From Bradyrhizobium sp. Gha (lineage in GTDB: Bacteria; Pseudomonadota; Alphaproteobacteria; Rhizobiales; Xanthobacteraceae), in the NCBI RefSeq assembly GCF_900113735.1, contig NZ_FOQM01000019.1, forward strand, positions 62,001 to 126,000: a stretch of 64,000 bases of DNA, given 5' to 3'. The translations under genes were made by a program, and so were the position numbers. The notes under the pieces were generated by a model. That model ran no database searches. It was not told the origin of the DNA and saw only the letters and a program-made list of their open reading frames with translations. Every line of letters begins with the position of its first letter. Position 1 is the first letter of the stretch. Positions 1-64,000 of this stretch are shown here, piece by piece.

Positions 1-1497
1 GCCGGGTGCGACTTCGGTGAGCTCGAGCCCGTCGGGCCGCAGCGTGAAGACGCAGCGCTCGGTGACATAGAGCACGCGCTGCCCGCGGGCTGCGGCGAAA
101 GGGCCACTGAAGGTGACGTGCTCGACGTGATCGACGAATTTGCGCGACTTGGCCTCTTCGACAATGGTGAGCTGCCCGTCGGTGACGGCGATGCGCTGCC
201 TGCCGGCGGCAAAGGTGCCGACGAACACGACCTCCTTGGCATTCTGGCTGATGTTGATGAAACCGCCGGCGCCCGCCAGCTTCGGCCCAAACTTGCTGAC
301 ATTGAGATTGCCGGTGCGATCGACCTGCGCGAGCCCGAGGAAGGCCGCATCCAGCCCGCCACCGTCATAGAAGTCGAACTGATAGGGCTGATCGATCACG
401 GCCTGGGTATTGATCGCCGCGCCGAAATCGATGCCGCTCGCGGGAATGCCGCCGATCACGCCGGGCTCCGCGGTCAGCGTGATCAGGTCGATGATGCGCT
501 CTTCGTTGGCGACCGAGGCGATCCCTTCGGGCATGCCGATGCCGAGATTGACGACGCTGTTGGCCTTCAGCTCGAAGGCCGCGCGGCGCGCGATGATCTT
601 GCGCTCGCTCAGCGGCATCTCGGGCAGCGATGCCGCGCGCACTCGGATCTCGCTGGAATAAGCAGGATTATACTGTGTGCCAAAGGTCTGCCAGTGATGC
701 TCGGGCCTGGCCACGACGACGCAATCGACCAGCACGCCGGGAATCTTGACCTGGCGCGGATTGAGGCTGCCGCTCTCGGCGACACGCTCGACCTGGGCGA
801 TGACGATGCCGCCGGAATTGTGCGCGGCCATGGCGATCGCCAGCGCTTCCAGCGTCAGCGCTTCCTTCTCCATGGTGAGGTTACCGTCAGGATCGCCTGT
901 GGTGGCGCGGATGATCCCGACATTGATCGGGAACGTCCGATAGAGCAGGCATTCCTCGCCGCGCAGGGTGATCAGCTCCACCATGTCCTCGGTGGTGCGC
1001 GCATTCAGCTTGCCGCCGCCATGCCTGGGGTCGACGAAGGTGCCGATGCCAACGCGGCTGATATGGCCCGGCCGGTGTGCCGCGATGTCGCGGAACAGGT
1101 GCGTGATCACGCCCTGCGGCAGATTGTAGGCCTCGATCTGGTTGGCGATCGCGAGCTGCTGCAGTTTCGGGGCAAGACCCCAGTGCCCGCCGATCACCCG
1201 GCGGACCAGGCCTTCGTGGGCGAAATGGTTGAGGCCGCGGTGCTTGCCGTCGCCCTGGCCTGCGGCATAGACCAGCGTCAGATTGCGCGGCTTGCCCTGC
1301 GTGTAGGGCGCATCGCCCTCGTTGGCGAGATAGAGTTCCTCCAGCGCCACCGCGATCTCCTCGGCAAAGCCGATACCGACGAAGCCGCCGGTGGCGACCG
1401 TGTCGCCGTCGCGGATCAGCATCACGGCTTCCTCGGCCGTGACGATCTTGCCCTTGCCGGAGTTTGGCAGATAGGCCAAGGCAGGGTGCTGGTTCAC
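1..1497 (-). CDS. Acyl-CoA:carboxylate CoA-transferase (YdiF/propionate CoA-transferase type), 3' end outside window
   Basis: Transfers CoA between an acyl-CoA and a free carboxylate such as acetate, propionate or a 3-oxoacid, in the cytoplasm. The 499 visible residues make up nearly all of a fused alpha-beta class I CoA-transferase (the family is about 520-530 residues). The N-terminal half holds the alpha-like domain and the C-terminal half the beta-like domain. The sequence TAEPGVIGG carries the expected catalytic Glu at about residue 344. The GTG start at 1497 follows a GGGAGGAC ribosome site about 7 bases upstream; no ATG fits. It lies 80 nt downstream of the MFS carrier on the same strand, so the two may be co-transcribed and the carrier may supply the acid that is activated here. 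The stop codon is off the left edge. The family is secure; the substrate is unknown. Confidence 0.9.
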
Positions 1498-1524
1498 GCG
1501 TGTCCTCCCATGTTGGTCTTGTCA

Positions 1525-1549
1525 GGAGCGGCCTTGCGGTGGCCGCTCC
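1525..1549. other. Stem-loop between carrier and CoA-transferase genes
   Basis: Perfect 9-bp arms GGAGCGGCC and GGCCGCTCC flank a 7-nt loop in the 80-nt gap between two genes on the minus strand. No T-run follows on either side, so it is more likely an mRNA processing or stabilising hairpin than a strong intrinsic terminator. Confidence 0.5.
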
Positions 1550-1577
1550 CTTGTTGCAATCGGTGCGTTCGGAGCTG

Positions 1578-2879
1578 TCAGACCTTGCGGGTTTCGGTGG
1601 CGAAATAGACCGAGACGATCGTGATGATCGCGAGCGCGATCATGTAGAGCGAGATCGGCCAGGTTGCCGGCGCGTAGGCCGTCATCAGGCCCGTCGCGAT
1701 CAGCGGCGACAGCGCACCGGCAAAGATCGAGGCGAGGTTGTAGCCGAGCGAGACGCCGCTATAGCGCACCTTGGTGCCGAACAGCTCCGACAGGAAGCTC
1801 GCCTGGGGGCCGTACATCGCGGCGTGCCCGATGGCGAGGCCGAGCACGATTGCGATCCAGGTCAGATGTGGGTTCTTGGTCGACAGCAGCATGAACAGCG
1901 GGAACGACATCAGTGCGGAGAACACCGCGCCGAAAATATAGATCGGCCGCCGCCCGACCTTGTCGGACAGCGCGCCGAAAGCCGGGATCGTGAAGGTCTC
2001 GATCGCAGCCGCGATCAGGACGCCGTTCAGCATGTCCTGCTTGTTCATGCCGAGCGATTGCGTCGCAAAGGCGAGCACGAAGGTGGCATAGATGTAGAAG
2101 AAGCCGTTCTCGGCGAAGCGCGCGCCCATCGCGAGCAGGATGTTCTTGGGATACATCCTGAGAGCCTCCAGGATCGGCATCTTCACCTCTTGCTTGGTGT
2201 CCTTGACCTTCTGGAACTCGGGCGATTCCGCGATCGTGAAGCGGATCCAGAGGCCGACCAGCACCAGCGCGATCGAGACCAGGAACGGGATGCGCCAGCC
2301 CCAGGCGAAGAGCTGCGCGTCGCTCAGTGTCGAGGACACCACCGTGAACACCAGCGTGCCGAGCACGAGGCCGAGTGGAGCCCCCAGCTGCGGCCAGCTG
2401 CCGTAAAAGCCGCGTCTGTCCTCGGGGGCGTGCTCGACCGCCATCAGCACGGCGCCGCCCCATTCGCCGCCGAGGCCAAAACCCTGGACCAGGCGGCAGG
2501 TGACGAGCAGGACCGCGGCCCAGATGCCGGCGGTATCGTAGGTCGGCAGGAATCCGATCGCCGCCGTCGCCGCGCCCATGATCAGCAGCGTGAGATACAG
2601 CATGGTCTTGCGGCCGATCTTGTCGCCGTAGTGGCCGAACACGACCCCGCCCAGCGGGCGTGCGATGAAGCCGAGCGCGTAAGTCGCGAACGCCAGCAGC
2701 GTGCCGATCATGGGATCGAACGTCGGAAAGAACAGCTTGTTGAAGATCAGCGCCGCCGCGGTGCCGTAGAGAAAGAAGTCGTACCACTCGATGGCCGTGC
2801 CGATCAGGCTCGCGGTTGCGACCGTGACATGCGACGGCTGCTTGGCCCCGAGTTCATTGACGGTGATCGCTCCACTCAT
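1578..2879 (-). CDS. MFS transporter, metabolite:H+ symporter (MHS) family
   Basis: Inner-membrane carrier of 433 residues with about 12 membrane segments. It probably imports a carboxylate or similar metabolite with protons. The N-terminal EWYDFFLYG (residues 31-39) is characteristic of the MHS group (ShiA, KgtP, ProP and relatives), and the loop GHYGDKIGRK (about 82-91) is the MFS motif A. An in-frame upstream start would add 13 residues, but the ATG at 2879 follows GGGAGGACG and is preferred. A sigma54-type promoter lies about 60 nt upstream and a palindrome further out, next to the gene for a sigma54 activator. The CoA-transferase gene follows. The substrate cannot be read from sequence; an organic acid fits the neighbours. 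Confidence 0.92.
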   Translation of the reverse strand: MSGAITVNELGAKQPSHVTVATASLIGTAIEWYDFFLYGTAAALIFNKLFFPTFDPMIGTLLAFATYALGFIARPLGGVVFGHYGDKIGRKTMLYLTLLIMGAATAAIGFLPTYDTAGIWAAVLLVTCRLVQGFGLGGEWGGAVLMAVEHAPEDRRGFYGSWPQLGAPLGLVLGTLVFTVVSSTLSDAQLFAWGWRIPFLVSIALVLVGLWIRFTIAESPEFQKVKDTKQEVKMPILEALRMYPKNILLAMGARFAENGFFYIYATFVLAFATQSLGMNKQDMLNGVLIAAAIETFTIPAFGALSDKVGRRPIYIFGAVFSALMSFPLFMLLSTKNPHLTWIAIVLGLAIGHAAMYGPQASFLSELFGTKVRYSGVSLGYNLASIFAGALSPLIATGLMTAYAPATWPISLYMIALAIITIVSVYFATETRKV

Positions 2880-2939
2880 CTGGCGTCCTCCCTGTTTGCG
2901 AATGCGCATGTGCGCCATGCGTCATTGTGCAAAGCGAAA

Positions 2940-2955
2940 AGCAAGGGCCGCGCCA
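2940..2955 (-). promoter_or_regulatory. Sigma54 (-24/-12) promoter of the MHS carrier
   Basis: On the minus strand the sequence TGGCGCGGCCCTTGCT matches the RpoN consensus TGGCACG-N4-TTGCW, with GG and GC exactly 10 nt apart. Initiation would fall near 2929, leaving a leader of about 50 nt before the ATG at 2879. The adjacent regulator has the GAFTGA-type loop needed to activate this class of promoter, which supports the call. Confidence 0.8.
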
Positions 2956-3030
2956 GATGCGACACCAATGAGCAAATGACTGAAATTCCGGCAATTCCCG
3001 CATTCGGCGCCAGGAAATGAGTGCTGAACA

Positions 3031-3061
3031 GACTGTCCGGAGTCTGAGACTCCGGACAGTC
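3031..3061. promoter_or_regulatory. Perfect palindrome, likely upstream activator site for the sigma54 regulator
   Basis: Arms GACTGTCCGGAGTC (3031-3044) and GACTCCGGACAGTC (3048-3061) are perfect inverted repeats with a TGA spacer. The site lies about 100-130 nt upstream of the predicted sigma54 start, the usual place for an enhancer, and just past the stop codon of the regulator gene. The TGTC...GACA outer bases resemble sites of Fis-type activators. It could also act as a terminator for the regulator gene, but no T-run follows. Confidence 0.65.
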
Positions 3062-3074
3062 TCCGTCTCGAAAC

Positions 3075-4517
3075 TCAGACGGAAGCGGGCCCTGAGGCGA
3101 GCCCGAATTTGGCGAGCTTCTTGTAGAAGGTCGCGCGCGAGATCTGGAGCAGCTTGGCGGCTTCGGAGATCTGACCGTTGCTGGCGGCAAGCGCCTGCTC
3201 GAGCGTTTGCTTCTCGAACTCCGCCTCGGCCTCGGCATAGGGCAGCACGAAGCCGGCGGCCCGCGCGGTCGAAGCCGGCCTCGCATCCGTGCCGACGGGG
3301 AGGATGCGCGCGAAATCGTCACCGCTCAGCCGCCCGGAATCGCTCAGGATCAGTGCGCGTTCCAGAACGTTGCGAAGCTCGCGGACGTTGCCCGGCCAAT
3401 CGTAGCGGGCAAGCACGGTCAGCGCGCTCGGAGTGATCTTGGCGCTGACATGATCACCGGAGGCGCTGATATCCTCGAGCAGCCGGGCGCTGATGTCGGG
3501 GAGATCGTCGAGACAGTCGCGCAGGGGCGGCAAGTCGATCGAGAGCACGTTGAGGCGGTAATAGAGGTCGGGTCGAAAGGTGCCGTCGCTGACGCGCTTG
3601 CGCAAATCGACATTGGTGGCGGCGACGACGCGTAGATCGACCTTGGAGATCTTGTCCGATCCGAGCGGCTCGATCTCGCGCTCCTGCAGCACACGCAATA
3701 GCTTGGCCTGCAGTTGCAGCGGCATCTCGCCGATCTCGTCCAGAAACAGGGTTCCGCCGTCGGCGATCCGGAATTTCCCCTCGCGCCCCTTGCGATCGGC
3801 CCCGGTATAGGCGCCCGGTGCGGTGCCGAAAAATTCCGATTCGATCAGCGTGTCCGGGATCGCGGCGACATTGACGCTGACGAACGGCTTCTCGGCGCGG
3901 GAGGAGGCATTGTGAATGGCTTGCGCCAGCATCTCCTTGCCCGTCCCGGTCTCGCCGGTGAGCAGGACGGTGACGTTTTGCCGGGCGGCGCGGCCTGCGA
4001 GCTCCTTGGCCTGCGTGATTCCAGGGGTCCTGCCGACGAAGTCGGCGAAGGTGAAGCGCGCGGCACGGGCGTTGGACAATTGCCGCCGCGCCAGCCGCAA
4101 ATCGCTCTCGAGCTGGGCGACGCGCGCAAGCAATGGCTTGAGGCTTTCCAGACGGTCATACAGCACGAAGCCGATCGCTCCGATGACGTTGCGCCTCTCG
4201 TCCTCGATCGGCATGCGCGTCACGACCAGCTGCTCGCCGCCGAGCTCCATGATGTCGAGCAGGATCGGCTCGCCGGTTTCGACGACCTTCCGCATCATGC
4301 TGTTCGGAATGACCTCCTCGATCGGCCGTCCGATCGCCTCGGAGGTGTGCTTGAGACCGAGCGAGGCGAGGTACTTCTCATTGACATAGATCACGCGTCC
4401 GCCCCGATCGATGGCGATCGCGCCCTCGCACAGATGCTCCAGCCGCTCGAACAGCGTCACCATCGCGCGCGCGCGGACATAGGCGGGATCGCTGACGTCA
4501 GGGGACGTGTGGGGCAT
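3075..4517 (-). CDS. Sigma54-dependent transcriptional activator with PAS sensor domain
   Basis: Cytoplasmic enhancer-binding protein of 480 residues. A PAS domain (about 26-125) is followed by a short coiled linker (about 125-155), an AAA+ domain and a Fis-type helix-turn-helix at the C-terminus (ISEAAKLLQISRATFYKKL). Walker A is GETGTGK (188-194), Walker B GGTLFLDEIG (254-263), and GAYTGA (235-240) is the sigma54-contact loop with the usual Phe-to-Tyr change. The architecture resembles PAS-type activators of acid catabolism genes. A longer reading frame starts at 4616, but the ATG at 4517 has a GAGG site and begins at conserved sequence. There is no receiver domain, so the signal is probably a small ligand sensed by PAS. 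It probably controls the carrier and CoA-transferase genes downstream. Confidence 0.93.
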   Translation of the reverse strand: MPHTSPDVSDPAYVRARAMVTLFERLEHLCEGAIAIDRGGRVIYVNEKYLASLGLKHTSEAIGRPIEEVIPNSMMRKVVETGEPILLDIMELGGEQLVVTRMPIEDERRNVIGAIGFVLYDRLESLKPLLARVAQLESDLRLARRQLSNARAARFTFADFVGRTPGITQAKELAGRAARQNVTVLLTGETGTGKEMLAQAIHNASSRAEKPFVSVNVAAIPDTLIESEFFGTAPGAYTGADRKGREGKFRIADGGTLFLDEIGEMPLQLQAKLLRVLQEREIEPLGSDKISKVDLRVVAATNVDLRKRVSDGTFRPDLYYRLNVLSIDLPPLRDCLDDLPDISARLLEDISASGDHVSAKITPSALTVLARYDWPGNVRELRNVLERALILSDSGRLSGDDFARILPVGTDARPASTARAAGFVLPYAEAEAEFEKQTLEQALAASNGQISEAAKLLQISRATFYKKLAKFGLASGPASV

Positions 4518-4624
4518 GGCGCGCCTCGGGGAGCTCCGCCTGTTTATTACCAAAAGGGCTGTGATTTCAAAGGGGGAATCGGCGTGACGGGTTAACGTGC
4601 GTAAGCATTCGCCCAAGATCTATC

Positions 4625-4757
4625 CCGTCACCCTGAGGTGGCCGCTTCTTCAGCGGCCCTCGAAGGGCGACGGGCCCGGCTGGCAGCCCGGCCGTTCATC
4701 CTTCGAGGCTCCGCCCACGATGCTTCGCATCGCGAGCCTCGCACCTCAGGATGACGG
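4625..4757. repeat. Intergenic palindromic repeat (CCCTGAGGTG type)
   Basis: CCCTGAGGTG near 4631-4640 is answered by CACCTCAGGATGACGG at 4742-4757, with several inner inverted segments (GGCCGCTTCTTCAGCGGCC at 4640-4658; cattcgcat-like repeats near 4720). It fills most of the 276-nt gap upstream of the regulator gene. It resembles the multicopy, non-coding palindromes common in Bradyrhizobium intergenic DNA; only one copy of this family is visible here. Confidence 0.55.
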
Positions 4758-4793
4758 AGGAGCGTTAGCGCTCGTCGCACGATAAGGGATAGC

Positions 4794-6539
4794 CTACCGC
4801 CGATACCCGCTCGCCCGCGAATAGCCCTGGCGGTTTTGCTGCATCGGACGGGCGGACACGCTGGCGCGGGATTCGCTGGCGGCGGGGGTAGCGAGCTTCA
4901 GCTCTTCGAGGAAGATCGGCCGCGCGAAATAATAGCCCTGCGCGTAGCGGATCTTGGTCGCTGCCTGGAGATAGGCGAGCTCCTCGTAGGATTCCAGGCC
5001 TTCGGCGATCACGGTCATGCCAAGCGCCTCGCTCAGGGATTCGATCGCGCGCAAAATGCCCTGGCTGCGCGGGCGCTTATGGATGTCGGTGATGAAGGAG
5101 CGATCGATCTTGATCTCGTCGGCAGTGATGTCGGCGAGCGCCGATAAGGACGAATAGCCGGTGCCGAAATCGTCGATGGAGATGCCGACGCCGAGCTTGC
5201 GGAATATCGGCAGGATCTCGTCCTGGAAATGATTCTTGGCGACGAAGGCGTCTTCCGTCACCTCGATCATGAATCTCTGCGGAAAGCCGGTGTTCTCCAG
5301 CGCCCGCGCAAAATCGTGCATGAATTCGGGATTGCCGGCCTGCTTGGCGGCGACGTTGATGCTGATGTTCGCGTCCGCGCCAAAGGTGTCGTTGATCAGG
5401 TCGATCGACTTGACGATCTCAGCCAGCACGAGATGGGTCAGCTCGTCGATCAGCCCGAGCTCGACCGCCAGGTTGATGAACGAACCCGGCGCCTGGATCA
5501 CGCCCTCGTCGTCGCGCAGGCGTACCAGTGCCTCGATCCCCTTTACTTCCTGGGTACGGATGTCGACCTTGGACTGAAAGGCGCAGCAGAAGCGCTTCTC
5601 GAGGATGGCCTGCCGCAGCGACTGCTCGATCTTCATCCGCGCGAGCGCTTCGCGCTCCATGCTGGAATCGAAGAAGGCCGCGGATCCCTTGCCGTTGTTC
5701 TTGATGCGGTACATCGCGATGTCGGCGTTCTGGCGCAGCGTCTCGAAGCTGCTTCCATGGTCGGGAAAGAGGCTGACGCCGACGGAGGTCGAGGCGAACA
5801 CTTCCGAATTGTCGATGAAGAACGGTGCGGTCAGCCGCTCCAGCGTCGATTGCAGGAATTCGGCGACTTCCTCCTGGCTCTGGATCGGGGAGAGCAGCAA
5901 CAGGAATTCGTCGCCGGAGATGCGCGACAGCATGTCGGACTCGCGCAGGTCGCGCCCGAGACGCTTCGACAGCTCGACCAGCAGCGCGTCGCCCACGGCA
6001 TGGCCGTAATAGTCGTTGATGTGCTTGAAATTGTCGACATCGAGAAAGGCGAGGGCAAAACGGTCGTCGCCGCGACCGCGGGAGAGCAGGTTGGAGGCGC
6101 GATGCTCGATGACGCGCCGCGAGGGCAGGCCGGTCAGCTCGTCGAAATAGGCCGAGCGGAACAGCTGGTCCTCGAAATTCTTCTGTTCGGTGATGTCGGC
6201 GGAGGCCGAGATCAGGAGCTCGCGGCCGGCGAGCTGGACCGGGCGATGGGTGGTCAGCAGCACCTGACGCGCGGCGCCGTCCTGGAGGGCTTCCTCGGAG
6301 ACGACAGGCTGTCCGGCCTTGAATGCGCGTTCGCAGGCTTCGCGGCGCTGTGTGAGATCCGGCGACGGGCGGCTGCCGTCCATGCCGAGCTGGGCGGCGG
6401 CGACATCGTTAACCAGGAGAAGCTTGCCCTGCGCGTCCTGCACGGTCAGGCCGGCAGGCAGCATTCTAACGATTTCCTTGAGAAATCCGAGTTCGGCTTC
6501 GTTCGCGCCGCTACATGCATTGTCGTTCATAGAAGCCAT
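4794..6539 (-). CDS. PAS-GGDEF-EAL protein (cyclic di-GMP synthesis/breakdown)
   Basis: Cytoplasmic 581-residue protein without membrane segments. PAS spans about 18-115, GGDEF about 125-290 and EAL about 305-555. The GGDEF signature reads SGDEF (208-212), a variant tolerated in active cyclases, and an inhibitory site RESD (199-202) sits exactly five residues before it. The EAL domain keeps EALVR (336-340), the Glu of IEVTED, the DDFGTGYSS loop and KIDRSF, so phosphodiesterase activity is likely. The net direction of activity cannot be judged from sequence. The C-terminal 25 residues are low-complexity and basic. The start at 6539 has no good ribosome site; an ATG three codons later is an equal choice. 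Confidence 0.92.
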   Translation of the reverse strand: MASMNDNACSGANEAELGFLKEIVRMLPAGLTVQDAQGKLLLVNDVAAAQLGMDGSRPSPDLTQRREACERAFKAGQPVVSEEALQDGAARQVLLTTHRPVQLAGRELLISASADITEQKNFEDQLFRSAYFDELTGLPSRRVIEHRASNLLSRGRGDDRFALAFLDVDNFKHINDYYGHAVGDALLVELSKRLGRDLRESDMLSRISGDEFLLLLSPIQSQEEVAEFLQSTLERLTAPFFIDNSEVFASTSVGVSLFPDHGSSFETLRQNADIAMYRIKNNGKGSAAFFDSSMEREALARMKIEQSLRQAILEKRFCCAFQSKVDIRTQEVKGIEALVRLRDDEGVIQAPGSFINLAVELGLIDELTHLVLAEIVKSIDLINDTFGADANISINVAAKQAGNPEFMHDFARALENTGFPQRFMIEVTEDAFVAKNHFQDEILPIFRKLGVGISIDDFGTGYSSLSALADITADEIKIDRSFITDIHKRPRSQGILRAIESLSEALGMTVIAEGLESYEELAYLQAATKIRYAQGYYFARPIFLEELKLATPAASESRASVSARPMQQNRQGYSRASGYRR

Positions 6540-6798
6540 GAATCTTGTTGTTCAGCGCGCGTTTGCAATGGGCGCGATCATGCGCAGGTCCCTCTTAGCT
6601 TTGGTTAAAGGGTCCGCAGAAATACGGGGGTGTTTTGCGAGAAACCTGCGATGATCTCGGGCGCCCCGCCGATCGTCATTAACGGAAGGTCAACAGCGCA
6701 TGCGAAAGCGTGCGCGGACTGCGCGGACCTGTTTCGTTTCTCTTGCAACCGGTCGCGAGATGGCTTCGTCGACAACCGCCGGGAGAGGTGAACCACCG

Positions 6799-7764
6799 TC
6801 ACCCGTTCCGGGGAATGCGGCACTGCATGATGCAATGCAGTCCGGTCTTCAAATAGGAAACCTCGGTCTTGCCGTCGAAGGCCGAGAGCGCCGATTTCAG
6901 GAGCTTGGTGCCGAAGCCGGGCGCCGAGATGTTACCGATGGTCGGTCCTTCGGTTTCATCCCAGGTGATGGCGAGGCGATCGTCGCTGACCGTCCACGAC
7001 ACCTGCAACAATCCGCGTGGTGAGGAGAACGCGCCGTATTTGCCGGCATTGGTGGCGAGTTCGTGAAACATCAGTGACAGCGTCACCGCAAGCTTCGGCG
7101 GCAGGAACAGCCGCTCGCCATTGAGGGTGAAGCGGACATGGCCGTAAGGGCCGAGCTCCGAGATCAGGAGGTCGCGGATGTCGCAGCCGGCCTTGTCGAC
7201 CCGTGCGATCAGGTCGTCGGTCGCGGCCAGCGAGCGGAGCCGCGGGTCGATCCGGGCCCAGACCTGAGGCTCATCGTGCAGCACCTGGTGCAGCACGGCA
7301 TGCACGGTCGACAGCTTGTTTTTCAGCCGGTGCTGCAACTCGTCGACCAGGACCTTGCGATAATCTTCCTCCTCGATCAGGCGTCTGGAGATCCGGCGCT
7401 GCTCGGCCAGCATGGTGCGATAATGCTCGACGCCCCAGATCGTCAGCGCGGACACGCCCCAATAGAGTGTCAGCAGCGCGAAGCGCGCGCGATCGGCATA
7501 GGCATCGCCGAAATTCACGACGACGCCGAGCACGCCGCCGACCAGCGCCGTCACGACGCCGATACGCAGGCCGCCGAAGGCGGCAGCAAAGAACACGGCC
7601 GGAAAGTACGGTGAGAAGAAGACGTCGGGGCGCACATGCGCGAGCCCCCAGCGCGCCAGGGTCGCGAGCAGCAGGCACGCCACCGCAAAGACGATGCTCA
7701 GGCCGAGCGACGGCGGCGCTACGCCCTGCCAGCCCCTGCGGAATTCGTCGATCAGCTTCCCCAT
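6799..7764 (-). CDS. Membrane HWE-family sensor histidine kinase
   Basis: A 321-residue inner-membrane kinase. Residues about 18-115 form roughly four membrane segments of the DUF4118/KdpD-like type. The kinase core has an H-box ELQHRLKNKLSTVHAV with the likely phospho-His at 145, an N-box HELATNAGKYGA (about 232) and WDETEG (about 269), whose WxE gives the HWE family its name. Such kinases are frequent in Rhizobiales and include light and general-stress sensors. No response-regulator gene is adjacent, so the partner is unknown. No extracytoplasmic sensing loop of size is present, so the signal may come through the membrane or from another protein. Confidence 0.9.
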   Translation of the reverse strand: MGKLIDEFRRGWQGVAPPSLGLSIVFAVACLLLATLARWGLAHVRPDVFFSPYFPAVFFAAAFGGLRIGVVTALVGGVLGVVVNFGDAYADRARFALLTLYWGVSALTIWGVEHYRTMLAEQRRISRRLIEEEDYRKVLVDELQHRLKNKLSTVHAVLHQVLHDEPQVWARIDPRLRSLAATDDLIARVDKAGCDIRDLLISELGPYGHVRFTLNGERLFLPPKLAVTLSLMFHELATNAGKYGAFSSPRGLLQVSWTVSDDRLAITWDETEGPTIGNISAPGFGTKLLKSALSAFDGKTEVSYLKTGLHCIMQCRIPRNG

Positions 7765-7851
7765 GCGGAAGTCTTCGTTGCCGAAGGTGCCAAAATTGTG
7801 ATCGCTGGCCGGCGCCTACCGGAAGGCGAGGCGTAGCCGCGAGCAGGACGC

Positions 7852-7989
7852 CGTAGGGTGGGTTAGACGGCGTCTGCGCAAAGCGCAGGCGCTGACGTAA
7901 CCCACCATTTCTGTCACCGCGAGATTAAAGAGGTGGGTTACGCCCTGCGAACTGCGCTTCGCGCGGTCACAGGGCTAACCCACCCTACG
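7852..7989. repeat. Double palindromic repeat (GTAGGGTGGGTTA family)
   Basis: Outer arms CGTAGGGTGGGTTAG (7852-7866) and CTAACCCACCCTACG (7975-7989) are perfect 15-bp inverted repeats. Inner arms CGTAACCCACC (7896-7906) and GGTGGGTTACG (7932-7942) are also perfect. The element therefore reads as two head-to-head hairpins of the same family as 18618-18653. It separates the HWE kinase gene from the P450 gene. Confidence 0.75.
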
Positions 7990-8009
7990 AAAGAAATGCG
8001 AGCCGAGCG

Positions 8010-9386
8010 TTAAACCGCCTTCACCCGCACCTTCAGCCCATCCCGCGGCTTCGGAATCGGCCACATCTGCCAGTCCGGCTTGTAGCCAGGCTCGAGCGAC
8101 ACCTCGATGTTCTGCAGGAAGTGCCGGGCAAAACATTTCGCCTGCATATAGGCGAAGTGCAGGCCAAGGCACATATGCGCGCCGCCGCCGAACGGCACCC
8201 AGGCGAAGCGGTGACGGTTGCGCTGGGCCTCCTCGGTGAAGCGCAAGGGATCGAAGCTGTCAGGCTCCGGCCAGATGTCCCTCATATGATGCGTGTAGAG
8301 CGGATTGATGCCGACCGCGGTGCCGCCGGGAATCGTAAATCCCTTGAAGCTGAAATCGCGCATCGCGCGGCGTGGCATCGAGGGCACCGGCGGCTTGATT
8401 CGCAGCGCCTCCTTGAACGCCATCTCCGACAGCGGCATTTTCTCGAGATCGTCGAAGCTGGTCGGCGCGTCCGGGGCAAGCCCAAGCGCAACAACCTCGT
8501 CGCGCAGCCTGGTCTGCCACTCCGGATGGGCGGCGAGCTCGCCGATGAAGGACGTCAGCGACGAGGTCAGCGTGTCGTGCGCCGCCATCATCAGGAAGCT
8601 CATATGGTCGATGATGTCCTGCTCGGACAATAATGCGCCATCCTCGTGGGTGGCGCGGCACAGATGCGAGAACAGATCGTCGCCACCATGATTGCCGCGG
8701 CGCAGTGGAATCTGCTCACGGAAATAGGCGACGATGCGCTTGCGCCCCCGCACGCCGGCTGCCATCTGCGTGCCCGGCAGCGGCCTGCGGATCGGCGCGA
8801 CGGCGGCGGCCACCATGTCGACGAAGGCGCGGTTGATCTCGTCGACCTCGGGTCCAATATCGGCGCCGAGGAAAGACGCAGCCGCGAGATCGAGCGTGAG
8901 CTGCTTCATCGCGGGATAGAGCTGCATCTCGCCAGGCTTGGCCTTCCACTGCGCGACGCGCGCGGAGATGCCGCGATCAAGGTCGCTCAGATAGGACTTC
9001 ATCGGCCCTGACTTGAACGCGACCGAGAGCGCCTTGCGGTGCAGCCGATGCTCGTCGAAATCGAGCAGCATCAACCCGCGCGGAAACAGCAGGCCGAGCA
9101 CCTTGTTCCAGCCATGGGTCGACGAGAACAACTTCTGCTGGTCGAACAGCACGAGCTCGTTGGCCTCGGGGCCAAGCAGCACGACGTTGGTCTCGCCGAA
9201 GATATGGGTGCGGTAGACCGGCCCGTATTTGACGCCGTTCGCCTCGACATGTCCCTTGGGATCGGCGAGAATCTGGAAGGTCTTGCCGATGATGGGCCAG
9301 CCCTCGTCGCCGGGAATGTGTGTCAGCTCGTTGCGTTTGGGCGCCGTGTAGGCGAGCGCAGGTGCGGCCACATTCTGCATGGACAT
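8010..9386 (-). CDS. Cytochrome P450
   Basis: Soluble haem monooxygenase of 458 residues. The haem-binding loop is FGGGAHMCLG with the thiolate ligand Cys406. The K-helix ExxR is EALR, and the I-helix oxygen-activating segment reads MMAAHDTLTS, keeping the acid-Thr-like pair as D-T. There is no N-terminal membrane anchor. No ferredoxin or reductase gene is adjacent, so electrons must come from elsewhere. The flavin monooxygenase gene lies 78 nt upstream on the same strand and the two may be one transcript. The start at 9386 has GGGAGC about 8 nt upstream. The subfamily and substrate are not recognisable to me. Confidence 0.93.
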   Translation of the reverse strand: MSMQNVAAPALAYTAPKRNELTHIPGDEGWPIIGKTFQILADPKGHVEANGVKYGPVYRTHIFGETNVVLLGPEANELVLFDQQKLFSSTHGWNKVLGLLFPRGLMLLDFDEHRLHRKALSVAFKSGPMKSYLSDLDRGISARVAQWKAKPGEMQLYPAMKQLTLDLAAASFLGADIGPEVDEINRAFVDMVAAAVAPIRRPLPGTQMAAGVRGRKRIVAYFREQIPLRRGNHGGDDLFSHLCRATHEDGALLSEQDIIDHMSFLMMAAHDTLTSSLTSFIGELAAHPEWQTRLRDEVVALGLAPDAPTSFDDLEKMPLSEMAFKEALRIKPPVPSMPRRAMRDFSFKGFTIPGGTAVGINPLYTHHMRDIWPEPDSFDPLRFTEEAQRNRHRFAWVPFGGGAHMCLGLHFAYMQAKCFARHFLQNIEVSLEPGYKPDWQMWPIPKPRDGLKVRVKAV

Positions 9387-9464
9387 GACGATTGCTCCCG
9401 TTGGCCCTGCCTACATAGCACAATTCGGGTCGCCTTGCGCGGAGTACGCGCGACGGAAACCGGC

Positions 9465-10700
9465 CTATCGCTTCGCCGCTTCCGTCTGCAGATCCGGCGC
9501 ATTGACGGCGGGAATGGCGACGCGGCCGGGGCCGGTCACCTTCAGTGCCTCGGCGGCCTTTTCGTTCTGCATGATCTTGGCCATCACGGCCTGCCCCGCA
9601 CGCTCGAAGATCGCACGATTCTCGATCACGAATTTTTGCGATCTGCGCAAGCCGTCGATATAGCCGTTGATCTCAGGCACGACGTAGCGGGCGACCATAT
9701 CCCAGCTCCGGCGGGTGGCTTCGGGATTGGCCCAGTCGTGAACGAAGCCGATGACGGCACCGACACCGCCCGACACCTCCATCACGTTCTTGATGGTTTT
9801 GACGAGATCGTCGGGCGTGCCGATGGTGGACGCGGCGTCCTCGACAAAAGCGGTCTTGTCCACGGCCTCGTCGGGCGAGGAGAATGCGGTGAGGCCCGGC
9901 CGTTGCAGCGTGCCGACATTATATTCATTGTGCCAGCGCATCAGGCCGGCGCCGGCCTCCTTGCGCGCCTGCTCGCGGGTCTCGGCGATGTGGAAAGTGA
10001 TCAGCACGCGCCAGTCGGCTCGGCTGACCGTGGTACCGTGCTTCCTGGCGGAGTCCTCGGCGAATTGCCATTGCTGTTGCAGCGACATCAACCCCTGCGT
10101 CGTCGTCGAGCCCAGCGAGATGATGCCGATGCCGTATTTGCCCGCCAGGGTCATGCCCGACGGCGAGATCTGCGAGGCCACCACGAACGGCATCTCCTCC
10201 TGCAACGGCAGGAGCTGGAGCGCCGCGTCGTTCATGGTGAACCAGTCGCTCCTGGCGGTGACGCGCTCGCCCTTGAACAGGCGGCGGATCACGTCGATCG
10301 CCTCGTCCTGGCGGTCGCGCTGCGTCATCGGGTCAATGCCGAGCGTGTGCGCGTCCGACGCGAGCGCCCCCGGGCCGGAGCCGAAAATGGCGCGGCCGCC
10401 GGTCATGTGGTCGAGTTGCACCATGCGCTGCGCCACGTTGAAGGGATGGTGATAGGGCAGCGACACCACGCCGGTGCCGAGCTTGATCCGCTTGGTGCGC
10501 TCGCCCGCCGCAGCCAGAAACATCTCGGGCGAGGCGATCATTTCCCAGCCGGAGGAATGATGCTCACCGCACCAGAATTCGTCGTAGCCGAGCGCATCCA
10601 ATTGCTCGACCAGGTCGAGATCGCGCCGGAACTGGAGCATCGGATGTTCCCCGATCGGGTGATGCGGGGCGAGGAAAGCTCCAAATTTCAGGCGCGCCAT
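9465..10700 (-). CDS. LLM-class (luciferase-like) flavin-dependent monooxygenase
   Basis: A 411-residue TIM-barrel enzyme of the bacterial luciferase superfamily, which uses reduced flavin and oxygen. Typical segments are GAFLAPHHP near the N-terminus, FWCGEHHS and the GTGVVSLPYHHPFNVAQ segment. The ATG at 10700 follows GGAGAG and begins exactly at conserved sequence; the frame open to 10739 adds only 13 unsupported residues. It precedes the P450 gene and faces away from an MFS exporter gene at 10880. The substrate is unknown; pairing with a P450 suggests oxidation of a hydrophobic compound, which is inference. Confidence 0.9.
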   Translation of the reverse strand: MARLKFGAFLAPHHPIGEHPMLQFRRDLDLVEQLDALGYDEFWCGEHHSSGWEMIASPEMFLAAAGERTKRIKLGTGVVSLPYHHPFNVAQRMVQLDHMTGGRAIFGSGPGALASDAHTLGIDPMTQRDRQDEAIDVIRRLFKGERVTARSDWFTMNDAALQLLPLQEEMPFVVASQISPSGMTLAGKYGIGIISLGSTTTQGLMSLQQQWQFAEDSARKHGTTVSRADWRVLITFHIAETREQARKEAGAGLMRWHNEYNVGTLQRPGLTAFSSPDEAVDKTAFVEDAASTIGTPDDLVKTIKNVMEVSGGVGAVIGFVHDWANPEATRRSWDMVARYVVPEINGYIDGLRRSQKFVIENRAIFERAGQAVMAKIMQNEKAAEALKVTGPGRVAIPAVNAPDLQTEAAKR

Positions 10701-10879
10701 GGCGTTCTCTCCGGCTGTCTTTTCTGTTTGTTGAGGCAAAGGCTAGTTGGTGGCGCACGCGAACGCAATCGCGCGATGTCCCGCGCAGCGGAATGCGGGC
10801 ATGTCCTACCTCAGAGGTAATCGCGACAGCGCGCGCGGTCTGGAATGATCGGGCAGCCATCATACCGGGGCCGCGCGCA

Positions 10880-12292
10880 ATGCATCAGACCGTGACAAAG
10901 CCCGTCGATACGACCCGCCGCTGGTGGGTGCTGGCGATCGTCGTCGCGGCGCAGTTCATGTTCGGCGTCGACGCCTTCGTCGTCAACGTCGCGATCCCGA
11001 CCATCGCCGTGGATCTTCGTGCCACGCCGGCGCAGATCGAATCGGTCATCGCGATCTATCTGATCGCCTATGCGACGCTGGTCGTCACCGGCGGACGCCT
11101 CGGCGATATCCATGGCACCAGGAGGGTGTTTCTCGCCGGCGTGCTCGGTTTCACCGTGACCTCGTTGTGGTGCGGGCTGGCGCTTTCAGGCGCGCAGCTG
11201 ATCGTCGCCCGGCTGGCGCAGGGCGCGACCGCGGCGCTGATGGTGCCGCAGGTGCTGGCGACGCTGCATCTCCTGTTCATCGATGACGCGCGCAGCCGCG
11301 CCTTCGGCATCTACGGCATCGCGCTCGGGCTCGCCGGCGCCGCCGGCTTCCTGCTCGGCGGCCTGCTGGTCACGATCGATCTTGCGCATACCGGCTGGCG
11401 CGCGGTGTTCTTCGTCAATGTGCCCTGCGGTCTCATCATCGCGGCTGCTGCATGGCAGATCATGCCGACGGTGCCGCGCCGCGCTGGTACGAGGCTCGAC
11501 ATCCGGGGCAGCGTGGTGCTGTTCGCAGGATTGCTGTGCCTGATCGGACCGCTGCTGTTCGGCCACGATGTCGGCTGGGCGTTGTGGCTGTGGGCGGTGA
11601 TGGCGATGGGCGGCGCGATCCTGTTTGCCTTCATCAAGCTCGAGCACGCGGTTGCCCGCGCTGGCGGTATGCCGCTGATCGATCTGACGCTGCTGGCGGA
11701 TGCCCCTTTCCTGCGCGGCCTGGGCGCCGCGTTCTTCTTCTTCGTCGCCAATCTGTCGTTCTATCTGGTGATGACGCTCTTCATGCAGCGCGGCCTGAAG
11801 ATTCCGCCGCTTGCCGCCGGCCTCGCATTCATTCCGCTCGCGCTCGCTTTCGTCGTGGCCTCGCGGCACAGCGGCGCGCGGGCGAAGCATCGCGGCACCA
11901 AGGTCCTGATCGAAGGCTGCGCGTTGCAGATCGCGGGCCTCGCCGCGCTTGCGCTTGTTGCGGGCTCCATCAACGCTCCGGCCCCGGTCCTGCTCGCGCT
12001 CGTCATGATCATCTTCGGCTACGGACAGGGCCTGGTGATGGCGCCGCTGTCAGGCGCGGTGCTCTCGACCGTCAAGCCCGTCGCGGCAGGCTCGGCGTCC
12101 GGCATGTACGGCACCATTGCGCAGATCGGAAATGCGGCCGGAGTGGCCGCAATCGGCGCGGTGTTCTTCGCGATCGAACGACTGCAATCAGCGCGTGCAG
12201 CTTTCCTCGTCTCGCTCATTTTATTCGCCGCGTTAATCATGACGTCAGCCGCATTCCTGACGTGGATGCGCCGCGTATCTGCACGAAGTTGA
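10880..12292 (+). CDS. MFS transporter, DHA2 (14-segment) drug-efflux type
   Basis: Inner-membrane protein of 470 residues with about 14 membrane segments. The start of the domain DAFVVNVAIPTI matches the DxxIVNVALP motif of DHA2 exporters, followed by GGRLGDIHGTRR, the motif A loop (about residues 77-88). Proton-driven export of a hydrophobic compound is the usual role. The frame is open from 10793, but the ATG at 10880 gives the expected short N-terminus. It is divergent from the LLM monooxygenase gene with about 180 nt between starts, so control may be shared. No periplasmic adaptor gene accompanies it. Confidence 0.9.
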   Translation: MHQTVTKPVDTTRRWWVLAIVVAAQFMFGVDAFVVNVAIPTIAVDLRATPAQIESVIAIYLIAYATLVVTGGRLGDIHGTRRVFLAGVLGFTVTSLWCGLALSGAQLIVARLAQGATAALMVPQVLATLHLLFIDDARSRAFGIYGIALGLAGAAGFLLGGLLVTIDLAHTGWRAVFFVNVPCGLIIAAAAWQIMPTVPRRAGTRLDIRGSVVLFAGLLCLIGPLLFGHDVGWALWLWAVMAMGGAILFAFIKLEHAVARAGGMPLIDLTLLADAPFLRGLGAAFFFFVANLSFYLVMTLFMQRGLKIPPLAAGLAFIPLALAFVVASRHSGARAKHRGTKVLIEGCALQIAGLAALALVAGSINAPAPVLLALVMIIFGYGQGLVMAPLSGAVLSTVKPVAAGSASGMYGTIAQIGNAAGVAAIGAVFFAIERLQSARAAFLVSLILFAALIMTSAAFLTWMRRVSARS

Positions 12293-12432
12293 GGCTGACG
12301 GTTAATATTTGCGGATTCCTGCGGGATTTTGCGCGTTTCCGGATCGACGGACGGCACACGGACTTTTCATTTCGCACCGCAGCAACTATCTGGTCTGGGT
12401 AAACGTTGAAAGCCGCCCACCAGGAATTTACC

Positions 12433-13584
12433 GTGTCGCTTGCCCGCAATGTCGACTTCTTGAGACGTCTGCCAAGGTTGGACGGTCTGCGCCTGCCTGA
12501 TTTTGGCGCGGGCGCTGGCAGCTCTAGCCCGCTGGAAGAAGTGACCGGCTTCGGCGACAATCCAGGCGACCTGCGCATGTTCGCGTTCGTGCCGGCGCAA
12601 TTGCAGAAGCCGCACGCGCTCGTCGTCGTGCTGCATGGCTGCGGCCAGACGGCGGCCTCTTACGATCTCGGTGCGGGCTGGTCGACGCTCGCGCGCCACT
12701 ATGGCTTTGCGCTCGTGATGCCCGAGCAGCAGCGCGTCAACAACGGCAACACCTGCTTCAACTGGTTCAATCCCGAGGACACCGCACGCGACAGCGGCGA
12801 GGCGCGTTCGATCCGCCAGATGATCGCGCATATGGTCGAGACGCATCGCATCGATCCCAGGCGCATCTTCATCACCGGCCTTTCCGCCGGCGGCGGCATG
12901 ACCTCGGTGATGCTTGCGACCTACCCGGAAGTATTCGCCGCCGGCGCGGTCATCGCTGGATTGCCGTATGGTATCGCCTCCAATCTGCGCGAGGCGCTCG
13001 ACGGCATGTTCCATTCGCCCGGGCGACCCGAGCGTGAGCTCGGCGATTTGGTGCGGCGGGCCTCGAACCATCGCGGGCCTTGGCCGAAGATCTCGGTGTG
13101 GCACGGCAGCGCCGACCGCACCGTCAATCCCGGCAATGCCAACGAGATCGTCAAGCAGTGGCTCGACTTGCACGATCTGCCGATGACGCCGATGGCCGAG
13201 ACCAATGTCGACGGCTATCCGCGCCAGTCCTGGTGGAACAAGGACGGCGAGACGCTGGTCGAGTCCTACGCCATCACCGGCATGGCCCACGGCACGCCGC
13301 TTGGGCTTGCCGACAACGACCAGCGCTACGGCGTCGAAGGTGCGTTCCTGATCGAGGCCGGCATCTCCTCGTCCTATCACATCGCAAAGTTCTTCGGCCT
13401 CACCGGTTGGATTCAGGACGCGAAGAAGGCGGACGCGAAACCTTCGCCCGCCCCGCATCTCGCCCGCACCATCCGTGTGAAAGTCGCCGAAGAGAAGGCC
13501 GAGGCGACGCGCGACCGGGGGCGCGGCTTCGATCTCGGCCAGATCATCACCCGCGCGCTCACGGCCGCGGGCCTGGTGAAGTAG
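12433..13584 (+). CDS. PHB depolymerase-family esterase (LpqC type)
   Basis: Alpha/beta hydrolase of 383 residues in the extracellular PHB-depolymerase/LpqC esterase family. LHGCGQTAASYD (about 67-78) gives the oxyanion region, GLSAGG (149-154) the nucleophile elbow with Ser151, and the later WHGSADRTV and GMAHGTPLG supply the Asp and His. No signal peptide is evident, so it may act inside the cell or on small esters. The GTG at 12433 follows AGGAA by 6 nt, better than the TTG nine codons upstream. The C-terminal 50 residues are charged and poorly conserved. A family name is safe; true PHB hydrolysis is not. Confidence 0.87.
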   Translation: MSLARNVDFLRRLPRLDGLRLPDFGAGAGSSSPLEEVTGFGDNPGDLRMFAFVPAQLQKPHALVVVLHGCGQTAASYDLGAGWSTLARHYGFALVMPEQQRVNNGNTCFNWFNPEDTARDSGEARSIRQMIAHMVETHRIDPRRIFITGLSAGGGMTSVMLATYPEVFAAGAVIAGLPYGIASNLREALDGMFHSPGRPERELGDLVRRASNHRGPWPKISVWHGSADRTVNPGNANEIVKQWLDLHDLPMTPMAETNVDGYPRQSWWNKDGETLVESYAITGMAHGTPLGLADNDQRYGVEGAFLIEAGISSSYHIAKFFGLTGWIQDAKKADAKPSPAPHLARTIRVKVAEEKAEATRDRGRGFDLGQIITRALTAAGLVK

Positions 13585-13596
13585 CGCGCCGGTTGC

Positions 13597-14268
13597 TCAC
13601 ATCTCGCCGGTGATGAACGGATTGGTCATCCGCTCCTGGCCGATGCTCGAGCCGGCGCCGTGGCCGCAGATGAAGCCGACATCGTCGCCGAGCGGCAGCA
13701 GCTTGGTCTTGATCGAGTTGATCAACGTGGCGTGACTGCCGCCCGGAAGGTCGGTACGTCCGACCGAGCCTGCGAACAGCACGTCGCCGACATGGGCAAA
13801 GCGCAAAGCCTTGTTGAAGAACACGACGCTGCCCGGCGAATGGCCCGGGCAATGCAAAACATCGAATGTCAGGCCGCCGATCGACACGCTGTCGCCTTCG
13901 TCGAGCCAGCGGTCCGGCGCGAAATTGCGCACGCCGGTCATGCCGAAGCGCGCGCCGCTCTCGACCACGTTGTCCAGCAGAAATTTGTCCGCTTCATGCG
14001 GGCCTTCGATCGGCACCTTCAGCGCATCGCGCAATTCCGCCGCGCCGCCGACATGGTCGATATGGCCGTGGGTCAGCCAGATCTTCTCCACGCTGACGCC
14101 GGTCTGCTTGATCGCCTCGAGGATCTTCGGCACGTCGCCGCCGGGATCGATGACCACGGCCTTCTTGCCGGGTTCGTCCCAGATGATGGTGCAGTTCTGC
14201 TCGAACAGCGTCACGGGGACGATGATCGCGCCGGCCTTGGCCCGTCCGGTGTCATTTTGCTCGGTCAT
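13597..14268 (-). CDS. MBL-fold metallo-hydrolase, glyoxalase II-like
   Basis: A 223-residue metallo-beta-lactamase-fold hydrolase. The metal site begins THGHIDHVGG, with His67, His69, Asp71 and His72, followed by CPGHSPG and DVLFAGSVGRTD, and ends with a CGHG His. The size and motifs match the short glyoxalase II-like proteins that cleave thioesters. The start ATG at 14268 lies where family homology begins; the reading frame continues upstream to 15813 only because it runs antisense to the GH13 gene. It is convergent with the esterase gene (12 nt between stops) and divergent from the alpha-glucosidase gene. Confidence 0.9.
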   Translation of the reverse strand: MTEQNDTGRAKAGAIIVPVTLFEQNCTIIWDEPGKKAVVIDPGGDVPKILEAIKQTGVSVEKIWLTHGHIDHVGGAAELRDALKVPIEGPHEADKFLLDNVVESGARFGMTGVRNFAPDRWLDEGDSVSIGGLTFDVLHCPGHSPGSVVFFNKALRFAHVGDVLFAGSVGRTDLPGGSHATLINSIKTKLLPLGDDVGFICGHGAGSSIGQERMTNPFITGEM

Positions 14269-14439
14269 GGCCGCACAATGCCGATTTTTGCTGCGTCGCC
14301 AAGCAAAATAGTACTGGGGACCATACGGAACAGAAGCTGCGAGGGTCACACGGCCGTCCCAATTCGCTTGCCAGTTTGAACCGGGGCGTTGCTTCGGCGT
14401 TCTCCCGCGCGAGACGCAGATTTGGATGGTCTTTCCGGC

Positions 14440-16041
<1,602 letters not shown>

Positions 16042-16086
16042 GTGGTTGTCCTCGAAATCAATTCAGCTGCAGACGACGCCCTTTCC

Positions 16087-16114
16087 GTTCCCTCCCCCCA
16101 AGGGGGGAGGGAAC
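16087..16114. terminator. Bidirectional hairpin between convergent GH13 genes
   Basis: Perfect 13-bp arms GTTCCCTCCCCCC and GGGGGGAGGGAAC enclose an AA loop, between two convergent stop codons (16041 and 16136). The position suits a shared terminator. The purine/pyrimidine-rich arms also resemble the C-rich intergenic repeat at 37213-37370. Confidence 0.6.
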
Positions 16115-16135
16115 GCACCCCCGTCGGGGCGCTAG

Positions 16136-17836
16136 CTACCTCCCGCGCCCCTTCACCCTCTTCCCGTCCACATCACTCCGCTTCAGCAGATAATCCAGCC
16201 CGCCGACGCGGTACCAGCGATAGCCATAGGGCTCCAGCACGACGCGGTGCAGGCCGCGCTTGTCGGCATGGCTGTGGTCTTCGGCGAGCAAATTGATCAG
16301 GTCTTTGCCGGCGCCGCCGGGCAGGCCCGGGCCCGCCGAGAACGCGATCTCGCGCGGCTTCTCGTCGAGATTGTGCACGAACAGCACGGAATTGTTGCGC
16401 CAGTCATAGCGGATGATGAACACGGCGGGGTCGCGTGCCGGGATCACGGTGAAATCGCCCCAGCCGATCTCCGGTACCTCCTTGCGCATGCGGATGATGC
16501 GCTCGGTCCAGTTCAGCATGGAGTTGGGATCGCGCCGCTGCTTGGCGACATTGACGTGCGGATAGCCGTACGGCCCCGTGTCGATGACGGGGATCGCCGG
16601 CCGGTCGCTCTTGGTGAAGCCGCCATGCGGCTCGGTTGACCATTGCATCGGCGTGCGCGCGCAATTGCGTTCGGGCAGCGAGAGATCGTCGCCCATCGCG
16701 ATCTCGTCGCCGTAGCGGATCACGGGCGTTCCCGGCAGCGTGCACATCAGGCTGTAGGCAAGCTCGAGCCGCCGGCGATCGCCGCCGAGCATCGGCGCGA
16801 GCCGGCGGCGGATGCCGCGATCGTAAAGCTGCATGTCCTTGTCGGGGCCGAACGCGTTGAACACGCAGTCGCGCTGCGCCTTGGTGAGCCGTCCCAGATC
16901 GAGCTCATCGTGATTGCGCAGGAACAGGCCCCATTGCGCGGTGGCCGGCCGCGGCTTGGTCGCTTTCAGCGCCTTGGCCAGCGGGCGTGAATCGGCGGAG
17001 GCCAGCGCATAGAACAAATGCTGGTTGACGTGGAAGTTGAACATCATGTGCATGCGGTCGGCATCCTTGCCGAAATACTCCAGGTCGGTATCAGGCAGCA
17101 CATTGGCTTCGGCCAGGATGATGGCGTCGCCCTCGCGCCATTGCAGGAATTCGCGGAAGGTGCGCAGCATGTCGTATTGCTCGACCGGCGTCTTCACCTT
17201 CGGTCCCTTGGTCGCGATCACGAAGGGCACGGCGTCCATGCGGAAGCCCGAGACGCCGAGCTGGATCCAGAAACCCATGATCTTCAGAAGCTCCGCCTGC
17301 ACGTGCGGGTTAGCAGTGTTGAGATCGGGCTGGAAATCGTAGAAGCGGTGGAAGTAGTAGGCGCCTGCTTCCTTGTCGCGCGTCCAGGTCGATTTCTGCA
17401 CGCCGGGAAACACCATGCCCTTGTTGGCGTTCGCAGGCTTCTTGTCCGACCAGACGTACCAGTCGCGATAGGGGGAATTCCTGTCGCGCCGCGCTTCCTT
17501 GAACCAGTGATGCTGGTCTGACGTGTGGTTGATGACGAGGTCGATGATGACGCGGATGCCGCGCTGCTTGCAGCCCTGCGTGAACTCGACGAAATCGCCG
17601 AGCGTGCCGTAGCGGGAATCGACGCTGTAATAATCGGCGATGTCGTAGCCGTCATCACGGCCGGGGGAGGTCTGGAACGGCATCAGCCAGATCGTGGTGA
17701 TGCCGAGCCCGTGCAGGTAATCGAGCCGGCGCTGCAGGCCCTTGAAGTCACCGATGCCGTCGCCATTGGCATCCATATAGGTGCCGACGGAGAGGCAATA
17801 GATGATGGCGTTCTTGTACCAGAGATCGTCGATCAT
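16136..17836 (-). CDS. GH13 trehalose-synthase-like enzyme
   Basis: A 566-residue GH13 enzyme resembling trehalose synthase (maltose alpha-D-glucosyltransferase) but more divergent. It opens with WYKNAIIYCLSVGTYMD, where typical TreS has an aspartate-rich match. The catalytic set is complete: Asp201 in GFRMDAVPF, Glu243 in ILAEANV and Asp310 in FLRNHDELD. The LTKAQRD segment after the third site is typical of the TreS group. There is no maltokinase fusion at the C-terminus. A 600-residue frame begins at 17938, but the ATG at 17836 starts at conserved sequence. A role in trehalose formation under osmotic or dry stress is inference. Confidence 0.85.
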   Translation of the reverse strand: MIDDLWYKNAIIYCLSVGTYMDANGDGIGDFKGLQRRLDYLHGLGITTIWLMPFQTSPGRDDGYDIADYYSVDSRYGTLGDFVEFTQGCKQRGIRVIIDLVINHTSDQHHWFKEARRDRNSPYRDWYVWSDKKPANANKGMVFPGVQKSTWTRDKEAGAYYFHRFYDFQPDLNTANPHVQAELLKIMGFWIQLGVSGFRMDAVPFVIATKGPKVKTPVEQYDMLRTFREFLQWREGDAIILAEANVLPDTDLEYFGKDADRMHMMFNFHVNQHLFYALASADSRPLAKALKATKPRPATAQWGLFLRNHDELDLGRLTKAQRDCVFNAFGPDKDMQLYDRGIRRRLAPMLGGDRRRLELAYSLMCTLPGTPVIRYGDEIAMGDDLSLPERNCARTPMQWSTEPHGGFTKSDRPAIPVIDTGPYGYPHVNVAKQRRDPNSMLNWTERIIRMRKEVPEIGWGDFTVIPARDPAVFIIRYDWRNNSVLFVHNLDEKPREIAFSAGPGLPGGAGKDLINLLAEDHSHADKRGLHRVVLEPYGYRWYRVGGLDYLLKRSDVDGKRVKGRGR

Positions 17837-17919
17837 GGCTCGCAGCCTCGGTGGTTCCGCCGAGGTGCGGCGGCTGCGTGATAAGTGATTTGAGCGAGCG
17901 TGGTTCCCGCACCTCGAGT

Positions 17920-18077
17920 GTCGTCCTGGACAAGCCAAGCGCAGATCCAGGACCCCCGCGCGAGCGCTTGCGCTCGTCGCGATTATCCCAGGGAGGAGTT
18001 TGACGGAGGCTGGTGGTTAGCTGCTCGCGCGACGACGATCATTTGGGGCAATGGGGACTGGCTTTCGCCAGGACGAC
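17920..18077. repeat. Intergenic palindromic repeat (GTCGTCCTGG type)
   Basis: GTCGTCCTGG (17920-17929) is matched by CCAGGACGAC (18068-18077), with CTGGACAAGCCA near the left arm and CTGGCTTTCGCCAG near the right. It fills the gap between the trehalose-synthase-like gene and mmcB, which are divergent, and nothing coding is seen in it. Confidence 0.55.
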
Positions 18078-18104
18078 GATGATGGAATCGGCTACTCTCC
18101 CCCC

Positions 18105-18596
18105 ATGGACAACCCCGCCCGCAACGTCGCCCTCGTGCCGCCGCCAGATCGTCGTCAATCAGAGACGGCGCGCGCGATTGCGCGCGGCACGGCGCGGCTG
18201 TTGCGTTCGCTCGGGTTTTCCTGCATCAGCGAATTGCCCTTGCCGTCCGGCCGGCGCGCCGATCTGGTGGCCTTGAACGAGCGCGGCGAGATCTGGATCG
18301 TCGAGATCAAATCATCGATCGAGGATTTGCGCGCCGACCAGAAATGGCCCGAATACCGTGCCCATTGCGACCGCCTGTTCTTCGCCTTCACGCAGGATCT
18401 GCCTTGCGAGATTTTTCCCGAGGGCACCGGCCTGATCATCGCGGATGCCTATGGCGCGCATCTGCATTGCGAGGCGCCCGAGCACAAGATCGCAGCCGCG
18501 ACGCGTAAGCAGATGACGGTGCGATTTGGTATGGCAGCAGCGCTGCGCATCAACCGCCTGGTCGATCCGCAGGGCCATGCGGATTTCTGGGAGTAG
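18105..18596 (+). CDS. mmcB: MmcB family DNA repair protein (PD-(D/E)XK fold)
   Basis: A 163-residue protein of the MmcB family, a predicted restriction-type nuclease of alphaproteobacteria linked to the DNA-damage response. The fold's active-site pattern is visible as Glu43, then ADLVALN with Asp53, then IVEIKSS with Glu67 and Lys69 (E-x-K). The start ATG at 18105 follows a C-rich stretch without a good ribosome site; the upstream in-frame ATG at 18051 lies inside the intergenic repeat and is rejected. It is convergent with regR across a hairpin. Confidence 0.85.
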   Translation: MDNPARNVALVPPPDRRQSETARAIARGTARLLRSLGFSCISELPLPSGRRADLVALNERGEIWIVEIKSSIEDLRADQKWPEYRAHCDRLFFAFTQDLPCEIFPEGTGLIIADAYGAHLHCEAPEHKIAAATRKQMTVRFGMAAALRINRLVDPQGHADFWE

Positions 18597-18617
18597 CGGC
18601 ACCGCCAACGCAGCTGC

Positions 18618-18653
18618 CGTAGGGTGGGTTACGCTTTGCTAACCCACCCTACG
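18618..18653. terminator. Hairpin of GTAGGGTGGGTTA family between mmcB and regR
   Basis: Arms CGTAGGGTGGGTTA (18618-18631) and TAACCCACCCTACG (18640-18653) are perfect 14-bp inverted repeats around CGCTTTGC. The hairpin sits between convergent stop codons, so it can terminate both transcripts. The same arm sequence recurs at 7852-7989, showing that a mobile or multicopy hairpin has been placed at gene ends. Confidence 0.7.
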
Positions 18654-18660
18654 AAGCCCG

Positions 18661-19215
18661 TTACCTCGGCGCGCGCTTGGCCAGGATTCGCTGCAACGTC
18701 CGCCGGTGCATGTTGAGGCGGCGCGCGGTTTCCGAGACGTTGCGGTTGCACATCTCGTAGATGCGCTGGATGTGTTCCCAGCGCACGCGGTCGGCGGACA
18801 TCGGGTTTGCCGGCGGCTCCGATTTTTCATCGCTGGTCGAGAGCAGCGCGGCGACGACGTCGTCGGCATCCGCGGGCTTCGAGAGATAATCGATCGCACC
18901 CATCTTCACCGCGGTGACGGCGGTGGCAATGTTGCCATAACCTGTCAGCACGATGGCGCGGGCTTCGGGGCGCTTCTTCTTCAGCGCGGAGACGACGTCG
19001 AGGCCGTTGCCGTCGCCGAGCCTGAGATCGACCACGGCGTAGGCGGGTGCGGACTTGCCGATCTGCGCCAGGCCATCCGAGACCGTGTCACATGACGTCA
19101 CCGCAAAGCCGCGTGTCTCCATGGCGCGCGACAGGCGCTCCAGAAACGGCTTGTCGTCTTCCACGATGAGAAGCGAGCGGTCGGCCTGTTCGTTCAGCTC
19201 AGTGATGGCGTTCAA
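18661..19215 (-). CDS. regR: Redox response regulator RegR/ActR (RegA/PrrA family)
   Basis: DNA-binding response regulator of 184 residues, the family's exact usual length. Receiver phosphoacceptor Asp63 lies in VVDLRLGDG, with acidic residues at 20-21, Thr in VLTGYG and Lys in SKPAD. The C-terminus is a Fis-type helix-turn-helix (NVSETARRLNMHRRTLQRIL), nearly invariant across RegA, PrrA and ActR. The start TTG at 19215 gives 184 residues and follows GAGAGAGGAC; a longer frame to 19257 is less likely. It lies 103 nt downstream of regS on the same strand. In this family it controls nitrogen fixation, respiration and carbon fixation genes in response to redox state. Confidence 0.95.
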   Translation of the reverse strand: MNAITELNEQADRSLLIVEDDKPFLERLSRAMETRGFAVTSCDTVSDGLAQIGKSAPAYAVVDLRLGDGNGLDVVSALKKKRPEARAIVLTGYGNIATAVTAVKMGAIDYLSKPADADDVVAALLSTSDEKSEPPANPMSADRVRWEHIQRIYEMCNRNVSETARRLNMHRRTLQRILAKRAPR

Positions 19216-19318
19216 GGTTTTGTCCTCTCTCCTGCGCATCTCCATATGGCGTCGCAATCAGGCGGTGCCAAGGCCGCCAATAGTCGATCGGGCCTCCCAT
19301 GCGACGCAAGGTCGCGGC

Positions 19319-20629
19319 CTATCCTATTGTTTCTTCTACGCTCTCGATAGCCTCAAAACGCCGGCGCGGCCACGCGATCTGGACCACTGCACCGTGTTCC
19401 GGAAAGGTCCTGTTGGTAAACGAGACCTTGGCGCCGGTGCGTTCGAGCAGTGTGCGGGCAATGAACACGCCGAGCCCCAGGCCGCCGCCGGCATCCTGGG
19501 CTCGCCGCCGCGACAGATAAGGCTCGCCGATGCGGTTCATGAGATCGGGCGGAATGCCCGGGCCGTCATCGGAAATCATGATCTCGATCGTGTCGTTGTT
19601 CCACCACGCATTCACTTCGACCGTGGTGTGCGCGAAATCGACGGCGTTCTCGACGATGTTGCCGACACCGTAGAGCACCGCGGGATTGCGCGATCCGACC
19701 GGCTCGGTCGCCGCGGCCACCGCGATCCGGACCTTGATGTCGACGCCGAAATCGCGGTGCGGCGCCACCACCTCCTCGATCAGCTCGGACAATTTCATGC
19801 GGTCGAACGGCGCGCCGGCCGAGGAGAGCTGCGTGATCTTGCTCAATATGTCGCGGCAACGCTGCGTCTGTTCGCGCAGGGTCTTGAGATCAGCGGCAAA
19901 GCTCGGGTCCTTCACCGTCTTCTCGAGCTCGCGCGAGATCAGGAAGATGGTGGCGAGCGGCGTGCCGAGCTCATGCGCGGCGGCGGCGGCGAGACCGTCG
20001 AGCTGGGTCAGATGCTGCTCGCGCGTCAGCACCAGCTCGGTCGCGGCGAGCGCGTCGGCGAGCTTGCGCGCCTCCTCGGTCACCTGGAACGAGTAGAGGC
20101 TGGTGACGCCGATCGCGAGCACGATCGAAAGCCAGACGCCAAGGAGATAGATCGGCGGCAGCACCACGGGATCTTCGGAGTCCCAGGGCAGCGGGTAATG
20201 GACGAAGAACAGGATCGAGGCGCAGGCCACCGCCAGAAGGCCGAGGGCGAAAGTGAGCCGGGCCGGCAGCGCGGTAGCCGAGATCAAGACCGGCGCAAGG
20301 AACAGGAACGAGAACGGGTTCTGCAATCCGCCGGTGAAGAACAGCAGGCCCGCCAGTTCCAGGATGTTCAGCGCCAGCAGCGCGGCCGCATGGATCGGCT
20401 CCAGCCGCCGCATCGGATTGATCGCGGTCTGGAGCACCAAATTGAGCACGGCCGACAGGCCGATGATGCTGACACAGGGGACGATCTCGACCTCGAACTC
20501 CAGCCCCTGCGCCACGACGAAGATTGCGGCGAGCTGGCCCAGCACCGCGAGCCAGCGCAGTCGCAGGATGGTGTCCAGGCGGATGTGACGTTGCGAAGGG
20601 CGGAAGTCGGAAGCAGCGGTCTCGGTCAT
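19319..20629 (-). CDS. regS: Redox sensor histidine kinase RegS/ActS (RegB/PrrB family)
   Basis: Membrane histidine kinase of 436 residues that phosphorylates RegR. Residues about 25-180 form six membrane segments. The conserved GGLQNPF (100-106) is the quinone-sensing motif of RegB. The H-box AAAAAHELGTPLATI has phospho-His219, and Cys258 in QTQRCRDIL matches the redox-active cysteine (Cys265 in Rhodobacter RegB). ATP-binding N, G1 and G2 boxes follow (IVENAVDFA, DDGPGI, GGGLGLGVF). The ATG at 20629 is chosen over a TTG three codons earlier. Its position next to regR and mmcB is typical of Bradyrhizobium and its relatives. Confidence 0.95.
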   Translation of the reverse strand: MTETAASDFRPSQRHIRLDTILRLRWLAVLGQLAAIFVVAQGLEFEVEIVPCVSIIGLSAVLNLVLQTAINPMRRLEPIHAAALLALNILELAGLLFFTGGLQNPFSFLFLAPVLISATALPARLTFALGLLAVACASILFFVHYPLPWDSEDPVVLPPIYLLGVWLSIVLAIGVTSLYSFQVTEEARKLADALAATELVLTREQHLTQLDGLAAAAAHELGTPLATIFLISRELEKTVKDPSFAADLKTLREQTQRCRDILSKITQLSSAGAPFDRMKLSELIEEVVAPHRDFGVDIKVRIAVAAATEPVGSRNPAVLYGVGNIVENAVDFAHTTVEVNAWWNNDTIEIMISDDGPGIPPDLMNRIGEPYLSRRRAQDAGGGLGLGVFIARTLLERTGAKVSFTNRTFPEHGAVVQIAWPRRRFEAIESVEETIG

Positions 20630-20700
20630 CCCAGTCAATCTAGCGGTGCACGTGTCCGATCACAAACACGCTTGTCCCATGTCCATGCCAGTGCGATCTC

Positions 20701-20836
20701 ATATGGTGTGCATCATATGGCGGCATCGGCGGTCGGCTCCCTCTCCCGCTTGCGGGCGGGGCAATCGCATATGGTGTACACGATGCGACGGCATCGGCAG
20801 TGGGCTCCCTCTCCCGCTTGCGGGGGAGGGCTGGGG
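20701..20836. repeat. Two tandem copies of a 68-nt intergenic repeat
   Basis: Copies start at 20701 and 20769 (period 68 nt), each beginning CATATGGTGT and ending with a CCCTCTCCCGCTTGCGGG hairpin. They differ at a modest number of positions. They lie in the 435-nt gap between regS and the ABC-2 ATPase gene, which are divergent. No gene is seen in this gap. Confidence 0.7.
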
Positions 20837-20870
20837 TGTCTCCGCAACGGGACAATCCCCAAGAGGAAAG

Positions 20871-20947
20871 AACCCTCACCCGCCACGCGCGGGACGATGC
20901 TTCGCATCGCCCAGGGCGTGGCGGTCTCTCCCGCAAGCGGGAGAGGC
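20871..20947. repeat. Further intergenic hairpin in the regS-ABC gap
   Basis: CACCCGCCACGC near 20876 is answered by GCGTGGCGG near 20916, and CTCTCCCGCAAGCGGGAGAG (20926-20945) is a self-contained hairpin. The sequence shares the CTCTCCCGCTTGCGGG core with the tandem repeat just upstream but in opposite orientation. It is likely a decayed relative of that element. Confidence 0.5.
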
Positions 20948-21064
20948 GGAGCAAGCCCGAAGAGTCGTGAAATCCACAGGCGATCATCGTGCAGTCCATG
21001 GAACGGAAGTCTCGGACATCAAGCCTTGCGCTCTACCGCGCAATGGCGGAAGAACGCCTCTAGC

Positions 21065-21868
21065 ATGACCGGGAATGACGACGCTTCAAGCCCGCCGACT
21101 GTCGCGGATCACATTTCGTCCGCGGCCATCGAGGTCGCTCGCCTCGTCAAGGTCTACAAGCAGACCCGCGCGGTGGACGGTATCTCCTTTTCGCTGCCCC
21201 GCGGCAGCATCACCGGATTGCTCGGCGGCAACGGCGCCGGCAAGACCACCACCATCGCAATGATCATGGGGCTGGTGCTGCCGACCTCCGGCCGCGTCCG
21301 CGTGCTCGGGCATCGGATGCCGGAGGACAGCGCGGCCGTGCTGGGGCGGATGAATTTCGAAAGCCCCTATGTCGACATGCCGATGCGGCTGACGGTGCGC
21401 CAGAACCTCACGATTTTCGGCAAGCTTTATGCGGTCAGGCACCTCGCCGATCGCATCGCGAAGCTGGCCGATGATCTCGATCTCAATGATTTCATCGACC
21501 GCGCCAACGGCAAGCTCTCGGCCGGACAGAAGACCCGCGTCGCGCTGGCGAAGGCGCTGATCAACCAGCCGGAACTGTTGCTGCTGGACGAGCCGACCGC
21601 CTCGCTCGACCCTGATACGGCCGACTGGGTCCGGGGCCATCTGGAGCGCTACCGCAAGGACAACAACGCCACCATCCTCTTGGCCTCGCACAACATGCTC
21701 GAGGTCGAGCGGCTCTGTGACCGCGTCATCATCATGAAGCGCGGTCGCATCGAGGACGACGATACGCCCGATGCCATCATGGCCCGCTACAACCGCACCA
21801 CGCTGGAAGAGGTGTTCCTGGACGTCGCGCGCGGGCGGGTGAACGGCGCAAAGGAGGGGGCGAGATGA
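21065..21868 (+). CDS. ABC-2 exporter ATP-binding protein
   Basis: Cytoplasmic ATPase of 267 residues for the permease encoded 145 nt downstream. Walker A is GGNGAGKTT, the signature LSAGQKTRVALAKAL, Walker B LLLLDEPT and the switch His is in LLASHNM. It belongs to the NodI/CcmA-like ABC-2 class used for export of lipids, polysaccharides or drugs. The reading frame is open far upstream through repeats and antisense to regS, but homology begins near ATG 21065, which lacks a good ribosome site. An intergenic repeat separates it from its permease gene, unusual for an ABC pair. Confidence 0.92.
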   Translation: MTGNDDASSPPTVADHISSAAIEVARLVKVYKQTRAVDGISFSLPRGSITGLLGGNGAGKTTTIAMIMGLVLPTSGRVRVLGHRMPEDSAAVLGRMNFESPYVDMPMRLTVRQNLTIFGKLYAVRHLADRIAKLADDLDLNDFIDRANGKLSAGQKTRVALAKALINQPELLLLDEPTASLDPDTADWVRGHLERYRKDNNATILLASHNMLEVERLCDRVIIMKRGRIEDDDTPDAIMARYNRTTLEEVFLDVARGRVNGAKEGAR

Positions 21869-21890
21869 GCGAGCGACTGGCGCTTCTTTC

Positions 21891-21988
21891 GTCATTGCGA
21901 GCGAAGCGAAGCAATCCAGAGTCTCTCCGCAGAAGGATTCTGGATTGCTTCGTCGCATCAGCGCAAAATTGGAGCTCCTCGCAATGAC
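21891..21988. repeat. Intergenic palindrome (GTCATTGCGA family), copy 1
   Basis: Arms GTCATTGCGA (21891-21900) and TCGCAATGAC (21979-21988) are perfect, with inner arms GAAGCAATCCAGA and TCTGGATTGCTTCG. A second copy lies at 57789-57873. This copy sits inside the ABC-2 operon, between ATPase and permease genes, so its hairpin will be present in the mRNA and could reduce read-through or change stability. Confidence 0.85.
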
Positions 21989-22013
21989 GGCCTCCGGGGG
22001 CGCTGGTGCGACT

Positions 22014-22832
22014 ATGACTGAACTCTCCCTCCACCGCCGCATTTCCGTGCAGCGCATCGGCGCGATGATCCTGCGCTACTGGTATCTGCTGATGTCGTCC
22101 TGGCCGCGGCTGCTCGAGCTGCTGTACTGGCCGGCGCTCCAGATCATCACCTGGGGCTTTCTGCAGCTCTACATCGCGCAGAACGCCAATTTCTTCGCGC
22201 GCGCCGGTGGCACGCTGATCGGGGCCGTCATTCTCTGGGACATTCTGTTCCGCGGCCAGCTCGGCTTTTCCATCTCCTTCCTGGAGGAGATGTGGGCGCG
22301 CAACCTCGGCAACCTCATGATGAGCCCCCTGAAGCCGATCGAGTTTTTGCTCTCGCTGATGGCGATGAGCCTGATCCGGCTCGCGATCGGCGTCATCCCG
22401 ATGACGCTGCTCGCGCTGATCTTCTTTCATTTCAATGTCTACGGCCTCGGCCTGCCGCTGATCGCCTTCTTCTGCAATCTGATCTTCACGAGCTGGTCGG
22501 TCGGCATCTTCGTCTCGGGGCTGGTGCTGCGGAATGGCCTGGGCGCCGAGAGCATCGTCTGGACGTTGATGTTCGGAATCATGCCGCTCGCCTGCATCTA
22601 TTATCCGGTCAGCGTGCTGCCCGGCTGGTTGCAATACGTCGCCTGGTCCCTGCCGCCGACTTACGTGTTCGAGGGGATGCGCGCGCTCCTGATCGAGAAC
22701 ACCTTTCGGACCGATTTGATGCTTGAAGCGTTGGCCATCAACGCAGGCCTTCTGGTGGCTTCTTTCTGGGCATTCCTTGCCCTGTTGCGCAGCGCCAGGA
22801 AGCACGGCTCGCTGCTGGCGGGAGGCGAATGA
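22014..22832 (+). CDS. ABC-2 type exporter permease
   Basis: Membrane partner of the ATPase at 21065, 272 residues with about six membrane segments. The ABC-2 fold is seen from the short amphipathic N-terminus (residues 1-25), the first segments, and the C-terminal signature PVSVLPGWLQYVAWSLPPTYVFEGMR before the last helix, typical of this family. The ATG at 22014 follows the repeat and has no clear ribosome site; a frame open from 21945 begins inside the repeat. The substrate is unknown. Confidence 0.9.
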   Translation: MTELSLHRRISVQRIGAMILRYWYLLMSSWPRLLELLYWPALQIITWGFLQLYIAQNANFFARAGGTLIGAVILWDILFRGQLGFSISFLEEMWARNLGNLMMSPLKPIEFLLSLMAMSLIRLAIGVIPMTLLALIFFHFNVYGLGLPLIAFFCNLIFTSWSVGIFVSGLVLRNGLGAESIVWTLMFGIMPLACIYYPVSVLPGWLQYVAWSLPPTYVFEGMRALLIENTFRTDLMLEALAINAGLLVASFWAFLALLRSARKHGSLLAGGE

Positions 22833-22902
22833 CGTCACTTTCCCGTGGATTTAGTTCGGTTTTTGTCGCTTCGTCCCGTAGATGTACGGAACCATGCATT
22901 GA

Positions 22903-22914
22903 CGCAATATTGCG
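22903..22914. promoter_or_regulatory. Palindrome upstream of phaZ
   Basis: CGCAATATTGCG is a perfect 12-bp palindrome about 40 nt before the phaZ start and overlaps a TTGACG hexamer that could be a -35 element. Granule-associated PHB genes are often controlled by PhaR at short GC-flanked palindromes, so this is a candidate operator; the link is inference. Confidence 0.3.
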
Positions 22915-22952
22915 CATTCGGCAGTATGCTGCGATGCGAAGAGGATTTGATC

Positions 22953-24281
22953 ATGCCGATTGGTGAGTTTGGCGGCGCGCCGCCCCTGGCAGCGGAAGGC
23001 AGCCCGGTCCTGACCACGCCGATGTACTGGATGTACGAGATGGTGCAGGCCTCTCTCAATCCGGCACGCGCGGTCACCGATGCGACCAAGCTGCTGTTTC
23101 AGAATCCGCTGAATCCCTGGGCCCGCACCGAGGTCGGCAAGTCGGTCGCCGCGGCCTGCGAGTTGTTCGAGCGCACCACGCGCCGCTACGGCAAGCCGGA
23201 ATGGGGCCTCGACGACACCGACGTCAACGGCACCCGCGTCCCCGTCGAGGTTCGCTCGGTGTGGGAAAAGCCGTTCTGCCGGTTGCTCTACTTCGATCGC
23301 AAATTCGCTCGTCCCTTGCGCAGCCCGCAGCCGCGGGTGTTGATCGTGGCGCCGATGTCCGGCCATTACGCGACGCTGCTGCGCGGCACGGTCGACGCCT
23401 TCCTGCCGGCGCATGAGGTCTACATCACCGACTGGGCCGACGCCCGCATGGTGCCCTTGAGCGAAGGCCGCTTCGATCTCGACGACTACATCGATTACGT
23501 GATCGAGATGCTGCATGTGCTGGGCGGCAACACCCATGTCATGGCGGTGTGCCAGCCCTCCGTCCCCGTCGTCGCCGCCGTCTCGATCATGGAAGCGCGG
23601 CGCGATCCTTTCGTCCCGACCTCGATGACGCTGATGGGCGGTCCGATCGACACCCGACGCAATCCGACCGCGGTGAACAATCTCGCCCAGGAGCGCGGCA
23701 TCGATTGGTTCCGCAATCACGTCATCACCAAGGTGCCGTTTCCGCATCCGGGCATGATGCGCGACGTTTATCCGGGCTTCCTGCAGCTGAACGGGTTCAT
23801 CAGCATGAATCTCGACCGGCACATGGACGCCCACAAGCAGCTCTTTGCCAATCTGGTGAAGGGCGACGGCGACCTCGTCGACAAGCATCGCGAGTTCTAT
23901 GACGAATACCTCGCCGTCATGGATCTTTCGGCCGAGTATTATCTGCAGACGGTCGACACCGTCTTCGTGAAGCACTCGCTGCCGAAGGGCGAGATGATGC
24001 ATCGTGGAACTCGCGTCGATCCTTCCAAGATCACGCGCGTCGCGTTGATGACGGTGGAGGGCGAGAACGACGACATCTCCGGTCTCGGTCAGACCGAAGC
24101 AACGCACGGATTGTGCAGCTCGATACCGGATCATCGCCGCGTTCATTACGTCCAGAAGGGCGTTGGACATTACGGCGTGTTCAACGGCTCGCGTTTCAAG
24201 TCGGAGATCGTGCCGCGGATTCACGACTTCATGGTCTCGGCTGCGAATCCGAGCTCATTGCAGGCGCTTGCGGCGGAATAA
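22953..24281 (+). CDS. phaZ: Intracellular polyhydroxyalkanoate depolymerase
   Basis: A 442-residue enzyme that degrades stored PHB granules to hydroxybutyrate oligomers inside the cell. It opens with MPIGEFGGAPPLAAEG and MYWMYEM, typical of the family. The nucleophile is Cys200 in MAVCQPSVP, where the lipase box Ser is replaced by Cys, as in the Ralstonia-type depolymerase. The Asp and His of the triad fall in the C-terminal half, including VGHYGVFNG near the end. The ATG at 22953 follows GAAGAGGATTTG and is chosen over an upstream ATG at 22926. A non-coding region follows, then the YgjP-like gene. Confidence 0.93.
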   Translation: MPIGEFGGAPPLAAEGSPVLTTPMYWMYEMVQASLNPARAVTDATKLLFQNPLNPWARTEVGKSVAAACELFERTTRRYGKPEWGLDDTDVNGTRVPVEVRSVWEKPFCRLLYFDRKFARPLRSPQPRVLIVAPMSGHYATLLRGTVDAFLPAHEVYITDWADARMVPLSEGRFDLDDYIDYVIEMLHVLGGNTHVMAVCQPSVPVVAAVSIMEARRDPFVPTSMTLMGGPIDTRRNPTAVNNLAQERGIDWFRNHVITKVPFPHPGMMRDVYPGFLQLNGFISMNLDRHMDAHKQLFANLVKGDGDLVDKHREFYDEYLAVMDLSAEYYLQTVDTVFVKHSLPKGEMMHRGTRVDPSKITRVALMTVEGENDDISGLGQTEATHGLCSSIPDHRRVHYVQKGVGHYGVFNGSRFKSEIVPRIHDFMVSAANPSSLQALAAE

Positions 24282-24339
24282 GCTCTGATTTCGGCTTTAC
24301 CGCTTAAATCCGAGGCCCTGTCGGCGGCGCTGGGAGGGT

Positions 24340-24486
24340 CAGGTTCCCGCCAGATTCGAGGTATTTAGGTAGCGATCTAGGAGTGAGTCAGTCCTCACCT
24401 CTTGGGGGTGCCGCATGCATCCGGCGAGGAAGAAAAAAGCCGGTTCCAACCCCAGTCTGTAGGGTCTCCCGGCTGAAGAACCCCTG
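24340..24486. ncRNA. Candidate structured RNA, family not recognised
   Basis: The 301-nt gap between phaZ and the YgjP-like gene holds a compact set of nested inverted repeats. CAGGTTC (24340-24346) can pair with GAACCCCTG (24478-24486) to close about 147 nt. Inside are GTGAG/CTCAC (24383-24398), GCCG/CGGC (24410-24425) and AGCCGG/CCGGCT (24438-24474). Read on the minus strand, the last hairpin is followed at once by six T (24438-24433), like an intrinsic terminator, so the strand is uncertain. It differs from the palindromic repeats elsewhere in the window. It does not match the SRP, tmRNA or RNase P features I know. The rest of the gap shows nothing. Confidence 0.35.
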
Positions 24487-24582
24487 TATATTGGGCAAAT
24501 GATTTGTTTTTGCGCCGAGCGCTTTCCCTGGCGGCGGTTATGGCAGAATCCGGGCGATCTCTTGCTCTCTGGACTGACAGAC

Positions 24583-25338
24583 ATGGCCACTCGCGCGCTC
24601 CTCTACCGTCGGCCTCACGAACCGAAGACCCTCGTCATCACTCATGGATCGCAATTCTTTGCGATAAGGCTGCGCAGGCATCGCCGTGCGCGGCGTTACA
24701 CGCTCAGAATCCATCCGAGTGATCGCGAAGCCATTCTCACCATCCCACCGCGAGGCACGCTCGCTGAAGCCAAGGACTTCGCGCAGCGTCACGGTGCGTG
24801 GATCGCGGCACGTCTCGGTCGTTTGCCGAAGGCGGCGCCGTTCCAGCCTGGCACAGTGATACCGCTCCGCGGCGTTTCCCATCGCATCGTGCATCGCGCA
24901 GGCAGCCGCGGCACCGTGTGGACCGAAATACGCGACAGCGGCGAACGCATTGTCTGCGTCGCCGGCGGCCTCGAGCATGTCGATCGCCGCGTCAGCGACT
25001 TCCTCAAGCGCGAGGCGCGCAAGGATCTGCAGCGTTCGGCGGAGACCCATGCCGCCGAGCTCGGCGTCAAGGTGAAGCGGCTCTCGATCCGTGATCAGTC
25101 GAGCCGCTGGGGCTCCTGCACCTCGGCGGGCTCACTGTCGTTCTCCTGGCGCCTGATCCTCGCCCCACCCTACGTGCTCGACTATCTCGCCGCGCATGAG
25201 GTCGCCCATCTCGTCGAGATGAACCACTCCGCCCGCTTCTGGCGTGTCTGCGGCAAGATCTGTCCGTCGATGGAGCGCGCCAAGAAGTGGCTCGACACGT
25301 ACGGCAATGACCTGCACCGGTACGGGATCGAGGATTGA
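24583..25338 (+). CDS. YgjP/DUF45-like zinc metalloprotein
   Basis: A 251-residue predicted metallopeptidase of the YgjP-like family. The signature is AAHEVAHLVEMNHSARFW, with HExxH at 205-209 and the third ligand His215; the preceding SSRWGSCTSAGSLSFSWRL block is the other invariant feature. No signal peptide or membrane segment is present. The ATG at 24583 follows GGAC and fits; an open frame to 24499 runs back into the structured gap. The target is unknown. Confidence 0.87.
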   Translation: MATRALLYRRPHEPKTLVITHGSQFFAIRLRRHRRARRYTLRIHPSDREAILTIPPRGTLAEAKDFAQRHGAWIAARLGRLPKAAPFQPGTVIPLRGVSHRIVHRAGSRGTVWTEIRDSGERIVCVAGGLEHVDRRVSDFLKREARKDLQRSAETHAAELGVKVKRLSIRDQSSRWGSCTSAGSLSFSWRLILAPPYVLDYLAAHEVAHLVEMNHSARFWRVCGKICPSMERAKKWLDTYGNDLHRYGIED

Positions 25339-25380
25339 GGCTGCGCCGAGGATCACGGCGCACTGCCAGCCCAGCAAGCA

Positions 25381-25485
25381 CTGTCATCGCCCGCGAAAGC
25401 GGGCGATCCAGTATTCCAGAGACGCCTGTGATTGAATCGAGAAGCCGCGGCGTACTGGATTCCCCGCCTTCGCGGGGAATGACAG
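25381..25485. repeat. Intergenic palindrome (CTGTCAT...ATGACAG type)
   Basis: Outer arms CTGTCAT and ATGACAG enclose CGCCCGCGAAAGCGGGCG (a local hairpin), TCCAGTA...TACTGGA arms, and CCCCGCCTTCGCGGGG. It occupies part of the 295-nt gap between the YgjP-like and PBP1A genes, which converge; it may terminate both. The rest of that gap shows no gene. Confidence 0.7.
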
Positions 25486-25633
25486 CGGAGGATGAGGCGC
25501 GGACAACGCGCCTTGCACCACATTCGCCGATCCGAGAGCCAAATCAACGATCTCGCGAAATCCGCCGCGCATCACGCCCGAGAACCCCCGCCTACTGTGC
25601 ATGGGGTTGTTTTCGCGTTCTTGTTTTGAAGGC

Positions 25634-27874
25634 CTATCGATTTCCGCCAAATAGCCGGTCCATCAGCCAGCCATCAAGCCCGGCAGCCGCTTCCGGCCGT
25701 GCATTGACGTTGGCGCGCGTCGGCACCGGTGGCGCGCGATAGCCGCTGTTGCTGACCGGCGCCGGCGCAGGTCCAGGTGAATATCCGGGCGCGGCCGCTG
25801 CCTGTGTCGGCGGCGACACCTGCGAGGAGACCTGCACGAGGTTCGTTGGCCCCCAATTGCTCTGCGGGTTCGGCAGGGCCACCGCCTGCACGCCCTCGTG
25901 CGCGGCGCGCATGAAGCGGGTCCAGACTTCGACCGGAAGGCCGCCGCCGGTGGTCTTCTTGGTCGGCGAGTTGTCGTCATTGCCGAGCCAGACGCCGGTG
26001 ACGAGGTTCGCGGTGTAGCCGATGAACCAGGCGTCGCGGTAATCCTGGCTGGTGCCGGTCTTGCCGGCCGCCTGCCAGCCCGGGATCTCGGCCTTCTTCG
26101 CCGTGCCCGAGATCAGCGTCTCCCGCATCATCGTGTTCATCATGCCGACGTAACGAGGCTCGATCACCTGGCTATGCTCGTCGGCAGGCCGCATGTAGAG
26201 CAGCTTGCCGTCGAGCGTCTTGATCCGCGTGACGACATGCGGCACCGCCGCAAAGCCGCCATTGGCGAACGGCGCATAGGCGCCGACCAGCTCGACCACG
26301 GAGACTTCGGAGGTGCCGAGCGCGATCGAGGCGTTGGGCTCGAGCTTCGACGATATGCCGAGCCGGTGCGCGGTGCGCACCACGTTCTTCGGCCCGACCT
26401 CGAGGCCGACGCGGATGGCGACGGTGTTGAGCGACATCGCCAGAGCCTGCGTCAGCGTCACCGGGCCGAAATATTCATGCGTGTAGTTCTCGGGCTTCCA
26501 GCCCTTGACCTCGATCGGCGCGTCCTGGCGGATGGTGTCGGGCATCAGGCCCTGCTCCATCGCCGTCAGATAGACGAACGGCTTGAACGCGGAGCCCGGC
26601 TGGCGCTTGGCGTTGACCGCGCGATTGTACTGGCTCTCGGAATAGTTCCGTCCGCCGACCATTGCGCGCACCGCTCCGTCAGGCGTCATCGCCACCAGCG
26701 CGCCCTGGCTGACATTGAACTTCACGCTCTTGGCCGCAAGCTCGTCGATGATGGCGCTCTCCGCCACGGCCTGGAGCTTCGGATCGATCGTGGTCTCGAC
26801 CTTGATGCTGTCGTCGATCTGGCCGACCAGATCGTCCAGCACCTCGCCGATCCAGTCGGCGATGTAATTGACGGTACCGGCGCCGACAGGCTTCACATTG
26901 TAGGAGGGGTGGCCGATCGAGGCCTGGGCCTGCGCTTCGGTGATGAAGTTGGCGTCCGCCATCGCCGCGAGCACCACTTTTGCGCGCGCTTCCGCGCCTT
27001 CCGGATTGCGGTTCGGCGCCAGGCGGGACGGCGATTTGACCAGGCCCGCCAGCATCGCGGCTTCCGCGATCGTGACGTTCTTCGCCGGCTTGCCGAAATA
27101 TTTCTGCGCGGCAGCCTCGACGCCGTAGGCGCCGGAGCCGAAATAGACGCGGTTGAGATAGAGCTCCAGGATCTCGTTCTTGGAGTGCTTGCGCTCCAGC
27201 CAGATCGCGAGCTCCGCCTCCTGCAGCTTGCGCTGCATGGTGCGCTCCTGGGTCAGGAACAGGTTCTTGGCGAGCTGCTGCGTCAGCGTCGAGCCGCCCT
27301 GCGAGACGCCGCGATGGAGCACGTTGGTGACGAGCGCGCGCAGGATGCCGACGGGATCGACGCCGAAATGCGAGTAGAAGCGGCGGTCCTCGATCGCGAT
27401 GAACGCCTTCGGCAGATAGGGCGGCAGGTCCTTCAGCGCCACGTTGGCGCCGGCCATGTCGCCGCGCTGCGCGAGCAGGCTGCCGTCCACGCCAACGATC
27501 TGGATGGTCGGCGGGCGTTTGGGAATTTCAAGCGACTGGATCGGCGGCAGGTGGGCGCCGACCCAGATCACGACGCCGATCACGGCGATCACGCCCCACA
27601 GGCTCAGCACGACGCCCCAATAGACGAGGCGCCCAAGGCCGGCGCTGATGGATGATTTCGACCGGCGCTTCCCGCCGCTGTTTTTGGCCGGTGCCTTGCG
27701 CTCGCGCGGCGGCTCGTCGTCGGCCGGTTCGCTTTTGCGCTTGTTGGACTTTTTCGGCTTGTCGTCGCCCGCGCCGGGAATGCGGTCGGCCGCCGTGAGG
27801 CGCAGATCGGCGAGCGCCGCGGGCAAGCCGAACAACGGCTCCTTCCGCCCCCCCTTTTTCTTTGCCGACCCCAT
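25634..27874 (-). CDS. Penicillin-binding protein 1A (bifunctional transglycosylase/transpeptidase)
   Basis: Class A PBP of 746 residues that polymerises and cross-links peptidoglycan. A basic, low-complexity cytoplasmic tail (1-80) precedes one membrane helix (about 85-107). The GT51 domain has catalytic Glu162 in AIEDRRFYSHFG and the GGSTLTQQLAKNLFL motif. The transpeptidase has SxxK as Ser428-Ala-Phe-Lys431, SLN at 481-483 and KTGTS at 605-609. The last 70 residues are rich in Pro and Ala. The ATG at 27874 is preferred over a TTG two codons earlier. The lysine-rich N-terminal tail is longer than in E. coli PBP1A. Confidence 0.94.
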   Translation of the reverse strand: MGSAKKKGGRKEPLFGLPAALADLRLTAADRIPGAGDDKPKKSNKRKSEPADDEPPRERKAPAKNSGGKRRSKSSISAGLGRLVYWGVVLSLWGVIAVIGVVIWVGAHLPPIQSLEIPKRPPTIQIVGVDGSLLAQRGDMAGANVALKDLPPYLPKAFIAIEDRRFYSHFGVDPVGILRALVTNVLHRGVSQGGSTLTQQLAKNLFLTQERTMQRKLQEAELAIWLERKHSKNEILELYLNRVYFGSGAYGVEAAAQKYFGKPAKNVTIAEAAMLAGLVKSPSRLAPNRNPEGAEARAKVVLAAMADANFITEAQAQASIGHPSYNVKPVGAGTVNYIADWIGEVLDDLVGQIDDSIKVETTIDPKLQAVAESAIIDELAAKSVKFNVSQGALVAMTPDGAVRAMVGGRNYSESQYNRAVNAKRQPGSAFKPFVYLTAMEQGLMPDTIRQDAPIEVKGWKPENYTHEYFGPVTLTQALAMSLNTVAIRVGLEVGPKNVVRTAHRLGISSKLEPNASIALGTSEVSVVELVGAYAPFANGGFAAVPHVVTRIKTLDGKLLYMRPADEHSQVIEPRYVGMMNTMMRETLISGTAKKAEIPGWQAAGKTGTSQDYRDAWFIGYTANLVTGVWLGNDDNSPTKKTTGGGLPVEVWTRFMRAAHEGVQAVALPNPQSNWGPTNLVQVSSQVSPPTQAAAAPGYSPGPAPAPVSNSGYRAPPVPTRANVNARPEAAAGLDGWLMDRLFGGNR

Positions 27875-28046
27875 ACGCAAAACGCCCGGTCACCCTTTTG
27901 CCCCGCCTGCACGCTAGCGATCGCTGTTTAAGGCCCGGTTACCCCCGTGCTTAACGTCTGGTTAGGAGATGAGGCATTCCGCGGCCACAGTTCCGCTCGT
28001 TCAGCCGTGCAGCTAGGATCGCAGCCACAAAGAAGAGGGAGCACGC

Positions 28047-28472
28047 ATGGGCCACGTCGATCCGACCAAGGAAATCTTTGCGCAATTTCGGGACAATGAC
28101 CGCCCCGGCCCCATCCACATGCTCAACCTGGTGCGGCTGCGCAAGGAGGCGGCCTATCCCGACGGCAGAAAGGCGAGCGGCGCGGAAGCCTATGCGGCCT
28201 ATGGCCGCGAGAGCGGCCCGGTGTTCACGCGCCTCGGCGGCCGCATCGTCTGGCAGGGCCGGTTCGAACTGATGCTGATCGGACCGCAAGACGAGCGCTG
28301 GGACCACTGCTTCATCGCCGAATATCCTGATGTCGCCGCCTTCGTCGAGATGATCCGCGATCCTGTCTATCGCGAGGCAGTCAAGCACCGCCAGGCTGCG
28401 GTGGAAGACTCCCGGTTGATCCGCCACTCCGTGTTGCCGGTTGGGAAGAATTTTGGGGAGATACCGACCTGA
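28047..28472 (+). CDS. DUF1330-type protein
   Basis: A 141-residue protein with a DUF1330/NIPSNAP-like ferredoxin fold. Visible pattern: GPIHMLNLVRLR near the N-terminus, AYAAYGRESGPVFTRLGGRIVWQG in the middle, and FIAEYPDVAAFVEMIRDPVYREAVKHRQAAVEDSRLI, which is the typical helix before the C-terminus. No catalytic residues are established for the family. A strong GAGGGAG site precedes the ATG. It is divergent from PBP1A and convergent with the Liv-type binding protein gene. Confidence 0.78.
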   Translation: MGHVDPTKEIFAQFRDNDRPGPIHMLNLVRLRKEAAYPDGRKASGAEAYAAYGRESGPVFTRLGGRIVWQGRFELMLIGPQDERWDHCFIAEYPDVAAFVEMIRDPVYREAVKHRQAAVEDSRLIRHSVLPVGKNFGEIPT

Positions 28473-28476
28473 GTCT

Positions 28477-28569
28477 CGTCATGGCCGGGCTTGACCGGCC
28501 ATCCACGCCTTCTCTCGCCATCCAAAACGTGGATGCCCGGGACAAGCCCGGACAAGCCCGGGCATGACG
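28477..28569. repeat. Intergenic palindrome (CGTCATGGCCGGGCTTG type)
   Basis: CGTCATGGCCGGGCTTG (28477-28493) is matched with one mismatch by CAAGCCCGGGCATGACG (28553-28569). A short direct duplication GACAAGCCCG lies at the right arm (28541 and 28551). It sits between convergent genes and may act as a terminator. Confidence 0.65.
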
Positions 28570-28594
28570 TCGTTGTGGCAATTATTTTCGAGAA

Positions 28595-29821
28595 CTAACC
28601 CGCCGGACTCGAATCCTCCAGAATCGGGCCGAACAGCTCCCAGCGCTCGCCATTGAACTTCATCATCTGAAGCTGCTTGTTGACGCGGTAGTCGGTCGGC
28701 GAGGTGTTGGCCTTGATACCGGGCAGCGAGAGGTCGAGCTCCACGTCCTTCAGGCTGGTGGCGACTTTCATGACGTTCTCGCGGGTCAGGTTGTCGCCGC
28801 ACTTCTGAAGCACGTAGATCATCAATTGCGAGGTTGAGTACCCGTAGCTGTTGAAGCTCGAGTCCTTGTCGCCTTCGGGATAGTACTTCGCCATGAACTC
28901 GAAATACTTCTTCATCCCGGGGTCGTCTTTCCAGGTCGGGTCCAGCGGATCCTTGCCGTAGTTGACGCTGATCACGCCCTTCGACGCCTCGAGACCCGCG
29001 GGCTTCATCACCGCGCCGACCGAGGTGGCGTTGATGTCGAGGATCTGCACCGGGTGCCAGCCGAGTTCAGCGATCTTCTTGATCGCCTGCGCAGCCTGTT
29101 TCGGCGTGGTGGCGCTGAAGAACAGGTCGGCACCAGCGTCCTTGATCTTGAGGATCTGCGAATCGACCGTGGGATCGGAGACCTCGTAGGACGCTTCCGC
29201 CACGATCATGCCTGCCGCCTTGTCGCCGAGGCCGGCCTTGATGCCGTTCAGATAGTCCTTACCGAGATCGTCGTTCTGATAAAGGATGCCGATCTTGGCG
29301 GACGGGTGATTCTTGATGATGTACTGGCCGTAGATACGGCCCTCGACGAAGTAGTTGGGATTGAAGCCCATCGTCCACGGGAAATTCTTCGGATCTGTGA
29401 ACTTGGAAGCCCCGGTGGCCGCGAAGAGTTGTGGCACCTTCTTGGAGTTGAGATATTTCTGCACGGCCGCGTTCGAGGGGGTGCCGAGAAGCTGGAAGGT
29501 CAGCAACACCTCGTCGCTCTCGACCAGCTTGCGGACCTGCTCCACCGCCTTCGGCGGCGAATAGGCGTCGTCATATTGGATCAGGTTGATCTTACGGCCG
29601 TTCACTCCGCCTTGATCGTTGATCATCTTCATGTAGGCGGCCTGCGTCTTGCCGATTGTGGCATAGGCGGAGGCCGGCCCGCTGAACGGATTGGTCTGAC
29701 CGATCTTGATTTCGGTGTCGCTCGCACCGGGGTCGTATTTTTTCTGGGCAAGCGCCTGGCTCGCGGAGAATGTGACGGCAAGTGCCGCCGTGGCAGCTAG
29801 GAAAGCTCTGCGATTGTTCAT
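28595..29821 (-). CDS. ABC transporter substrate-binding protein, branched-chain amino acid (LivJ) type
   Basis: Periplasmic type I binding protein of 408 residues for an amino acid, amide or aromatic acid. MNNRRAFLAATAALAV is a signal peptide with twin arginines, so Tat export is possible, and cleavage fits after ASQALA. The mature part starts with DTEIKIGQTNPFSGPASAYA, typical of the HAAT family. No permease or ATPase gene is adjacent, so this is an orphan receptor gene. AGGAGGAAC precedes ATG 29821. The ligand is not predictable; orphan members in Rhizobiales often bind aromatic acids or amides. Confidence 0.9.
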   Translation of the reverse strand: MNNRRAFLAATAALAVTFSASQALAQKKYDPGASDTEIKIGQTNPFSGPASAYATIGKTQAAYMKMINDQGGVNGRKINLIQYDDAYSPPKAVEQVRKLVESDEVLLTFQLLGTPSNAAVQKYLNSKKVPQLFAATGASKFTDPKNFPWTMGFNPNYFVEGRIYGQYIIKNHPSAKIGILYQNDDLGKDYLNGIKAGLGDKAAGMIVAEASYEVSDPTVDSQILKIKDAGADLFFSATTPKQAAQAIKKIAELGWHPVQILDINATSVGAVMKPAGLEASKGVISVNYGKDPLDPTWKDDPGMKKYFEFMAKYYPEGDKDSSFNSYGYSTSQLMIYVLQKCGDNLTRENVMKVATSLKDVELDLSLPGIKANTSPTDYRVNKQLQMMKFNGERWELFGPILEDSSPAG

Positions 29822-29994
29822 GTTGGGATGTTCCTCCTGACGGAATTTCGGTCGATGGTCTTTTCCCGTTGCTTGCAACGGTCGCCATCGCTGCCGAAGA
29901 GTGTGGAGGAAGGGCAGGCCGCGCGCAAGGATCGCGGCGCTGCGCAATGGTGGTCTCAGGCTAAAGTCTCAGGCCAAGGTCTTGGGTTCAGAAT

Positions 29995-30357
29995 TCAGGC
30001 CAGGAATAGCACGGCCAGTGCGATCGCCGCCGGCAGCGCCTGCACGATCAAGATGCGCGTGCTGACGGTCGCCGCACCATAAGCGCCGGCCACGATCACA
30101 CAGGCGAGGAAGAACAGCTTGATCTGGAATGCGAAGGCCGGGTTGCCGTGGACGAGACCCCACATCAGGCCGGCGGCGAGGAAGCCGTTATAGAGCCCCT
30201 GATTGGCGGCCAGCACCTTGGTGATCGCGGCCTTGTCAGGCGTATTGCGGAATGTCTTCAGGCCAAGCGGCTTGTCCCAGAGGAACATCTCCAGCAGCAA
30301 GAAATAGGCGTGCAGCGCGGCGACAAGCGCCACCAGGATATTCGCGACCAGAACCAA
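29995..30357 (-). CDS. DUF1304 membrane protein
   Basis: A 120-residue integral membrane protein with about four helices. The start TTG at 30357 gives the family's usual N-terminus (VLVANILVALVAALHAYFLLLEMFLW) and follows GGGGGAG by 6 nt, whereas the frame continues to 30465 with a polar, non-homologous extension that would overlap the divergent ogt gene. EMFLWDKP and ANQGLYNGFLAAGL are the conserved segments. The function of the family is unknown. The Liv-type gene follows on the same strand after 173 nt. Confidence 0.82.
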   Translation of the reverse strand: MVLVANILVALVAALHAYFLLLEMFLWDKPLGLKTFRNTPDKAAITKVLAANQGLYNGFLAAGLMWGLVHGNPAFAFQIKLFFLACVIVAGAYGAATVSTRILIVQALPAAIALAVLFLA

Positions 30358-30449
30358 GTTGAGCTCCCCCAAAAGCGTCAGCTTTCGGGTGGACCTTAGC
30401 ATATCAGCCATGGCAAGTGCGAAGCGTGTTTCGATGCAATGGTGTCGCG

Positions 30450-30980
30450 ATGGCTGCTCGCTCAACCAGAACCCCTGAAAGCTTCGGCCTCGACCGGCTG
30501 GTGACGCCGATCGGGATCGCGCTGCTCGTCACAGATAGCGCGGGCGCGTTGCGTGCGCTCGACTGGGATGACCACGAGCACCGCATGCGCGAGCTGTTGC
30601 GCCTGCATCATGGCGCCGTGAACCTGCTCGATCGACCTGCGCCGACCGACATGAAGACCGCGCTGTCAGCTTACTTCGAGGGTGATCTCGGTCAGCTCCT
30701 GCGCGTCGAATGGCGCATCGCCGGCACGCCATTCCAGCAAAAGGTCTGGACCGCACTCGCGGAGATCCCTGTCGGCAGTACCATGAGCTACGGGGCGCTT
30801 GCGGCGAAGATCGAAATGCCCAAGGCCATCAGGGCGGTCGGCCACGCCAACGGCTCCAACCCGATCAGCGTGGTGCTGCCCTGCCATCGGCTGATCGGCG
30901 CCAATGGCTCGCTGGTGAAATATGGCGGCGGTCTCGAGCGCAAACGCTGGCTGTTGCGGCATGAAGGTGTGGTGGTCTAG
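30450..30980 (+). CDS. ogt: Methylated-DNA-protein-cysteine methyltransferase
   Basis: Suicide DNA-repair protein of 176 residues that removes alkyl groups from O6-alkylguanine. The active site is PCHRLIG with acceptor Cys145, preceded by the helix-turn-helix region (TMSYGALAAKIEMPKAIRAVGHANG) with the Arg finger. No Ada N-terminal domain is present, so this is the Ogt form. The ATG at 30450 is chosen over a GTG 11 codons upstream. It is divergent from the DUF1304 gene and convergent with glnD (8 nt between stops). Confidence 0.93.
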   Translation: MAARSTRTPESFGLDRLVTPIGIALLVTDSAGALRALDWDDHEHRMRELLRLHHGAVNLLDRPAPTDMKTALSAYFEGDLGQLLRVEWRIAGTPFQQKVWTALAEIPVGSTMSYGALAAKIEMPKAIRAVGHANGSNPISVVLPCHRLIGANGSLVKYGGGLERKRWLLRHEGVVV

Positions 30981-30988
30981 GGCTCCGC

Positions 30989-33778
30989 TCACGCCGCCGG
31001 CTGAACCGCCTTGTCGCCGGCCATCACGTGGGTCAGTGCGCTCTTGATCGCGGCCTGGCGGGTCGGGGCATTGATCTGGGCGCCAAGCAGGTCGGTGACG
31101 TAGAACACGTCGCGGGCGCGCTCGCCGAAGGTCGCGACATGGGCTGAGGCGATGTTGAGGTTGAGCTTGGAGATCGCGGTGGTCAGCTCGTAGAGCAGGC
31201 CGGGGCGGTCGAGGCCGGAGACCTCGATCACCGTGTAGCGGTCGGACCATTGGTTGTTGATGGTCACCTCAGGCTCGATCACGAAGGGCTTTGCCTTGCT
31301 GCGCACGGTGCGCCGCGCCACCACTTCCGGCAGGCGCAGCTTGCCTTCGAGCACATCCTCGATCATCTCGCCGATGCGCGTGGCCCGCCGTCCCTCGTCC
31401 TCGTCGCGGTCGTATTCCCTTGATATCGAGATCGTGTCCAGCGCGCGGCCGTCGGTCGTGGTGTAGATCTGGGCATCGACGATGTTGGCGCCGGCCGAGG
31501 CGCAGGCGCCGGCAATGATCGACAGCAGCCAGGGATGGTCGGCGGCGAAGATCGTGAGCTCGGTGACGCCACGCACTTCGTCGAAGCCGACATTGATCGC
31601 GAGCTTGTGGCCGGCCTGTTCGCTCGATCGTACGAAGCGCGCGTGGCGGATCTTGCGCGGCAGCTCGACCTTGAGCCAATAGGCCGGATAGTGCCGGCCA
31701 ACATAGGCATCGAGCTCGTCCGCCGGCCATTCGGCGAAGGCGTTCCGGAATTCGGCGTAGGCAGCCGTGAGGCGCTTGCCGCGGTCGACCTCCGAGAAGC
31801 CGCCGGTCAGCACCGGTTCCGTCTCGTAATACAGCGAACGCAGCAGCTGCGCCTTCCAGCCGTTCCAGACGCCCGGACCGACGCCGCGGATATCTGCGGT
31901 GGTCAGGATGGTGAGCAGCTTCATCTGCTCGACCGACTGCACCACGGCAGCAAAGTTCTCGATGGTCTTGCGGTCGGAGAGGTCGCGCGATTGCGCGACC
32001 GTCGACATCGTCAGGTGCTCCTCGATCAGCCAGGCCACGAGCTCGGTGTCAGCAGCGCTGAAGCCGAGCCGCGGGCACAGGCGGCGCGCGACCTTGGCGC
32101 CCGCGATCGAGTGATCTTCGAGCCGGCCCTTGGCGATGTCGTGCAGCAGCGTCGTGATGTAGATCACCGAACGGTGCTCGGGGCGAATTTTGCGCATCAG
32201 GTCGCTGGCGAGCGCGAACTCCTCGAAGCCGCCGCGCTCGATGTCCTGGAGGAAGCCGACGCAGCGGATCAGATGCTCGTCGACGGTGTAGTGATGATAC
32301 ATGTTGAATTGCATCATCGAGACGATCTTGCCGAAGGCGCGGATGAAATGGCCGAGCACGCCGGTCTCGTTCATCCGCCGCAGCACGATCTCGGCATTGT
32401 CGGAGGTCAGGATCTCCATGAACAGCCGGTTGGCTTCGGGATTCTCGCGCATCTGCGCGTTGATGAGCCCGAGCGAGCGCGTCACGTCGCGCATTGCATC
32501 CGGGTGAAAGGCGAGGTTGTTCTTCTGCGCGAGGCGGAAGATGCGAATCAGGTTGACGGGATCGTGCTTGAAGACGTCGGGGGCGGCGACGTTGATGCGG
32601 TTGTTGTCGACGATGAAGTCGTCGCTGTCGGGGACGCGCCGCTTTGCTGGCGTCGGGCGCAGGCGCGCCATCATCCGGCTCAGCACCGGTGCGGGCTTGG
32701 CCTGCTGGTCCTCGAGCTTGGCGCAGAGGATGGCGGTGAGATTGCCGACTTCCTTGGCGACGAGGAAGTAGTGCTTCATGAAGCGCTCGACGTCCTGCAT
32801 GCCGGGATGCGAGGTGTAGCCGAGCCTGACAGCGATCTCGCGCTGGAGGTCGAAGGAAAGGCGCTCTTCGGCCCGGCCGGAGTAGAAATGCAGATTGCAG
32901 CGCACCGACCAGAGGAAATCGGCGCAGCGGCGGAAGCTGCGATACTCCTGCGCGTCGAATACGCCGCGCCCGACCAGCTCGTCGGTATCGTGGACGCGGT
33001 AGACGTATTTCGCGATCCAGAACAGGGTGTGCAGGTCGCGAAGCGCGCCCTTGCCGTCCTTGACGTTGGGCTCGACCAGATAACGCGACTGGCCGCCGCG
33101 GCGGTGACGTTCTTCGCGCTCGGCAAGCTTTGCGGTGACGAATTCGGACGCGGTACCTTGCACCACTTCCTTGTCGAAGCGCGCGACCAGCTCGTCATAA
33201 AGCGGCTGGTCGCCGGTGAGAAAGCGCGTCTCCAGGATCGCGGTGCGGATGGTCATGTCGCCGCGCGCCTGCCGGATCGATTCATCGACGGAGCGCGTGG
33301 CGTGGCCGACCTTCAACCCCATGTCCCAGAGGCAATAGAGAATGGCTTCGGCGACCTGCTCGCCCCAGGCGGTCTGCTTGTAGGGCAGGATGAACAACAG
33401 GTCGATGTCGGACTCGGGAGCCATCAGGCCGCGGCCATAGCCGCCGGTCGCGACCACCGCCATGCGCTCCGCCCCGGTCGGGATCGGCGAGCGATAGAGA
33501 TGTCGGGTCGCGGCCGAATAGAGGATGCGGATGATCTCGTCCTGCACGTGGCAGAGTCGCTCGGCGCAGCGGCGGCCATGGCGGTCCTTCAGCAGGATCG
33601 CCTGCGCTGCGGCGCGTGCCGCGAGCAGCTCGGTCTTGAGCAGTTGCGCGGTCGCGGTGCGGAACGCGTCCTCGCGCCCCTGGTACTTTTCGGCAAGCGC
33701 ATCGATCGCGGCGGTGATCCGCGCGGTATCGAAACGATCATCCACCTCTGGCTTGTGCTCGGTCGCAACGCTGTCCAT
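30989..33778 (-). CDS. glnD: Bifunctional [protein-PII] uridylyltransferase/uridylyl-removing enzyme
   Basis: Nitrogen sensor of 929 residues that adds UMP to PII proteins when glutamine is low and removes it when glutamine is high. Domains in order: nucleotidyltransferase with GGYGRGLMAPESDIDLLF (about 111-128), helical linker, HD phosphohydrolase with LLHDIAKGRLEDHS, and two C-terminal ACT domains (the last from SDRYTVIEVSGLDRPGLLYELTTAIS). The length matches the family. The ribosome site GGTGAGAC is close to the ATG. It controls GlnB/GlnK and hence Ntr genes, here in a window with a sigma54-dependent cassette, though no direct link is shown. Confidence 0.96.
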   Translation of the reverse strand: MDSVATEHKPEVDDRFDTARITAAIDALAEKYQGREDAFRTATAQLLKTELLAARAAAQAILLKDRHGRRCAERLCHVQDEIIRILYSAATRHLYRSPIPTGAERMAVVATGGYGRGLMAPESDIDLLFILPYKQTAWGEQVAEAILYCLWDMGLKVGHATRSVDESIRQARGDMTIRTAILETRFLTGDQPLYDELVARFDKEVVQGTASEFVTAKLAEREERHRRGGQSRYLVEPNVKDGKGALRDLHTLFWIAKYVYRVHDTDELVGRGVFDAQEYRSFRRCADFLWSVRCNLHFYSGRAEERLSFDLQREIAVRLGYTSHPGMQDVERFMKHYFLVAKEVGNLTAILCAKLEDQQAKPAPVLSRMMARLRPTPAKRRVPDSDDFIVDNNRINVAAPDVFKHDPVNLIRIFRLAQKNNLAFHPDAMRDVTRSLGLINAQMRENPEANRLFMEILTSDNAEIVLRRMNETGVLGHFIRAFGKIVSMMQFNMYHHYTVDEHLIRCVGFLQDIERGGFEEFALASDLMRKIRPEHRSVIYITTLLHDIAKGRLEDHSIAGAKVARRLCPRLGFSAADTELVAWLIEEHLTMSTVAQSRDLSDRKTIENFAAVVQSVEQMKLLTILTTADIRGVGPGVWNGWKAQLLRSLYYETEPVLTGGFSEVDRGKRLTAAYAEFRNAFAEWPADELDAYVGRHYPAYWLKVELPRKIRHARFVRSSEQAGHKLAINVGFDEVRGVTELTIFAADHPWLLSIIAGACASAGANIVDAQIYTTTDGRALDTISISREYDRDEDEGRRATRIGEMIEDVLEGKLRLPEVVARRTVRSKAKPFVIEPEVTINNQWSDRYTVIEVSGLDRPGLLYELTTAISKLNLNIASAHVATFGERARDVFYVTDLLGAQINAPTRQAAIKSALTHVMAGDKAVQPAA

Positions 33779-33922
33779 GTCTCACCGGATATAAGAGGTG
33801 ACAGGCGCTGTCATCAGCCATTCTCAGGCAATAGCCGTTCCATGCTGGAAAGGTCGGTCCTCGGGCAAAATTGTTCTCGGGTCGCGCGCTTTCAAGGGGC
33901 GGATTTTCCTGTTGACCTCCAG

Positions 33923-33934
33923 ATATAACTCATT
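33923..33934. promoter_or_regulatory. AT-rich motif ATATAACTCATT upstream of ABC uptake genes
   Basis: The motif lies 33 nt before the start of the sulfonate/nitrate-type binding protein gene, in an otherwise GC-rich region. Its reverse complement differs by one base from AATTAGTTATAT upstream of pcaH (45337-45348). It is a candidate operator or promoter element; the regulator is unknown. Confidence 0.3.
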
Positions 33935-33966
33935 GAAAAACAAAGAAATTCTGAAGGAGCCTGGGC

Positions 33967-34938
33967 ATGAGCAACTTGACACGACGCATTCTTCTGGCGG
34001 GAGCGGCGGCCCTCGCCATGACCGCCGCGGCTCGGGCTGCCGATCCGCTCAAGGAGATCCGCATCGACTGGGCGACCTACAATCCGGTGTCGATGGTCCT
34101 GAAGCAGAAGGGGCTGCTGGAGAAAGAGTTCGCCAAAGACGGCATCACCATCACCTGGGTGCAGTCCGCGGGCTCCAACAAGGCGCTCGAATTCCTCAAT
34201 GCCGGCTCCATCGATTTCGGCTCGACCGCCGGTTCAGCCGCGCTGGTCGCGCGCATCAACGGCAACCCGATCAAGTCGATCTATGTCTATTCGCGCCCGG
34301 AATGGACGGCGCTGGTCACGGGCAAGGACTCCAGGATTACCAGCGTCGCTGACCTGAAGGGAAAGCGGGTCGCAGTGACACGCGGCACCGATCCGCACAT
34401 CTTCCTGGTGCGCGCCCTGCTCAGTGCCGGTCTCACTGAAAAGGACATCACGCCGGTGCTGTTGCAGCACGCGGACGGCAAGACCGCGCTCATCCGCGGC
34501 GACGTCGATGCGTGGGCCGGTCTTGATCCGATGATGGCGCAGGCCGAGGTCGAAGAGGGCGCGAAGCTGTTCTATCGCAAGGCTGATGCCAACACCTGGG
34601 GCATCCTCAATGTGCGCGAGCAGTTCCTGAAGGACTATCCGGACGCCGCCCGCCGCGTGCTCGCGGTGTATGAGGAAGCGCGAAAGTATTCGCTGGCGAA
34701 TTACGACGAGCTGAAGAAGACCTTCATCGCGGTGACCAAGCTGCCCGATGCGGTCGTTGACAAGCAGCTCAAGGAACGCACCGAGCTCACCCACAGCCGC
34801 ATCGGCGAGTCCCAGCGCGAGTCGATTCTCGCGGCCGGCCTCGCGCTCCAGCAGGCCGGCGTCGTCGATGCCAAGGTCGACGTGAAGGCGACGCTGGATG
34901 CCCTGATCGACGACCAGGTTCCGCTGCCGGCGAATTGA
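33967..34938 (+). CDS. ABC uptake substrate-binding protein, aliphatic sulfonate (SsuA) type
   Basis: Periplasmic type II binding protein of 323 residues in the SsuA/TauA/NrtA group. MSNLTRRILLAGAAALAM is a signal sequence with a twin-arginine motif, cleaved near ARAAD. Mature sequence IDWATYNPVSMVLKQKGLLEKEF is typical. An AAGGAG site precedes the ATG. It is the first of three genes (binding protein, permease, ATPase) on the plus strand. The ligand may be an alkanesulfonate, but nitrate- or taurine-type ligands share the fold. No sulfonate monooxygenase gene is nearby. Confidence 0.88.
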   Translation: MSNLTRRILLAGAAALAMTAAARAADPLKEIRIDWATYNPVSMVLKQKGLLEKEFAKDGITITWVQSAGSNKALEFLNAGSIDFGSTAGSAALVARINGNPIKSIYVYSRPEWTALVTGKDSRITSVADLKGKRVAVTRGTDPHIFLVRALLSAGLTEKDITPVLLQHADGKTALIRGDVDAWAGLDPMMAQAEVEEGAKLFYRKADANTWGILNVREQFLKDYPDAARRVLAVYEEARKYSLANYDELKKTFIAVTKLPDAVVDKQLKERTELTHSRIGESQRESILAAGLALQQAGVVDAKVDVKATLDALIDDQVPLPAN

Positions 34939-35008
34939 TCTCTCTTCCCCTCCAGCGGAGGGTAACAGGCTCCTTGCATTCCCGCCCTGGACGCGCTTCC
35001 TACCCGCC

Positions 35009-35855
35009 ATGATCTCCGACGCGCCCGTCCTGCAACAGTCTTCGGAACCAGCCGAAAACGTCACCGCGCCCTCGCGGCCGTCGCGGTATGCGCGGCCGAT
35101 GCTGGGGCTGCTGCTGCCATTTCTGCTGGCAATTGGCTGGGAGCTCGTGGTCTGGTTGGGTTGGTCCAACGGCCGCCTGGTGCCGCCGCCCTCGCGCGTC
35201 CTTGCCACCATTGCCGATCTCACTCGTTCCGGCGAGTTGATCCACCACATCGCCGCGACGCTGTGGCGCGTCGGCCTCGGCTTCGCCTTCGGCGTGGTCG
35301 CGGGTACGCTGCTTGGTGCCATCTCCGGCTATTGGTCGCTGGCGCGGCGGCTGCTCGACCCCCACCGTGCAGGCGCTGCGCGCGATTCCTTCGCTCGCCT
35401 GGGTGCCGCTGTTCATCCTCTGGCTCGGCATTTTCGAGACGTCCAAGATCGCGCTGATCGCGGTCGGCGTGTTCTTCCCGGTTTATCTCGGTGTGATGGG
35501 CGCGATCCTCTCCGTCGATCGCAAGATATTCGAGGTCGGTCGCGTGTTCCGGCTCTCCGGCCCGGCCATGATCCGCCGCATCCTGTTGCCCGCCGTGCTA
35601 CCGGCCTATGTCGTGTCCCTGCGCGTCGGTCTCGGTCTCGGCTGGATGTTCGTCGTCGCGGCCGAACTGATCGGCGCTTCCGAAGGCCTCGGCTATCTGC
35701 TGCTCGACGGCCAGCAGCTCGGCAAGCCCGCGCAGATCATGGCCGCGATCGTGATCTTCGCCATCCTCGGCAAGCTCACTGACTGGCTGATCGAGGTCGC
35801 GGCCGCGCCGTTCCTGCGCTGGCAGGACGCGTTCGGCCGCACGAACGGAGCTTGA
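35009..35855 (+). pseudogene. ABC uptake permease (SsuC type), +1 frameshift
   Basis: Inner-membrane permease of the SsuC/TauC family, split over two frames. The first frame from ATG 35009 gives about 117 residues of good permease (LLLPFLLAIGWELVVW; then HHIAATLWRVGLGFAFGVVAGTLLGAISGYW) and leaves homology at RLLDP. Homology resumes in the next frame as TVQALRAIPSLAWVPLF to the end at 35855. The break is in a run of five C (35359-35363); four would restore GAC CCC ACC and a protein of about 281 residues. The EAA loop in the second part is intact. Either a sequencing error in a homopolymer or a true inactivating mutation; the flanking genes are intact. Confidence 0.85.
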
Positions 35856-35859
35856 GGCA

Positions 35860-36645
35860 ATGCTGGCACTCGATCGAGTCGGCAAGACTTATCCCAATGG
35901 CGTGCAGGCGCTGGCGCGCTTCTCCGCTGACGTCAAGCAGGGCGAGATCCTCGCCATCATCGGCGGCTCCGGCTGCGGCAAGTCGACATTGCTCCGCGCC
36001 ATCGCCGGCCTCGATCGCGCGAGTTCGGGCACGGTGACGCTCGACGACGAGGCGATCAGTTCGCCGCATGCCAAGATCGGCATCATCTTTCAGGAGCCGC
36101 GGCTCCTCCCCTGGCTCAGCGTCGCCGACAACATCGCTTTTGGGCTCGCCGATGTTCCGGCGGCCGTGCGGCGCGAGAAGGTGGCGCGCGCTCTCGAACG
36201 CGTTGGCCTTGCCGACAAGGCGCAGGCCTGGCCGCGTGAACTCTCCGGCGGACAGGCGCAGCGCGTCGCAATCGCCCGCGCGCTGGTGCCGCAGCCGGAG
36301 GTGCTCTTGCTCGACGAGCCGTTCTCGGCGCTCGATGCCTTCACGCGGCGCGACCTTCAGGATCATCTGCTCGACCTCTGGGCCGACACGCGCCCGACCT
36401 TGATCCTCGTCACACACGACGTCGACGAGGCCGTGGTGCTGGCCGACCGCGTGCTGGTGATGCGGCCGAGGCCAGGGCGCCTGTTCGACCAGATCGAGAT
36501 CAATCTGGGCCGGCCGCGCGACCGCAATTCGCCGCTGTTCGAGAATTTCAAGCGCAGTGTGCTCACCTCGCTCGACCGTTCGCTCGACCGCAACGTGCCC
36601 GACCGTGACGCAACCCTGGGTCCCGGTCAGGCCATGTGGTGGTGA
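35860..36645 (+). CDS. ABC uptake ATP-binding protein, sulfonate/nitrate (SsuB) type
   Basis: Cytoplasmic ATPase of 261 residues that powers the permease at 35009. Walker A is GGSGCGKST, the Q-loop IIFQEPRLLPW, the signature LSGGQAQRVAIARALV, Walker B VLLLDEPFSALD, and the switch His is in LVTHDVDEA. The Q-loop with EPRLLPW is diagnostic for the SsuB/TauB/NrtD family. It begins 4 nt after the permease stop, so the two are translationally linked. Confidence 0.92.
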   Translation: MLALDRVGKTYPNGVQALARFSADVKQGEILAIIGGSGCGKSTLLRAIAGLDRASSGTVTLDDEAISSPHAKIGIIFQEPRLLPWLSVADNIAFGLADVPAAVRREKVARALERVGLADKAQAWPRELSGGQAQRVAIARALVPQPEVLLLDEPFSALDAFTRRDLQDHLLDLWADTRPTLILVTHDVDEAVVLADRVLVMRPRPGRLFDQIEINLGRPRDRNSPLFENFKRSVLTSLDRSLDRNVPDRDATLGPGQAMWW

Positions 36646-36699
36646 CATTTTCGCGCTGAGCCGGTACATCGAGAGGCGATTTTTCCGGGAGAGAACAAG

Positions 36700-37209
36700 A
36701 TGGACGCCGCAGAACTGCGCCAGATGCAGGCCCCGATCAAGGAGCGCTACAAGACCGATCCCAAGACCGCGATGATCACGCTGAAGGCCAGGGGCTCGAC
36801 CGACAGCGAAGGCATCGCCTGCAAGGTCGAGACCGGCCGCGCCATCGCGATGGCTGGTCTGCATCCCGCCACCGGCGGCTCCGGCCTCGAACTCTGCTCC
36901 GGCGACATGCTGCTCGAGGCGTTGGTCGCCTGTGCCGGCGTCACGCTGAAATCGGTCGCGACTGCGATCGAGGTGCCGCTGACGACCGGGAACGTCTATG
37001 CCGAGGGCGATCTCGATTTCCGCGGCACGCTCGGCGTCGACAAGGAGACTCCGGTCGGCTTCGCCGAGATCCGCCTGCGCTTCGAGGTGGATACGCCGGC
37101 GCCGCAGGACAAGCTCGACCTCCTGCTGAAACTCACCGAGCGCTATTGCGTGGTCTATCAGACCATCAAGAACGGCCCGAAGGTTTCGGTCTCGATGCAG
37201 CGGATGTGA
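36700..37209 (+). CDS. OsmC family peroxiredoxin-like protein
   Basis: A 169-residue OsmC/Ohr-fold protein, a small thiol peroxidase family. Two cysteines in the expected surroundings are Cys66 (ELCSGDMLLEAL) and Cys78 (ACAGVTL); a third is in ERYCVVYQ near the end. OsmC and Ohr reduce organic hydroperoxides through a paired-cysteine site. A GGGAGA site precedes the ATG. It follows the ABC genes by 54 nt and might share a transcript. Confidence 0.82.
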   Translation: MDAAELRQMQAPIKERYKTDPKTAMITLKARGSTDSEGIACKVETGRAIAMAGLHPATGGSGLELCSGDMLLEALVACAGVTLKSVATAIEVPLTTGNVYAEGDLDFRGTLGVDKETPVGFAEIRLRFEVDTPAPQDKLDLLLKLTERYCVVYQTIKNGPKVSVSMQRM

Positions 37210-37212
37210 CTC

Positions 37213-37370
37213 TCTTACCCTCCCCTGGAGGGGGAGGGTCGATCGCGCGCAGCGCGAGCGGGGTCGGGTATCTCTCCACTCGGGCACCGTATCCGTCGAG
37301 AGACTTTCACCCCACCATATTCCGCTGCGCTCCATATGAGCCGACCCTCCCCCTCCAGGGGAGGGTAAGA
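37213..37370. repeat. Long perfect inverted repeat (29-bp arms)
   Basis: Arms 37213-37241 and 37342-37370 (29 nt each) are exact reverse complements, starting TCTTACCCTCCCCTGGAGGG. The 100-nt interior holds no gene. The element fills the gap between the OsmC and membrane protein genes and will form a very stable RNA hairpin. Arms rich in CCTCCCC link it to the hairpin at 16087-16114. It may be a non-autonomous mobile element, but no target duplication is visible. Confidence 0.85.
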
Positions 37371-37377
37371 AGCCAAA

Positions 37378-38178
37378 ATGTCCCTCGACCTCTCCTACAT
37401 CCTCTTCCTTGTGCTGCGCATGGCGGTTGCGGCCGCGTTCGTGGTGTCGGCGTCTATCATCACCGAGCGCTCCGGCCCGGTGATCGGCGCACTGGTGGCG
37501 ACGCTGCCGATCTCGGCGGGGCCGTCTTATGTCTTCCTCGCGATCGACCATGACGCCGCCTTCATTGCGCAGGGGGCGCTGTCGAGCCTGCCGGTCAACG
37601 CCGCGACGATTTTCCTGGGGCTGACCTACGTCGTGCTGGCGCAGCGGCATAGCTTTGCCGTGAGTGTCGGGAGCGCGATAGCGGTATGGATCGTGCTGGC
37701 GTCGATCATCCGTCTGTTCGACTGGACGTTGACGGGTGGGCTCGCCGTCAACCTGGTGGCCTTCGGCATCTGCATTCCGCTCCTTGCGCGGTACCGGCAT
37801 GTGAAGATGCCGCTGGTGACGCGCCGCTGGTACGACATCCCGTTCCGCGCCGCGCTGGTCGCAACGCTGGTTGCGATCGTCGTCTCGACTTCGGGCTGGG
37901 TCGGCCCTCGCGTCTCCGGCGTCATCGCGCTCTACCCGATCGTCTTCACCAGCATGATGGTGATTCTGCATCCCCGCATCGGCGGCCCTCCGACCGCTGC
38001 CGTGCTCGCCAATTCCGCCTGGGGCCTGCTCGGATTCGGCATGGCGATTGCGGTGATGCACGTCGCAGTCGTGAACTCTGGATCGGCGATAGGCCTCCTT
38101 CTCGCGCTTGCAACCTGCGTGACGTGGAATTTGACGCTGTGGTGGCATGGACGCAGAACTCGTCGCATTGCAGCGTGA
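37378..38178 (+). CDS. Integral membrane protein of unknown function
   Basis: A 266-residue protein with about eight predicted membrane helices and very little polar sequence. The N-terminal segment ends SIITERSGPVIGALVATLPISAGPSYVFLAI; a repeat of this motif (VGPRVSGVIALYPIVFTSMMVIL) occurs in the second half, suggesting two-fold internal symmetry. That pattern is seen in small transporters, but I cannot name a family. The start is preceded by AGGGGAGGG, which is also the arm of the palindrome at 37342-37370, so the repeat may supply its ribosome site. Confidence 0.72.
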   Translation: MSLDLSYILFLVLRMAVAAAFVVSASIITERSGPVIGALVATLPISAGPSYVFLAIDHDAAFIAQGALSSLPVNAATIFLGLTYVVLAQRHSFAVSVGSAIAVWIVLASIIRLFDWTLTGGLAVNLVAFGICIPLLARYRHVKMPLVTRRWYDIPFRAALVATLVAIVVSTSGWVGPRVSGVIALYPIVFTSMMVILHPRIGGPPTAAVLANSAWGLLGFGMAIAVMHVAVVNSGSAIGLLLALATCVTWNLTLWWHGRRTRRIAA

Positions 38179-38431
38179 GCATTCGGTCCGACGTTTTGCG
38201 GTGATCAGCCGCGTAGTTCTGCGGTGTTCGGCTGCGCGATCCGGATGCGATCGTTAATTCAATCTTTGTGACTTGCCCGTAAATGTACTCGTCAGCTGTC
38301 GAGGCGCCCAGCGTTGAATGTGGGCCAGTTCGACCAGTGCACCGTGAGTGTAGGACGAGTCGAAAACTCTCGAGCGCGAGGGCGGTGCCGCCCCGTCGTG
38401 CGAGACGATTTCCCAACGAGGAGACATTTGG

Positions 38432-40108
38432 ATGTTCGGGCGCAAGTCCCATGCTGATGCACAGGCGCGGCTCGACGCCATCGGCCGTTCGCAGGCGATG
38501 ATCGAATTCAAGCTTGACGGCACGATCATCACCGCCAACAAGAACTTTCTCGATGCCCTAGGTTATCGGCTCGACGAAATCCAGGGCAAGCATCACTCGA
38601 TGTTCGTACCCGTCGACCAGCGCAACAGCGCCGAGTACAAGGCGTTCTGGGCTGCATTGAACCGTGGCGAGTATCAGGCACGCGAATTCAAGCGGATCGC
38701 GAAGGACGGTCGCGAGGTCTGGATCGAAGCATCCTACAATCCGGTGCTCGACGGCAATGGCAAGACCGTGATGGTCGCCAAGATCGCGACCGAGATCACT
38801 GCGAAGAAGATCCGGAGCATGACGGACGCATCGAAGATCGCCGCCATCAGCCGCGCCCAGGCCGTGATCGAGTTCAAGCCCGACGGCACCATCGTCTCCG
38901 CCAACGAAAATTTCTGCAAGGCGCTCGGCTATTCGCTTGCCGAGATCCAGGGCAAGCATCACAGCCTGTTCGTGGCCGAGGCCGACCGCAACGGCACGGC
39001 CTATCGCGAATTCTGGGCCGCGCTCAACCGCGGCGACTACCGGACCGGCGAATTCAAGCGGATCGCCAAGGGCGGCAGGGAAGTGTGGATTCTCGCTTCC
39101 TACAATCCGCTGCTGGACGAGAACGGCAAGCCCTATGGCGTCGTCAAGTTTGCAACCGACGTCACCGCGCAGAAGCTGAAGAATGCCGATCTCGCGGGTC
39201 AGATCTCGGCGATCGGCAAGGCGCAGGCCGTGATCGAGTTCAACATGGACGGCACGATCATCACCGCCAACGAGAACTTCCTGCACACGGTCGGCTATTC
39301 GCTGGCGGAGATCAAGGGCAAGCATCACAGCATGTTCGTCGAGCCCAGCGAGCGCGACGGCCCCGCCTATCGCGAGTTCTGGACCGCACTCAACCGCGGC
39401 CAGTACCAGGCGGCCGAATACAAGCGGATCGGCAAGGGCGGCAAGGAGATCTACATCCAGGCCTCCTACAATCCGATCATCGATCTCAACGGCAAGCCGT
39501 TCAAGGTGGTGAAATATGCCACCGACACCACCAAGCAGGTGCTGGTTCGCTTGGGTAACGAGCGCGTCCGCGGCATGATGGAATCAGTCGCCGCCGGCTC
39601 GGAAGAGCTCAACGCCTCGGTGCGCGAGATTTCCGAGGCGATGACCAAGTCGCGCGAGTCCGCAATGAGCGCCGTGGACCAGGTCGCCGCCGCCGATGCC
39701 CAGGCCCAGCGCCTCACCGAGGCAGCGCAGGCGATGAGCGGCATCGTCGAGATGATCAACAGCATCACCGGTCAGATCAACCTGCTCGCACTCAATGCCA
39801 CGATCGAGTCGGCGCGTGCCGGCGAAGCCGGTCGCGGCTTTGCAGTTGTGGCATCCGAAGTGAAGAGCCTCGCCAACCAGGCCAAGCAGGCGACCGACAA
39901 GATCGGTCAGGAGATCGGCAGCCTCAACGGCATCTCGGGCGATGTCGTCGGCGCGCTCAGCTCGATCAAGCAGGCGATCAGCAACGTCAGCGAATACGTC
40001 ACCTCGACCGCAGCTGCCATCGAGGAGCAGAGCACGGTCACCAACGAGATGTCGACAAGCATGCAGCGCGCCGCCGCAGAGGCCGCGGCGATCGCGGCGA
40101 GGGCGTAA
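38432..40108 (+). CDS. Soluble chemoreceptor with three tandem PAS domains
   Basis: Methyl-accepting chemotaxis-type protein of 558 residues with no membrane segment or HAMP. Three PAS domains, each 122 residues, begin at nucleotides 38471, 38837 and 39203, and are highly similar ([35 protein letters not shown]). The signalling tip is [36 protein letters not shown], ending in a short helix, so the protein is shorter than many MCPs. The layout resembles cytoplasmic receptors such as BdlA that sense redox or a diffusible ligand. GAGGAGACATTTGG precedes the ATG. No che genes are adjacent. There is convergence with mutS (9 nt between stops). Confidence 0.92.
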
Positions 40109-40117
40109 CCGGCCCGG

Positions 40118-42853
40118 TCACGGCTTCGGCAGCTTGGCCTTCAACGCGTACAGCGCATCAAGCGCCTCGCGCGGCGACATGTCGTCGGGGTGCAGTGCCT
40201 TCACCGCGTCCATCAGCAGCTCGGCCTCGGTCGGCGGCGCGGCTTCGGCGGCCGCGCGCGAGGGCACGGCGAACAGCGGCAGATCGTCGGCAAGCGCGCG
40301 GGCGGTCTGGCCGCGGTCCTGTGCCTCCAGCTTTGCCAGCACGGATTTGGCGCGCGTGATCACGGCCGGCGGCAGGCCGGCGAGCTTGGCGACCTGGATG
40401 CCGTAGGAGCGGTCGGCCGAGCCCGGCAGCACCTCGTGCAGGAATACGACATTGCCTTGCCACTCCTTCACCCGGACCGTCGCGTTGAACATGCGCGGCA
40501 GCTTGGTCGAGAGCGCGGTCAGCTCGTGATAATGCGTCGCGAACAGCGTGCGGCAGCGGTTGCTCTCGTGCAGATGCTCGATCGCGGCCCAGGCGATCGA
40601 CAGGCCGTCGAAAGTCGCGGTGCCGCGGCCGATCTCGTCGAGAATGACAAGCGCGCGTTCACCGGCCTGGTTGAGGATCGCGGCGGTCTCGACCATCTCC
40701 ACCATGAAGGTGGAACGGCCGCGGGCGAGATCGTCGGCGGCGCCGACGCGCGAGAACAGGCGGTCGATGATGCCGATCCGCGCGCGCGTCGCCGGCACGA
40801 AACTGCCGATCTGCGCGAGCAGCGCAATCAGCGCGTTCTGGCGCAGGAAGGTCGATTTACCCGCCATGTTCGGACCGGTGAGCAGCCAGAGCTGGCCGGA
40901 CTTTTGCGCTGGCGTGGGCGAGAGATCGCAGGCATTGGCGATGAACGGCTCGCCGTTGCGCTTCAAGGCCTGCTCGACCACGGGATGGCGGCCGGCCTCG
41001 ATGGCAAAGCCGAGCGAGCCATCGACCTCGGGCCGCACATAGTGCTCGTCGACGGCGAGCTTGGCCAGCGAGGTCGCAACATCGAGCAGCGCAAAGCCTT
41101 GCGCTGCCGCGCGCAGTTCGTCGCTGATCTCGAGCGCCCTGGCGCAGAGCCGCTCGAAGATCTCGAGCTCGAGGTTGAGCGCGCGATCGCCGGCATTGGC
41201 GATCTTGGCTTCGATCTCGCCAAGCTCTGATGTCGTGAAGCGCACCTGGCCGGCCAGCGTCTGGCGATGGATGAAGGTCGCGTTCAGCGGCGCCGACATC
41301 AGCTTGTCGCCATGCTGCGCGGTGACCTCGACGAAATAACCGAGAACGTTGTTGTGGCGGATCTTGAGGCCCTTGACGCCAGTGTCGTCGGCGTAGCGCG
41401 CCTGCATCGAGGCCACGACCAGACGCGAGGCATCGCGCAGGTTGCGCGCTTCGTCGAGTGCCGGCTCGTAGCCGGCTCGAACGAAACCGCCGTCGCGCTT
41501 GATCAGCGGCAATTGTTCGTCGAGCGCGCGGGCGAACTCGGCGGCGAGCTCGCGCGAGGGCCGCTGCAAAGCGGCCATCACCACGGCGATCTCCTGCGGC
41601 GGCTGGTCGAGCTCGGAAAGCCGTGCCAGCACCTGGTCGGCGGCGAGGATGCCATCGCGCAGGCCCGCAAGATCACGCGGTCCACCGCGGCCGACCGAGA
41701 GACGGGCGAGTGCCCGCGACATGTCAGGCGCGCCGCGCAGGATGCTGCGGATGTCTTCGCGCGTGGCTGAGTCGGCGACGAAAGCGCTGACGGCATCGAG
41801 CCGCCGCGCGATCGCCGGTGCGTCGGTCAAAGGCGCCGCGAGCCGCTGCGCCAGCAGGCGCGAGCCGGCCGAGGTCACGGTGCAGTCGATCGCATCGAGC
41901 AGCGAGCCGCGGCGTTCGCCCGCGAGCGTCCGTGTCAGCTCGAGATTGGCGCGGGTGGCCGGATCGATCGCCATGGTCGCGCCCGAGGCTTCGCGCGCGG
42001 GCGGCGACAGCGGCGGATGCTTGCCGACCTGGGTGCGGTCGACATAGGTGACGGCGGCGGCGGCAGCCGTGGCCTCCAGCCGCGACAGTTGCGCGAGCCC
42101 GTCCATGGTCGCGACCGCAAAGTAATCGCAGAGGCGCTTTTCGGCTGTGGCCCCATCGAAGACGTCGCGGGTCACCGGGGTCACCGCCGGCAGCTCACGC
42201 AAGGTCTGTCCGAGTTCGTTATCGCCATAAAGAGCGTCGGTAACGATGGCTTCGTTCGGATTGATGCGCGCCAGTGTCGCGGCGAGCTCGCCGCCCGAAA
42301 CTTCGGTGACCGTGAATTCGGCGGTGGAGATGTCGATCCAGGCAAGGCCGAAGCGATCGCCGCCGGTCGACGAGCGCGCCCGCGCGATCGCCAGCAGGTA
42401 GTTGTTGGCGCGCGCGTCGAGCAGCGTGTCCTCGGTGAGCGTGCCCGGCGTCACCAGCCGCACCACGCCGCGGCGCACGACGCTCTTGTTGCCGCGCGCT
42501 TTGGCGGCGGCGGGATCCTCGGTCTGCTCGCACACCGCGACCCGGTGGCCGGCGCTGATCAGGCGGTGCAGATAATCCTCGGAGCGCTCCACCGGCACGC
42601 CGCACATCGGGATATCGTTGCCCTGATGCTTGCCGCGCTTGGTCAAGACGATGCCGAGTGTTTTCGAGGCGATCTCGGCGTCCTCGAAGAACAGCTCGTA
42701 GAAGTCGCCCATCCGGTAGAACAGCAGCAGACCCTGATGTGCCGCCTTGATCTCGAGGTACTGCTCCATCATCGGCGTGACGCGCGCGGCGGCTTCCGCT
42801 GGCTGCGCGGGGACGTCGTCGGGCAATACGGGTATCGGCTGTTGGACCGTCAT
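40118..42853 (-). CDS. mutS: DNA mismatch repair protein MutS
   Basis: Mismatch-recognition ATPase of 911 residues. The N-terminal domain has the mismatch-wedging FYELF ([11 protein letters not shown]); the connector, lever and clamp domains follow. The ATPase has Walker [11 protein letters not shown], then [11 protein letters not shown], Walker [12 protein letters not shown] and [11 protein letters not shown]-terminal region ([30 protein letters not shown]) matches the tetramerisation end of MutS1. It acts with MutL, not seen here. Confidence 0.96.
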
Positions 42854-43069
42854 GAGCGGCGCAACCTACAAAATTTCGCCTCCTGCTCCTATGGCTTTGG
42901 CCTGACAGGGGAGGTTTTCCACGACGTCCGCACCCCGGCATGCGTCGGCGGCGTGCGTACCCCGGGGAAGACGCAGGAAACCGTCAATTGACCTGCCGCG
43001 GGCGCCCTCCTAAAACTCCGCCGACATCAAGGAATTTTGGCCGAACCGCGGCATTCAGGGAGAACAGCG

Positions 43070-44278
43070 ATGCGTGACGTCTTTATCTGCGATGCCGTGC
43101 GGACCCCGATCGGCCGTTTCGGCGGCTCGCTCGCCAAGGTGCGCGCCGACGACCTCGCCGCGGCCCCGATCAAGGCGCTGATGGCCAGGCATCCCAGTCT
43201 GGATTGGGCACAGGTCGACGAAGTCTTCTTCGGCTGCGCCAACCAGGCTGGCGAGGACAACCGCAACGTCGCGCGCATGGCGCTGCTGCTTGCCGGGCTT
43301 CCGGACTCGGTTCCAGGCCAGACGCTGAACCGGCTCTGCGCCTCCGGTCTCGATGCGGTCGGTGCCGCGGGCCGCGCCATTCGGTCGGGCGAGATCGAGC
43401 TTGCGATTGCCGGCGGCGTCGAATCCATGACCCGCGCGCCTTTCGTGATGGGCAAGGCGCAGGAAGCGTTCTCGCGCTCCGCCGAGATCTTCGACACCAC
43501 CATCGGCTGGCGCTTCATCAATCCGCTGTTGAAGGCGCAGTATGGCGTCGATGCGATGCCGGAGACCGGCGAGAACGTCGCCGAGGAATTCCAGGTCTCG
43601 CGCGCCGACCAGGACGCCTTCGCAATCCGCTCGCAGCAGCGTGCGGGTAAGGCGATTGCTGCCGGCTATTTCGCGGAAGAGATCACCCCGATCACCATTC
43701 CCGGTGGCAAGGCCGGCCCCATCACTGTTGACAAGGACGAGCATCCGCGTCCCGACACCACGCTGGAAGGTCTGGCGAAACTGAAGCCGATCGTGCGCAA
43801 TCCCGGCACGGTCACGGCCGGCAACGCCTCCGGCGTCAATGACGGCGCCGCCGCGATGATCCTCGCGTCCGAAGCTGCCGTGAAGAAGCATGGTCTGACG
43901 CCCCGCGCGCGCATCCTCGGCCTCGCCTCGGCCGGCGTGCCGCCGCGCATCATGGGCATCGGCCCCGTGCCCGCGACCCGCAAGCTGATGGAGCGGCTGG
44001 GCAAGAAGATCACCGATTTCGATCTGATCGAACTCAACGAAGCTTTCGCTTCGCAGGGCATCGCCTGCATGCGCCAGCTTGGCGTCGCCGATGATGCCGA
44101 TTTCGTCAATCCGCATGGCGGTGCCATCGCGCTCGGCCATCCCCTCGGCATGAGCGGCGCGCGCCTCGCGCTCACCGCCGTGCACGGCATGGAAAAGCGC
44201 GGCGGCAAGCTCGCGCTCGCCACCATGTGCGTCGGCGTTGGCCAGGGCGTCGCGGTCGCAATCGAGAAGGTGAATTGA
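43070..44278 (+). CDS. pcaF: Beta-ketoadipyl-CoA thiolase / acetyl-CoA acyltransferase
   Basis: Thiolase of 402 residues that cleaves beta-ketoadipyl-CoA to succinyl-CoA and acetyl-CoA, the last step of the beta-ketoadipate pathway. The nucleophilic Cys is in NRLCASGLDA (about residue 90), the His in NPHGGAIALGHPLG and the second Cys in MCVGVGQG, all intact. ATG 43070 follows CAGGGAGAA; a longer frame to 43037 is less supported. It is followed by an intradiol dioxygenase gene and pcaHG, which supports pcaF over a fatty-acid thiolase. The transferase genes pcaIJ are not in the window. Confidence 0.9.
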   Translation: MRDVFICDAVRTPIGRFGGSLAKVRADDLAAAPIKALMARHPSLDWAQVDEVFFGCANQAGEDNRNVARMALLLAGLPDSVPGQTLNRLCASGLDAVGAAGRAIRSGEIELAIAGGVESMTRAPFVMGKAQEAFSRSAEIFDTTIGWRFINPLLKAQYGVDAMPETGENVAEEFQVSRADQDAFAIRSQQRAGKAIAAGYFAEEITPITIPGGKAGPITVDKDEHPRPDTTLEGLAKLKPIVRNPGTVTAGNASGVNDGAAAMILASEAAVKKHGLTPRARILGLASAGVPPRIMGIGPVPATRKLMERLGKKITDFDLIELNEAFASQGIACMRQLGVADDADFVNPHGGAIALGHPLGMSGARLALTAVHGMEKRGGKLALATMCVGVGQGVAVAIEKVN

Positions 44279-44296
44279 AGAGACGCGCAGCGTCTC

Positions 44297-44378
44297 GTCA
44301 TCCCGGAGCCGCTCGTTAGAGCGGAATCCGGGATCTCGAGATTCCGGGTTCAGCCCTGTCGGGCTGCCCCGGAATGAC
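44297..44378. repeat. Intergenic palindrome (GTCATCCCGG type)
   Basis: GTCATCCCGG (44297-44306) is matched by CCGGAATGAC (44369-44378) with one mismatch. Inner arms include GGAATCCGGG and the GCCCTGTCGGGC hairpin. It lies between pcaF and the dioxygenase gene and so may split the expression of a plausible operon. Confidence 0.65.
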
Positions 44379-44394
44379 AGGGAGAGATGGTGCC

Positions 44395-45285
44395 ATGATC
44401 ATCGAACGCGAGCAGGACGTCACGACCGCCGCTCTTGCGGTGATGGAGCGGACGTCCGATCCGCGGCTGCGTCAGATCATGGTCTCGCTGGTCAAGCACC
44501 TGCACGGCTTCGTCCGTGACGTCAGGCTGACCGAGAAAGAATTCCGCGACGCCACCGCCATCATTGCCGAGCTCGGCAAGCTGACCACCGACACGCACAA
44601 CGAAGTCGTGCTGATGGCGGGCTCGCTCGGTGTCTCACCGCTGGTGTGCCTGCTCAACAACGGCGATCAGGGCAACACCGAAACCGACCAGTCGCTGCTC
44701 GGCCCGTTCTGGCGGTTGAACTCGCCGCGGGTCGAGAACGGCGGATCGATCGTCCGCTCCGACACCCCGGGCGCGCCGCTGTTCGTCCGCGGCCGCGTCG
44801 TTGACAGGGACGGCCGTGCGGTCGCTGGTGCGGAGGTCGATGTCTGGCACGCCTCGCCGGTTGGCCTCTACGAGAACCAGGATCCCGATCAGGCCGACAT
44901 GAACCTGCGCGGCAAGTTCACGACCGACCAGGATGGCCGCTTCGCCTTCCGCTCCGTGATGATGATCGGCTACCCCATTCCGACCGATGGCGTGGTCGGG
45001 CGCCTGCTTGAGGCGCAGAGCCGGCACCCTTATCGTCCCGCGCACCTGCATGCCCTGATCTTCAAGCCGGGCTTCAAAGTGCTGATCTCGCAGGTCTACG
45101 ATCCCAACGACCCCCATATCGACAGCGACGTGCAGTTCGGCGTGACACAAGCGCTGATCGGCAAATTCGTGCGTCACGAGACGCCGCATCCGGCCCCTGA
45201 TGTCGCAACGCCCTGGTATTCGCTCGACCACACCTACCGGCTCGAGGCGGGGGAAGCCGTGCTACCGCGTGCGCCGATCAAATAG
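44395..45285 (+). CDS. Intradiol ring-cleavage dioxygenase (hydroxyquinol/catechol 1,2-dioxygenase type)
   Basis: Non-haem Fe(III) dioxygenase of 296 residues that opens a catechol- or hydroxyquinol-type ring between the hydroxyls. The N-terminal helical linker domain (about 1-100) separates it from PcaGH and is typical of catechol/hydroxyquinol dioxygenases. Iron ligands are visible as Tyr in VGLYENQ and Tyr, His, His in PYRPAHLHALIF. The length and the AELGKLTTDTHNEVVLMAGSLGVSPLVCLLNN pattern favour hydroxyquinol 1,2-dioxygenase. ATG 44395 follows GGGAGAG. The substrate needs assay; hydroxyquinol would join the pathway via maleylacetate. Confidence 0.88.
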   Translation: MIIEREQDVTTAALAVMERTSDPRLRQIMVSLVKHLHGFVRDVRLTEKEFRDATAIIAELGKLTTDTHNEVVLMAGSLGVSPLVCLLNNGDQGNTETDQSLLGPFWRLNSPRVENGGSIVRSDTPGAPLFVRGRVVDRDGRAVAGAEVDVWHASPVGLYENQDPDQADMNLRGKFTTDQDGRFAFRSVMMIGYPIPTDGVVGRLLEAQSRHPYRPAHLHALIFKPGFKVLISQVYDPNDPHIDSDVQFGVTQALIGKFVRHETPHPAPDVATPWYSLDHTYRLEAGEAVLPRAPIK

Positions 45286-45336
45286 GGCTGAGGGCCCGAA
45301 CGCCGGGTGCGGGCAGGCGCTAAACCCGCTTCCCCA

Positions 45337-45356
45337 AATTAGTTATATCCTATAAT
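45337..45356. promoter_or_regulatory. AT-rich promoter/operator region of pcaHG
   Basis: AATTAGTTATAT (45337-45348) and the imperfect dyad TTATATCCTATAA (45343-45355) overlap a TATAAT hexamer (45351-45356), about 55 nt before the pcaH start. No clear -35 is seen. The left part is the reverse complement, with one change, of ATATAACTCATT upstream of the ABC gene at 33923. A regulator is likely, but neither PcaQ nor PcaR sites are matched. Confidence 0.4.
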
Positions 45357-45410
45357 GATTGGCGCAAATGCGGTCCGGTTGGCCCAGAATGGCCGGGGAG
45401 GAGTTCGCCA

Positions 45411-46112
45411 ATGACATTCATCTATCCCATAGGCAGCAACAAGGCCCATCCGCTGCCGCTGTCGCCCGAGTACAAGAGCTCGATCAAGCGCGCGCCGAGC
45501 AAGCCGTTGATCCCGATGCGCCACACGCTCTCGGAACTGACCGGCCCGGTCTATGGCCACGAGACCGTGCGCGAAGGCGACAGCGACCTCACCACCCAGC
45601 ACAAGGGCGAACCGCTCGGCGAGCGCATCATCGTGCACGGCCATGTCCGCGACGAGGACGGCCGCGGTGTTCCGGATTCTCTGGTGGAGATCTGGCAGGC
45701 CAATGCCTGCGGCCGCTATGTCCATGTCCGCGACCAGCATCCGGCGCCGCTCGATCCCAACTTCACCGGCGCGGGCCGCACGTTAAGCGATGCATCAGGC
45801 TATTACCGCTTCGTCAGCATCAAGCCGGGCGCCTATCCCTGGGGCAATCACCACAATGCCTGGCGCCCTGCCCATATCCACCTCTCGGTGTTCGGCCATT
45901 CCTTTGTCAGCCGCCTGGTGACGCAGATGTATTTCCCTGGAGATCCGCTGTTCCCGTTCGATCCGATCTTCAATTCGGTGCCGGACGAGAAGGCGCGGAT
46001 GCGCATGGTCTCGTCGTTCGACCTGGAGAACACCAAGCCCGAATGGGCGCTGTGCTATCGCTTCGACATCGTGCTGCGCGGCAAGAACGCCACCCCCATG
46101 GAGAACCACTAA
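45411..46112 (+). CDS. pcaH: Protocatechuate 3,4-dioxygenase beta subunit
   Basis: Catalytic subunit of 233 residues that, with PcaG, cleaves protocatechuate to beta-carboxy-cis,cis-muconate. The iron ligands are here: Tyr in NACGRYVH and Tyr, His, His in GAYPWGNHHNAWRPAHIHLSV. GGGGAGGAG precedes the ATG. It is followed after 1 nt by pcaG, so the subunits are made together. Cytoplasmic. Confidence 0.96.
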   Translation: MTFIYPIGSNKAHPLPLSPEYKSSIKRAPSKPLIPMRHTLSELTGPVYGHETVREGDSDLTTQHKGEPLGERIIVHGHVRDEDGRGVPDSLVEIWQANACGRYVHVRDQHPAPLDPNFTGAGRTLSDASGYYRFVSIKPGAYPWGNHHNAWRPAHIHLSVFGHSFVSRLVTQMYFPGDPLFPFDPIFNSVPDEKARMRMVSSFDLENTKPEWALCYRFDIVLRGKNATPMENH

Positions 46113-46113
46113 C

Positions 46114-46716
46114 GTGCAGGATTCTGTGAAGCCCGACGGCATCACGCCGTCGCAGACCGTGGGCCCATTCTTCAAATACGGCCTGACGCCGACCGGCGAA
46201 TATTCCTGGAACGACGCCTTCACCAACTCGACGCTGACCTCAGACGTCTCCGGCGACCGCGTTCGTATCGAGGGCCGGGTGCTCGACGGCGACGGCGCCA
46301 CGGTGCCCGACGCCATGCTGGAGATCTGGCAGGCGGACGCGCAGGGCCGCTACGCCGATCCGCAGGACAAGCGCGCGCTGCCGAACGCCAGCTTCCGCGG
46401 CTTCGCCCGCTGCGGCACCGACAAGGACGGCAATTATTCCTTCGACACCATCAAGCCGGGCGTCGTGCCCGATCCTGACGGCAAGCCGCAGGCGCCGCAC
46501 ATCGTTCTGGCCGTGTTCGCGCGCGGCATGCTGCGGCATCTCTATACCCGCATCTATTTCAGCGACGAGGCCGGCAACGCCGCCGATCCCGTGCTGGCGC
46601 TGGTTCCGGCCGATCGCCGCGCCACGCTGACGGCGGTGCGCGAGACCGGCAAGGCCGTCTACAAGCTCGACCTGTGCTTGCAGGGTGACAACGAGACGGT
46701 GTTCTTCGATATGTGA
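46114..46716 (+). CDS. pcaG: Protocatechuate 3,4-dioxygenase alpha subunit
   Basis: Structural subunit of 200 residues forming the alpha-beta unit with PcaH. GITPSQTVGPFFKYGLTP is the usual N-terminus, and EIWQADAQGRYADP and APHIVLAVFARGMLRHLYTRIYF match the subunit fold; the iron ligands of PcaH are missing, as expected. The GTG start at 46114 follows GGAG placed within the end of pcaH, indicating translational coupling. Confidence 0.95.
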   Translation: MQDSVKPDGITPSQTVGPFFKYGLTPTGEYSWNDAFTNSTLTSDVSGDRVRIEGRVLDGDGATVPDAMLEIWQADAQGRYADPQDKRALPNASFRGFARCGTDKDGNYSFDTIKPGVVPDPDGKPQAPHIVLAVFARGMLRHLYTRIYFSDEAGNAADPVLALVPADRRATLTAVRETGKAVYKLDLCLQGDNETVFFDM

Positions 46717-46721
46717 CGCGC

Positions 46722-46842
46722 TGTCCCGGCGAAAGCCGGGCCGCAGCAGTCATTGTTGCGCGAGGTGGTCATGGCCTGCCTTCGCCAAACCGTTGCTGCG
46801 GTGATGGGGGCCCGGATCTGCGCTTCGCTTGTCCGGGACGAC
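46722..46842. repeat. Intergenic palindromic sequence (TGTCCCGGCGAAAGCCGGG type)
   Basis: TGTCCCGGC (46722-46730) is the left arm of a local hairpin with GCCGGG (46735-46740), and TTGTCCGGGACGACAA (46829-46844) gives another inverted segment. It occupies the 193-nt gap between pcaG and the phosphotransferase gene; nothing else is seen there. Confidence 0.5.
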
Positions 46843-46909
46843 AAACGGAGGGTGTAGCGCTTCGCTGGGTGATCGTGCAGAATGTGCGCGGCACCGGGGG
46901 GCGCGACTC

Positions 46910-47971
46910 ATGACATCCTCACAATTGCCGGCGGTCGCTGAGCCCGGTTACCTGACGGCTGCGCTGCGCAAGGCCGGCGCGCTGGACGCGGGCGCGGTGC
47001 GCGAGGTGAAGGTGCTGCATGAGCGCGACACCGTGGTCTCGCATATCACCAGGCTTGGCCTGCGCTATGTCGGGGAGTCCGCCGGTTCGCCGCAGACCCT
47101 GATTTTGAAAATGGCGCATGCTGGCTTCGCTGGGACGCTTGCGGATCGCGGCGAGCACGAAGTCGCCTTTTACACGAAGCTCGCGCCGCACATGCCGCCG
47201 GGATTCATGCCGCGCTGCTTCGACGGGCATTTCAATGCGGAAAGCGGGAAATGGCATCTCCTGCTCGAAGACCTCACCGACAGTCATGAACTCGCGACTG
47301 TCCCGACGGTGCCACCGTCGCGAGATCAGTCGATGGCCATCGTCACGGCGTTGGCGCGCATGCATGCGGCATGGTGGAATCATCCTCGCCTCGGCGAGAC
47401 CGTCGGCACCTGGGCCAGCGCCGAGGACAGCGCGGGGCATTTGGAGACCTTCGCCGGACATTACGATCGCTTCGCCGACGAGCTCGGCGATCGCTTGAGT
47501 GAGGAACGGCGCATCCTTTATCGTCGTCTCATCGAGCAGTCCGCACGGCTGTCGCAGCGCTATCATTCGCACCGTCACCTCAGCATTGTCCATGGCGACG
47601 CGCATACCTGGAATTTCCTGCTGCCGCGCGCGGACGTCGCCGACACCGTGCGTATCTTCGATTTCGACCTCTGGGGCATCAATGTGCCCACCCACGACCT
47701 CGCTTACATGATGGCGATCCAATGGTATCCGGAGCGCCGGCAGGCGCTCGAGCGGACGCTGCTCAATCGCTACCATGAGACGCTGCTCGCACATGGCGTG
47801 GCCGGCTACACGCGCGGCGCGCTCGATCAGGATTACCGCTGGTCGGTGCTCTGGCACATCACCAAGCCGGTCTGGCAATGGGCCATCAACATCCCGCCGG
47901 GGATCTGGTGGAACAATCTGGAGCGGGTGATGATGGCGGTCGAGGATTTGGGGTGCGAGGAGTTGCTGTAG
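46910..47971 (+). CDS. Phosphotransferase of the aminoglycoside/choline kinase superfamily
   Basis: A 353-residue kinase-fold protein of the APH/DUF1679-like (ecdysteroid kinase-like) group. The Brenner motif is VHGDAHTWNFLL (catalytic Asp in HGD) and the metal site is FDFDLWG. The nucleotide-binding Lys is in LILKMAHAGF. The ATG at 46910 lies downstream of GGGGGGC; a longer frame starts in the repeat. Its substrate is unknown. It lies 193 nt after pcaG on the same strand but the repeat between them makes co-transcription doubtful. Confidence 0.82.
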   Translation: MTSSQLPAVAEPGYLTAALRKAGALDAGAVREVKVLHERDTVVSHITRLGLRYVGESAGSPQTLILKMAHAGFAGTLADRGEHEVAFYTKLAPHMPPGFMPRCFDGHFNAESGKWHLLLEDLTDSHELATVPTVPPSRDQSMAIVTALARMHAAWWNHPRLGETVGTWASAEDSAGHLETFAGHYDRFADELGDRLSEERRILYRRLIEQSARLSQRYHSHRHLSIVHGDAHTWNFLLPRADVADTVRIFDFDLWGINVPTHDLAYMMAIQWYPERRQALERTLLNRYHETLLAHGVAGYTRGALDQDYRWSVLWHITKPVWQWAINIPPGIWWNNLERVMMAVEDLGCEELL

Positions 47972-48016
47972 CAACACAATGGAGATGAGGCGCGCCGGCC
48001 TCCCGAAGTCTCCGCA

Positions 48017-48040
48017 TCGTCCCGGCGAAGGCCGGGACGA
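48017..48040. terminator. Hairpin between convergent phosphotransferase and emrB genes
   Basis: TCGTCCCGGC (48017-48026) and GCCGGGACGA (48031-48040) form a perfect 10-bp stem with a GAAG loop between convergent stops. It lacks a T-run, so termination strength is uncertain. Confidence 0.55.
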
Positions 48041-48064
48041 CGAGTTTGTGGCAGGCAATAGCCC

Positions 48065-49621
48065 TTACTCCATCACCGCATGTTCCGGCCCCGCCGCCTG
48101 CTTGCGTAAGGACGCCTTGGTCGAGCCGATCATCAGCGCCAGGGGGATGGTGCAGAGGATGAAGAACATCACGAGCTGGTAGTCGTGCGCAAACGCGATG
48201 ATCTGCGACTGGATGCTGACCATGCGGTCGGCCATGGCGCGGCCGGCATCGGTGGAGAGGTCGATCATGCTCCGCACGTTCGGCATCTGCAGCGCATGGT
48301 TGAACGGGTTGATGTACTCCGAGAGGATCGCATAGGTCCTGCGCGTGCCCTGCGTCAGCTGGGCGATGACGATCGAGATGCCGACCGAGCTGGCGACGTT
48401 ACGCATCAGCGTCAGCATCGAGGTGCCGTCGGTGCGCAGATGGTTGGGCAGCGTCAGGAACGCCACGGTCGAGAGCGGAACGAAGACGAGTCCGAAGCCA
48501 AAGCCCTGGATCACGCTGACGATGACGATCTCCGGCACCTGGGTCTGATCGGTCCAGCCGGTCATCTGGAACAGGGAGGCGGCGGTCAGCGTCAGGCCGC
48601 AGATGATCAGCGTACGCGCCTCGATGTAGCGCATGATGCGGCCGACCATCATCATGGCGAAGAAAGTGCCGAAGCCGCGGCTCGCAAGCAGGCCGCCGGC
48701 GGTCATGATGGGATAGCCTATGACGTTTTGAAGGTAAGGCGAGGCCAGCGCCATGGTCGAGTACAGCACCAGGCCCATCACCGTCATGAAAATGCAGCCG
48801 GTCAGGAAGTTGCGATCCCGAAACAGCGCGAACTGGATGAAGGGCCGCGAGGTCGTGAAGGAGTGCGCGAAGAAGTAATAGAAGGCGATACCCGAGACGA
48901 TGAACTCGGTCACGATCTCGGCCGACTCGAACCAGTCGAGTTGCTCGCCGCGGTCGAGCGCGAGTTGAAGCGCGCCGATCGCAATCGCCAGCGCGCCAAA
49001 GCCGAACCAGTCGAACCTCAGGCTGAGATTCTTGTCGGTCTCGTCCATGAAGATGCCGAGCCCGAGCACGGTGACGACGCCGAACGGCAAATTGACGAAG
49101 AACACCCAGTGCCAGGAATAAGTCTCGGTCAGCCAGGCGCCGAGTGAAGGCCCCATGATCGGCCCCATCATCACGCCCATGCCCCAGATCGACATCGCCG
49201 TGGCGCGTTCCTGGAGCGTGTAATAGTCGAGCATGACGGACTGCGACAGCGGTACCAGCGCCGCGCCGAACACGCCTTGCAGCAGGCGGAACAGCACCAT
49301 CTGGTTGATGTCCTGCGCCAACCCGCACAGCACGGATGAGAGTGTAAAGCCGGCCGCGCAGATGATGAAGATGCGCTTGCGGCCGAAGCGGTTGGAGATC
49401 CAGCCCACCGGCGCCGTCATGATCGCGGCGGCGACGATGTAGGAGGTCAGCACCCAGTTGATCTGGTCCTGCGAGGCTGACAGCGTGCCCTGCATGTAGG
49501 GCAGCGCGACGTTGGCGATGGTCGTGTCCAGCGCCTGCATGATGGTTGCCGTCATGGCGCAGATCGTCACCATGTTCCGGCGCAGGCCGGGGACCATCAG
49601 GCTGGCATTGGGACCGGACAT
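48065..49621 (-). CDS. emrB: MFS multidrug exporter, EmrB type (DHA2)
   Basis: Inner-membrane proton antiporter of 518 residues with about 14 membrane segments. ALDTTIANVALPYMQGTL is the DHA2 signature near the N-terminus, WISNRFGRKRIF the motif A loop, and GPSLGAWLTE motif C. It begins 4 nt after the adaptor gene emrA, and its ribosome site AGGAC lies within emrA. With EmrA and an outer-membrane channel it should export drugs, phenolics or fatty-acid-like compounds. The channel is not encoded nearby. A longer frame (to 49714) overlaps emrA and is not used. Confidence 0.92.
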   Translation of the reverse strand: MSGPNASLMVPGLRRNMVTICAMTATIMQALDTTIANVALPYMQGTLSASQDQINWVLTSYIVAAAIMTAPVGWISNRFGRKRIFIICAAGFTLSSVLCGLAQDINQMVLFRLLQGVFGAALVPLSQSVMLDYYTLQERATAMSIWGMGVMMGPIMGPSLGAWLTETYSWHWVFFVNLPFGVVTVLGLGIFMDETDKNLSLRFDWFGFGALAIAIGALQLALDRGEQLDWFESAEIVTEFIVSGIAFYYFFAHSFTTSRPFIQFALFRDRNFLTGCIFMTVMGLVLYSTMALASPYLQNVIGYPIMTAGGLLASRGFGTFFAMMMVGRIMRYIEARTLIICGLTLTAASLFQMTGWTDQTQVPEIVIVSVIQGFGFGLVFVPLSTVAFLTLPNHLRTDGTSMLTLMRNVASSVGISIVIAQLTQGTRRTYAILSEYINPFNHALQMPNVRSMIDLSTDAGRAMADRMVSIQSQIIAFAHDYQLVMFFILCTIPLALMIGSTKASLRKQAAGPEHAVME

Positions 49622-49625
49622 CGGA

Positions 49626-50795
49626 TCAGTCCTGGTCTTTGTCTTGGCTTGCGCTCGCCGACAGGCCGAGCAGGCCGGCGAGCGAGCGCCGATGGCCGGT
49701 ATCGATGGTGGCATAGACGCTCATGCCGGCCTTCAGCTTCTCCACGTATTTGTCGCTCTCGTCGAAATAGATGCGGATCGGCACGCGCTGCACCACCTTG
49801 ACGAAATTGCCGGTGGCGTTCTGCGGCGGCAGGATCGCGAATTGCGCGCCGGTACCGGGCGAGAGCGAACCGATCTTGCCCTTGAAGACGTGGTTCGGGA
49901 ACGCGTCGACCTCGAGGGTGACAGGCTGTCCCACGGTGACGTAGGTGAGATCGCTCTCCTTCGGATTGGCATCGACCCAGGGATGGGCGACGTCGATGAT
50001 GGAAAACACCGGCGTGCCGGCGGTGACGAAGCGGCCGAGCTGGATCTGGTCCACCTGGGTCGCAACGCCATCCATCGACGCCCGCACCACGGCATGGTCG
50101 AGGTTGCGCTGGGCATTCTCGAGCTTGGACTTGGCCTGGGCGTATGCCGGGAATTTTTCCAGGGGCAGGTCAGGATCGCCGAGCAGCTGGGTCTTGGCGG
50201 TCGAGATCTGCTGCTTGACGTATTGTGCGATCGAGCCCGACGTGACCAGCGCGTTCGAGGCGTTGTCGAGATCGAGCTGGGAGCCGTAATTGTTCTTGAC
50301 CAGCGCCTGCTTGCGCTCGACGTCGCGCTGCTTCAGGTCGACGCCCTTCTGGGCGAGATCGAGCATGTCGCCATAGATCTTGATGTTGGCGACGAGATTG
50401 TCATAGGTCGACTTGGCCTGCATCAGCTGGGCCTTCGCCTCGTCCACGGCGAGCTGGAACGGGACCGGGTCGATGTCGAACAGCTCGTCGCCCTGCTTGA
50501 CGAGCTGGCCCTCCTTCACGACGACCTTTACGATCTTGCCCGATATGTCGGGCGTCACCAGCACCTTCTGCGCGCCGACATAGGCGTCGTCGGTGCCGAC
50601 ATAGCGGCCGCCATTGAGATAGAAGGTCAGGCCTGCGATCAGGGCCACGATCGGCAGCACCACCATCAGCAAAAAGCGGCGATAACGGCGCAGGCCGGCG
50701 ACGAAGCGACGGCGCGGATCGGTTCCGGCCTTCTTGCTGGGCTTGCCGCTGTCGATTTTTTGCTCGGGCTGGAATTTGAGGACTTGTTCAGCCAT
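49626..50795 (-). CDS. emrA: Periplasmic adaptor (HlyD/EmrA family)
   Basis: Membrane-fusion protein of 389 residues that links EmrB to an outer-membrane channel. A cytoplasmic basic tail (1-40) and one membrane helix (about 40-60) are followed by the biotinyl-like domain (VGAQKVLVTPDISGKIVKVVVKEGQLVKQGD), a coiled hairpin (about 120-230) and the beta-barrel half. AAGGAG precedes ATG 50795. The start overlaps the stop of the marR gene by 8 nt, so the three genes are one operon. Confidence 0.93.
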   Translation of the reverse strand: MAEQVLKFQPEQKIDSGKPSKKAGTDPRRRFVAGLRRYRRFLLMVVLPIVALIAGLTFYLNGGRYVGTDDAYVGAQKVLVTPDISGKIVKVVVKEGQLVKQGDELFDIDPVPFQLAVDEAKAQLMQAKSTYDNLVANIKIYGDMLDLAQKGVDLKQRDVERKQALVKNNYGSQLDLDNASNALVTSGSIAQYVKQQISTAKTQLLGDPDLPLEKFPAYAQAKSKLENAQRNLDHAVVRASMDGVATQVDQIQLGRFVTAGTPVFSIIDVAHPWVDANPKESDLTYVTVGQPVTLEVDAFPNHVFKGKIGSLSPGTGAQFAILPPQNATGNFVKVVQRVPIRIYFDESDKYVEKLKAGMSVYATIDTGHRRSLAGLLGLSASASQDKDQD

Positions 50796-51270
50796 AGCGC
50801 TGCTCCTTGCGTGCTTGTTCCGCGCCTGATGTCTGGATCGCGGTTCGCACGTTTTCTTTGATGGTTTCGAGTTGGGTGAGGAGACGATGGGCATCCGCCG
50901 GGCTGATCCCGTCGAGGGCGTTGGCGGTCAGCTCGGATTTGAGGCCGCTCATCTTGCCAAGCAGCGCCCGGCCGGCCTTCTTCAGGTAGAGGCGCTTGAC
51001 CCGGCGGTCGGTGGCGTCGTTGCGACGCTCGATCCAGTCGCTATCGCAGAGCTTGTCGATCAGCCGCGTCAGCGTGATCGGCTGCATCTCCAGCAATTCG
51101 GCGAGTTCCGACTGCTTCATGCCCTCGCTGCGCTCGACCTTGGCCAGCACAGCCCATTGCGCGCGGGTGATGCCGAAGCGCGAGGCCTCCTTGTCGGCAT
51201 AGACGCGCAAAAGGCGGTAGAGCTCGCCGAGGGTGAACAGGAAGTTCTGGTCGACAGACCCGCGGGTCAT
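50788..51270 (-). CDS. MarR family transcriptional regulator
   Basis: Winged-helix repressor of 160 residues, first gene of the efflux operon. LGITRAQWAVLAKVE-like sequence and the DNA-binding helix MKQSELAELLEMQPITLTRLIDKL are typical, followed by the wing RRNDATDRRVKRLYL. The ATG at 51270 has GGAG upstream; the TTG five codons earlier is weaker. Likely relieves repression when a phenolic or similar ligand binds; operator candidates lie at 51271-51313. Confidence 0.92.
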   Translation of the reverse strand: MTRGSVDQNFLFTLGELYRLLRVYADKEASRFGITRAQWAVLAKVERSEGMKQSELAELLEMQPITLTRLIDKLCDSDWIERRNDATDRRVKRLYLKKAGRALLGKMSGLKSELTANALDGISPADAHRLLTQLETIKENVRTAIQTSGAEQARKEQRYG

Positions 51271-51313
51271 AAGCTTGGTCTCCAATAAGCTTGGATATAA
51301 TAAGCAAGCTTAT
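51271..51313. promoter_or_regulatory. Operator/promoter region of the marR-emrAB operon
   Basis: Three copies of AAGCTT lie at 51271-51276, 51287-51292 and 51306-51311. The last is part of ATAAGC-AA-GCTTAT (51300-51313), a 6-bp dyad with a 2-nt spacer, and the stretch between is AT-rich, with TATTAT on the minus strand as a possible -10. This suits autorepression by MarR. Confidence 0.6.
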
Positions 51314-51426
51314 GATTATTTCATGGCGGGTAGATGCGATGCTGTCCCGCGGCAAAAGCATGGCTGACCGCCGTCGTGGCGGTCGTGCTTTGGGTTCCCC
51401 CACCGAAATGCTAGAACGCGGGTCGA

Positions 51427-51921
51427 ATGACCCTCGCAAAGCCGGTATTTCCGACGCCCGACCACGATCACGGCCGCTGCACCGCGGACGCGCTGGCGCA
51501 TGCGGAGGCGGTTTGCGACGCTCGCGCGCAGAAATTCACGCCGATCCGCCGCCAGGTGCTGGGCGCGCTGCTCTCCAGCCATCGCCCGCTCGGCGCCTAT
51601 GAGGTGATCGACGAATTGGCCAAGTCGATGCCGCGGCCGGCGCCCATCACCGTCTATCGCGCGCTCGATTTCTTGATGGCGAACGGCCTCGTGCACCGCA
51701 TCGAAAGCCGCAACGCCTATCTCGCCTGCGCTGCCCACGACCACGACGCGACCTCGGCGGTGGCGTTCCTGATCTGCGAGCGCTGCGGCCTCGTCGGCGA
51801 AATCCCGTCGGCATCCTTTGCCGGGGATCTCAACGCCGCGGCGCGCGCCTCGGGCTTTGCACCAAAGCTGTCCGTGGTGGAGATCACGGGCGTCTGCACC
51901 CATTGTCGGAAAGCATCTTGA
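51427..51921 (+). CDS. Fur family regulator, Zur-like
   Basis: Metal-responsive repressor of 164 residues. The winged helix runs FTPIRRQVLGALLSSHRPLGAYEVIDEL, with RPAPITVYRALDFL as the recognition helix. Structural zinc sites CERCG and CTHC and a HDHD stretch mark it; the His-rich N-terminus (DHDHGRC) is typical of Zur in Rhizobiales. The start ATG at 51427 has a poor ribosome site. It is divergent from the marR operon and 36 nt upstream of the DMT permease. Zinc, rather than iron (Irr), is preferred because no haem motif is present. Confidence 0.82.
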   Translation: MTLAKPVFPTPDHDHGRCTADALAHAEAVCDARAQKFTPIRRQVLGALLSSHRPLGAYEVIDELAKSMPRPAPITVYRALDFLMANGLVHRIESRNAYLACAAHDHDATSAVAFLICERCGLVGEIPSASFAGDLNAAARASGFAPKLSVVEITGVCTHCRKAS

Positions 51922-51956
51922 AGCAACAACGGCGCAAAGCCGGGACTCAGGAAGAC

Positions 51957-52910
51957 ATGTCCCCACCTCAAGCCATTCCGTCTGCCGCGCGCCCGCTGAG
52001 TGCCGGCGCCATCGCCCTGATGCTCATGCTATGTCTGACCTGGGGCTTCAACCAGATTGCGGTGAAGCTGGTGTTGCCGGATATCCCGCCGATGCTGCAG
52101 GCGATGATCCGCTCGACGGTCGCGTTGCCGGTGCTGTTCCTCATCGGTACATTTCGGGGCGTCAAATTCTTCGAGAATGACGGCACGTGGAAGCCGGGCC
52201 TGATCGCCGGGGTGATGTTCGGCGTCGAGTTCGTGCTGATCTTCCAGGGCCTGCGCCTGACCACGGCCTCGCGCGGGGTCGTGTTCCTCTACACCGCGCC
52301 CTTCTTCGTCGCGCTCGGCTCTTACCAGATGCTCGGCGAGCGCCTTGGCAGCACGCAATGGTTGGGACTGGCCGTGAGCTTTGCCGGCGTCGCGCTCGCG
52401 ATCGGCGTCCCGCAGGCCAATGTCGATTCCCATGTGCTGCTCGGCGATCTCATGATCGTCGGCGGTGCATCGCTGTGGGCCGCGACCACGCTGGTCGCCA
52501 AGGGCACGCGGTTGCGCTTCGCCGCGCCGGAGAAGGCGCTCGGCTATCAGGTCGCAACCTCGATCCCGATCCTCGGCACTGCTGCCTTGTTATCAGGGGA
52601 AACCATCACCCACACCCCGTCGCCGCTGTCGTTCGCCTTGATGGCCTTCCAGGCCATCTGGGTGGTCGGAACCACGTTCACGCTTTGGTTCGCGCTGGTG
52701 AAGGCCTATTCGGCCAGCAAATTGTCGGCTTTTACCTTCATCACCCCTTTGTTTGGCGTGGTGGGTAGCTATTTCATCATGCACGACACCCTGAGTCTGG
52801 CCTTTGGGGCGGCAGCCGTCCTTGTAATTGCTGGGCTTTTTCTGGTTAACCGTCCGAGCCAAACCGCGGCGGCGCCTGTTGATGCATTGCTGAACGTCAC
52901 CAAAACCTGA
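51957..52910 (+). CDS. DMT-superfamily (EamA) transporter
   Basis: Inner-membrane permease of 317 residues with ten helices as two EamA repeats (ALMLMLCLTWGFNQIAVKLV in the first; MIVGGASLWAATTLVAKG in the second). Members export amino acids or metabolites. AGGAAGAC precedes ATG 51957. It follows the Zur-like gene by 35 nt and may be co-transcribed. The substrate is unknown; a link to metals is not implied. Confidence 0.85.
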   Translation: MSPPQAIPSAARPLSAGAIALMLMLCLTWGFNQIAVKLVLPDIPPMLQAMIRSTVALPVLFLIGTFRGVKFFENDGTWKPGLIAGVMFGVEFVLIFQGLRLTTASRGVVFLYTAPFFVALGSYQMLGERLGSTQWLGLAVSFAGVALAIGVPQANVDSHVLLGDLMIVGGASLWAATTLVAKGTRLRFAAPEKALGYQVATSIPILGTAALLSGETITHTPSPLSFALMAFQAIWVVGTTFTLWFALVKAYSASKLSAFTFITPLFGVVGSYFIMHDTLSLAFGAAAVLVIAGLFLVNRPSQTAAAPVDALLNVTKT

Positions 52911-52922
52911 TATTTGGACGCC

Positions 52923-54206
52923 ATGAACAAGCTCGAAAACACCATCGATTCCGATCTCGCAGGCCCTGCGCCGCGTCACCGGACCACCCAGGTCAAGGTC
53001 GGCAACGTCACCGTGGGCGGCGGCGCGCCGATCGTCGTCCAGTCGATGACCAATACCGACACCGCCGACATCGACGGCACCATCGCCCAGGTCGCAGCGC
53101 TCGCGCGCGCCGGCTCCGAAATGGTCCGCATCACTGTGGATCGCGAGGAGGCGGCGGCCGCCGTCCCGCACATCCGTGACGGTCTCGCCAAGCGTGGCAT
53201 CACCACGCCGCTGATCGGCGACTTCCACTATATCGGCCACAAGCTGCTCGCGGCCTATCCGGCCTGCGCCGAAGCGCTGGCGAAGTACCGCATCAATCCC
53301 GGCAATGTCGGCTTCAAGGACAAGCGCGACACCCAGTTCGCCGACATCATCGAGATCGCGAACAAGAACGGCAAGCCGGTGCGCATCGGCGCCAATTGGG
53401 GCTCGCTCGACCAGGAACTGCTGACCAAGCTGATGGACGAGAACGCCGCCTCCGCCAATCCGCGCGACGTGCGCGCGGTAACGCGCGAGGCGATGGTGCA
53501 GTCGGCGCTGCTGTCGGCCGCGCGCGCCGAAGAGCTCGGCATGCCCAAGGATCGCATCATCCTCTCGGCGAAAGTCTCGGCGGTGCAGGATCTGATCGCG
53601 GTCTATCAGGATCTCGCTGCGCGTTCCGACTACGCCATCCATCTCGGCCTCACCGAAGCCGGCATGGGCTCGAAGGGCATCGTGGCGTCCTCGGCCGCGC
53701 TCGGAATTCTGCTTCAGCAGGGCATCGGCGACACCATCCGCATCTCGCTGACGCCGGAGCCCGGCGGCGACCGCACCCGCGAGGTGCAGGTCGGCCAGGA
53801 GCTCTTGCAGACCATGGGCTTCCGCACCTTCGTGCCGCTGGTTGCGGCGTGCCCCGGTTGCGGCCGCACCACCTCGACCACGTTCCAGGAGCTGGCCCGC
53901 TCGATCCAGGATTTCATCCGCGACGAGATGCCGAACTGGAAGAGCAAATATCCTGGTGTCGAAGAGCTCAACGTCGCGGTGATGGGCTGCATCGTCAACG
54001 GTCCCGGCGAATCCAAGCACGCCAATATCGGCATCTCCTTGCCAGGCACCGGCGAAGCGCCGGCTGCGCCTGTCTTCGTCGACGGCAAGAAGTTCCGCAC
54101 GCTGCGCGGCCCGACCATCTCGGCCGACTTCAAGGCGCTGGTGATCGATTACATCGACCAGCGCTACGGCCAGGGTGCCAAGGCGCCGGTGACTGCGGCG
54201 GAGTAG
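52923..54206 (+). CDS. ispG: 4-hydroxy-3-methylbut-2-enyl diphosphate synthase (flavodoxin)
   Basis: Iron-sulfur enzyme of the MEP isoprenoid pathway, 427 residues, converting MEcPP to HMBPP. The TIM barrel has [21 protein letters not shown] and, at the end, the [4Fe-4S] cysteines in [10 protein letters not shown] and [15 protein letters not shown] 52923 is preferred over the TTG three codons upstream. Product feeds the prenyl synthase encoded at 61564 in the same window. Confidence 0.96.
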
Positions 54207-54224
54207 GCGTCGTTCAACATCGAA

Positions 54225-54310
54225 ATCGTAGCGAAGCGTAATCCGCCCTTTTCGTTGCGCGAGGGAAGTGGCGGGTTACGCTTCGCTGACCCGCCCTACA
54301 TGGCTACGAT
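54225..54310. repeat. Intergenic palindrome (ATCGTAGC arms, GCGGGTTACGC core)
   Basis: Outer arms ATCGTAGC (54225-54232) and GCTACGAT (54303-54310) are perfect. Inner arms GCGAAGCGTAATCCGCC and GGCGGGTTACGCTTCGC (54231-54247 and 54270-54286) match but for one wobble. The core CGGGTTACGC is related to the GTAGGGTGGGTTA hairpins at 7852 and 18618. Confidence 0.7.
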
Positions 54311-54364
54311 CCCTCCCAATCCGAGCTCAGGGACGCGCGTGACGGTGAAGGGGGAAGGGCCGGT

Positions 54365-55192
54365 GTGAAAAACGCGTGGCGCATCACCGCCGCTCTCGCT
54401 GTGTCGCTGATCCCGCTATTGGTCTTGCCGGGTCGCCATGGCGAAGCGGTCGCGGCGCGCAAGGCCGCGAGGGCAAAGCCCAGACCCTCGTCGATCAAGC
54501 CGCCTGCGCCGGAGAGATGCGATCCGCGCAAATTCAAGATCATCCTCGATGTCGGACACACCTCGGACGCGCAAGGCGCGACCAGCGCGCGCAACGATGT
54601 GGAATTCGGCTTCAACCTGCATTTGGCGCGGCTGATCGGGGAGCGCTTGACCTCGGCAGGCTTCGCCGCGACACGGGTGCTGGTGACCGAGGGCAACGCG
54701 CGCGCAAGCCTGCTCAAGCGCGTCGGCACGGCCAACGCCGCGCATGCTGATTTCTTTCTCTCGATCCACCACGATTCCGTGCCGGACAAGATGCTCGAGC
54801 CTTGGGAGTTCGAGGGCGCGAAGAGCTATTTCAGCGACCGCTTCAGCGGTCACTCGCTGTTCGTGTCCGAGCGCAATCCGCGCTTCGCCGCCAGCCTCGT
54901 CTTCGCCAGGCTGCTGGGCCGGGAGCTGAAGGACAAGGGCCTGCACTACGCCACCCAGTACGCCCTGCCGCTGATGGGCCGCTACCGGCACCCATTGCTG
55001 GACAAGGATGTCGGCGTCTACCGCTACGACGGCCTCGTCGTGCTGTCGCAGACCCGGAGCGCCGCGGTCCTGCTGGAAGCGGGCTCCATCATCAACCGCG
55101 ACGAGGAGATGGCGATGAACTCGCCGGAGCGGCAGGAGCTGATCGCGACCGCCGTGGTGGCGGCGATGCGGACCTATTGCGAGCGGCGGTAG
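54365..55192 (+). CDS. N-acetylmuramoyl-L-alanine amidase (Amidase_3)
   Basis: Periplasmic zinc hydrolase of 275 residues that cuts the amide bond between MurNAc and the peptide. A hydrophobic leader (6-22) is followed by the domain with DVGHTSDAQG (first His), DVEFGFNL (Glu), SIHHDSVP (His) and LLEAGSII (catalytic Glu). There is no AMIN domain. The GTG start at 54365 follows GGGAAGGGCC. Likely used in cell division or wall turnover. Confidence 0.88.
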   Translation: MKNAWRITAALAVSLIPLLVLPGRHGEAVAARKAARAKPRPSSIKPPAPERCDPRKFKIILDVGHTSDAQGATSARNDVEFGFNLHLARLIGERLTSAGFAATRVLVTEGNARASLLKRVGTANAAHADFFLSIHHDSVPDKMLEPWEFEGAKSYFSDRFSGHSLFVSERNPRFAASLVFARLLGRELKDKGLHYATQYALPLMGRYRHPLLDKDVGVYRYDGLVVLSQTRSAAVLLEAGSIINRDEEMAMNSPERQELIATAVVAAMRTYCERR

Positions 55193-55210
55193 GTCCACAA
55201 TGACGCGCAG

Positions 55211-56821
55211 CTATAGCGGCCCGCCCCGATACTCCCGGTTCGCCAGGCTCGCCTCTTCCAGATCGAGATCGCGCTCGATCCTCCGCCGCGTTTCGTCGGT
55301 GATCTGGCCGTCGCGCAGGAGATCATGGATGAACTTGCGCTCGGCTTCGATCAGCTCGCGGGTCAACGCGGTGCCGGCGGCGGAGACGTCGTGGTGGGCG
55401 GGATCGAGTGAATCGGGAAGCTGGTTGACGCGGATTTCGTGGCGGGCGCGCAGGAGCCGCATCACCTCGTCGGAGACGTCCTTCTCCCCGCTCAAGGCGT
55501 CGAGCGATTTCAGCGCGGCGTCCAGTGCCTGCCGCCGCGCCGCGATCTCGGCCTCGTGCTCGGCGACGTGCTCGACGCGGCCGGCTTGCGCGATGCCGAG
55601 CCAGCGCACCACCGGCGGCAGCGTCAGGCCGACGCCGATCAGCGTGATGAAGATGACGCCGAAGGCGACGAACAGGATCAGGTCGCGATCGGGGAACGCC
55701 TCGCCCCCAGGCAGCGTGAACGGCAATGCCAGCGCGGCCGCCAGCGACACCGCGCCGCGCACGCCGGTGAACGCGAGTGCGAACGGCCATTGCCAGGGCG
55801 GCGATGGATCCCGCATTCGCAGCGACTTCGACAGCATCCGCGGCAGATAGGTCGCCGGATAGAGCCAGGCGAAGCGCGCCAGGACGATGATGGCCATGAC
55901 CAAGGCGGTCGCGATCATGATGTCGTCGAGGGGGAACGCCTTCGATTTCTCGTAGAGCGCCCGCATCTGGAAGCCGGTGAGCAGGAACAGCAAGCCCTCG
56001 ATCAGATAGATGATGAGGTCCCAGAAGAAGATGCCTTGCAGCCGCGTCGACGCCGATATCAGCAGCGGCCCGTTCCAGCTGACATAAAGGCCGCAGGCAA
56101 CGGTCGCGATCACGCCGGAGCCGCCGACATGCTCGGGCAGCCAATAGGAGACGTAAGGCGTGATCAGCGACAGCGTCAGCTCGACCTGCGGATCCCCGGA
56201 CCATTTGCGGAAACGCAGGGAGAGCCAGCCGACGCCGATGCCGAAGGCGATTTCGCCGGCGACGATGAGGGAAAATTCACCGGCCGCCAGCGGCAGCGAG
56301 AAATGTCCGACCATGATCGCTGCGAGCGCGAAGCGGTAGAGGATCAGTGCAGTGGCGTCGTTGGCGAGCCCTTCGCCCTCGAGGATGACGAGGAGGCGGC
56401 GCGGCATGTTCAGCCGGCGCGCGATCGCGAGCGGCGCCACCACGTCGGGCGGCGCGACGATCGCGCCCAGCAGGAAGCCGACGTTCCAGGGCAGGCCGAT
56501 CAGATAATGGGTCGCGGTTGCGACCATCGCCGCAGTGAAGATGACCGCGCCGACCGCGAGCAGTACGATCGGGCGCAGATTGTTCCTGAACTCGCGCCAG
56601 CTCATCGCGACGCTCGCCGAGTAGATCAGCGGCGGCAGCACCATCAGCAGCACCAGCTCCGGCGGCAGTTCCACCGGCGGCATGCCCGGCACGAAAGCGA
56701 GGCCAACACCGGAGAGCATCAGCAAGATCGCTGGCGCCATGTTGAAGCGGCGTGCGACCAGCGCCGTGCCTGCCAGCACGGCAAGCAGGATGAGGAAGGT
56801 CTGAAACTTCGCTGCGATCAT
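55211..56821 (-). CDS. Na+/H+ antiporter, CPA1 (NhaP-like)
   Basis: Inner-membrane antiporter of 536 residues with about 12-13 membrane helices. VAPPDVVAP carries the conserved ion-binding Asp and LEGEGLANDATALILY the NDA-type motif of CPA1 exchangers. A charged cytoplasmic tail of about 150 residues follows (REL...RRRIERDLDLEEASLA), possibly regulatory. ATG 56821 has a weak ribosome site. It is convergent with the amidase gene. Confidence 0.9.
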   Translation of the reverse strand: MIAAKFQTFLILLAVLAGTALVARRFNMAPAILLMLSGVGLAFVPGMPPVELPPELVLLMVLPPLIYSASVAMSWREFRNNLRPIVLLAVGAVIFTAAMVATATHYLIGLPWNVGFLLGAIVAPPDVVAPLAIARRLNMPRRLLVILEGEGLANDATALILYRFALAAIMVGHFSLPLAAGEFSLIVAGEIAFGIGVGWLSLRFRKWSGDPQVELTLSLITPYVSYWLPEHVGGSGVIATVACGLYVSWNGPLLISASTRLQGIFFWDLIIYLIEGLLFLLTGFQMRALYEKSKAFPLDDIMIATALVMAIIVLARFAWLYPATYLPRMLSKSLRMRDPSPPWQWPFALAFTGVRGAVSLAAALALPFTLPGGEAFPDRDLILFVAFGVIFITLIGVGLTLPPVVRWLGIAQAGRVEHVAEHEAEIAARRQALDAALKSLDALSGEKDVSDEVMRLLRARHEIRVNQLPDSLDPAHHDVSAAGTALTRELIEAERKFIHDLLRDGQITDETRRRIERDLDLEEASLANREYRGGPL

Positions 56822-56866
56822 GACCTGTCTTGGCCCGGAAGCGGCCAAGAGGTCAATGCAGACGGC

Positions 56867-57724
56867 TTACACCAGCCGCGCGGCCACCAAGCGCCCGATC
56901 CGCGCGAACACGGCCTCGAGCTGCGCCGCATCAGGTGTGCCGCCCTGCGTGTAGGCGGTGATCAGGATCGGTGCATCGGGTTTGGGCCAGGCGACCGCGA
57001 TATCGCCCGATGCGTCCTTGCCGTTGTTGCCGGTCTTGTCGCCGATCGTCCAGCTTGCCGGCAGACCGCCGCGCAGCCGGTTCGCGCCGGTCTTGCAACC
57101 CACCATCCATTCGGTGAGTTGGGCTCTCGAGGCCGCTGACAGCGCCTCGCCTGTCACCAGCCGCTTGAGATTCCCGGCCATCGCCGCCGGCGTCGTGGTG
57201 TCCCTGACATCGCCCGGCGGCGAGCGGTTGAGCTCGGGCTCGTTGTGGTCGAGCCGCGATGTGGTATCGCCGATCGAGCGCCAGAACGCGGTGAGCGCGG
57301 CGGGGCCGCCGATCCGCGCCAGCAGCAAATTGGCGCAGGTGTTGTCGCTGAGCTCGACGCTCGCCTTGCACATGTCGGCCACCGACATCGCGCCGGTCGA
57401 CAGGTTCTGTTTCGCGACCGGTGCGTACTCCAGGAGATCGGCCTTGCCGTAGGAGATCGTCGCGGCGAGCTTCTCCTCGCCGCGATCCACCCGCGCCAGC
57501 ACGCAGGCCGCGAGCGATGCCTTGAACGTCGAGCACATCACGAAGCGCTCGTCCGCGCGCCAGGCGAGCTTCGCGCCGGTGGCGAGATTCTCCGCATGGA
57601 CCCCGATCCGGCCGCCGCTCTCGCGCTCATAGGATTCGAGATCGGGCGGCGCGTCAGCTGCAAATGCGGGAGAGGCGGCCATCCAGCAGAGCGAGGCGAG
57701 CAGGGAACGACGATCGACAGGCAT
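56867..57724 (-). CDS. Class A beta-lactamase
   Basis: Periplasmic serine beta-lactamase of 285 residues. Motifs: S65-T-F-K68 (SxxK), S126-D-N128, Glu162-x-x-Leu-Asn166 (Ambler 166/170) and K230-T-G. A Cys immediately precedes the catalytic Ser, as in carbapenemase-like types, but the paired Cys expected after KTG is absent, so no such disulfide is predicted. The N-terminus (DRRSLLASLC) may be a Tat signal. ATG 57724 is preferred because the longer frame begins inside an intergenic repeat. No ampR-type regulator is adjacent; it may be intrinsic to the strain. Confidence 0.9.
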   Translation of the reverse strand: MPVDRRSLLASLCWMAASPAFAADAPPDLESYERESGGRIGVHAENLATGAKLAWRADERFVMCSTFKASLAACVLARVDRGEEKLAATISYGKADLLEYAPVAKQNLSTGAMSVADMCKASVELSDNTCANLLLARIGGPAALTAFWRSIGDTTSRLDHNEPELNRSPPGDVRDTTTPAAMAGNLKRLVTGEALSAASRAQLTEWMVGCKTGANRLRGGLPASWTIGDKTGNNGKDASGDIAVAWPKPDAPILITAYTQGGTPDAAQLEAVFARIGRLVAARLV

Positions 57725-57788
57725 GGGCGACCTTCGGGAAGTGGAGACCTTCGGGAGGTGGAGAGAGTGAAGCGACGAATGCGGCGCC

Positions 57789-57873
57789 GTCATTGCGAGC
57801 GGAGCGAAGCAATCCAGAATCCCTCGGCGGTGGGTTTCTGGATTGCTTCGTCGCAAGGGCTCCTCGCAATGAC
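57789..57873. repeat. Intergenic palindrome (GTCATTGCGA family), copy 2
   Basis: GTCATTGCGAGC at 57789 is matched by GCTCCTCGCAATGAC ending at 57873, with inner GCAATCCAGAA and TTCTGGATTGC. It matches copy 1 at 21891-21988 in arms and inner arms; the loop sequence differs. It lies upstream of the beta-lactamase gene on its 5' side. Confidence 0.85.
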
Positions 57874-57928
57874 GTGTGGTGGGAGTTGGGCTCGCACTGG
57901 GAGGCAGCTGAAGAGGAGAGCGGCCCCC

Positions 57929-58303
57929 TCATTCCTTCAGATCATACCGATACGATTTGGACACGATCTGCCAGCCGTCGGCGAGTTTCATCGCCACCAG
58001 ATAATCCGTGAAGAACCGCGGCGGCAGCTGGCACTTGACCTTGATGAAGGCGGTCTTGTCGTCCGAGCGGTCGATCGTGACGATGAAATCCTCGCGCGGC
58101 TTGCCTTCGGCCTTGGCGGAGGGACGTTTGCGGACCCAGGCAAGCCAGTCCGGCACGGTCAGGATCTTCAACTCGCCCTTTTCCACCCAGCGCAGATCGG
58201 CGGACGGATGAAAGACGGCGCCGAGCTTGTCGGCGTCACCCTCGTAGAGCCCGTCGAAATAGGATTGCACGACGGCTTCGACGCTGGACCGGTTCTCGCT
58301 CAT
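57929..58303 (-). CDS. NTF2-like (SnoaL/lumazine-binding) protein
   Basis: A 124-residue protein with the NTF2-like cone fold: a first helix (VEAVVQSYFDGLYEGDADKLGAVFHPSADL) and then strands ending DGWQIVSKSYRYDLKE. Such proteins are usually small isomerases, hydrolases or ligand-binding domains; no catalytic set can be named. AAAGGA precedes ATG 58303. It is upstream of the beta-lactamase gene on the same strand with the repeat in between. Confidence 0.78.
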   Translation of the reverse strand: MSENRSSVEAVVQSYFDGLYEGDADKLGAVFHPSADLRWVEKGELKILTVPDWLAWVRKRPSAKAEGKPREDFIVTIDRSDDKTAFIKVKCQLPPRFFTDYLVAMKLADGWQIVSKSYRYDLKE

Positions 58304-58395
58304 GGGTCATCCTTTCGCATGATGGCTGCGCGGAAACTTAGTCGGACAGATCAAATCGCGCTATGGCTGTCTTCTGCCATTTTCGTGAGGGCATC

Positions 58396-58824
58396 ATGAC
58401 CGGTTCACAACATCGGCACGCTCGCATGCTTGCCGGCGAATGCTTTTGCCGCGCCGTCCGCTACGAGGTGGCGGACGCGTTTTCCTATGCATTGAACTGC
58501 CACTGCTCGAAGTGCCGCCGCGCCACCGGTTCCGCCTTCAAGCCGTTTGCCGGCATCGCGTACGGCCAGCTCCGGCTCATCAGGGGTGAAGACCAGCGGA
58601 TGATCTACGGGGACGACACCACCCATGACGCGCACTGCGCCCGCTGCGGCTCACTGCTTTATTCCCGGGTCCGGGAAGGACAATGGATCCATGTCACCTT
58701 GGGAACCCTGGTCGACGCCCCCTCGATCCGCCCGAGCGCCCATATTTTCGTCGGCTCCAAGGCCCCATGGCACGACATCACGGACAATCTGCCGCAGTAT
58801 CGGGGCCATGTCAGGGACGGCTAG
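58396..58824 (+). CDS. GFA family (glutathione-dependent formaldehyde-activating) zinc protein
   Basis: A 142-residue GFA/Mss4-like protein. Cysteines sit at 16 and 18 (CFC), 35, 37 and 40 (CHCSKC) and in CARC later on, giving the two expected zinc sites. GFA proteins accelerate reaction of glutathione with formaldehyde or serve unknown roles. ATG 58396 follows GTGAGGG. Confidence 0.88.
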   Translation: MTGSQHRHARMLAGECFCRAVRYEVADAFSYALNCHCSKCRRATGSAFKPFAGIAYGQLRLIRGEDQRMIYGDDTTHDAHCARCGSLLYSRVREGQWIHVTLGTLVDAPSIRPSAHIFVGSKAPWHDITDNLPQYRGHVRDG

Positions 58825-59002
58825 GCAAGCCGGCCCGCGCCGTTTCGGCGGCGAACCGCCAATGCGCTGGCGCGACTCACGAAAGGGGCTCCTCGGCCTC
58901 TCGGGGTGCCGTCTTCGTGACCCCCATCACAAGCGCGGATGGCGGACCTTGCCAAGGTCGTCCCGGAGGGTGTGAACTGCTCCGAATTTTGGAAGTCTTG
59001 TC

Positions 59003-60820
59003 ATGCGCAATTTGTTCAGACTTTGCCCATTGCTCCTCGCTGTCGCGCTGATGTTTGGCGCCGGGCCAGCCTTCGCCGGACAGCGCGTCGCGCTGGTGCT
59101 CGCCAACTCGGACTATCAGCACGCTCCCTCGCTTGCCAATCCCGTCAATGACGGTGCGGTGATGGCGAAGATGCTGAAGGATGCCGGCTTCGATGTCGTC
59201 GATTCCCGCCACGACCTCACGGCGCTCGATACGCGGCGCGTGCTGCGCGACTTCGCCGACTCTGCACGTGATGCCGATATCGCCGTCGTCTATTACGCCG
59301 GCCACGGTATCGAGGTCGACGGCGCCAACTATCTGATTCCGGTCGACGCCAAGCTCGAACGCGACACCGACGTGTATGACGAAGCGCTGTCTCTCGACCG
59401 CATCCTCGTCGCGATCGAGCCGGCCAAGCAGCTTCGTCTGGTGATCCTCGACGCCTGCCGTGACAATCCCTTCGGCAAGGCCATGAAACGCACGATCGCC
59501 TCGCGCGGCATCGGGCGGGGCCTTGCCCAGGTCGAGCCGGGCAGCCCCAACACCCTGATCGCCTATTCGGCCAAGGCCGGCTCCACCGCGCAGGACGGTG
59601 ACGGCAGCAATAGCCCATTCACGGTCGCGCTGTCGAAGCATCTGACGACGCCGGGCCTCGATGTCCGCCGCGCCTTCGGCTTCGTGCGCGACGACGTCTT
59701 GAAGATCACCAACAACAAGCAGGAGCCGTTCGTCTACGGCTCGCTCGGCGGCGAAGACGTGCCGCTGGTGCCGGTCAAGGCCGCGCCTGCGCCCGCGGCG
59801 GCACCCGCACCTGCGATCAATCCGCAAGCCGATATGCGCCGCGACTACGAACTGGCGCTTCAAATCGGCAACAAGCCGGCGTGGGAAGCGTTCCTGGCCC
59901 AGCACCCTGATGGCTTCTATGCGAGCCTTGCCAAGCTCCAGCTCGACAAGATCGAGGCCGAGCAGGTTCACGCTGTCGCGATCGAGAAGGCGAAACAGGC
60001 GGAGGCCGAGCGCGACCGTCTCGCCGCGCTTGGCGCGCAGAAGGATGCGCAGACCAAGGCTGCGGCCGATGCGAAGGCGGCCGAGCAGGCCCAGCTTGCC
60101 GCGCAGAAAGCCAAGGAGCAGGCGCAGCAGCAGGCAGCGGCTGCCGAGCAGCAGCGCGTCAATCTTGCCGCCTCGGCACCGGGCGCTGCGCCTGCCGGAA
60201 CGGCGAGCCCCTCCGGCACAAATGTCGCCGCGTTGACGCCGGCAAGTACGCCGGCCGATCTCAGCCGCGCGGTTCAGACCGAACTCGGTCGCGTCGGTTG
60301 CTTCTCGGGTGAGGCCGATGGCAACTGGAATACCTCCTCGCAACGCTCGCTGGCGCAGTTCAATCGCTATGCCGGCACCAAGCTCGACGTGAAGGTGGCG
60401 AGCACCGATGCGCTCGGCACGGTCAGGTCAAAATTGTCGCGCGTCTGCCCGCTGGTCTGCGATCACGGCTTCAGGCCCGCCGGCGACAAGTGCAGCAAGA
60501 TCGTCTGTGGCGACGGCTATGCGCTGAACGACGATAATGAATGCGTGAAGCAGCGTGCCGCAAAACCCGCAACGGCCAAGCGCGACGACCGCGATGAGCG
60601 TCCGGCGAGACAGCGTCGCCAGTCCGGCGGTGCGGGTGCCGGCGCGGAGGGCGGTCACGGTGCCGCCGCGGGCATTGCCGCTGCCGCCGGCCGCGGCACG
60701 GGCAGCGGTCAGATTTTCTGCAACACCATCGGCTGCCGTCCGGTCTCGCGTGGCTGTCACCTCGAATATCGCGGCGGTGGCGGCCCCCACAACGACGCAA
60801 ATGTCGAGGTGTGTAATTAG
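59003..60820 (+). CDS. Secreted caspase-like (C14) protein with coiled and Cys-rich C-terminus
   Basis: A 605-residue exported protein with a signal peptide (1-25, cleavage after PAFA). The caspase-like domain (about 26-255) has the catalytic dyad His101 in YYAGHGIEVDG and Cys152 in VILDACRDNPFG. It is followed by a helical Ala/Gln/Glu-rich coiled region (about 300-390), a peptidoglycan-binding-like segment (VQTELGRVGCFSGEADGNWN) and a Cys-rich C-terminus. The layout is that of bacterial orthocaspases/metacaspase-like proteins, here in the envelope. The substrate is unknown. GGAAG precedes ATG 59003. No obvious inhibitor or partner gene is adjacent. Confidence 0.85.
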   Translation: MRNLFRLCPLLLAVALMFGAGPAFAGQRVALVLANSDYQHAPSLANPVNDGAVMAKMLKDAGFDVVDSRHDLTALDTRRVLRDFADSARDADIAVVYYAGHGIEVDGANYLIPVDAKLERDTDVYDEALSLDRILVAIEPAKQLRLVILDACRDNPFGKAMKRTIASRGIGRGLAQVEPGSPNTLIAYSAKAGSTAQDGDGSNSPFTVALSKHLTTPGLDVRRAFGFVRDDVLKITNNKQEPFVYGSLGGEDVPLVPVKAAPAPAAAPAPAINPQADMRRDYELALQIGNKPAWEAFLAQHPDGFYASLAKLQLDKIEAEQVHAVAIEKAKQAEAERDRLAALGAQKDAQTKAAADAKAAEQAQLAAQKAKEQAQQQAAAAEQQRVNLAASAPGAAPAGTASPSGTNVAALTPASTPADLSRAVQTELGRVGCFSGEADGNWNTSSQRSLAQFNRYAGTKLDVKVASTDALGTVRSKLSRVCPLVCDHGFRPAGDKCSKIVCGDGYALNDDNECVKQRAAKPATAKRDDRDERPARQRRQSGGAGAGAEGGHGAAAGIAAAAGRGTGSGQIFCNTIGCRPVSRGCHLEYRGGGGPHNDANVEVCN

Positions 60821-60864
60821 GGTCACAGCGTCAGCACCGTCCTGCGCGATGGTACGGACGACGG

Positions 60865-61554
60865 TCAAGTTGCGATCGCGCTCGCCGCGATGTTCACCGT
60901 CAGCGCCAGCAGCGCGGTGTTGTAGATGAAAGACACGATGCCGTGCGCCGTGGCCGTGCGGCGGATCGTCTTGTCGGTGATGCCGACGTCCGAGACCTGC
61001 GCGGTCATGCCGATCACGAAGGAGAAATAGACGAAGTCCCAATAGTCGGCGTGGTCTTCCTTGTTGCCTTCAGGGAACTGCAATCCGCCGGACGGGGGGC
61101 GGTAATAGTCATGGGCGTAATGCAACGCAAACGTCGTGTGCACGGCGGCCCAGGACAGCGCGATCGTCGTGATGGCAATGGTCAGCTCCATCGCGCCGCG
61201 GTGGGGCGTGCCGAGCTCATAGACGATCGCGGCAATGCTCGCGAAGGCGCCGATCGCCGTCACCAGCAGGATCACGAAGCGGCCGTCGTCCTGCATCGCA
61301 GCCGCGCGGCGAATGTGCTGGTGGTCGTTGCACAGCATCATCGTGTAAACCAGCACGAGATAGACCGCGATCAGCGCGTCCCAGCCGAACAGCAGCCGGG
61401 TCAGCAACCGGTACGAGCCGGGCACGAGCAGGCAGACGAGGATTCCGACGCCGAGCGAGATGAAGGTCCGCGGCCGCGCGTAAATCAGCCGCACCGGCCG
61501 CGACATCTGGCCGAAGCGGGCGAGGACGGGATCTTCTTGGCCCTCGGTCGCCAT
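60865..61554 (-). CDS. DUF1345 membrane protein
   Basis: A 229-residue inner-membrane protein with about five helices. The block YRPPSGGLQFPEGNKEDHADYWDFVYFSFVIGMTAQVSDVGITDKTIRR is the family's signature. Function unknown. It is 9 nt upstream-adjacent to the prenyl synthase gene in map order but reads in the same direction, lying downstream of it, so the two may share a transcript. The start ATG at 61554 has no strong ribosome site. Confidence 0.85.
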   Translation of the reverse strand: MATEGQEDPVLARFGQMSRPVRLIYARPRTFISLGVGILVCLLVPGSYRLLTRLLFGWDALIAVYLVLVYTMMLCNDHQHIRRAAAMQDDGRFVILLVTAIGAFASIAAIVYELGTPHRGAMELTIAITTIALSWAAVHTTFALHYAHDYYRPPSGGLQFPEGNKEDHADYWDFVYFSFVIGMTAQVSDVGITDKTIRRTATAHGIVSFIYNTALLALTVNIAASAIAT

Positions 61555-61563
61555 GAACGCGCG

Positions 61564-62487
61564 TCAGTTCTTGCGTTCAGCCACAAACCGTGCAGCGGCC
61601 TGCAACACGGCGGCACGGTCGCCGAAGATCGACACTGCGCTGTCGGCGCGGGCCAAGAGATCGCGCACGCGCTGCTTGGCGCCTTCGATGCCGAGCTGGG
61701 TGACGAACGTGGTCTTGCCGAGCGCGGCGTCGGCGCCGGCCGGCTTGCCGAGCGCAGCCGCATCGCCTTCGACGTCGAGCAGGTCGTCGGCGATCTGGAA
61801 GGCTTCGCCGAGCGCGCGGCCGTAATCGTCGAGCGCCTGATATTCCGCCTTCGAGGCCTGGCCGAGCAGGGCGCCGGCGATGCAGCCGTAACGCAGCAGC
61901 GCGCCGGTCTTCATCTGCTGAATGCGGGCGACGTCGATCGGCTCGTTGCCGCCGAAGCGGCCCTCGCCGGCGAGATCGAGGATCTGGCCGCCGACCATGC
62001 CGCCGATGCCGGCGCAGCGGGCCAGCGCGCGCGTCAAGAGCAGCCGCACATTGGCGTCGCGATGGACCTCGTCGCGGGTGATGATGTCGAAGGCGATCGT
62101 CAGCAGGCCATCGCCGGCGAGGATCGCGGTGGCGTCGTCGGTCTGCTTGTGCAGGGTGGGGCGACCGCGGCGCAGGTCCGAATTGTCCATCGCCGGCAGA
62201 TCGTCATGGATCAGCGAATAGCAGTGGATGCATTCAAGCGCGGCGCCGACCAGCAGCGCGGCCTCGCGGGGAACGCCGAACACGGAAGCGCTCTCGACCA
62301 CCAGGAACGGCCGCAGGCGCTTGCCGCCGCCGAGGCTCGAATAACGCATTGCGTCCATCAGTCGCTTGGGGCGGGCGATCTCATCGTGCAGGATGTCGTC
62401 CGACAGCAGGCGAGCGAGCAAGGCCTCGGTGTCATCAGCGGTCTTGTCCAGACGCTTGGCGAAATCGGACGGGGACGTGCCGGTCAT
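61564..62487 (-). CDS. ispA: Polyprenyl (farnesyl/geranylgeranyl) diphosphate synthase
   Basis: Prenyl transferase of 307 residues that condenses IPP with allylic diphosphates. The first aspartate motif is DDLPAMD and the second DDLLDVEG. The size and the CxHxYSLIHDDLPAMD pattern fit farnesyl/geranyl-type synthases; chain length cannot be set with certainty. ATG 62487 follows GGAGCC. It is divergent from mtgA. Confidence 0.88.
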   Translation of the reverse strand: MTGTSPSDFAKRLDKTADDTEALLARLLSDDILHDEIARPKRLMDAMRYSSLGGGKRLRPFLVVESASVFGVPREAALLVGAALECIHCYSLIHDDLPAMDNSDLRRGRPTLHKQTDDATAILAGDGLLTIAFDIITRDEVHRDANVRLLLTRALARCAGIGGMVGGQILDLAGEGRFGGNEPIDVARIQQMKTGALLRYGCIAGALLGQASKAEYQALDDYGRALGEAFQIADDLLDVEGDAAALGKPAGADAALGKTTFVTQLGIEGAKQRVRDLLARADSAVSIFGDRAAVLQAAARFVAERKN

Positions 62488-62648
62488 CAAGAAAGGCTCC
62501 AGAACCAAAATTCGGCCGGACAATCCTTTATGCGCCCGCCCCAGTCAATCGTTTGGAGGGCCTAAAAAGTGCTGGAAAACGCCCGAATTATCACAGACTT
62601 AATGCCGGGATCCGTGGTCGCGTTTGATTTCGCGCCGGAAAGGTCGAT

Positions 62649-63323
62649 TTGCGCATCGTCAAAATCCTGCTGGTAGCGCTCGCGGTCGTGGCTCTTGCAC
62701 CCTATGTGGTCGCGCCGTTCTACCGCACCGGTCATCCGGTTTCGACGCTGATGGCCTGGCGCTCGCTGACGGGCGCACCGATGCATCGGGAATGGATCGA
62801 CCTGGCGGCGATGTCGCCCTATTTGCCGCGCTCGGTGGTGGCGGCCGAGGACGCCCATTTCTGCAAGCACCACGGCATCGATTGGGGGGCGCTGCGCGAG
62901 GCGATCGACGACGCTCAGGAGGACGGCACGCCGTTCCGCGGCGCCTCCACCATCACCCAGCAGGTGGCAAAGAACCTGTTCCTCTGGCAGGGCCGGGATT
63001 TCGTCCGCAAGGCGCTGGAATTTCCGCTGGCGCTCTGGATCGACTTCGTCCTGCCCAAGCACCGGATCCTGGAAATTTACCTCAACATCGCCGAGCTCGG
63101 CCCCCAGGGCCAGTTCGGAGCGGAGACGGCGAGCGCCTATGCCTTCGGCAAGTCGGCAGCGAGCCTCTCCGCGCGGGAGGCGGCGCTTTTGGCCTCGATC
63201 CTGCCGAATCCGGTTAAACGCAGCGCCAGAACTCCGGGGCCTGGCGTCCGTCGGCTGGCCGGGACCTATGTGGCGAGGGCGCAAGCCACCTCGCTTTTGA
63301 CCTGCTGGCGGGAAAATCGCTGA
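62649..63323 (+). CDS. mtgA: Monofunctional biosynthetic peptidoglycan transglycosylase
   Basis: Membrane-anchored GT51 enzyme of 224 residues that polymerises glycan strands from lipid II. One N-terminal helix (5-22) is followed by the catalytic Glu67 in [12 protein letters not shown] and the [15 protein letters not shown] motif. No transpeptidase domain is present. The TTG start at 62649 is preceded by GGAAAGG. Complements the bifunctional PBP1A in this window. Confidence 0.94.
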
Positions 63324-63494
63324 TTTCGGGCCATTTCCGGGCGTATTTTCCGTCCCAGAAGCCTAGCTTTACGGCCAGCCTTCCTCTATAAGCCCGGCCT
63401 TGATCGGCATTCAGCTCGCCTCGTATTTGCGGGTGCTGAGCCGTCCCTTCGCGGACGATGCCCCGATGAACACCAATCCCTAGAGGATACTGAA

Positions 63495-63677
63495 ATGGCC
63501 GTTCCGAGAAGAAAAACCTCGCCGTCGCGCCGTGGCATGCGCCGCTCGGCAGACGCCATCAAGAAGCCGACCTATGTGGAAGACAAGGACTCCGGCGAGC
63601 TCCGTCGTCCGCACCATCTCGACCTCAAGACCGGCATGTACAAGGGCCGTCAGGTCCTGAAGAAGAAAGAGTCCTGA
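63495..63677 (+). CDS. rpmF: 50S ribosomal protein L32
   Basis: A 60-residue ribosomal protein, start [20 protein letters not shown]. It has no cysteines, so it is the zinc-free form. TAGAGGATACTGAA supplies the ribosome site. As usual it is highly basic and compact. The gap to mtgA (171 nt) should hold its promoter. Confidence 0.97.
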
Positions 63678-63821
63678 AGTTTAGGACCTTTCTCCGGGCA
63701 GAATGATTTCACCTGCCTGATTTCGGCCAACCCATGAGATATGACAGTGACGGCGGCGGAGCCAATGCTTCGCCGCCGCATTGTCCTGTCTGGACATCTT
63801 GATCGAGAAGGCGCTTTGCCG

Positions 63822-64000
63822 ATGGTCGGTTTCCCGCTGCTCCTGATTCCGCTCGCGGTGTACAATATCATCGCCTTCCTGATGCCCAGCGTGTCCTTCT
63901 CGGACGTGCTGTTCAAGGTGCCGATGATCACGGGCGAGACCTGGCCGGTGACCCTGGCCGATCTGCTGCTGGCGCTCGGCGTGTTGCTGCTGTTGCTCGA
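63822..64000 (+). CDS. Membrane protein of unknown function, 3' end outside window
   Basis: The 59 visible residues begin MVGFPLLLIPLAVYNIIAFL and contain two membrane helices separated by a short, mildly polar stretch (PSVSFSDVLFKVPMITGETWPV). I cannot assign a family from this fragment. A GAAGGCG site precedes the ATG. It follows rpmF by about 144 nt and may depend on its own promoter. Confidence 0.65.
   Translation, partial: MVGFPLLLIPLAVYNIIAFLMPSVSFSDVLFKVPMITGETWPVTLADLLLALGVLLLLL

Follow-up and report, generated by a model that had tools for sequence, protein, structure and literature searches.

The region between a sigma54 activator gene and the gene of an MHS-family carrier in Bradyrhizobium sp. 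Gha probably holds the enhancer together with the sigma54 promoter that serves an uptake-and-activation operon, commanded by an HbcR-like activator that senses a short-chain hydroxy- or keto-acid. This reading is backed by sequence comparison, as seen in the promoter, both predicted operators, their spacing, the gene order, and the kinship of the activator and the enzyme. By means of this conserved switch, Bradyrhizobium probably turns on the uptake of a small organic acid and its activation. The features lie in the window, meaning the whole stretch of 64,000 nucleotides that was analysed, as follows:

1-1497, minus strand: YdiF-type CoA-transferase (PF01144 above the cut-off; best solved relative 2ahu, E 1.9e-142)
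1578-2879, minus strand: MHS-family carrier (TIGR00883, 463.1 bits, cut-off 443.45)
2940-2955, minus strand: sigma54 -24/-12 element TGGCGCGGCCCTTGCT (11/12 consensus letters; conservation)
2971-2996, strand not given: conserved block between the operators and the promoter (column conservation over 78 loci)
3030-3062, no strand: perfect palindrome with 16-bp arms AGACTGTCCGGAGTCT / AGACTCCGGACAGTCT and a 1-nt centre (inverted-repeat match)
3034-3058, no strand: 25-bp core of the palindrome (conserved in orthologous loci)
3035-3050, minus strand: predicted proximal operator, which lies within the palindrome and reads GTCTC-N6-CGGAC, as a diverged version of the family motif GTCTC-N6-GAGAC
3065-3080, minus strand: predicted distal operator GTCTGAGTTTCGAGAC, which shares bases with the final GTC codon and the TGA stop (3075-3077) of the activator gene
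3075-4517, minus strand: sigma54 activator, PAS - AAA+ - Fis-type HTH (Pfam PF00158, PF25601, PF02954 and PF08448 above the cut-off)

A sequence-only reading of this DNA had proposed a complete sigma54 control region, and its regulatory call appears right in outline, now with comparative support: the promoter, the dedicated upstream site and the co-travelling activator stand, whereas the palindrome seems to be only part of a larger enhancer and the operon is longer.

Regarding the mechanism, the product of the activator gene, located immediately upstream of the operon in the same direction, would run the switch. Its PAS domain would bind a hydroxy- or keto-acid of short chain length, the likeliest candidates being 3-hydroxybutyrate and acetoacetate, and its Fis-type HTH would occupy two operators of the GTCTC-N6-GAGAC type, the distal one lying across the gene end and the proximal one, diverged, in the palindrome. 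The AAA+ ring would form approximately 90-120 bp upstream, loop to the sigma54 polymerase at the -24/-12 element and open the promoter. The MHS carrier, the CoA-transferase, the binding protein and LivGFHM would then be made, and the acid would be imported and converted to its CoA thioester. Ring formation, looping and promoter opening are established sigma54 biology; for this locus, we infer the ligand, the substrate, activator binding, looping, the start of transcription and co-transcription. Counting against this reading are relatives that have no motif, the low HTH identity, the placement in the tree, the lack of a dehydrogenase in the operon, carriers of types not known for 3-hydroxybutyrate, the loss of the -24/-12 element in two loci and the presence of the activator in a minority of genomes.

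The activator, its candidate ligand and the operon

With its AAA+ (PF00158) and HTH_8 (PF02954) domains above the cut-off, the protein classifies as a sigma54 activator, and its start is predicted at residue 34 of a 513-residue frame. Counting the window's own genome, the activator is present in 80 of 195 genomes of the genus (E up to 1e-100) and missing in 115; one locus per activator-bearing genome gives the 80 Bradyrhizobium loci compared below, which are related to each other, their counts not being independent events. At the family level, 8 of 248 genomes carry it, as do 2 of 47 genera (E up to 1e-140). The Walker A sequence GETGTGKE is preserved in all 80 orthologous loci and the Walker B sequence GGTLFLDEI in 79. 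The GAYTGA loop, already noticed in the activator from its sequence, is present there and alike in 78 of the 80, with GAFTGA in one and no match in one. Upstream of the activator gene, at 4620-4760, there is a repeat-like palindromic stretch of the CACCTCAGGATGACGG type, presumably a known kind of repeat in these bacteria.

For the PAS domain, identity is 42-50% with nine HbcR-like activators from other genera and 68% with L098; it falls to 30-32% with two further Bradyrhizobium activators and to 14-21% with six activators of its own genome. The HTH identity to HbcR-like proteins is only 32-55%. In the tree, the HbcR-like group of 32 rows has a support of 91/88, below the starred level, and long branches leave the position of the own-genome activators unsure; the Bradyrhizobium activators are found nearest to an Azospirillum activator beside TRAP-type genes (89/90). 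The nearest solved relative of the PAS domain, the cytoplasmic PAS of CitA (5fq1, 8bjp), points to no ligand.

The HbcR-like genes adjoin a permease gene and that of an SDR similar to 3-hydroxybutyrate dehydrogenase, accompanied in some cases by acetoacetyl-CoA synthetase or AtoDA-like genes, these enzyme names being assigned by eye and by similarity and the genomes being taken as Pseudomonas-like. Their neighbours are a CoA-transferase and a permease in L171, L270, L273, L276 and L280, a CoA-transferase without permease in L261, L263 and L267, a permease and an SDR in L266, L271 and L275, TRAP-type genes with or without an SDR in L260, L268 and L274, and other genes elsewhere. The carboxylate, left unnamed by the sequence-only reading, can be narrowed to a short list of hydroxy- and keto-acids since the nearest kin of the activator and of its PAS domain are activators located in 3-hydroxybutyrate-type clusters.

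HbcR (PA2005), through which sigma54 controls the breakdown of (R)-3-hydroxybutyrate in Pseudomonas, is likewise a PAS - AAA+ - Fis-type activator adjoining its targets. The Pseudomonas-like loci, which have GTCTC-N6-GAGAC upstream of a sigma54-like site, are presumably HbcR loci, judging by their gene order permease - SDR - acetoacetyl-CoA synthetase. In contrast to the permease and dehydrogenase of HbcR, the Bradyrhizobium cargo consists of an MHS carrier, a CoA-transferase and an ABC system; moreover, its operators are diverged and the distal one overlaps the activator stop codon. As stated in PMC10482368, HbcR can be activated by (R)-3-hydroxybutyrate. In P. putida, in contrast to P. aeruginosa, another dehydrogenase is described as having greater importance. 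A 3-hydroxybutyrate dehydrogenase is not encoded in the Bradyrhizobium operon, and four relatives, at 55-58%, are found elsewhere in the genome.

The gap between the activator and the start of the MHS carrier measures 195 bp, both genes having the same direction (minus). The carrier probably starts at 2879, within a frame open from 2918 and with GGAGG at 2887-2891; its score falls short of that curated for the shikimate transporter NF007414 (422 against 538 bits). As for the CoA-transferase, the window holds the first 499 of 682 residues, and the whole gene corresponds to L010:6449-8497. Its score is likewise below the one curated for the staphylococcal FadX NF052271 (406.7 against 750 bits). 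It aligns end to end with E. coli YdiF (2ahu) over residues 13-533, placing Glu344 opposite Glu333, which we take to be the catalytic residue of YdiF; it differs from YdiF by approximately 150 further C-terminal residues (P0005 residues about 534-682), for which no match was obtained in Pfam or PDB searches.

Beyond the left edge of the window, the gene of the binding protein, which is periplasmic, is followed by LivG-, LivF-, LivH- and LivM-like genes, all in one direction. Both genes of the operon that had been proposed from the window, an MHS carrier and a CoA-transferase, are present, but the predicted operon has seven genes, namely these two, the binding protein and four ABC-transporter genes, five of the seven lying beyond the left edge. 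We know of no MHS carrier or ABC system of this type for 3-hydroxybutyrate. A search of titles and abstracts, with most subscription journals outside its coverage, recognised no publication on the Bradyrhizobium operon, which now gains an inducer and a mechanism that can be put to the test.

The genes under the switch vary among the 80 loci, many of which are 4.5 kb stretches showing the first downstream gene only. The MHS carrier comes next after the activator in 40 loci; 15 of these MHS loci, seen as stretches of 7-8 kb, continue with CoA-transferase, binding protein and LivG, as in the window's genome. The CoA-transferase comes next in 18 loci, and 7 have a GntP-like permease and a CoA-transferase without Liv genes within 8 kb. 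The other 15 have neither MHS carrier nor CoA-transferase and continue with the binding protein; two of them have lost the -24/-12 element. The 15 genomes without a local CoA-transferase have none elsewhere in 13 cases (E up to 1e-150) and a 50% relative in 2. The MHS and CoA-transferase pairing, on which an import pathway had been built, is not fixed, as relatives swap the carrier or drop the CoA-transferase while keeping the switch.

The permease, presumably GntP-like as named here (L083:2728-4134 and relatives), has no sequence match in Pfam, NCBIfam or PDB. It is 66-74% identical to permeases beside an SDR in other genera and has close relatives in 43 of 347 genomes of a phylum sample. The structure predicted for it has moderate confidence (pTM 0.62, mean pLDDT 60.9); the best matches of the model are mostly anion and carboxylate carriers (NaS1, NaDC1, TRAP membrane parts) with low TM-scores, the top one being an unrelated model entry.

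The same switch could also respond to another acid, aromatic or some other carboxylate, the kinship with 3-hydroxybutyrate regulators being only ancestral. The binding protein aligns nearly full-length with 3n0x and 3nnd (E 4.5e-225 and 1.9e-215), which we take to be R. palustris proteins, and its more distant solved relatives include 4ey3, 4evq and 4f06, presumably binders of aromatic acids, as are others. PMC3223731 reports aromatic ligands for several R. palustris binding proteins of this kind. HbcR-like activators also adjoin TRAP-type and other genes. However, the cargo has a YdiF-type CoA-transferase, the 7 loci with a permease close to the SDR-adjacent ones have to be accommodated, and no ligand of 3n0x or 3nnd, the closest solved relatives, was found in the literature searched, making this alternative conceivable but somewhat improbable. 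If the acid is a short-chain hydroxy- or keto-acid, as preferred here, its uptake and CoA activation would bear on the carbon economy of Bradyrhizobium, because these bacteria store polyhydroxybutyrate.

The predicted operators and the end of the activator gene

The motif GTCTC-N6-GAGAC, derived here as the operator of a widespread activator family, was scanned on both sides of the gene in 32 loci outside the genus whose activators are 45-64% identical; the scan left out loci below 44% identity and L098, the same locus as L257. It is exact in 11 of the 32 loci (Markov-shuffle mean 0.02, maximum 1) and has at most one mismatch in 16 (mean 0.82, maximum 4), while other spacers from 0 to 19 gave no exact match except one at 19, and between 0 and 4 matches with one mismatch. 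A sigma54-like site of at least 10/12 letters is located within 200 bp downstream in 8 of the 11 loci with the exact motif. The exact form is missing in 21 of the 32 loci, and 16 have not even the one-mismatch form; L170/L171 are among the motif-less loci, though the trio of activator, permease and CoA-transferase is otherwise the same.

In Bradyrhizobium, the predicted distal operator reads GTCTG-N6-GAGAC, one change from the family motif. For this site, the comparison was extended to 99 distinct loci, consisting of the 80 plus 55 named Bradyrhizobium loci (from 80 of 588 confirmed places, among the matches listed) minus 36 whose 300 bp downstream were identical to those of a locus already in the set. 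The distal operator is at most one mismatch from GTCTC-N6-GAGAC in 97 of the 99, again among the matches listed, and has two in L012 and L248.

The activator gene ends in GTC TGA in all 80 loci and in 16 of 19 further distinct loci among the matches listed. This last codon GTC is the only invariant one among 58 conserved multi-codon residues of the last 120 codons, three other residues of the 58 reaching 0.99 for a single codon. In 5 of the 99 loci (among the matches listed), the distal operator is away from the stop codon, with shifts from 15 to 255 bp, and in all five the distal operator, the palindrome and the promoter remain together. Their gene end is GTT TGA or GTG TGA in two and still GTC TGA in three; in L088, one of the five, the distal operator is a perfect GTCTC-N6-GAGAC. 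The displaced operators, together with the invariance of the GTC codon, argue that it is the DNA site, and not the protein, that holds the bases of the gene end, with the reservation that shared ancestry weakens the counts.

In L014 and L074, approximately 250 bp past the activator stop codon, the gene end is parted from the operator by an insertion whose ends are inverted and GTCCGGGACGACA-like, and GTCTGA occurs on both sides of it, as a target-site duplication would give. The displaced operators, the exchanged carriers and the lost promoters can be regarded as natural experiments on a regulatory site and a gene end that share bases.

A further-reaching proposal, which we consider rather doubtful as a whole, is that the enhancer doubles as coding sequence. 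The distal operator would spell the last codon and stop codon of the very activator that binds there, holding GTC TGA in place even as the switch comes to govern different genes (MHS carrier, GntP-like permease or ABC system, with or without CoA-transferase). With the operon, the cell would take up 3-hydroxybutyrate or a closely similar acid and make the CoA thioester from it directly, bypassing the dehydrogenase used in Pseudomonas and perhaps feeding straight into polyhydroxybutyrate.

The palindrome at 3030-3062 is the other of the two predicted operators. It had been described as perfect, with 14-bp arms, about 75 nt upstream of the promoter element; the perfection and the distance are right, the arms being 16 bp long. 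Perfect inverted repeats with arms of at least 12 and loops of at most 8 occur at three places in the window, against a mean of 0.35 in shuffles; the two others (16086-16115 and 18618-18653, arms of 14) look like ordinary intergenic hairpins. In the relatives, the site is mostly an imperfect dyad, TGTCCGGAGTCTCGGATTCCGGACA. Of the 18 core letters, the 25-mer keeps 16 or more in 79 of the 80 loci and 12 in L082, the core and its letters being derived from the same 80 loci as were scored. Its perfection is not conserved, as only 2 of 78 loci have 12/12 pairing and 58 of 78 have 9 or 10 of the 12 positions paired; by this comparison, a conserved site has been sharpened locally into the perfect palindrome that the window shows.

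The proximal operator within the palindrome has two mismatches to GTCTC-N6-GAGAC in 72 of the 80 loci, one in 3, three in 4 and five in 1. A second family site in the palindrome (GTCCG-N6-CAGAC) is not claimed, having 3-6 mismatches over the 80 loci. The palindrome as a mark of a wider regulon was also rejected: TGTCT-N8-AGACA is found at two places in the genome, against one for the control, and at one of these a -24/-12-like match of 10/12 letters lies on the wrong side, whereas the other has none of at least 10/12 in its locus. A genome-wide repeat was discarded as well, the window's genome having one copy of the palindrome with up to 3 mismatches allowed. This single copy, along with the varying downstream genes, makes the activator look local and its cargo exchangeable under the same switch.

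Instead of an operator, the palindrome could serve the activator gene as a terminator of transcription or as a hairpin in its mRNA. It begins 12 bp past the activator stop codon, in the same direction, and the folding energy of the RNA from 2990-3080 is -40.6 kcal/mol (z -3.70), a value reached by none of 200 shuffles. However, no terminator-like site was called at the palindrome, the sole call in 2850-3200 being at 2963-2947, over the -24 element; Rfam gave no match up to E 1; and the orthologous dyads are mostly imperfect. In addition, in the five loci whose gene end is shifted by 15-255 bp, the dyad keeps its distance of 91-93 bp to the promoter instead of following the gene end. A terminator in place of an operator is thus quite improbable, although the palindrome, read as an operator, could act as a hairpin in addition.

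The sigma54 promoter

The match to the RpoN consensus reported on the minus strand, with GG and GC 10 nt apart, is present at 2955-2940 with 11 of 12 letters and near-consensus flanks. A scan of the window found TGGCGCGGCCCTTGCT as its sole site with at least 11/12 letters. Taken alone, the match is no more than chance, because a mean of 1.05 such sites is expected per window (20 shuffles); it is the comparison that makes it convincing, and the significance of both promoter and palindrome appears to come from their conservation. The element is kept in 78 of the 80 Bradyrhizobium loci with the activator, L053 being scored as having it despite TTGT in place of TTGC. In these 78 loci, the distance from the GG to the centre of the palindrome is 92 bp in 45, 93 in 19, 91 in 13 and 90 in 1. 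Transcription is predicted to start near 2929.

That the match is accidental and the carrier uses another promoter is hardly credible: about one match of such quality is to be expected by chance, and L051 and L079 live without the element, but its retention at a fixed operator spacing speaks against accident, and a simple consensus scan of 2850-3200 found no sigma70-type site.

In L051 and L079, just 3' of the activator, the palindrome is present, the -24/-12 element is missing and a binding-protein gene is close behind; the transporter may there use another promoter, or the switch may be decaying. Between the operators and the promoter of the window, the conserved block at 2971-2996 is possibly a bend or an additional protein site.
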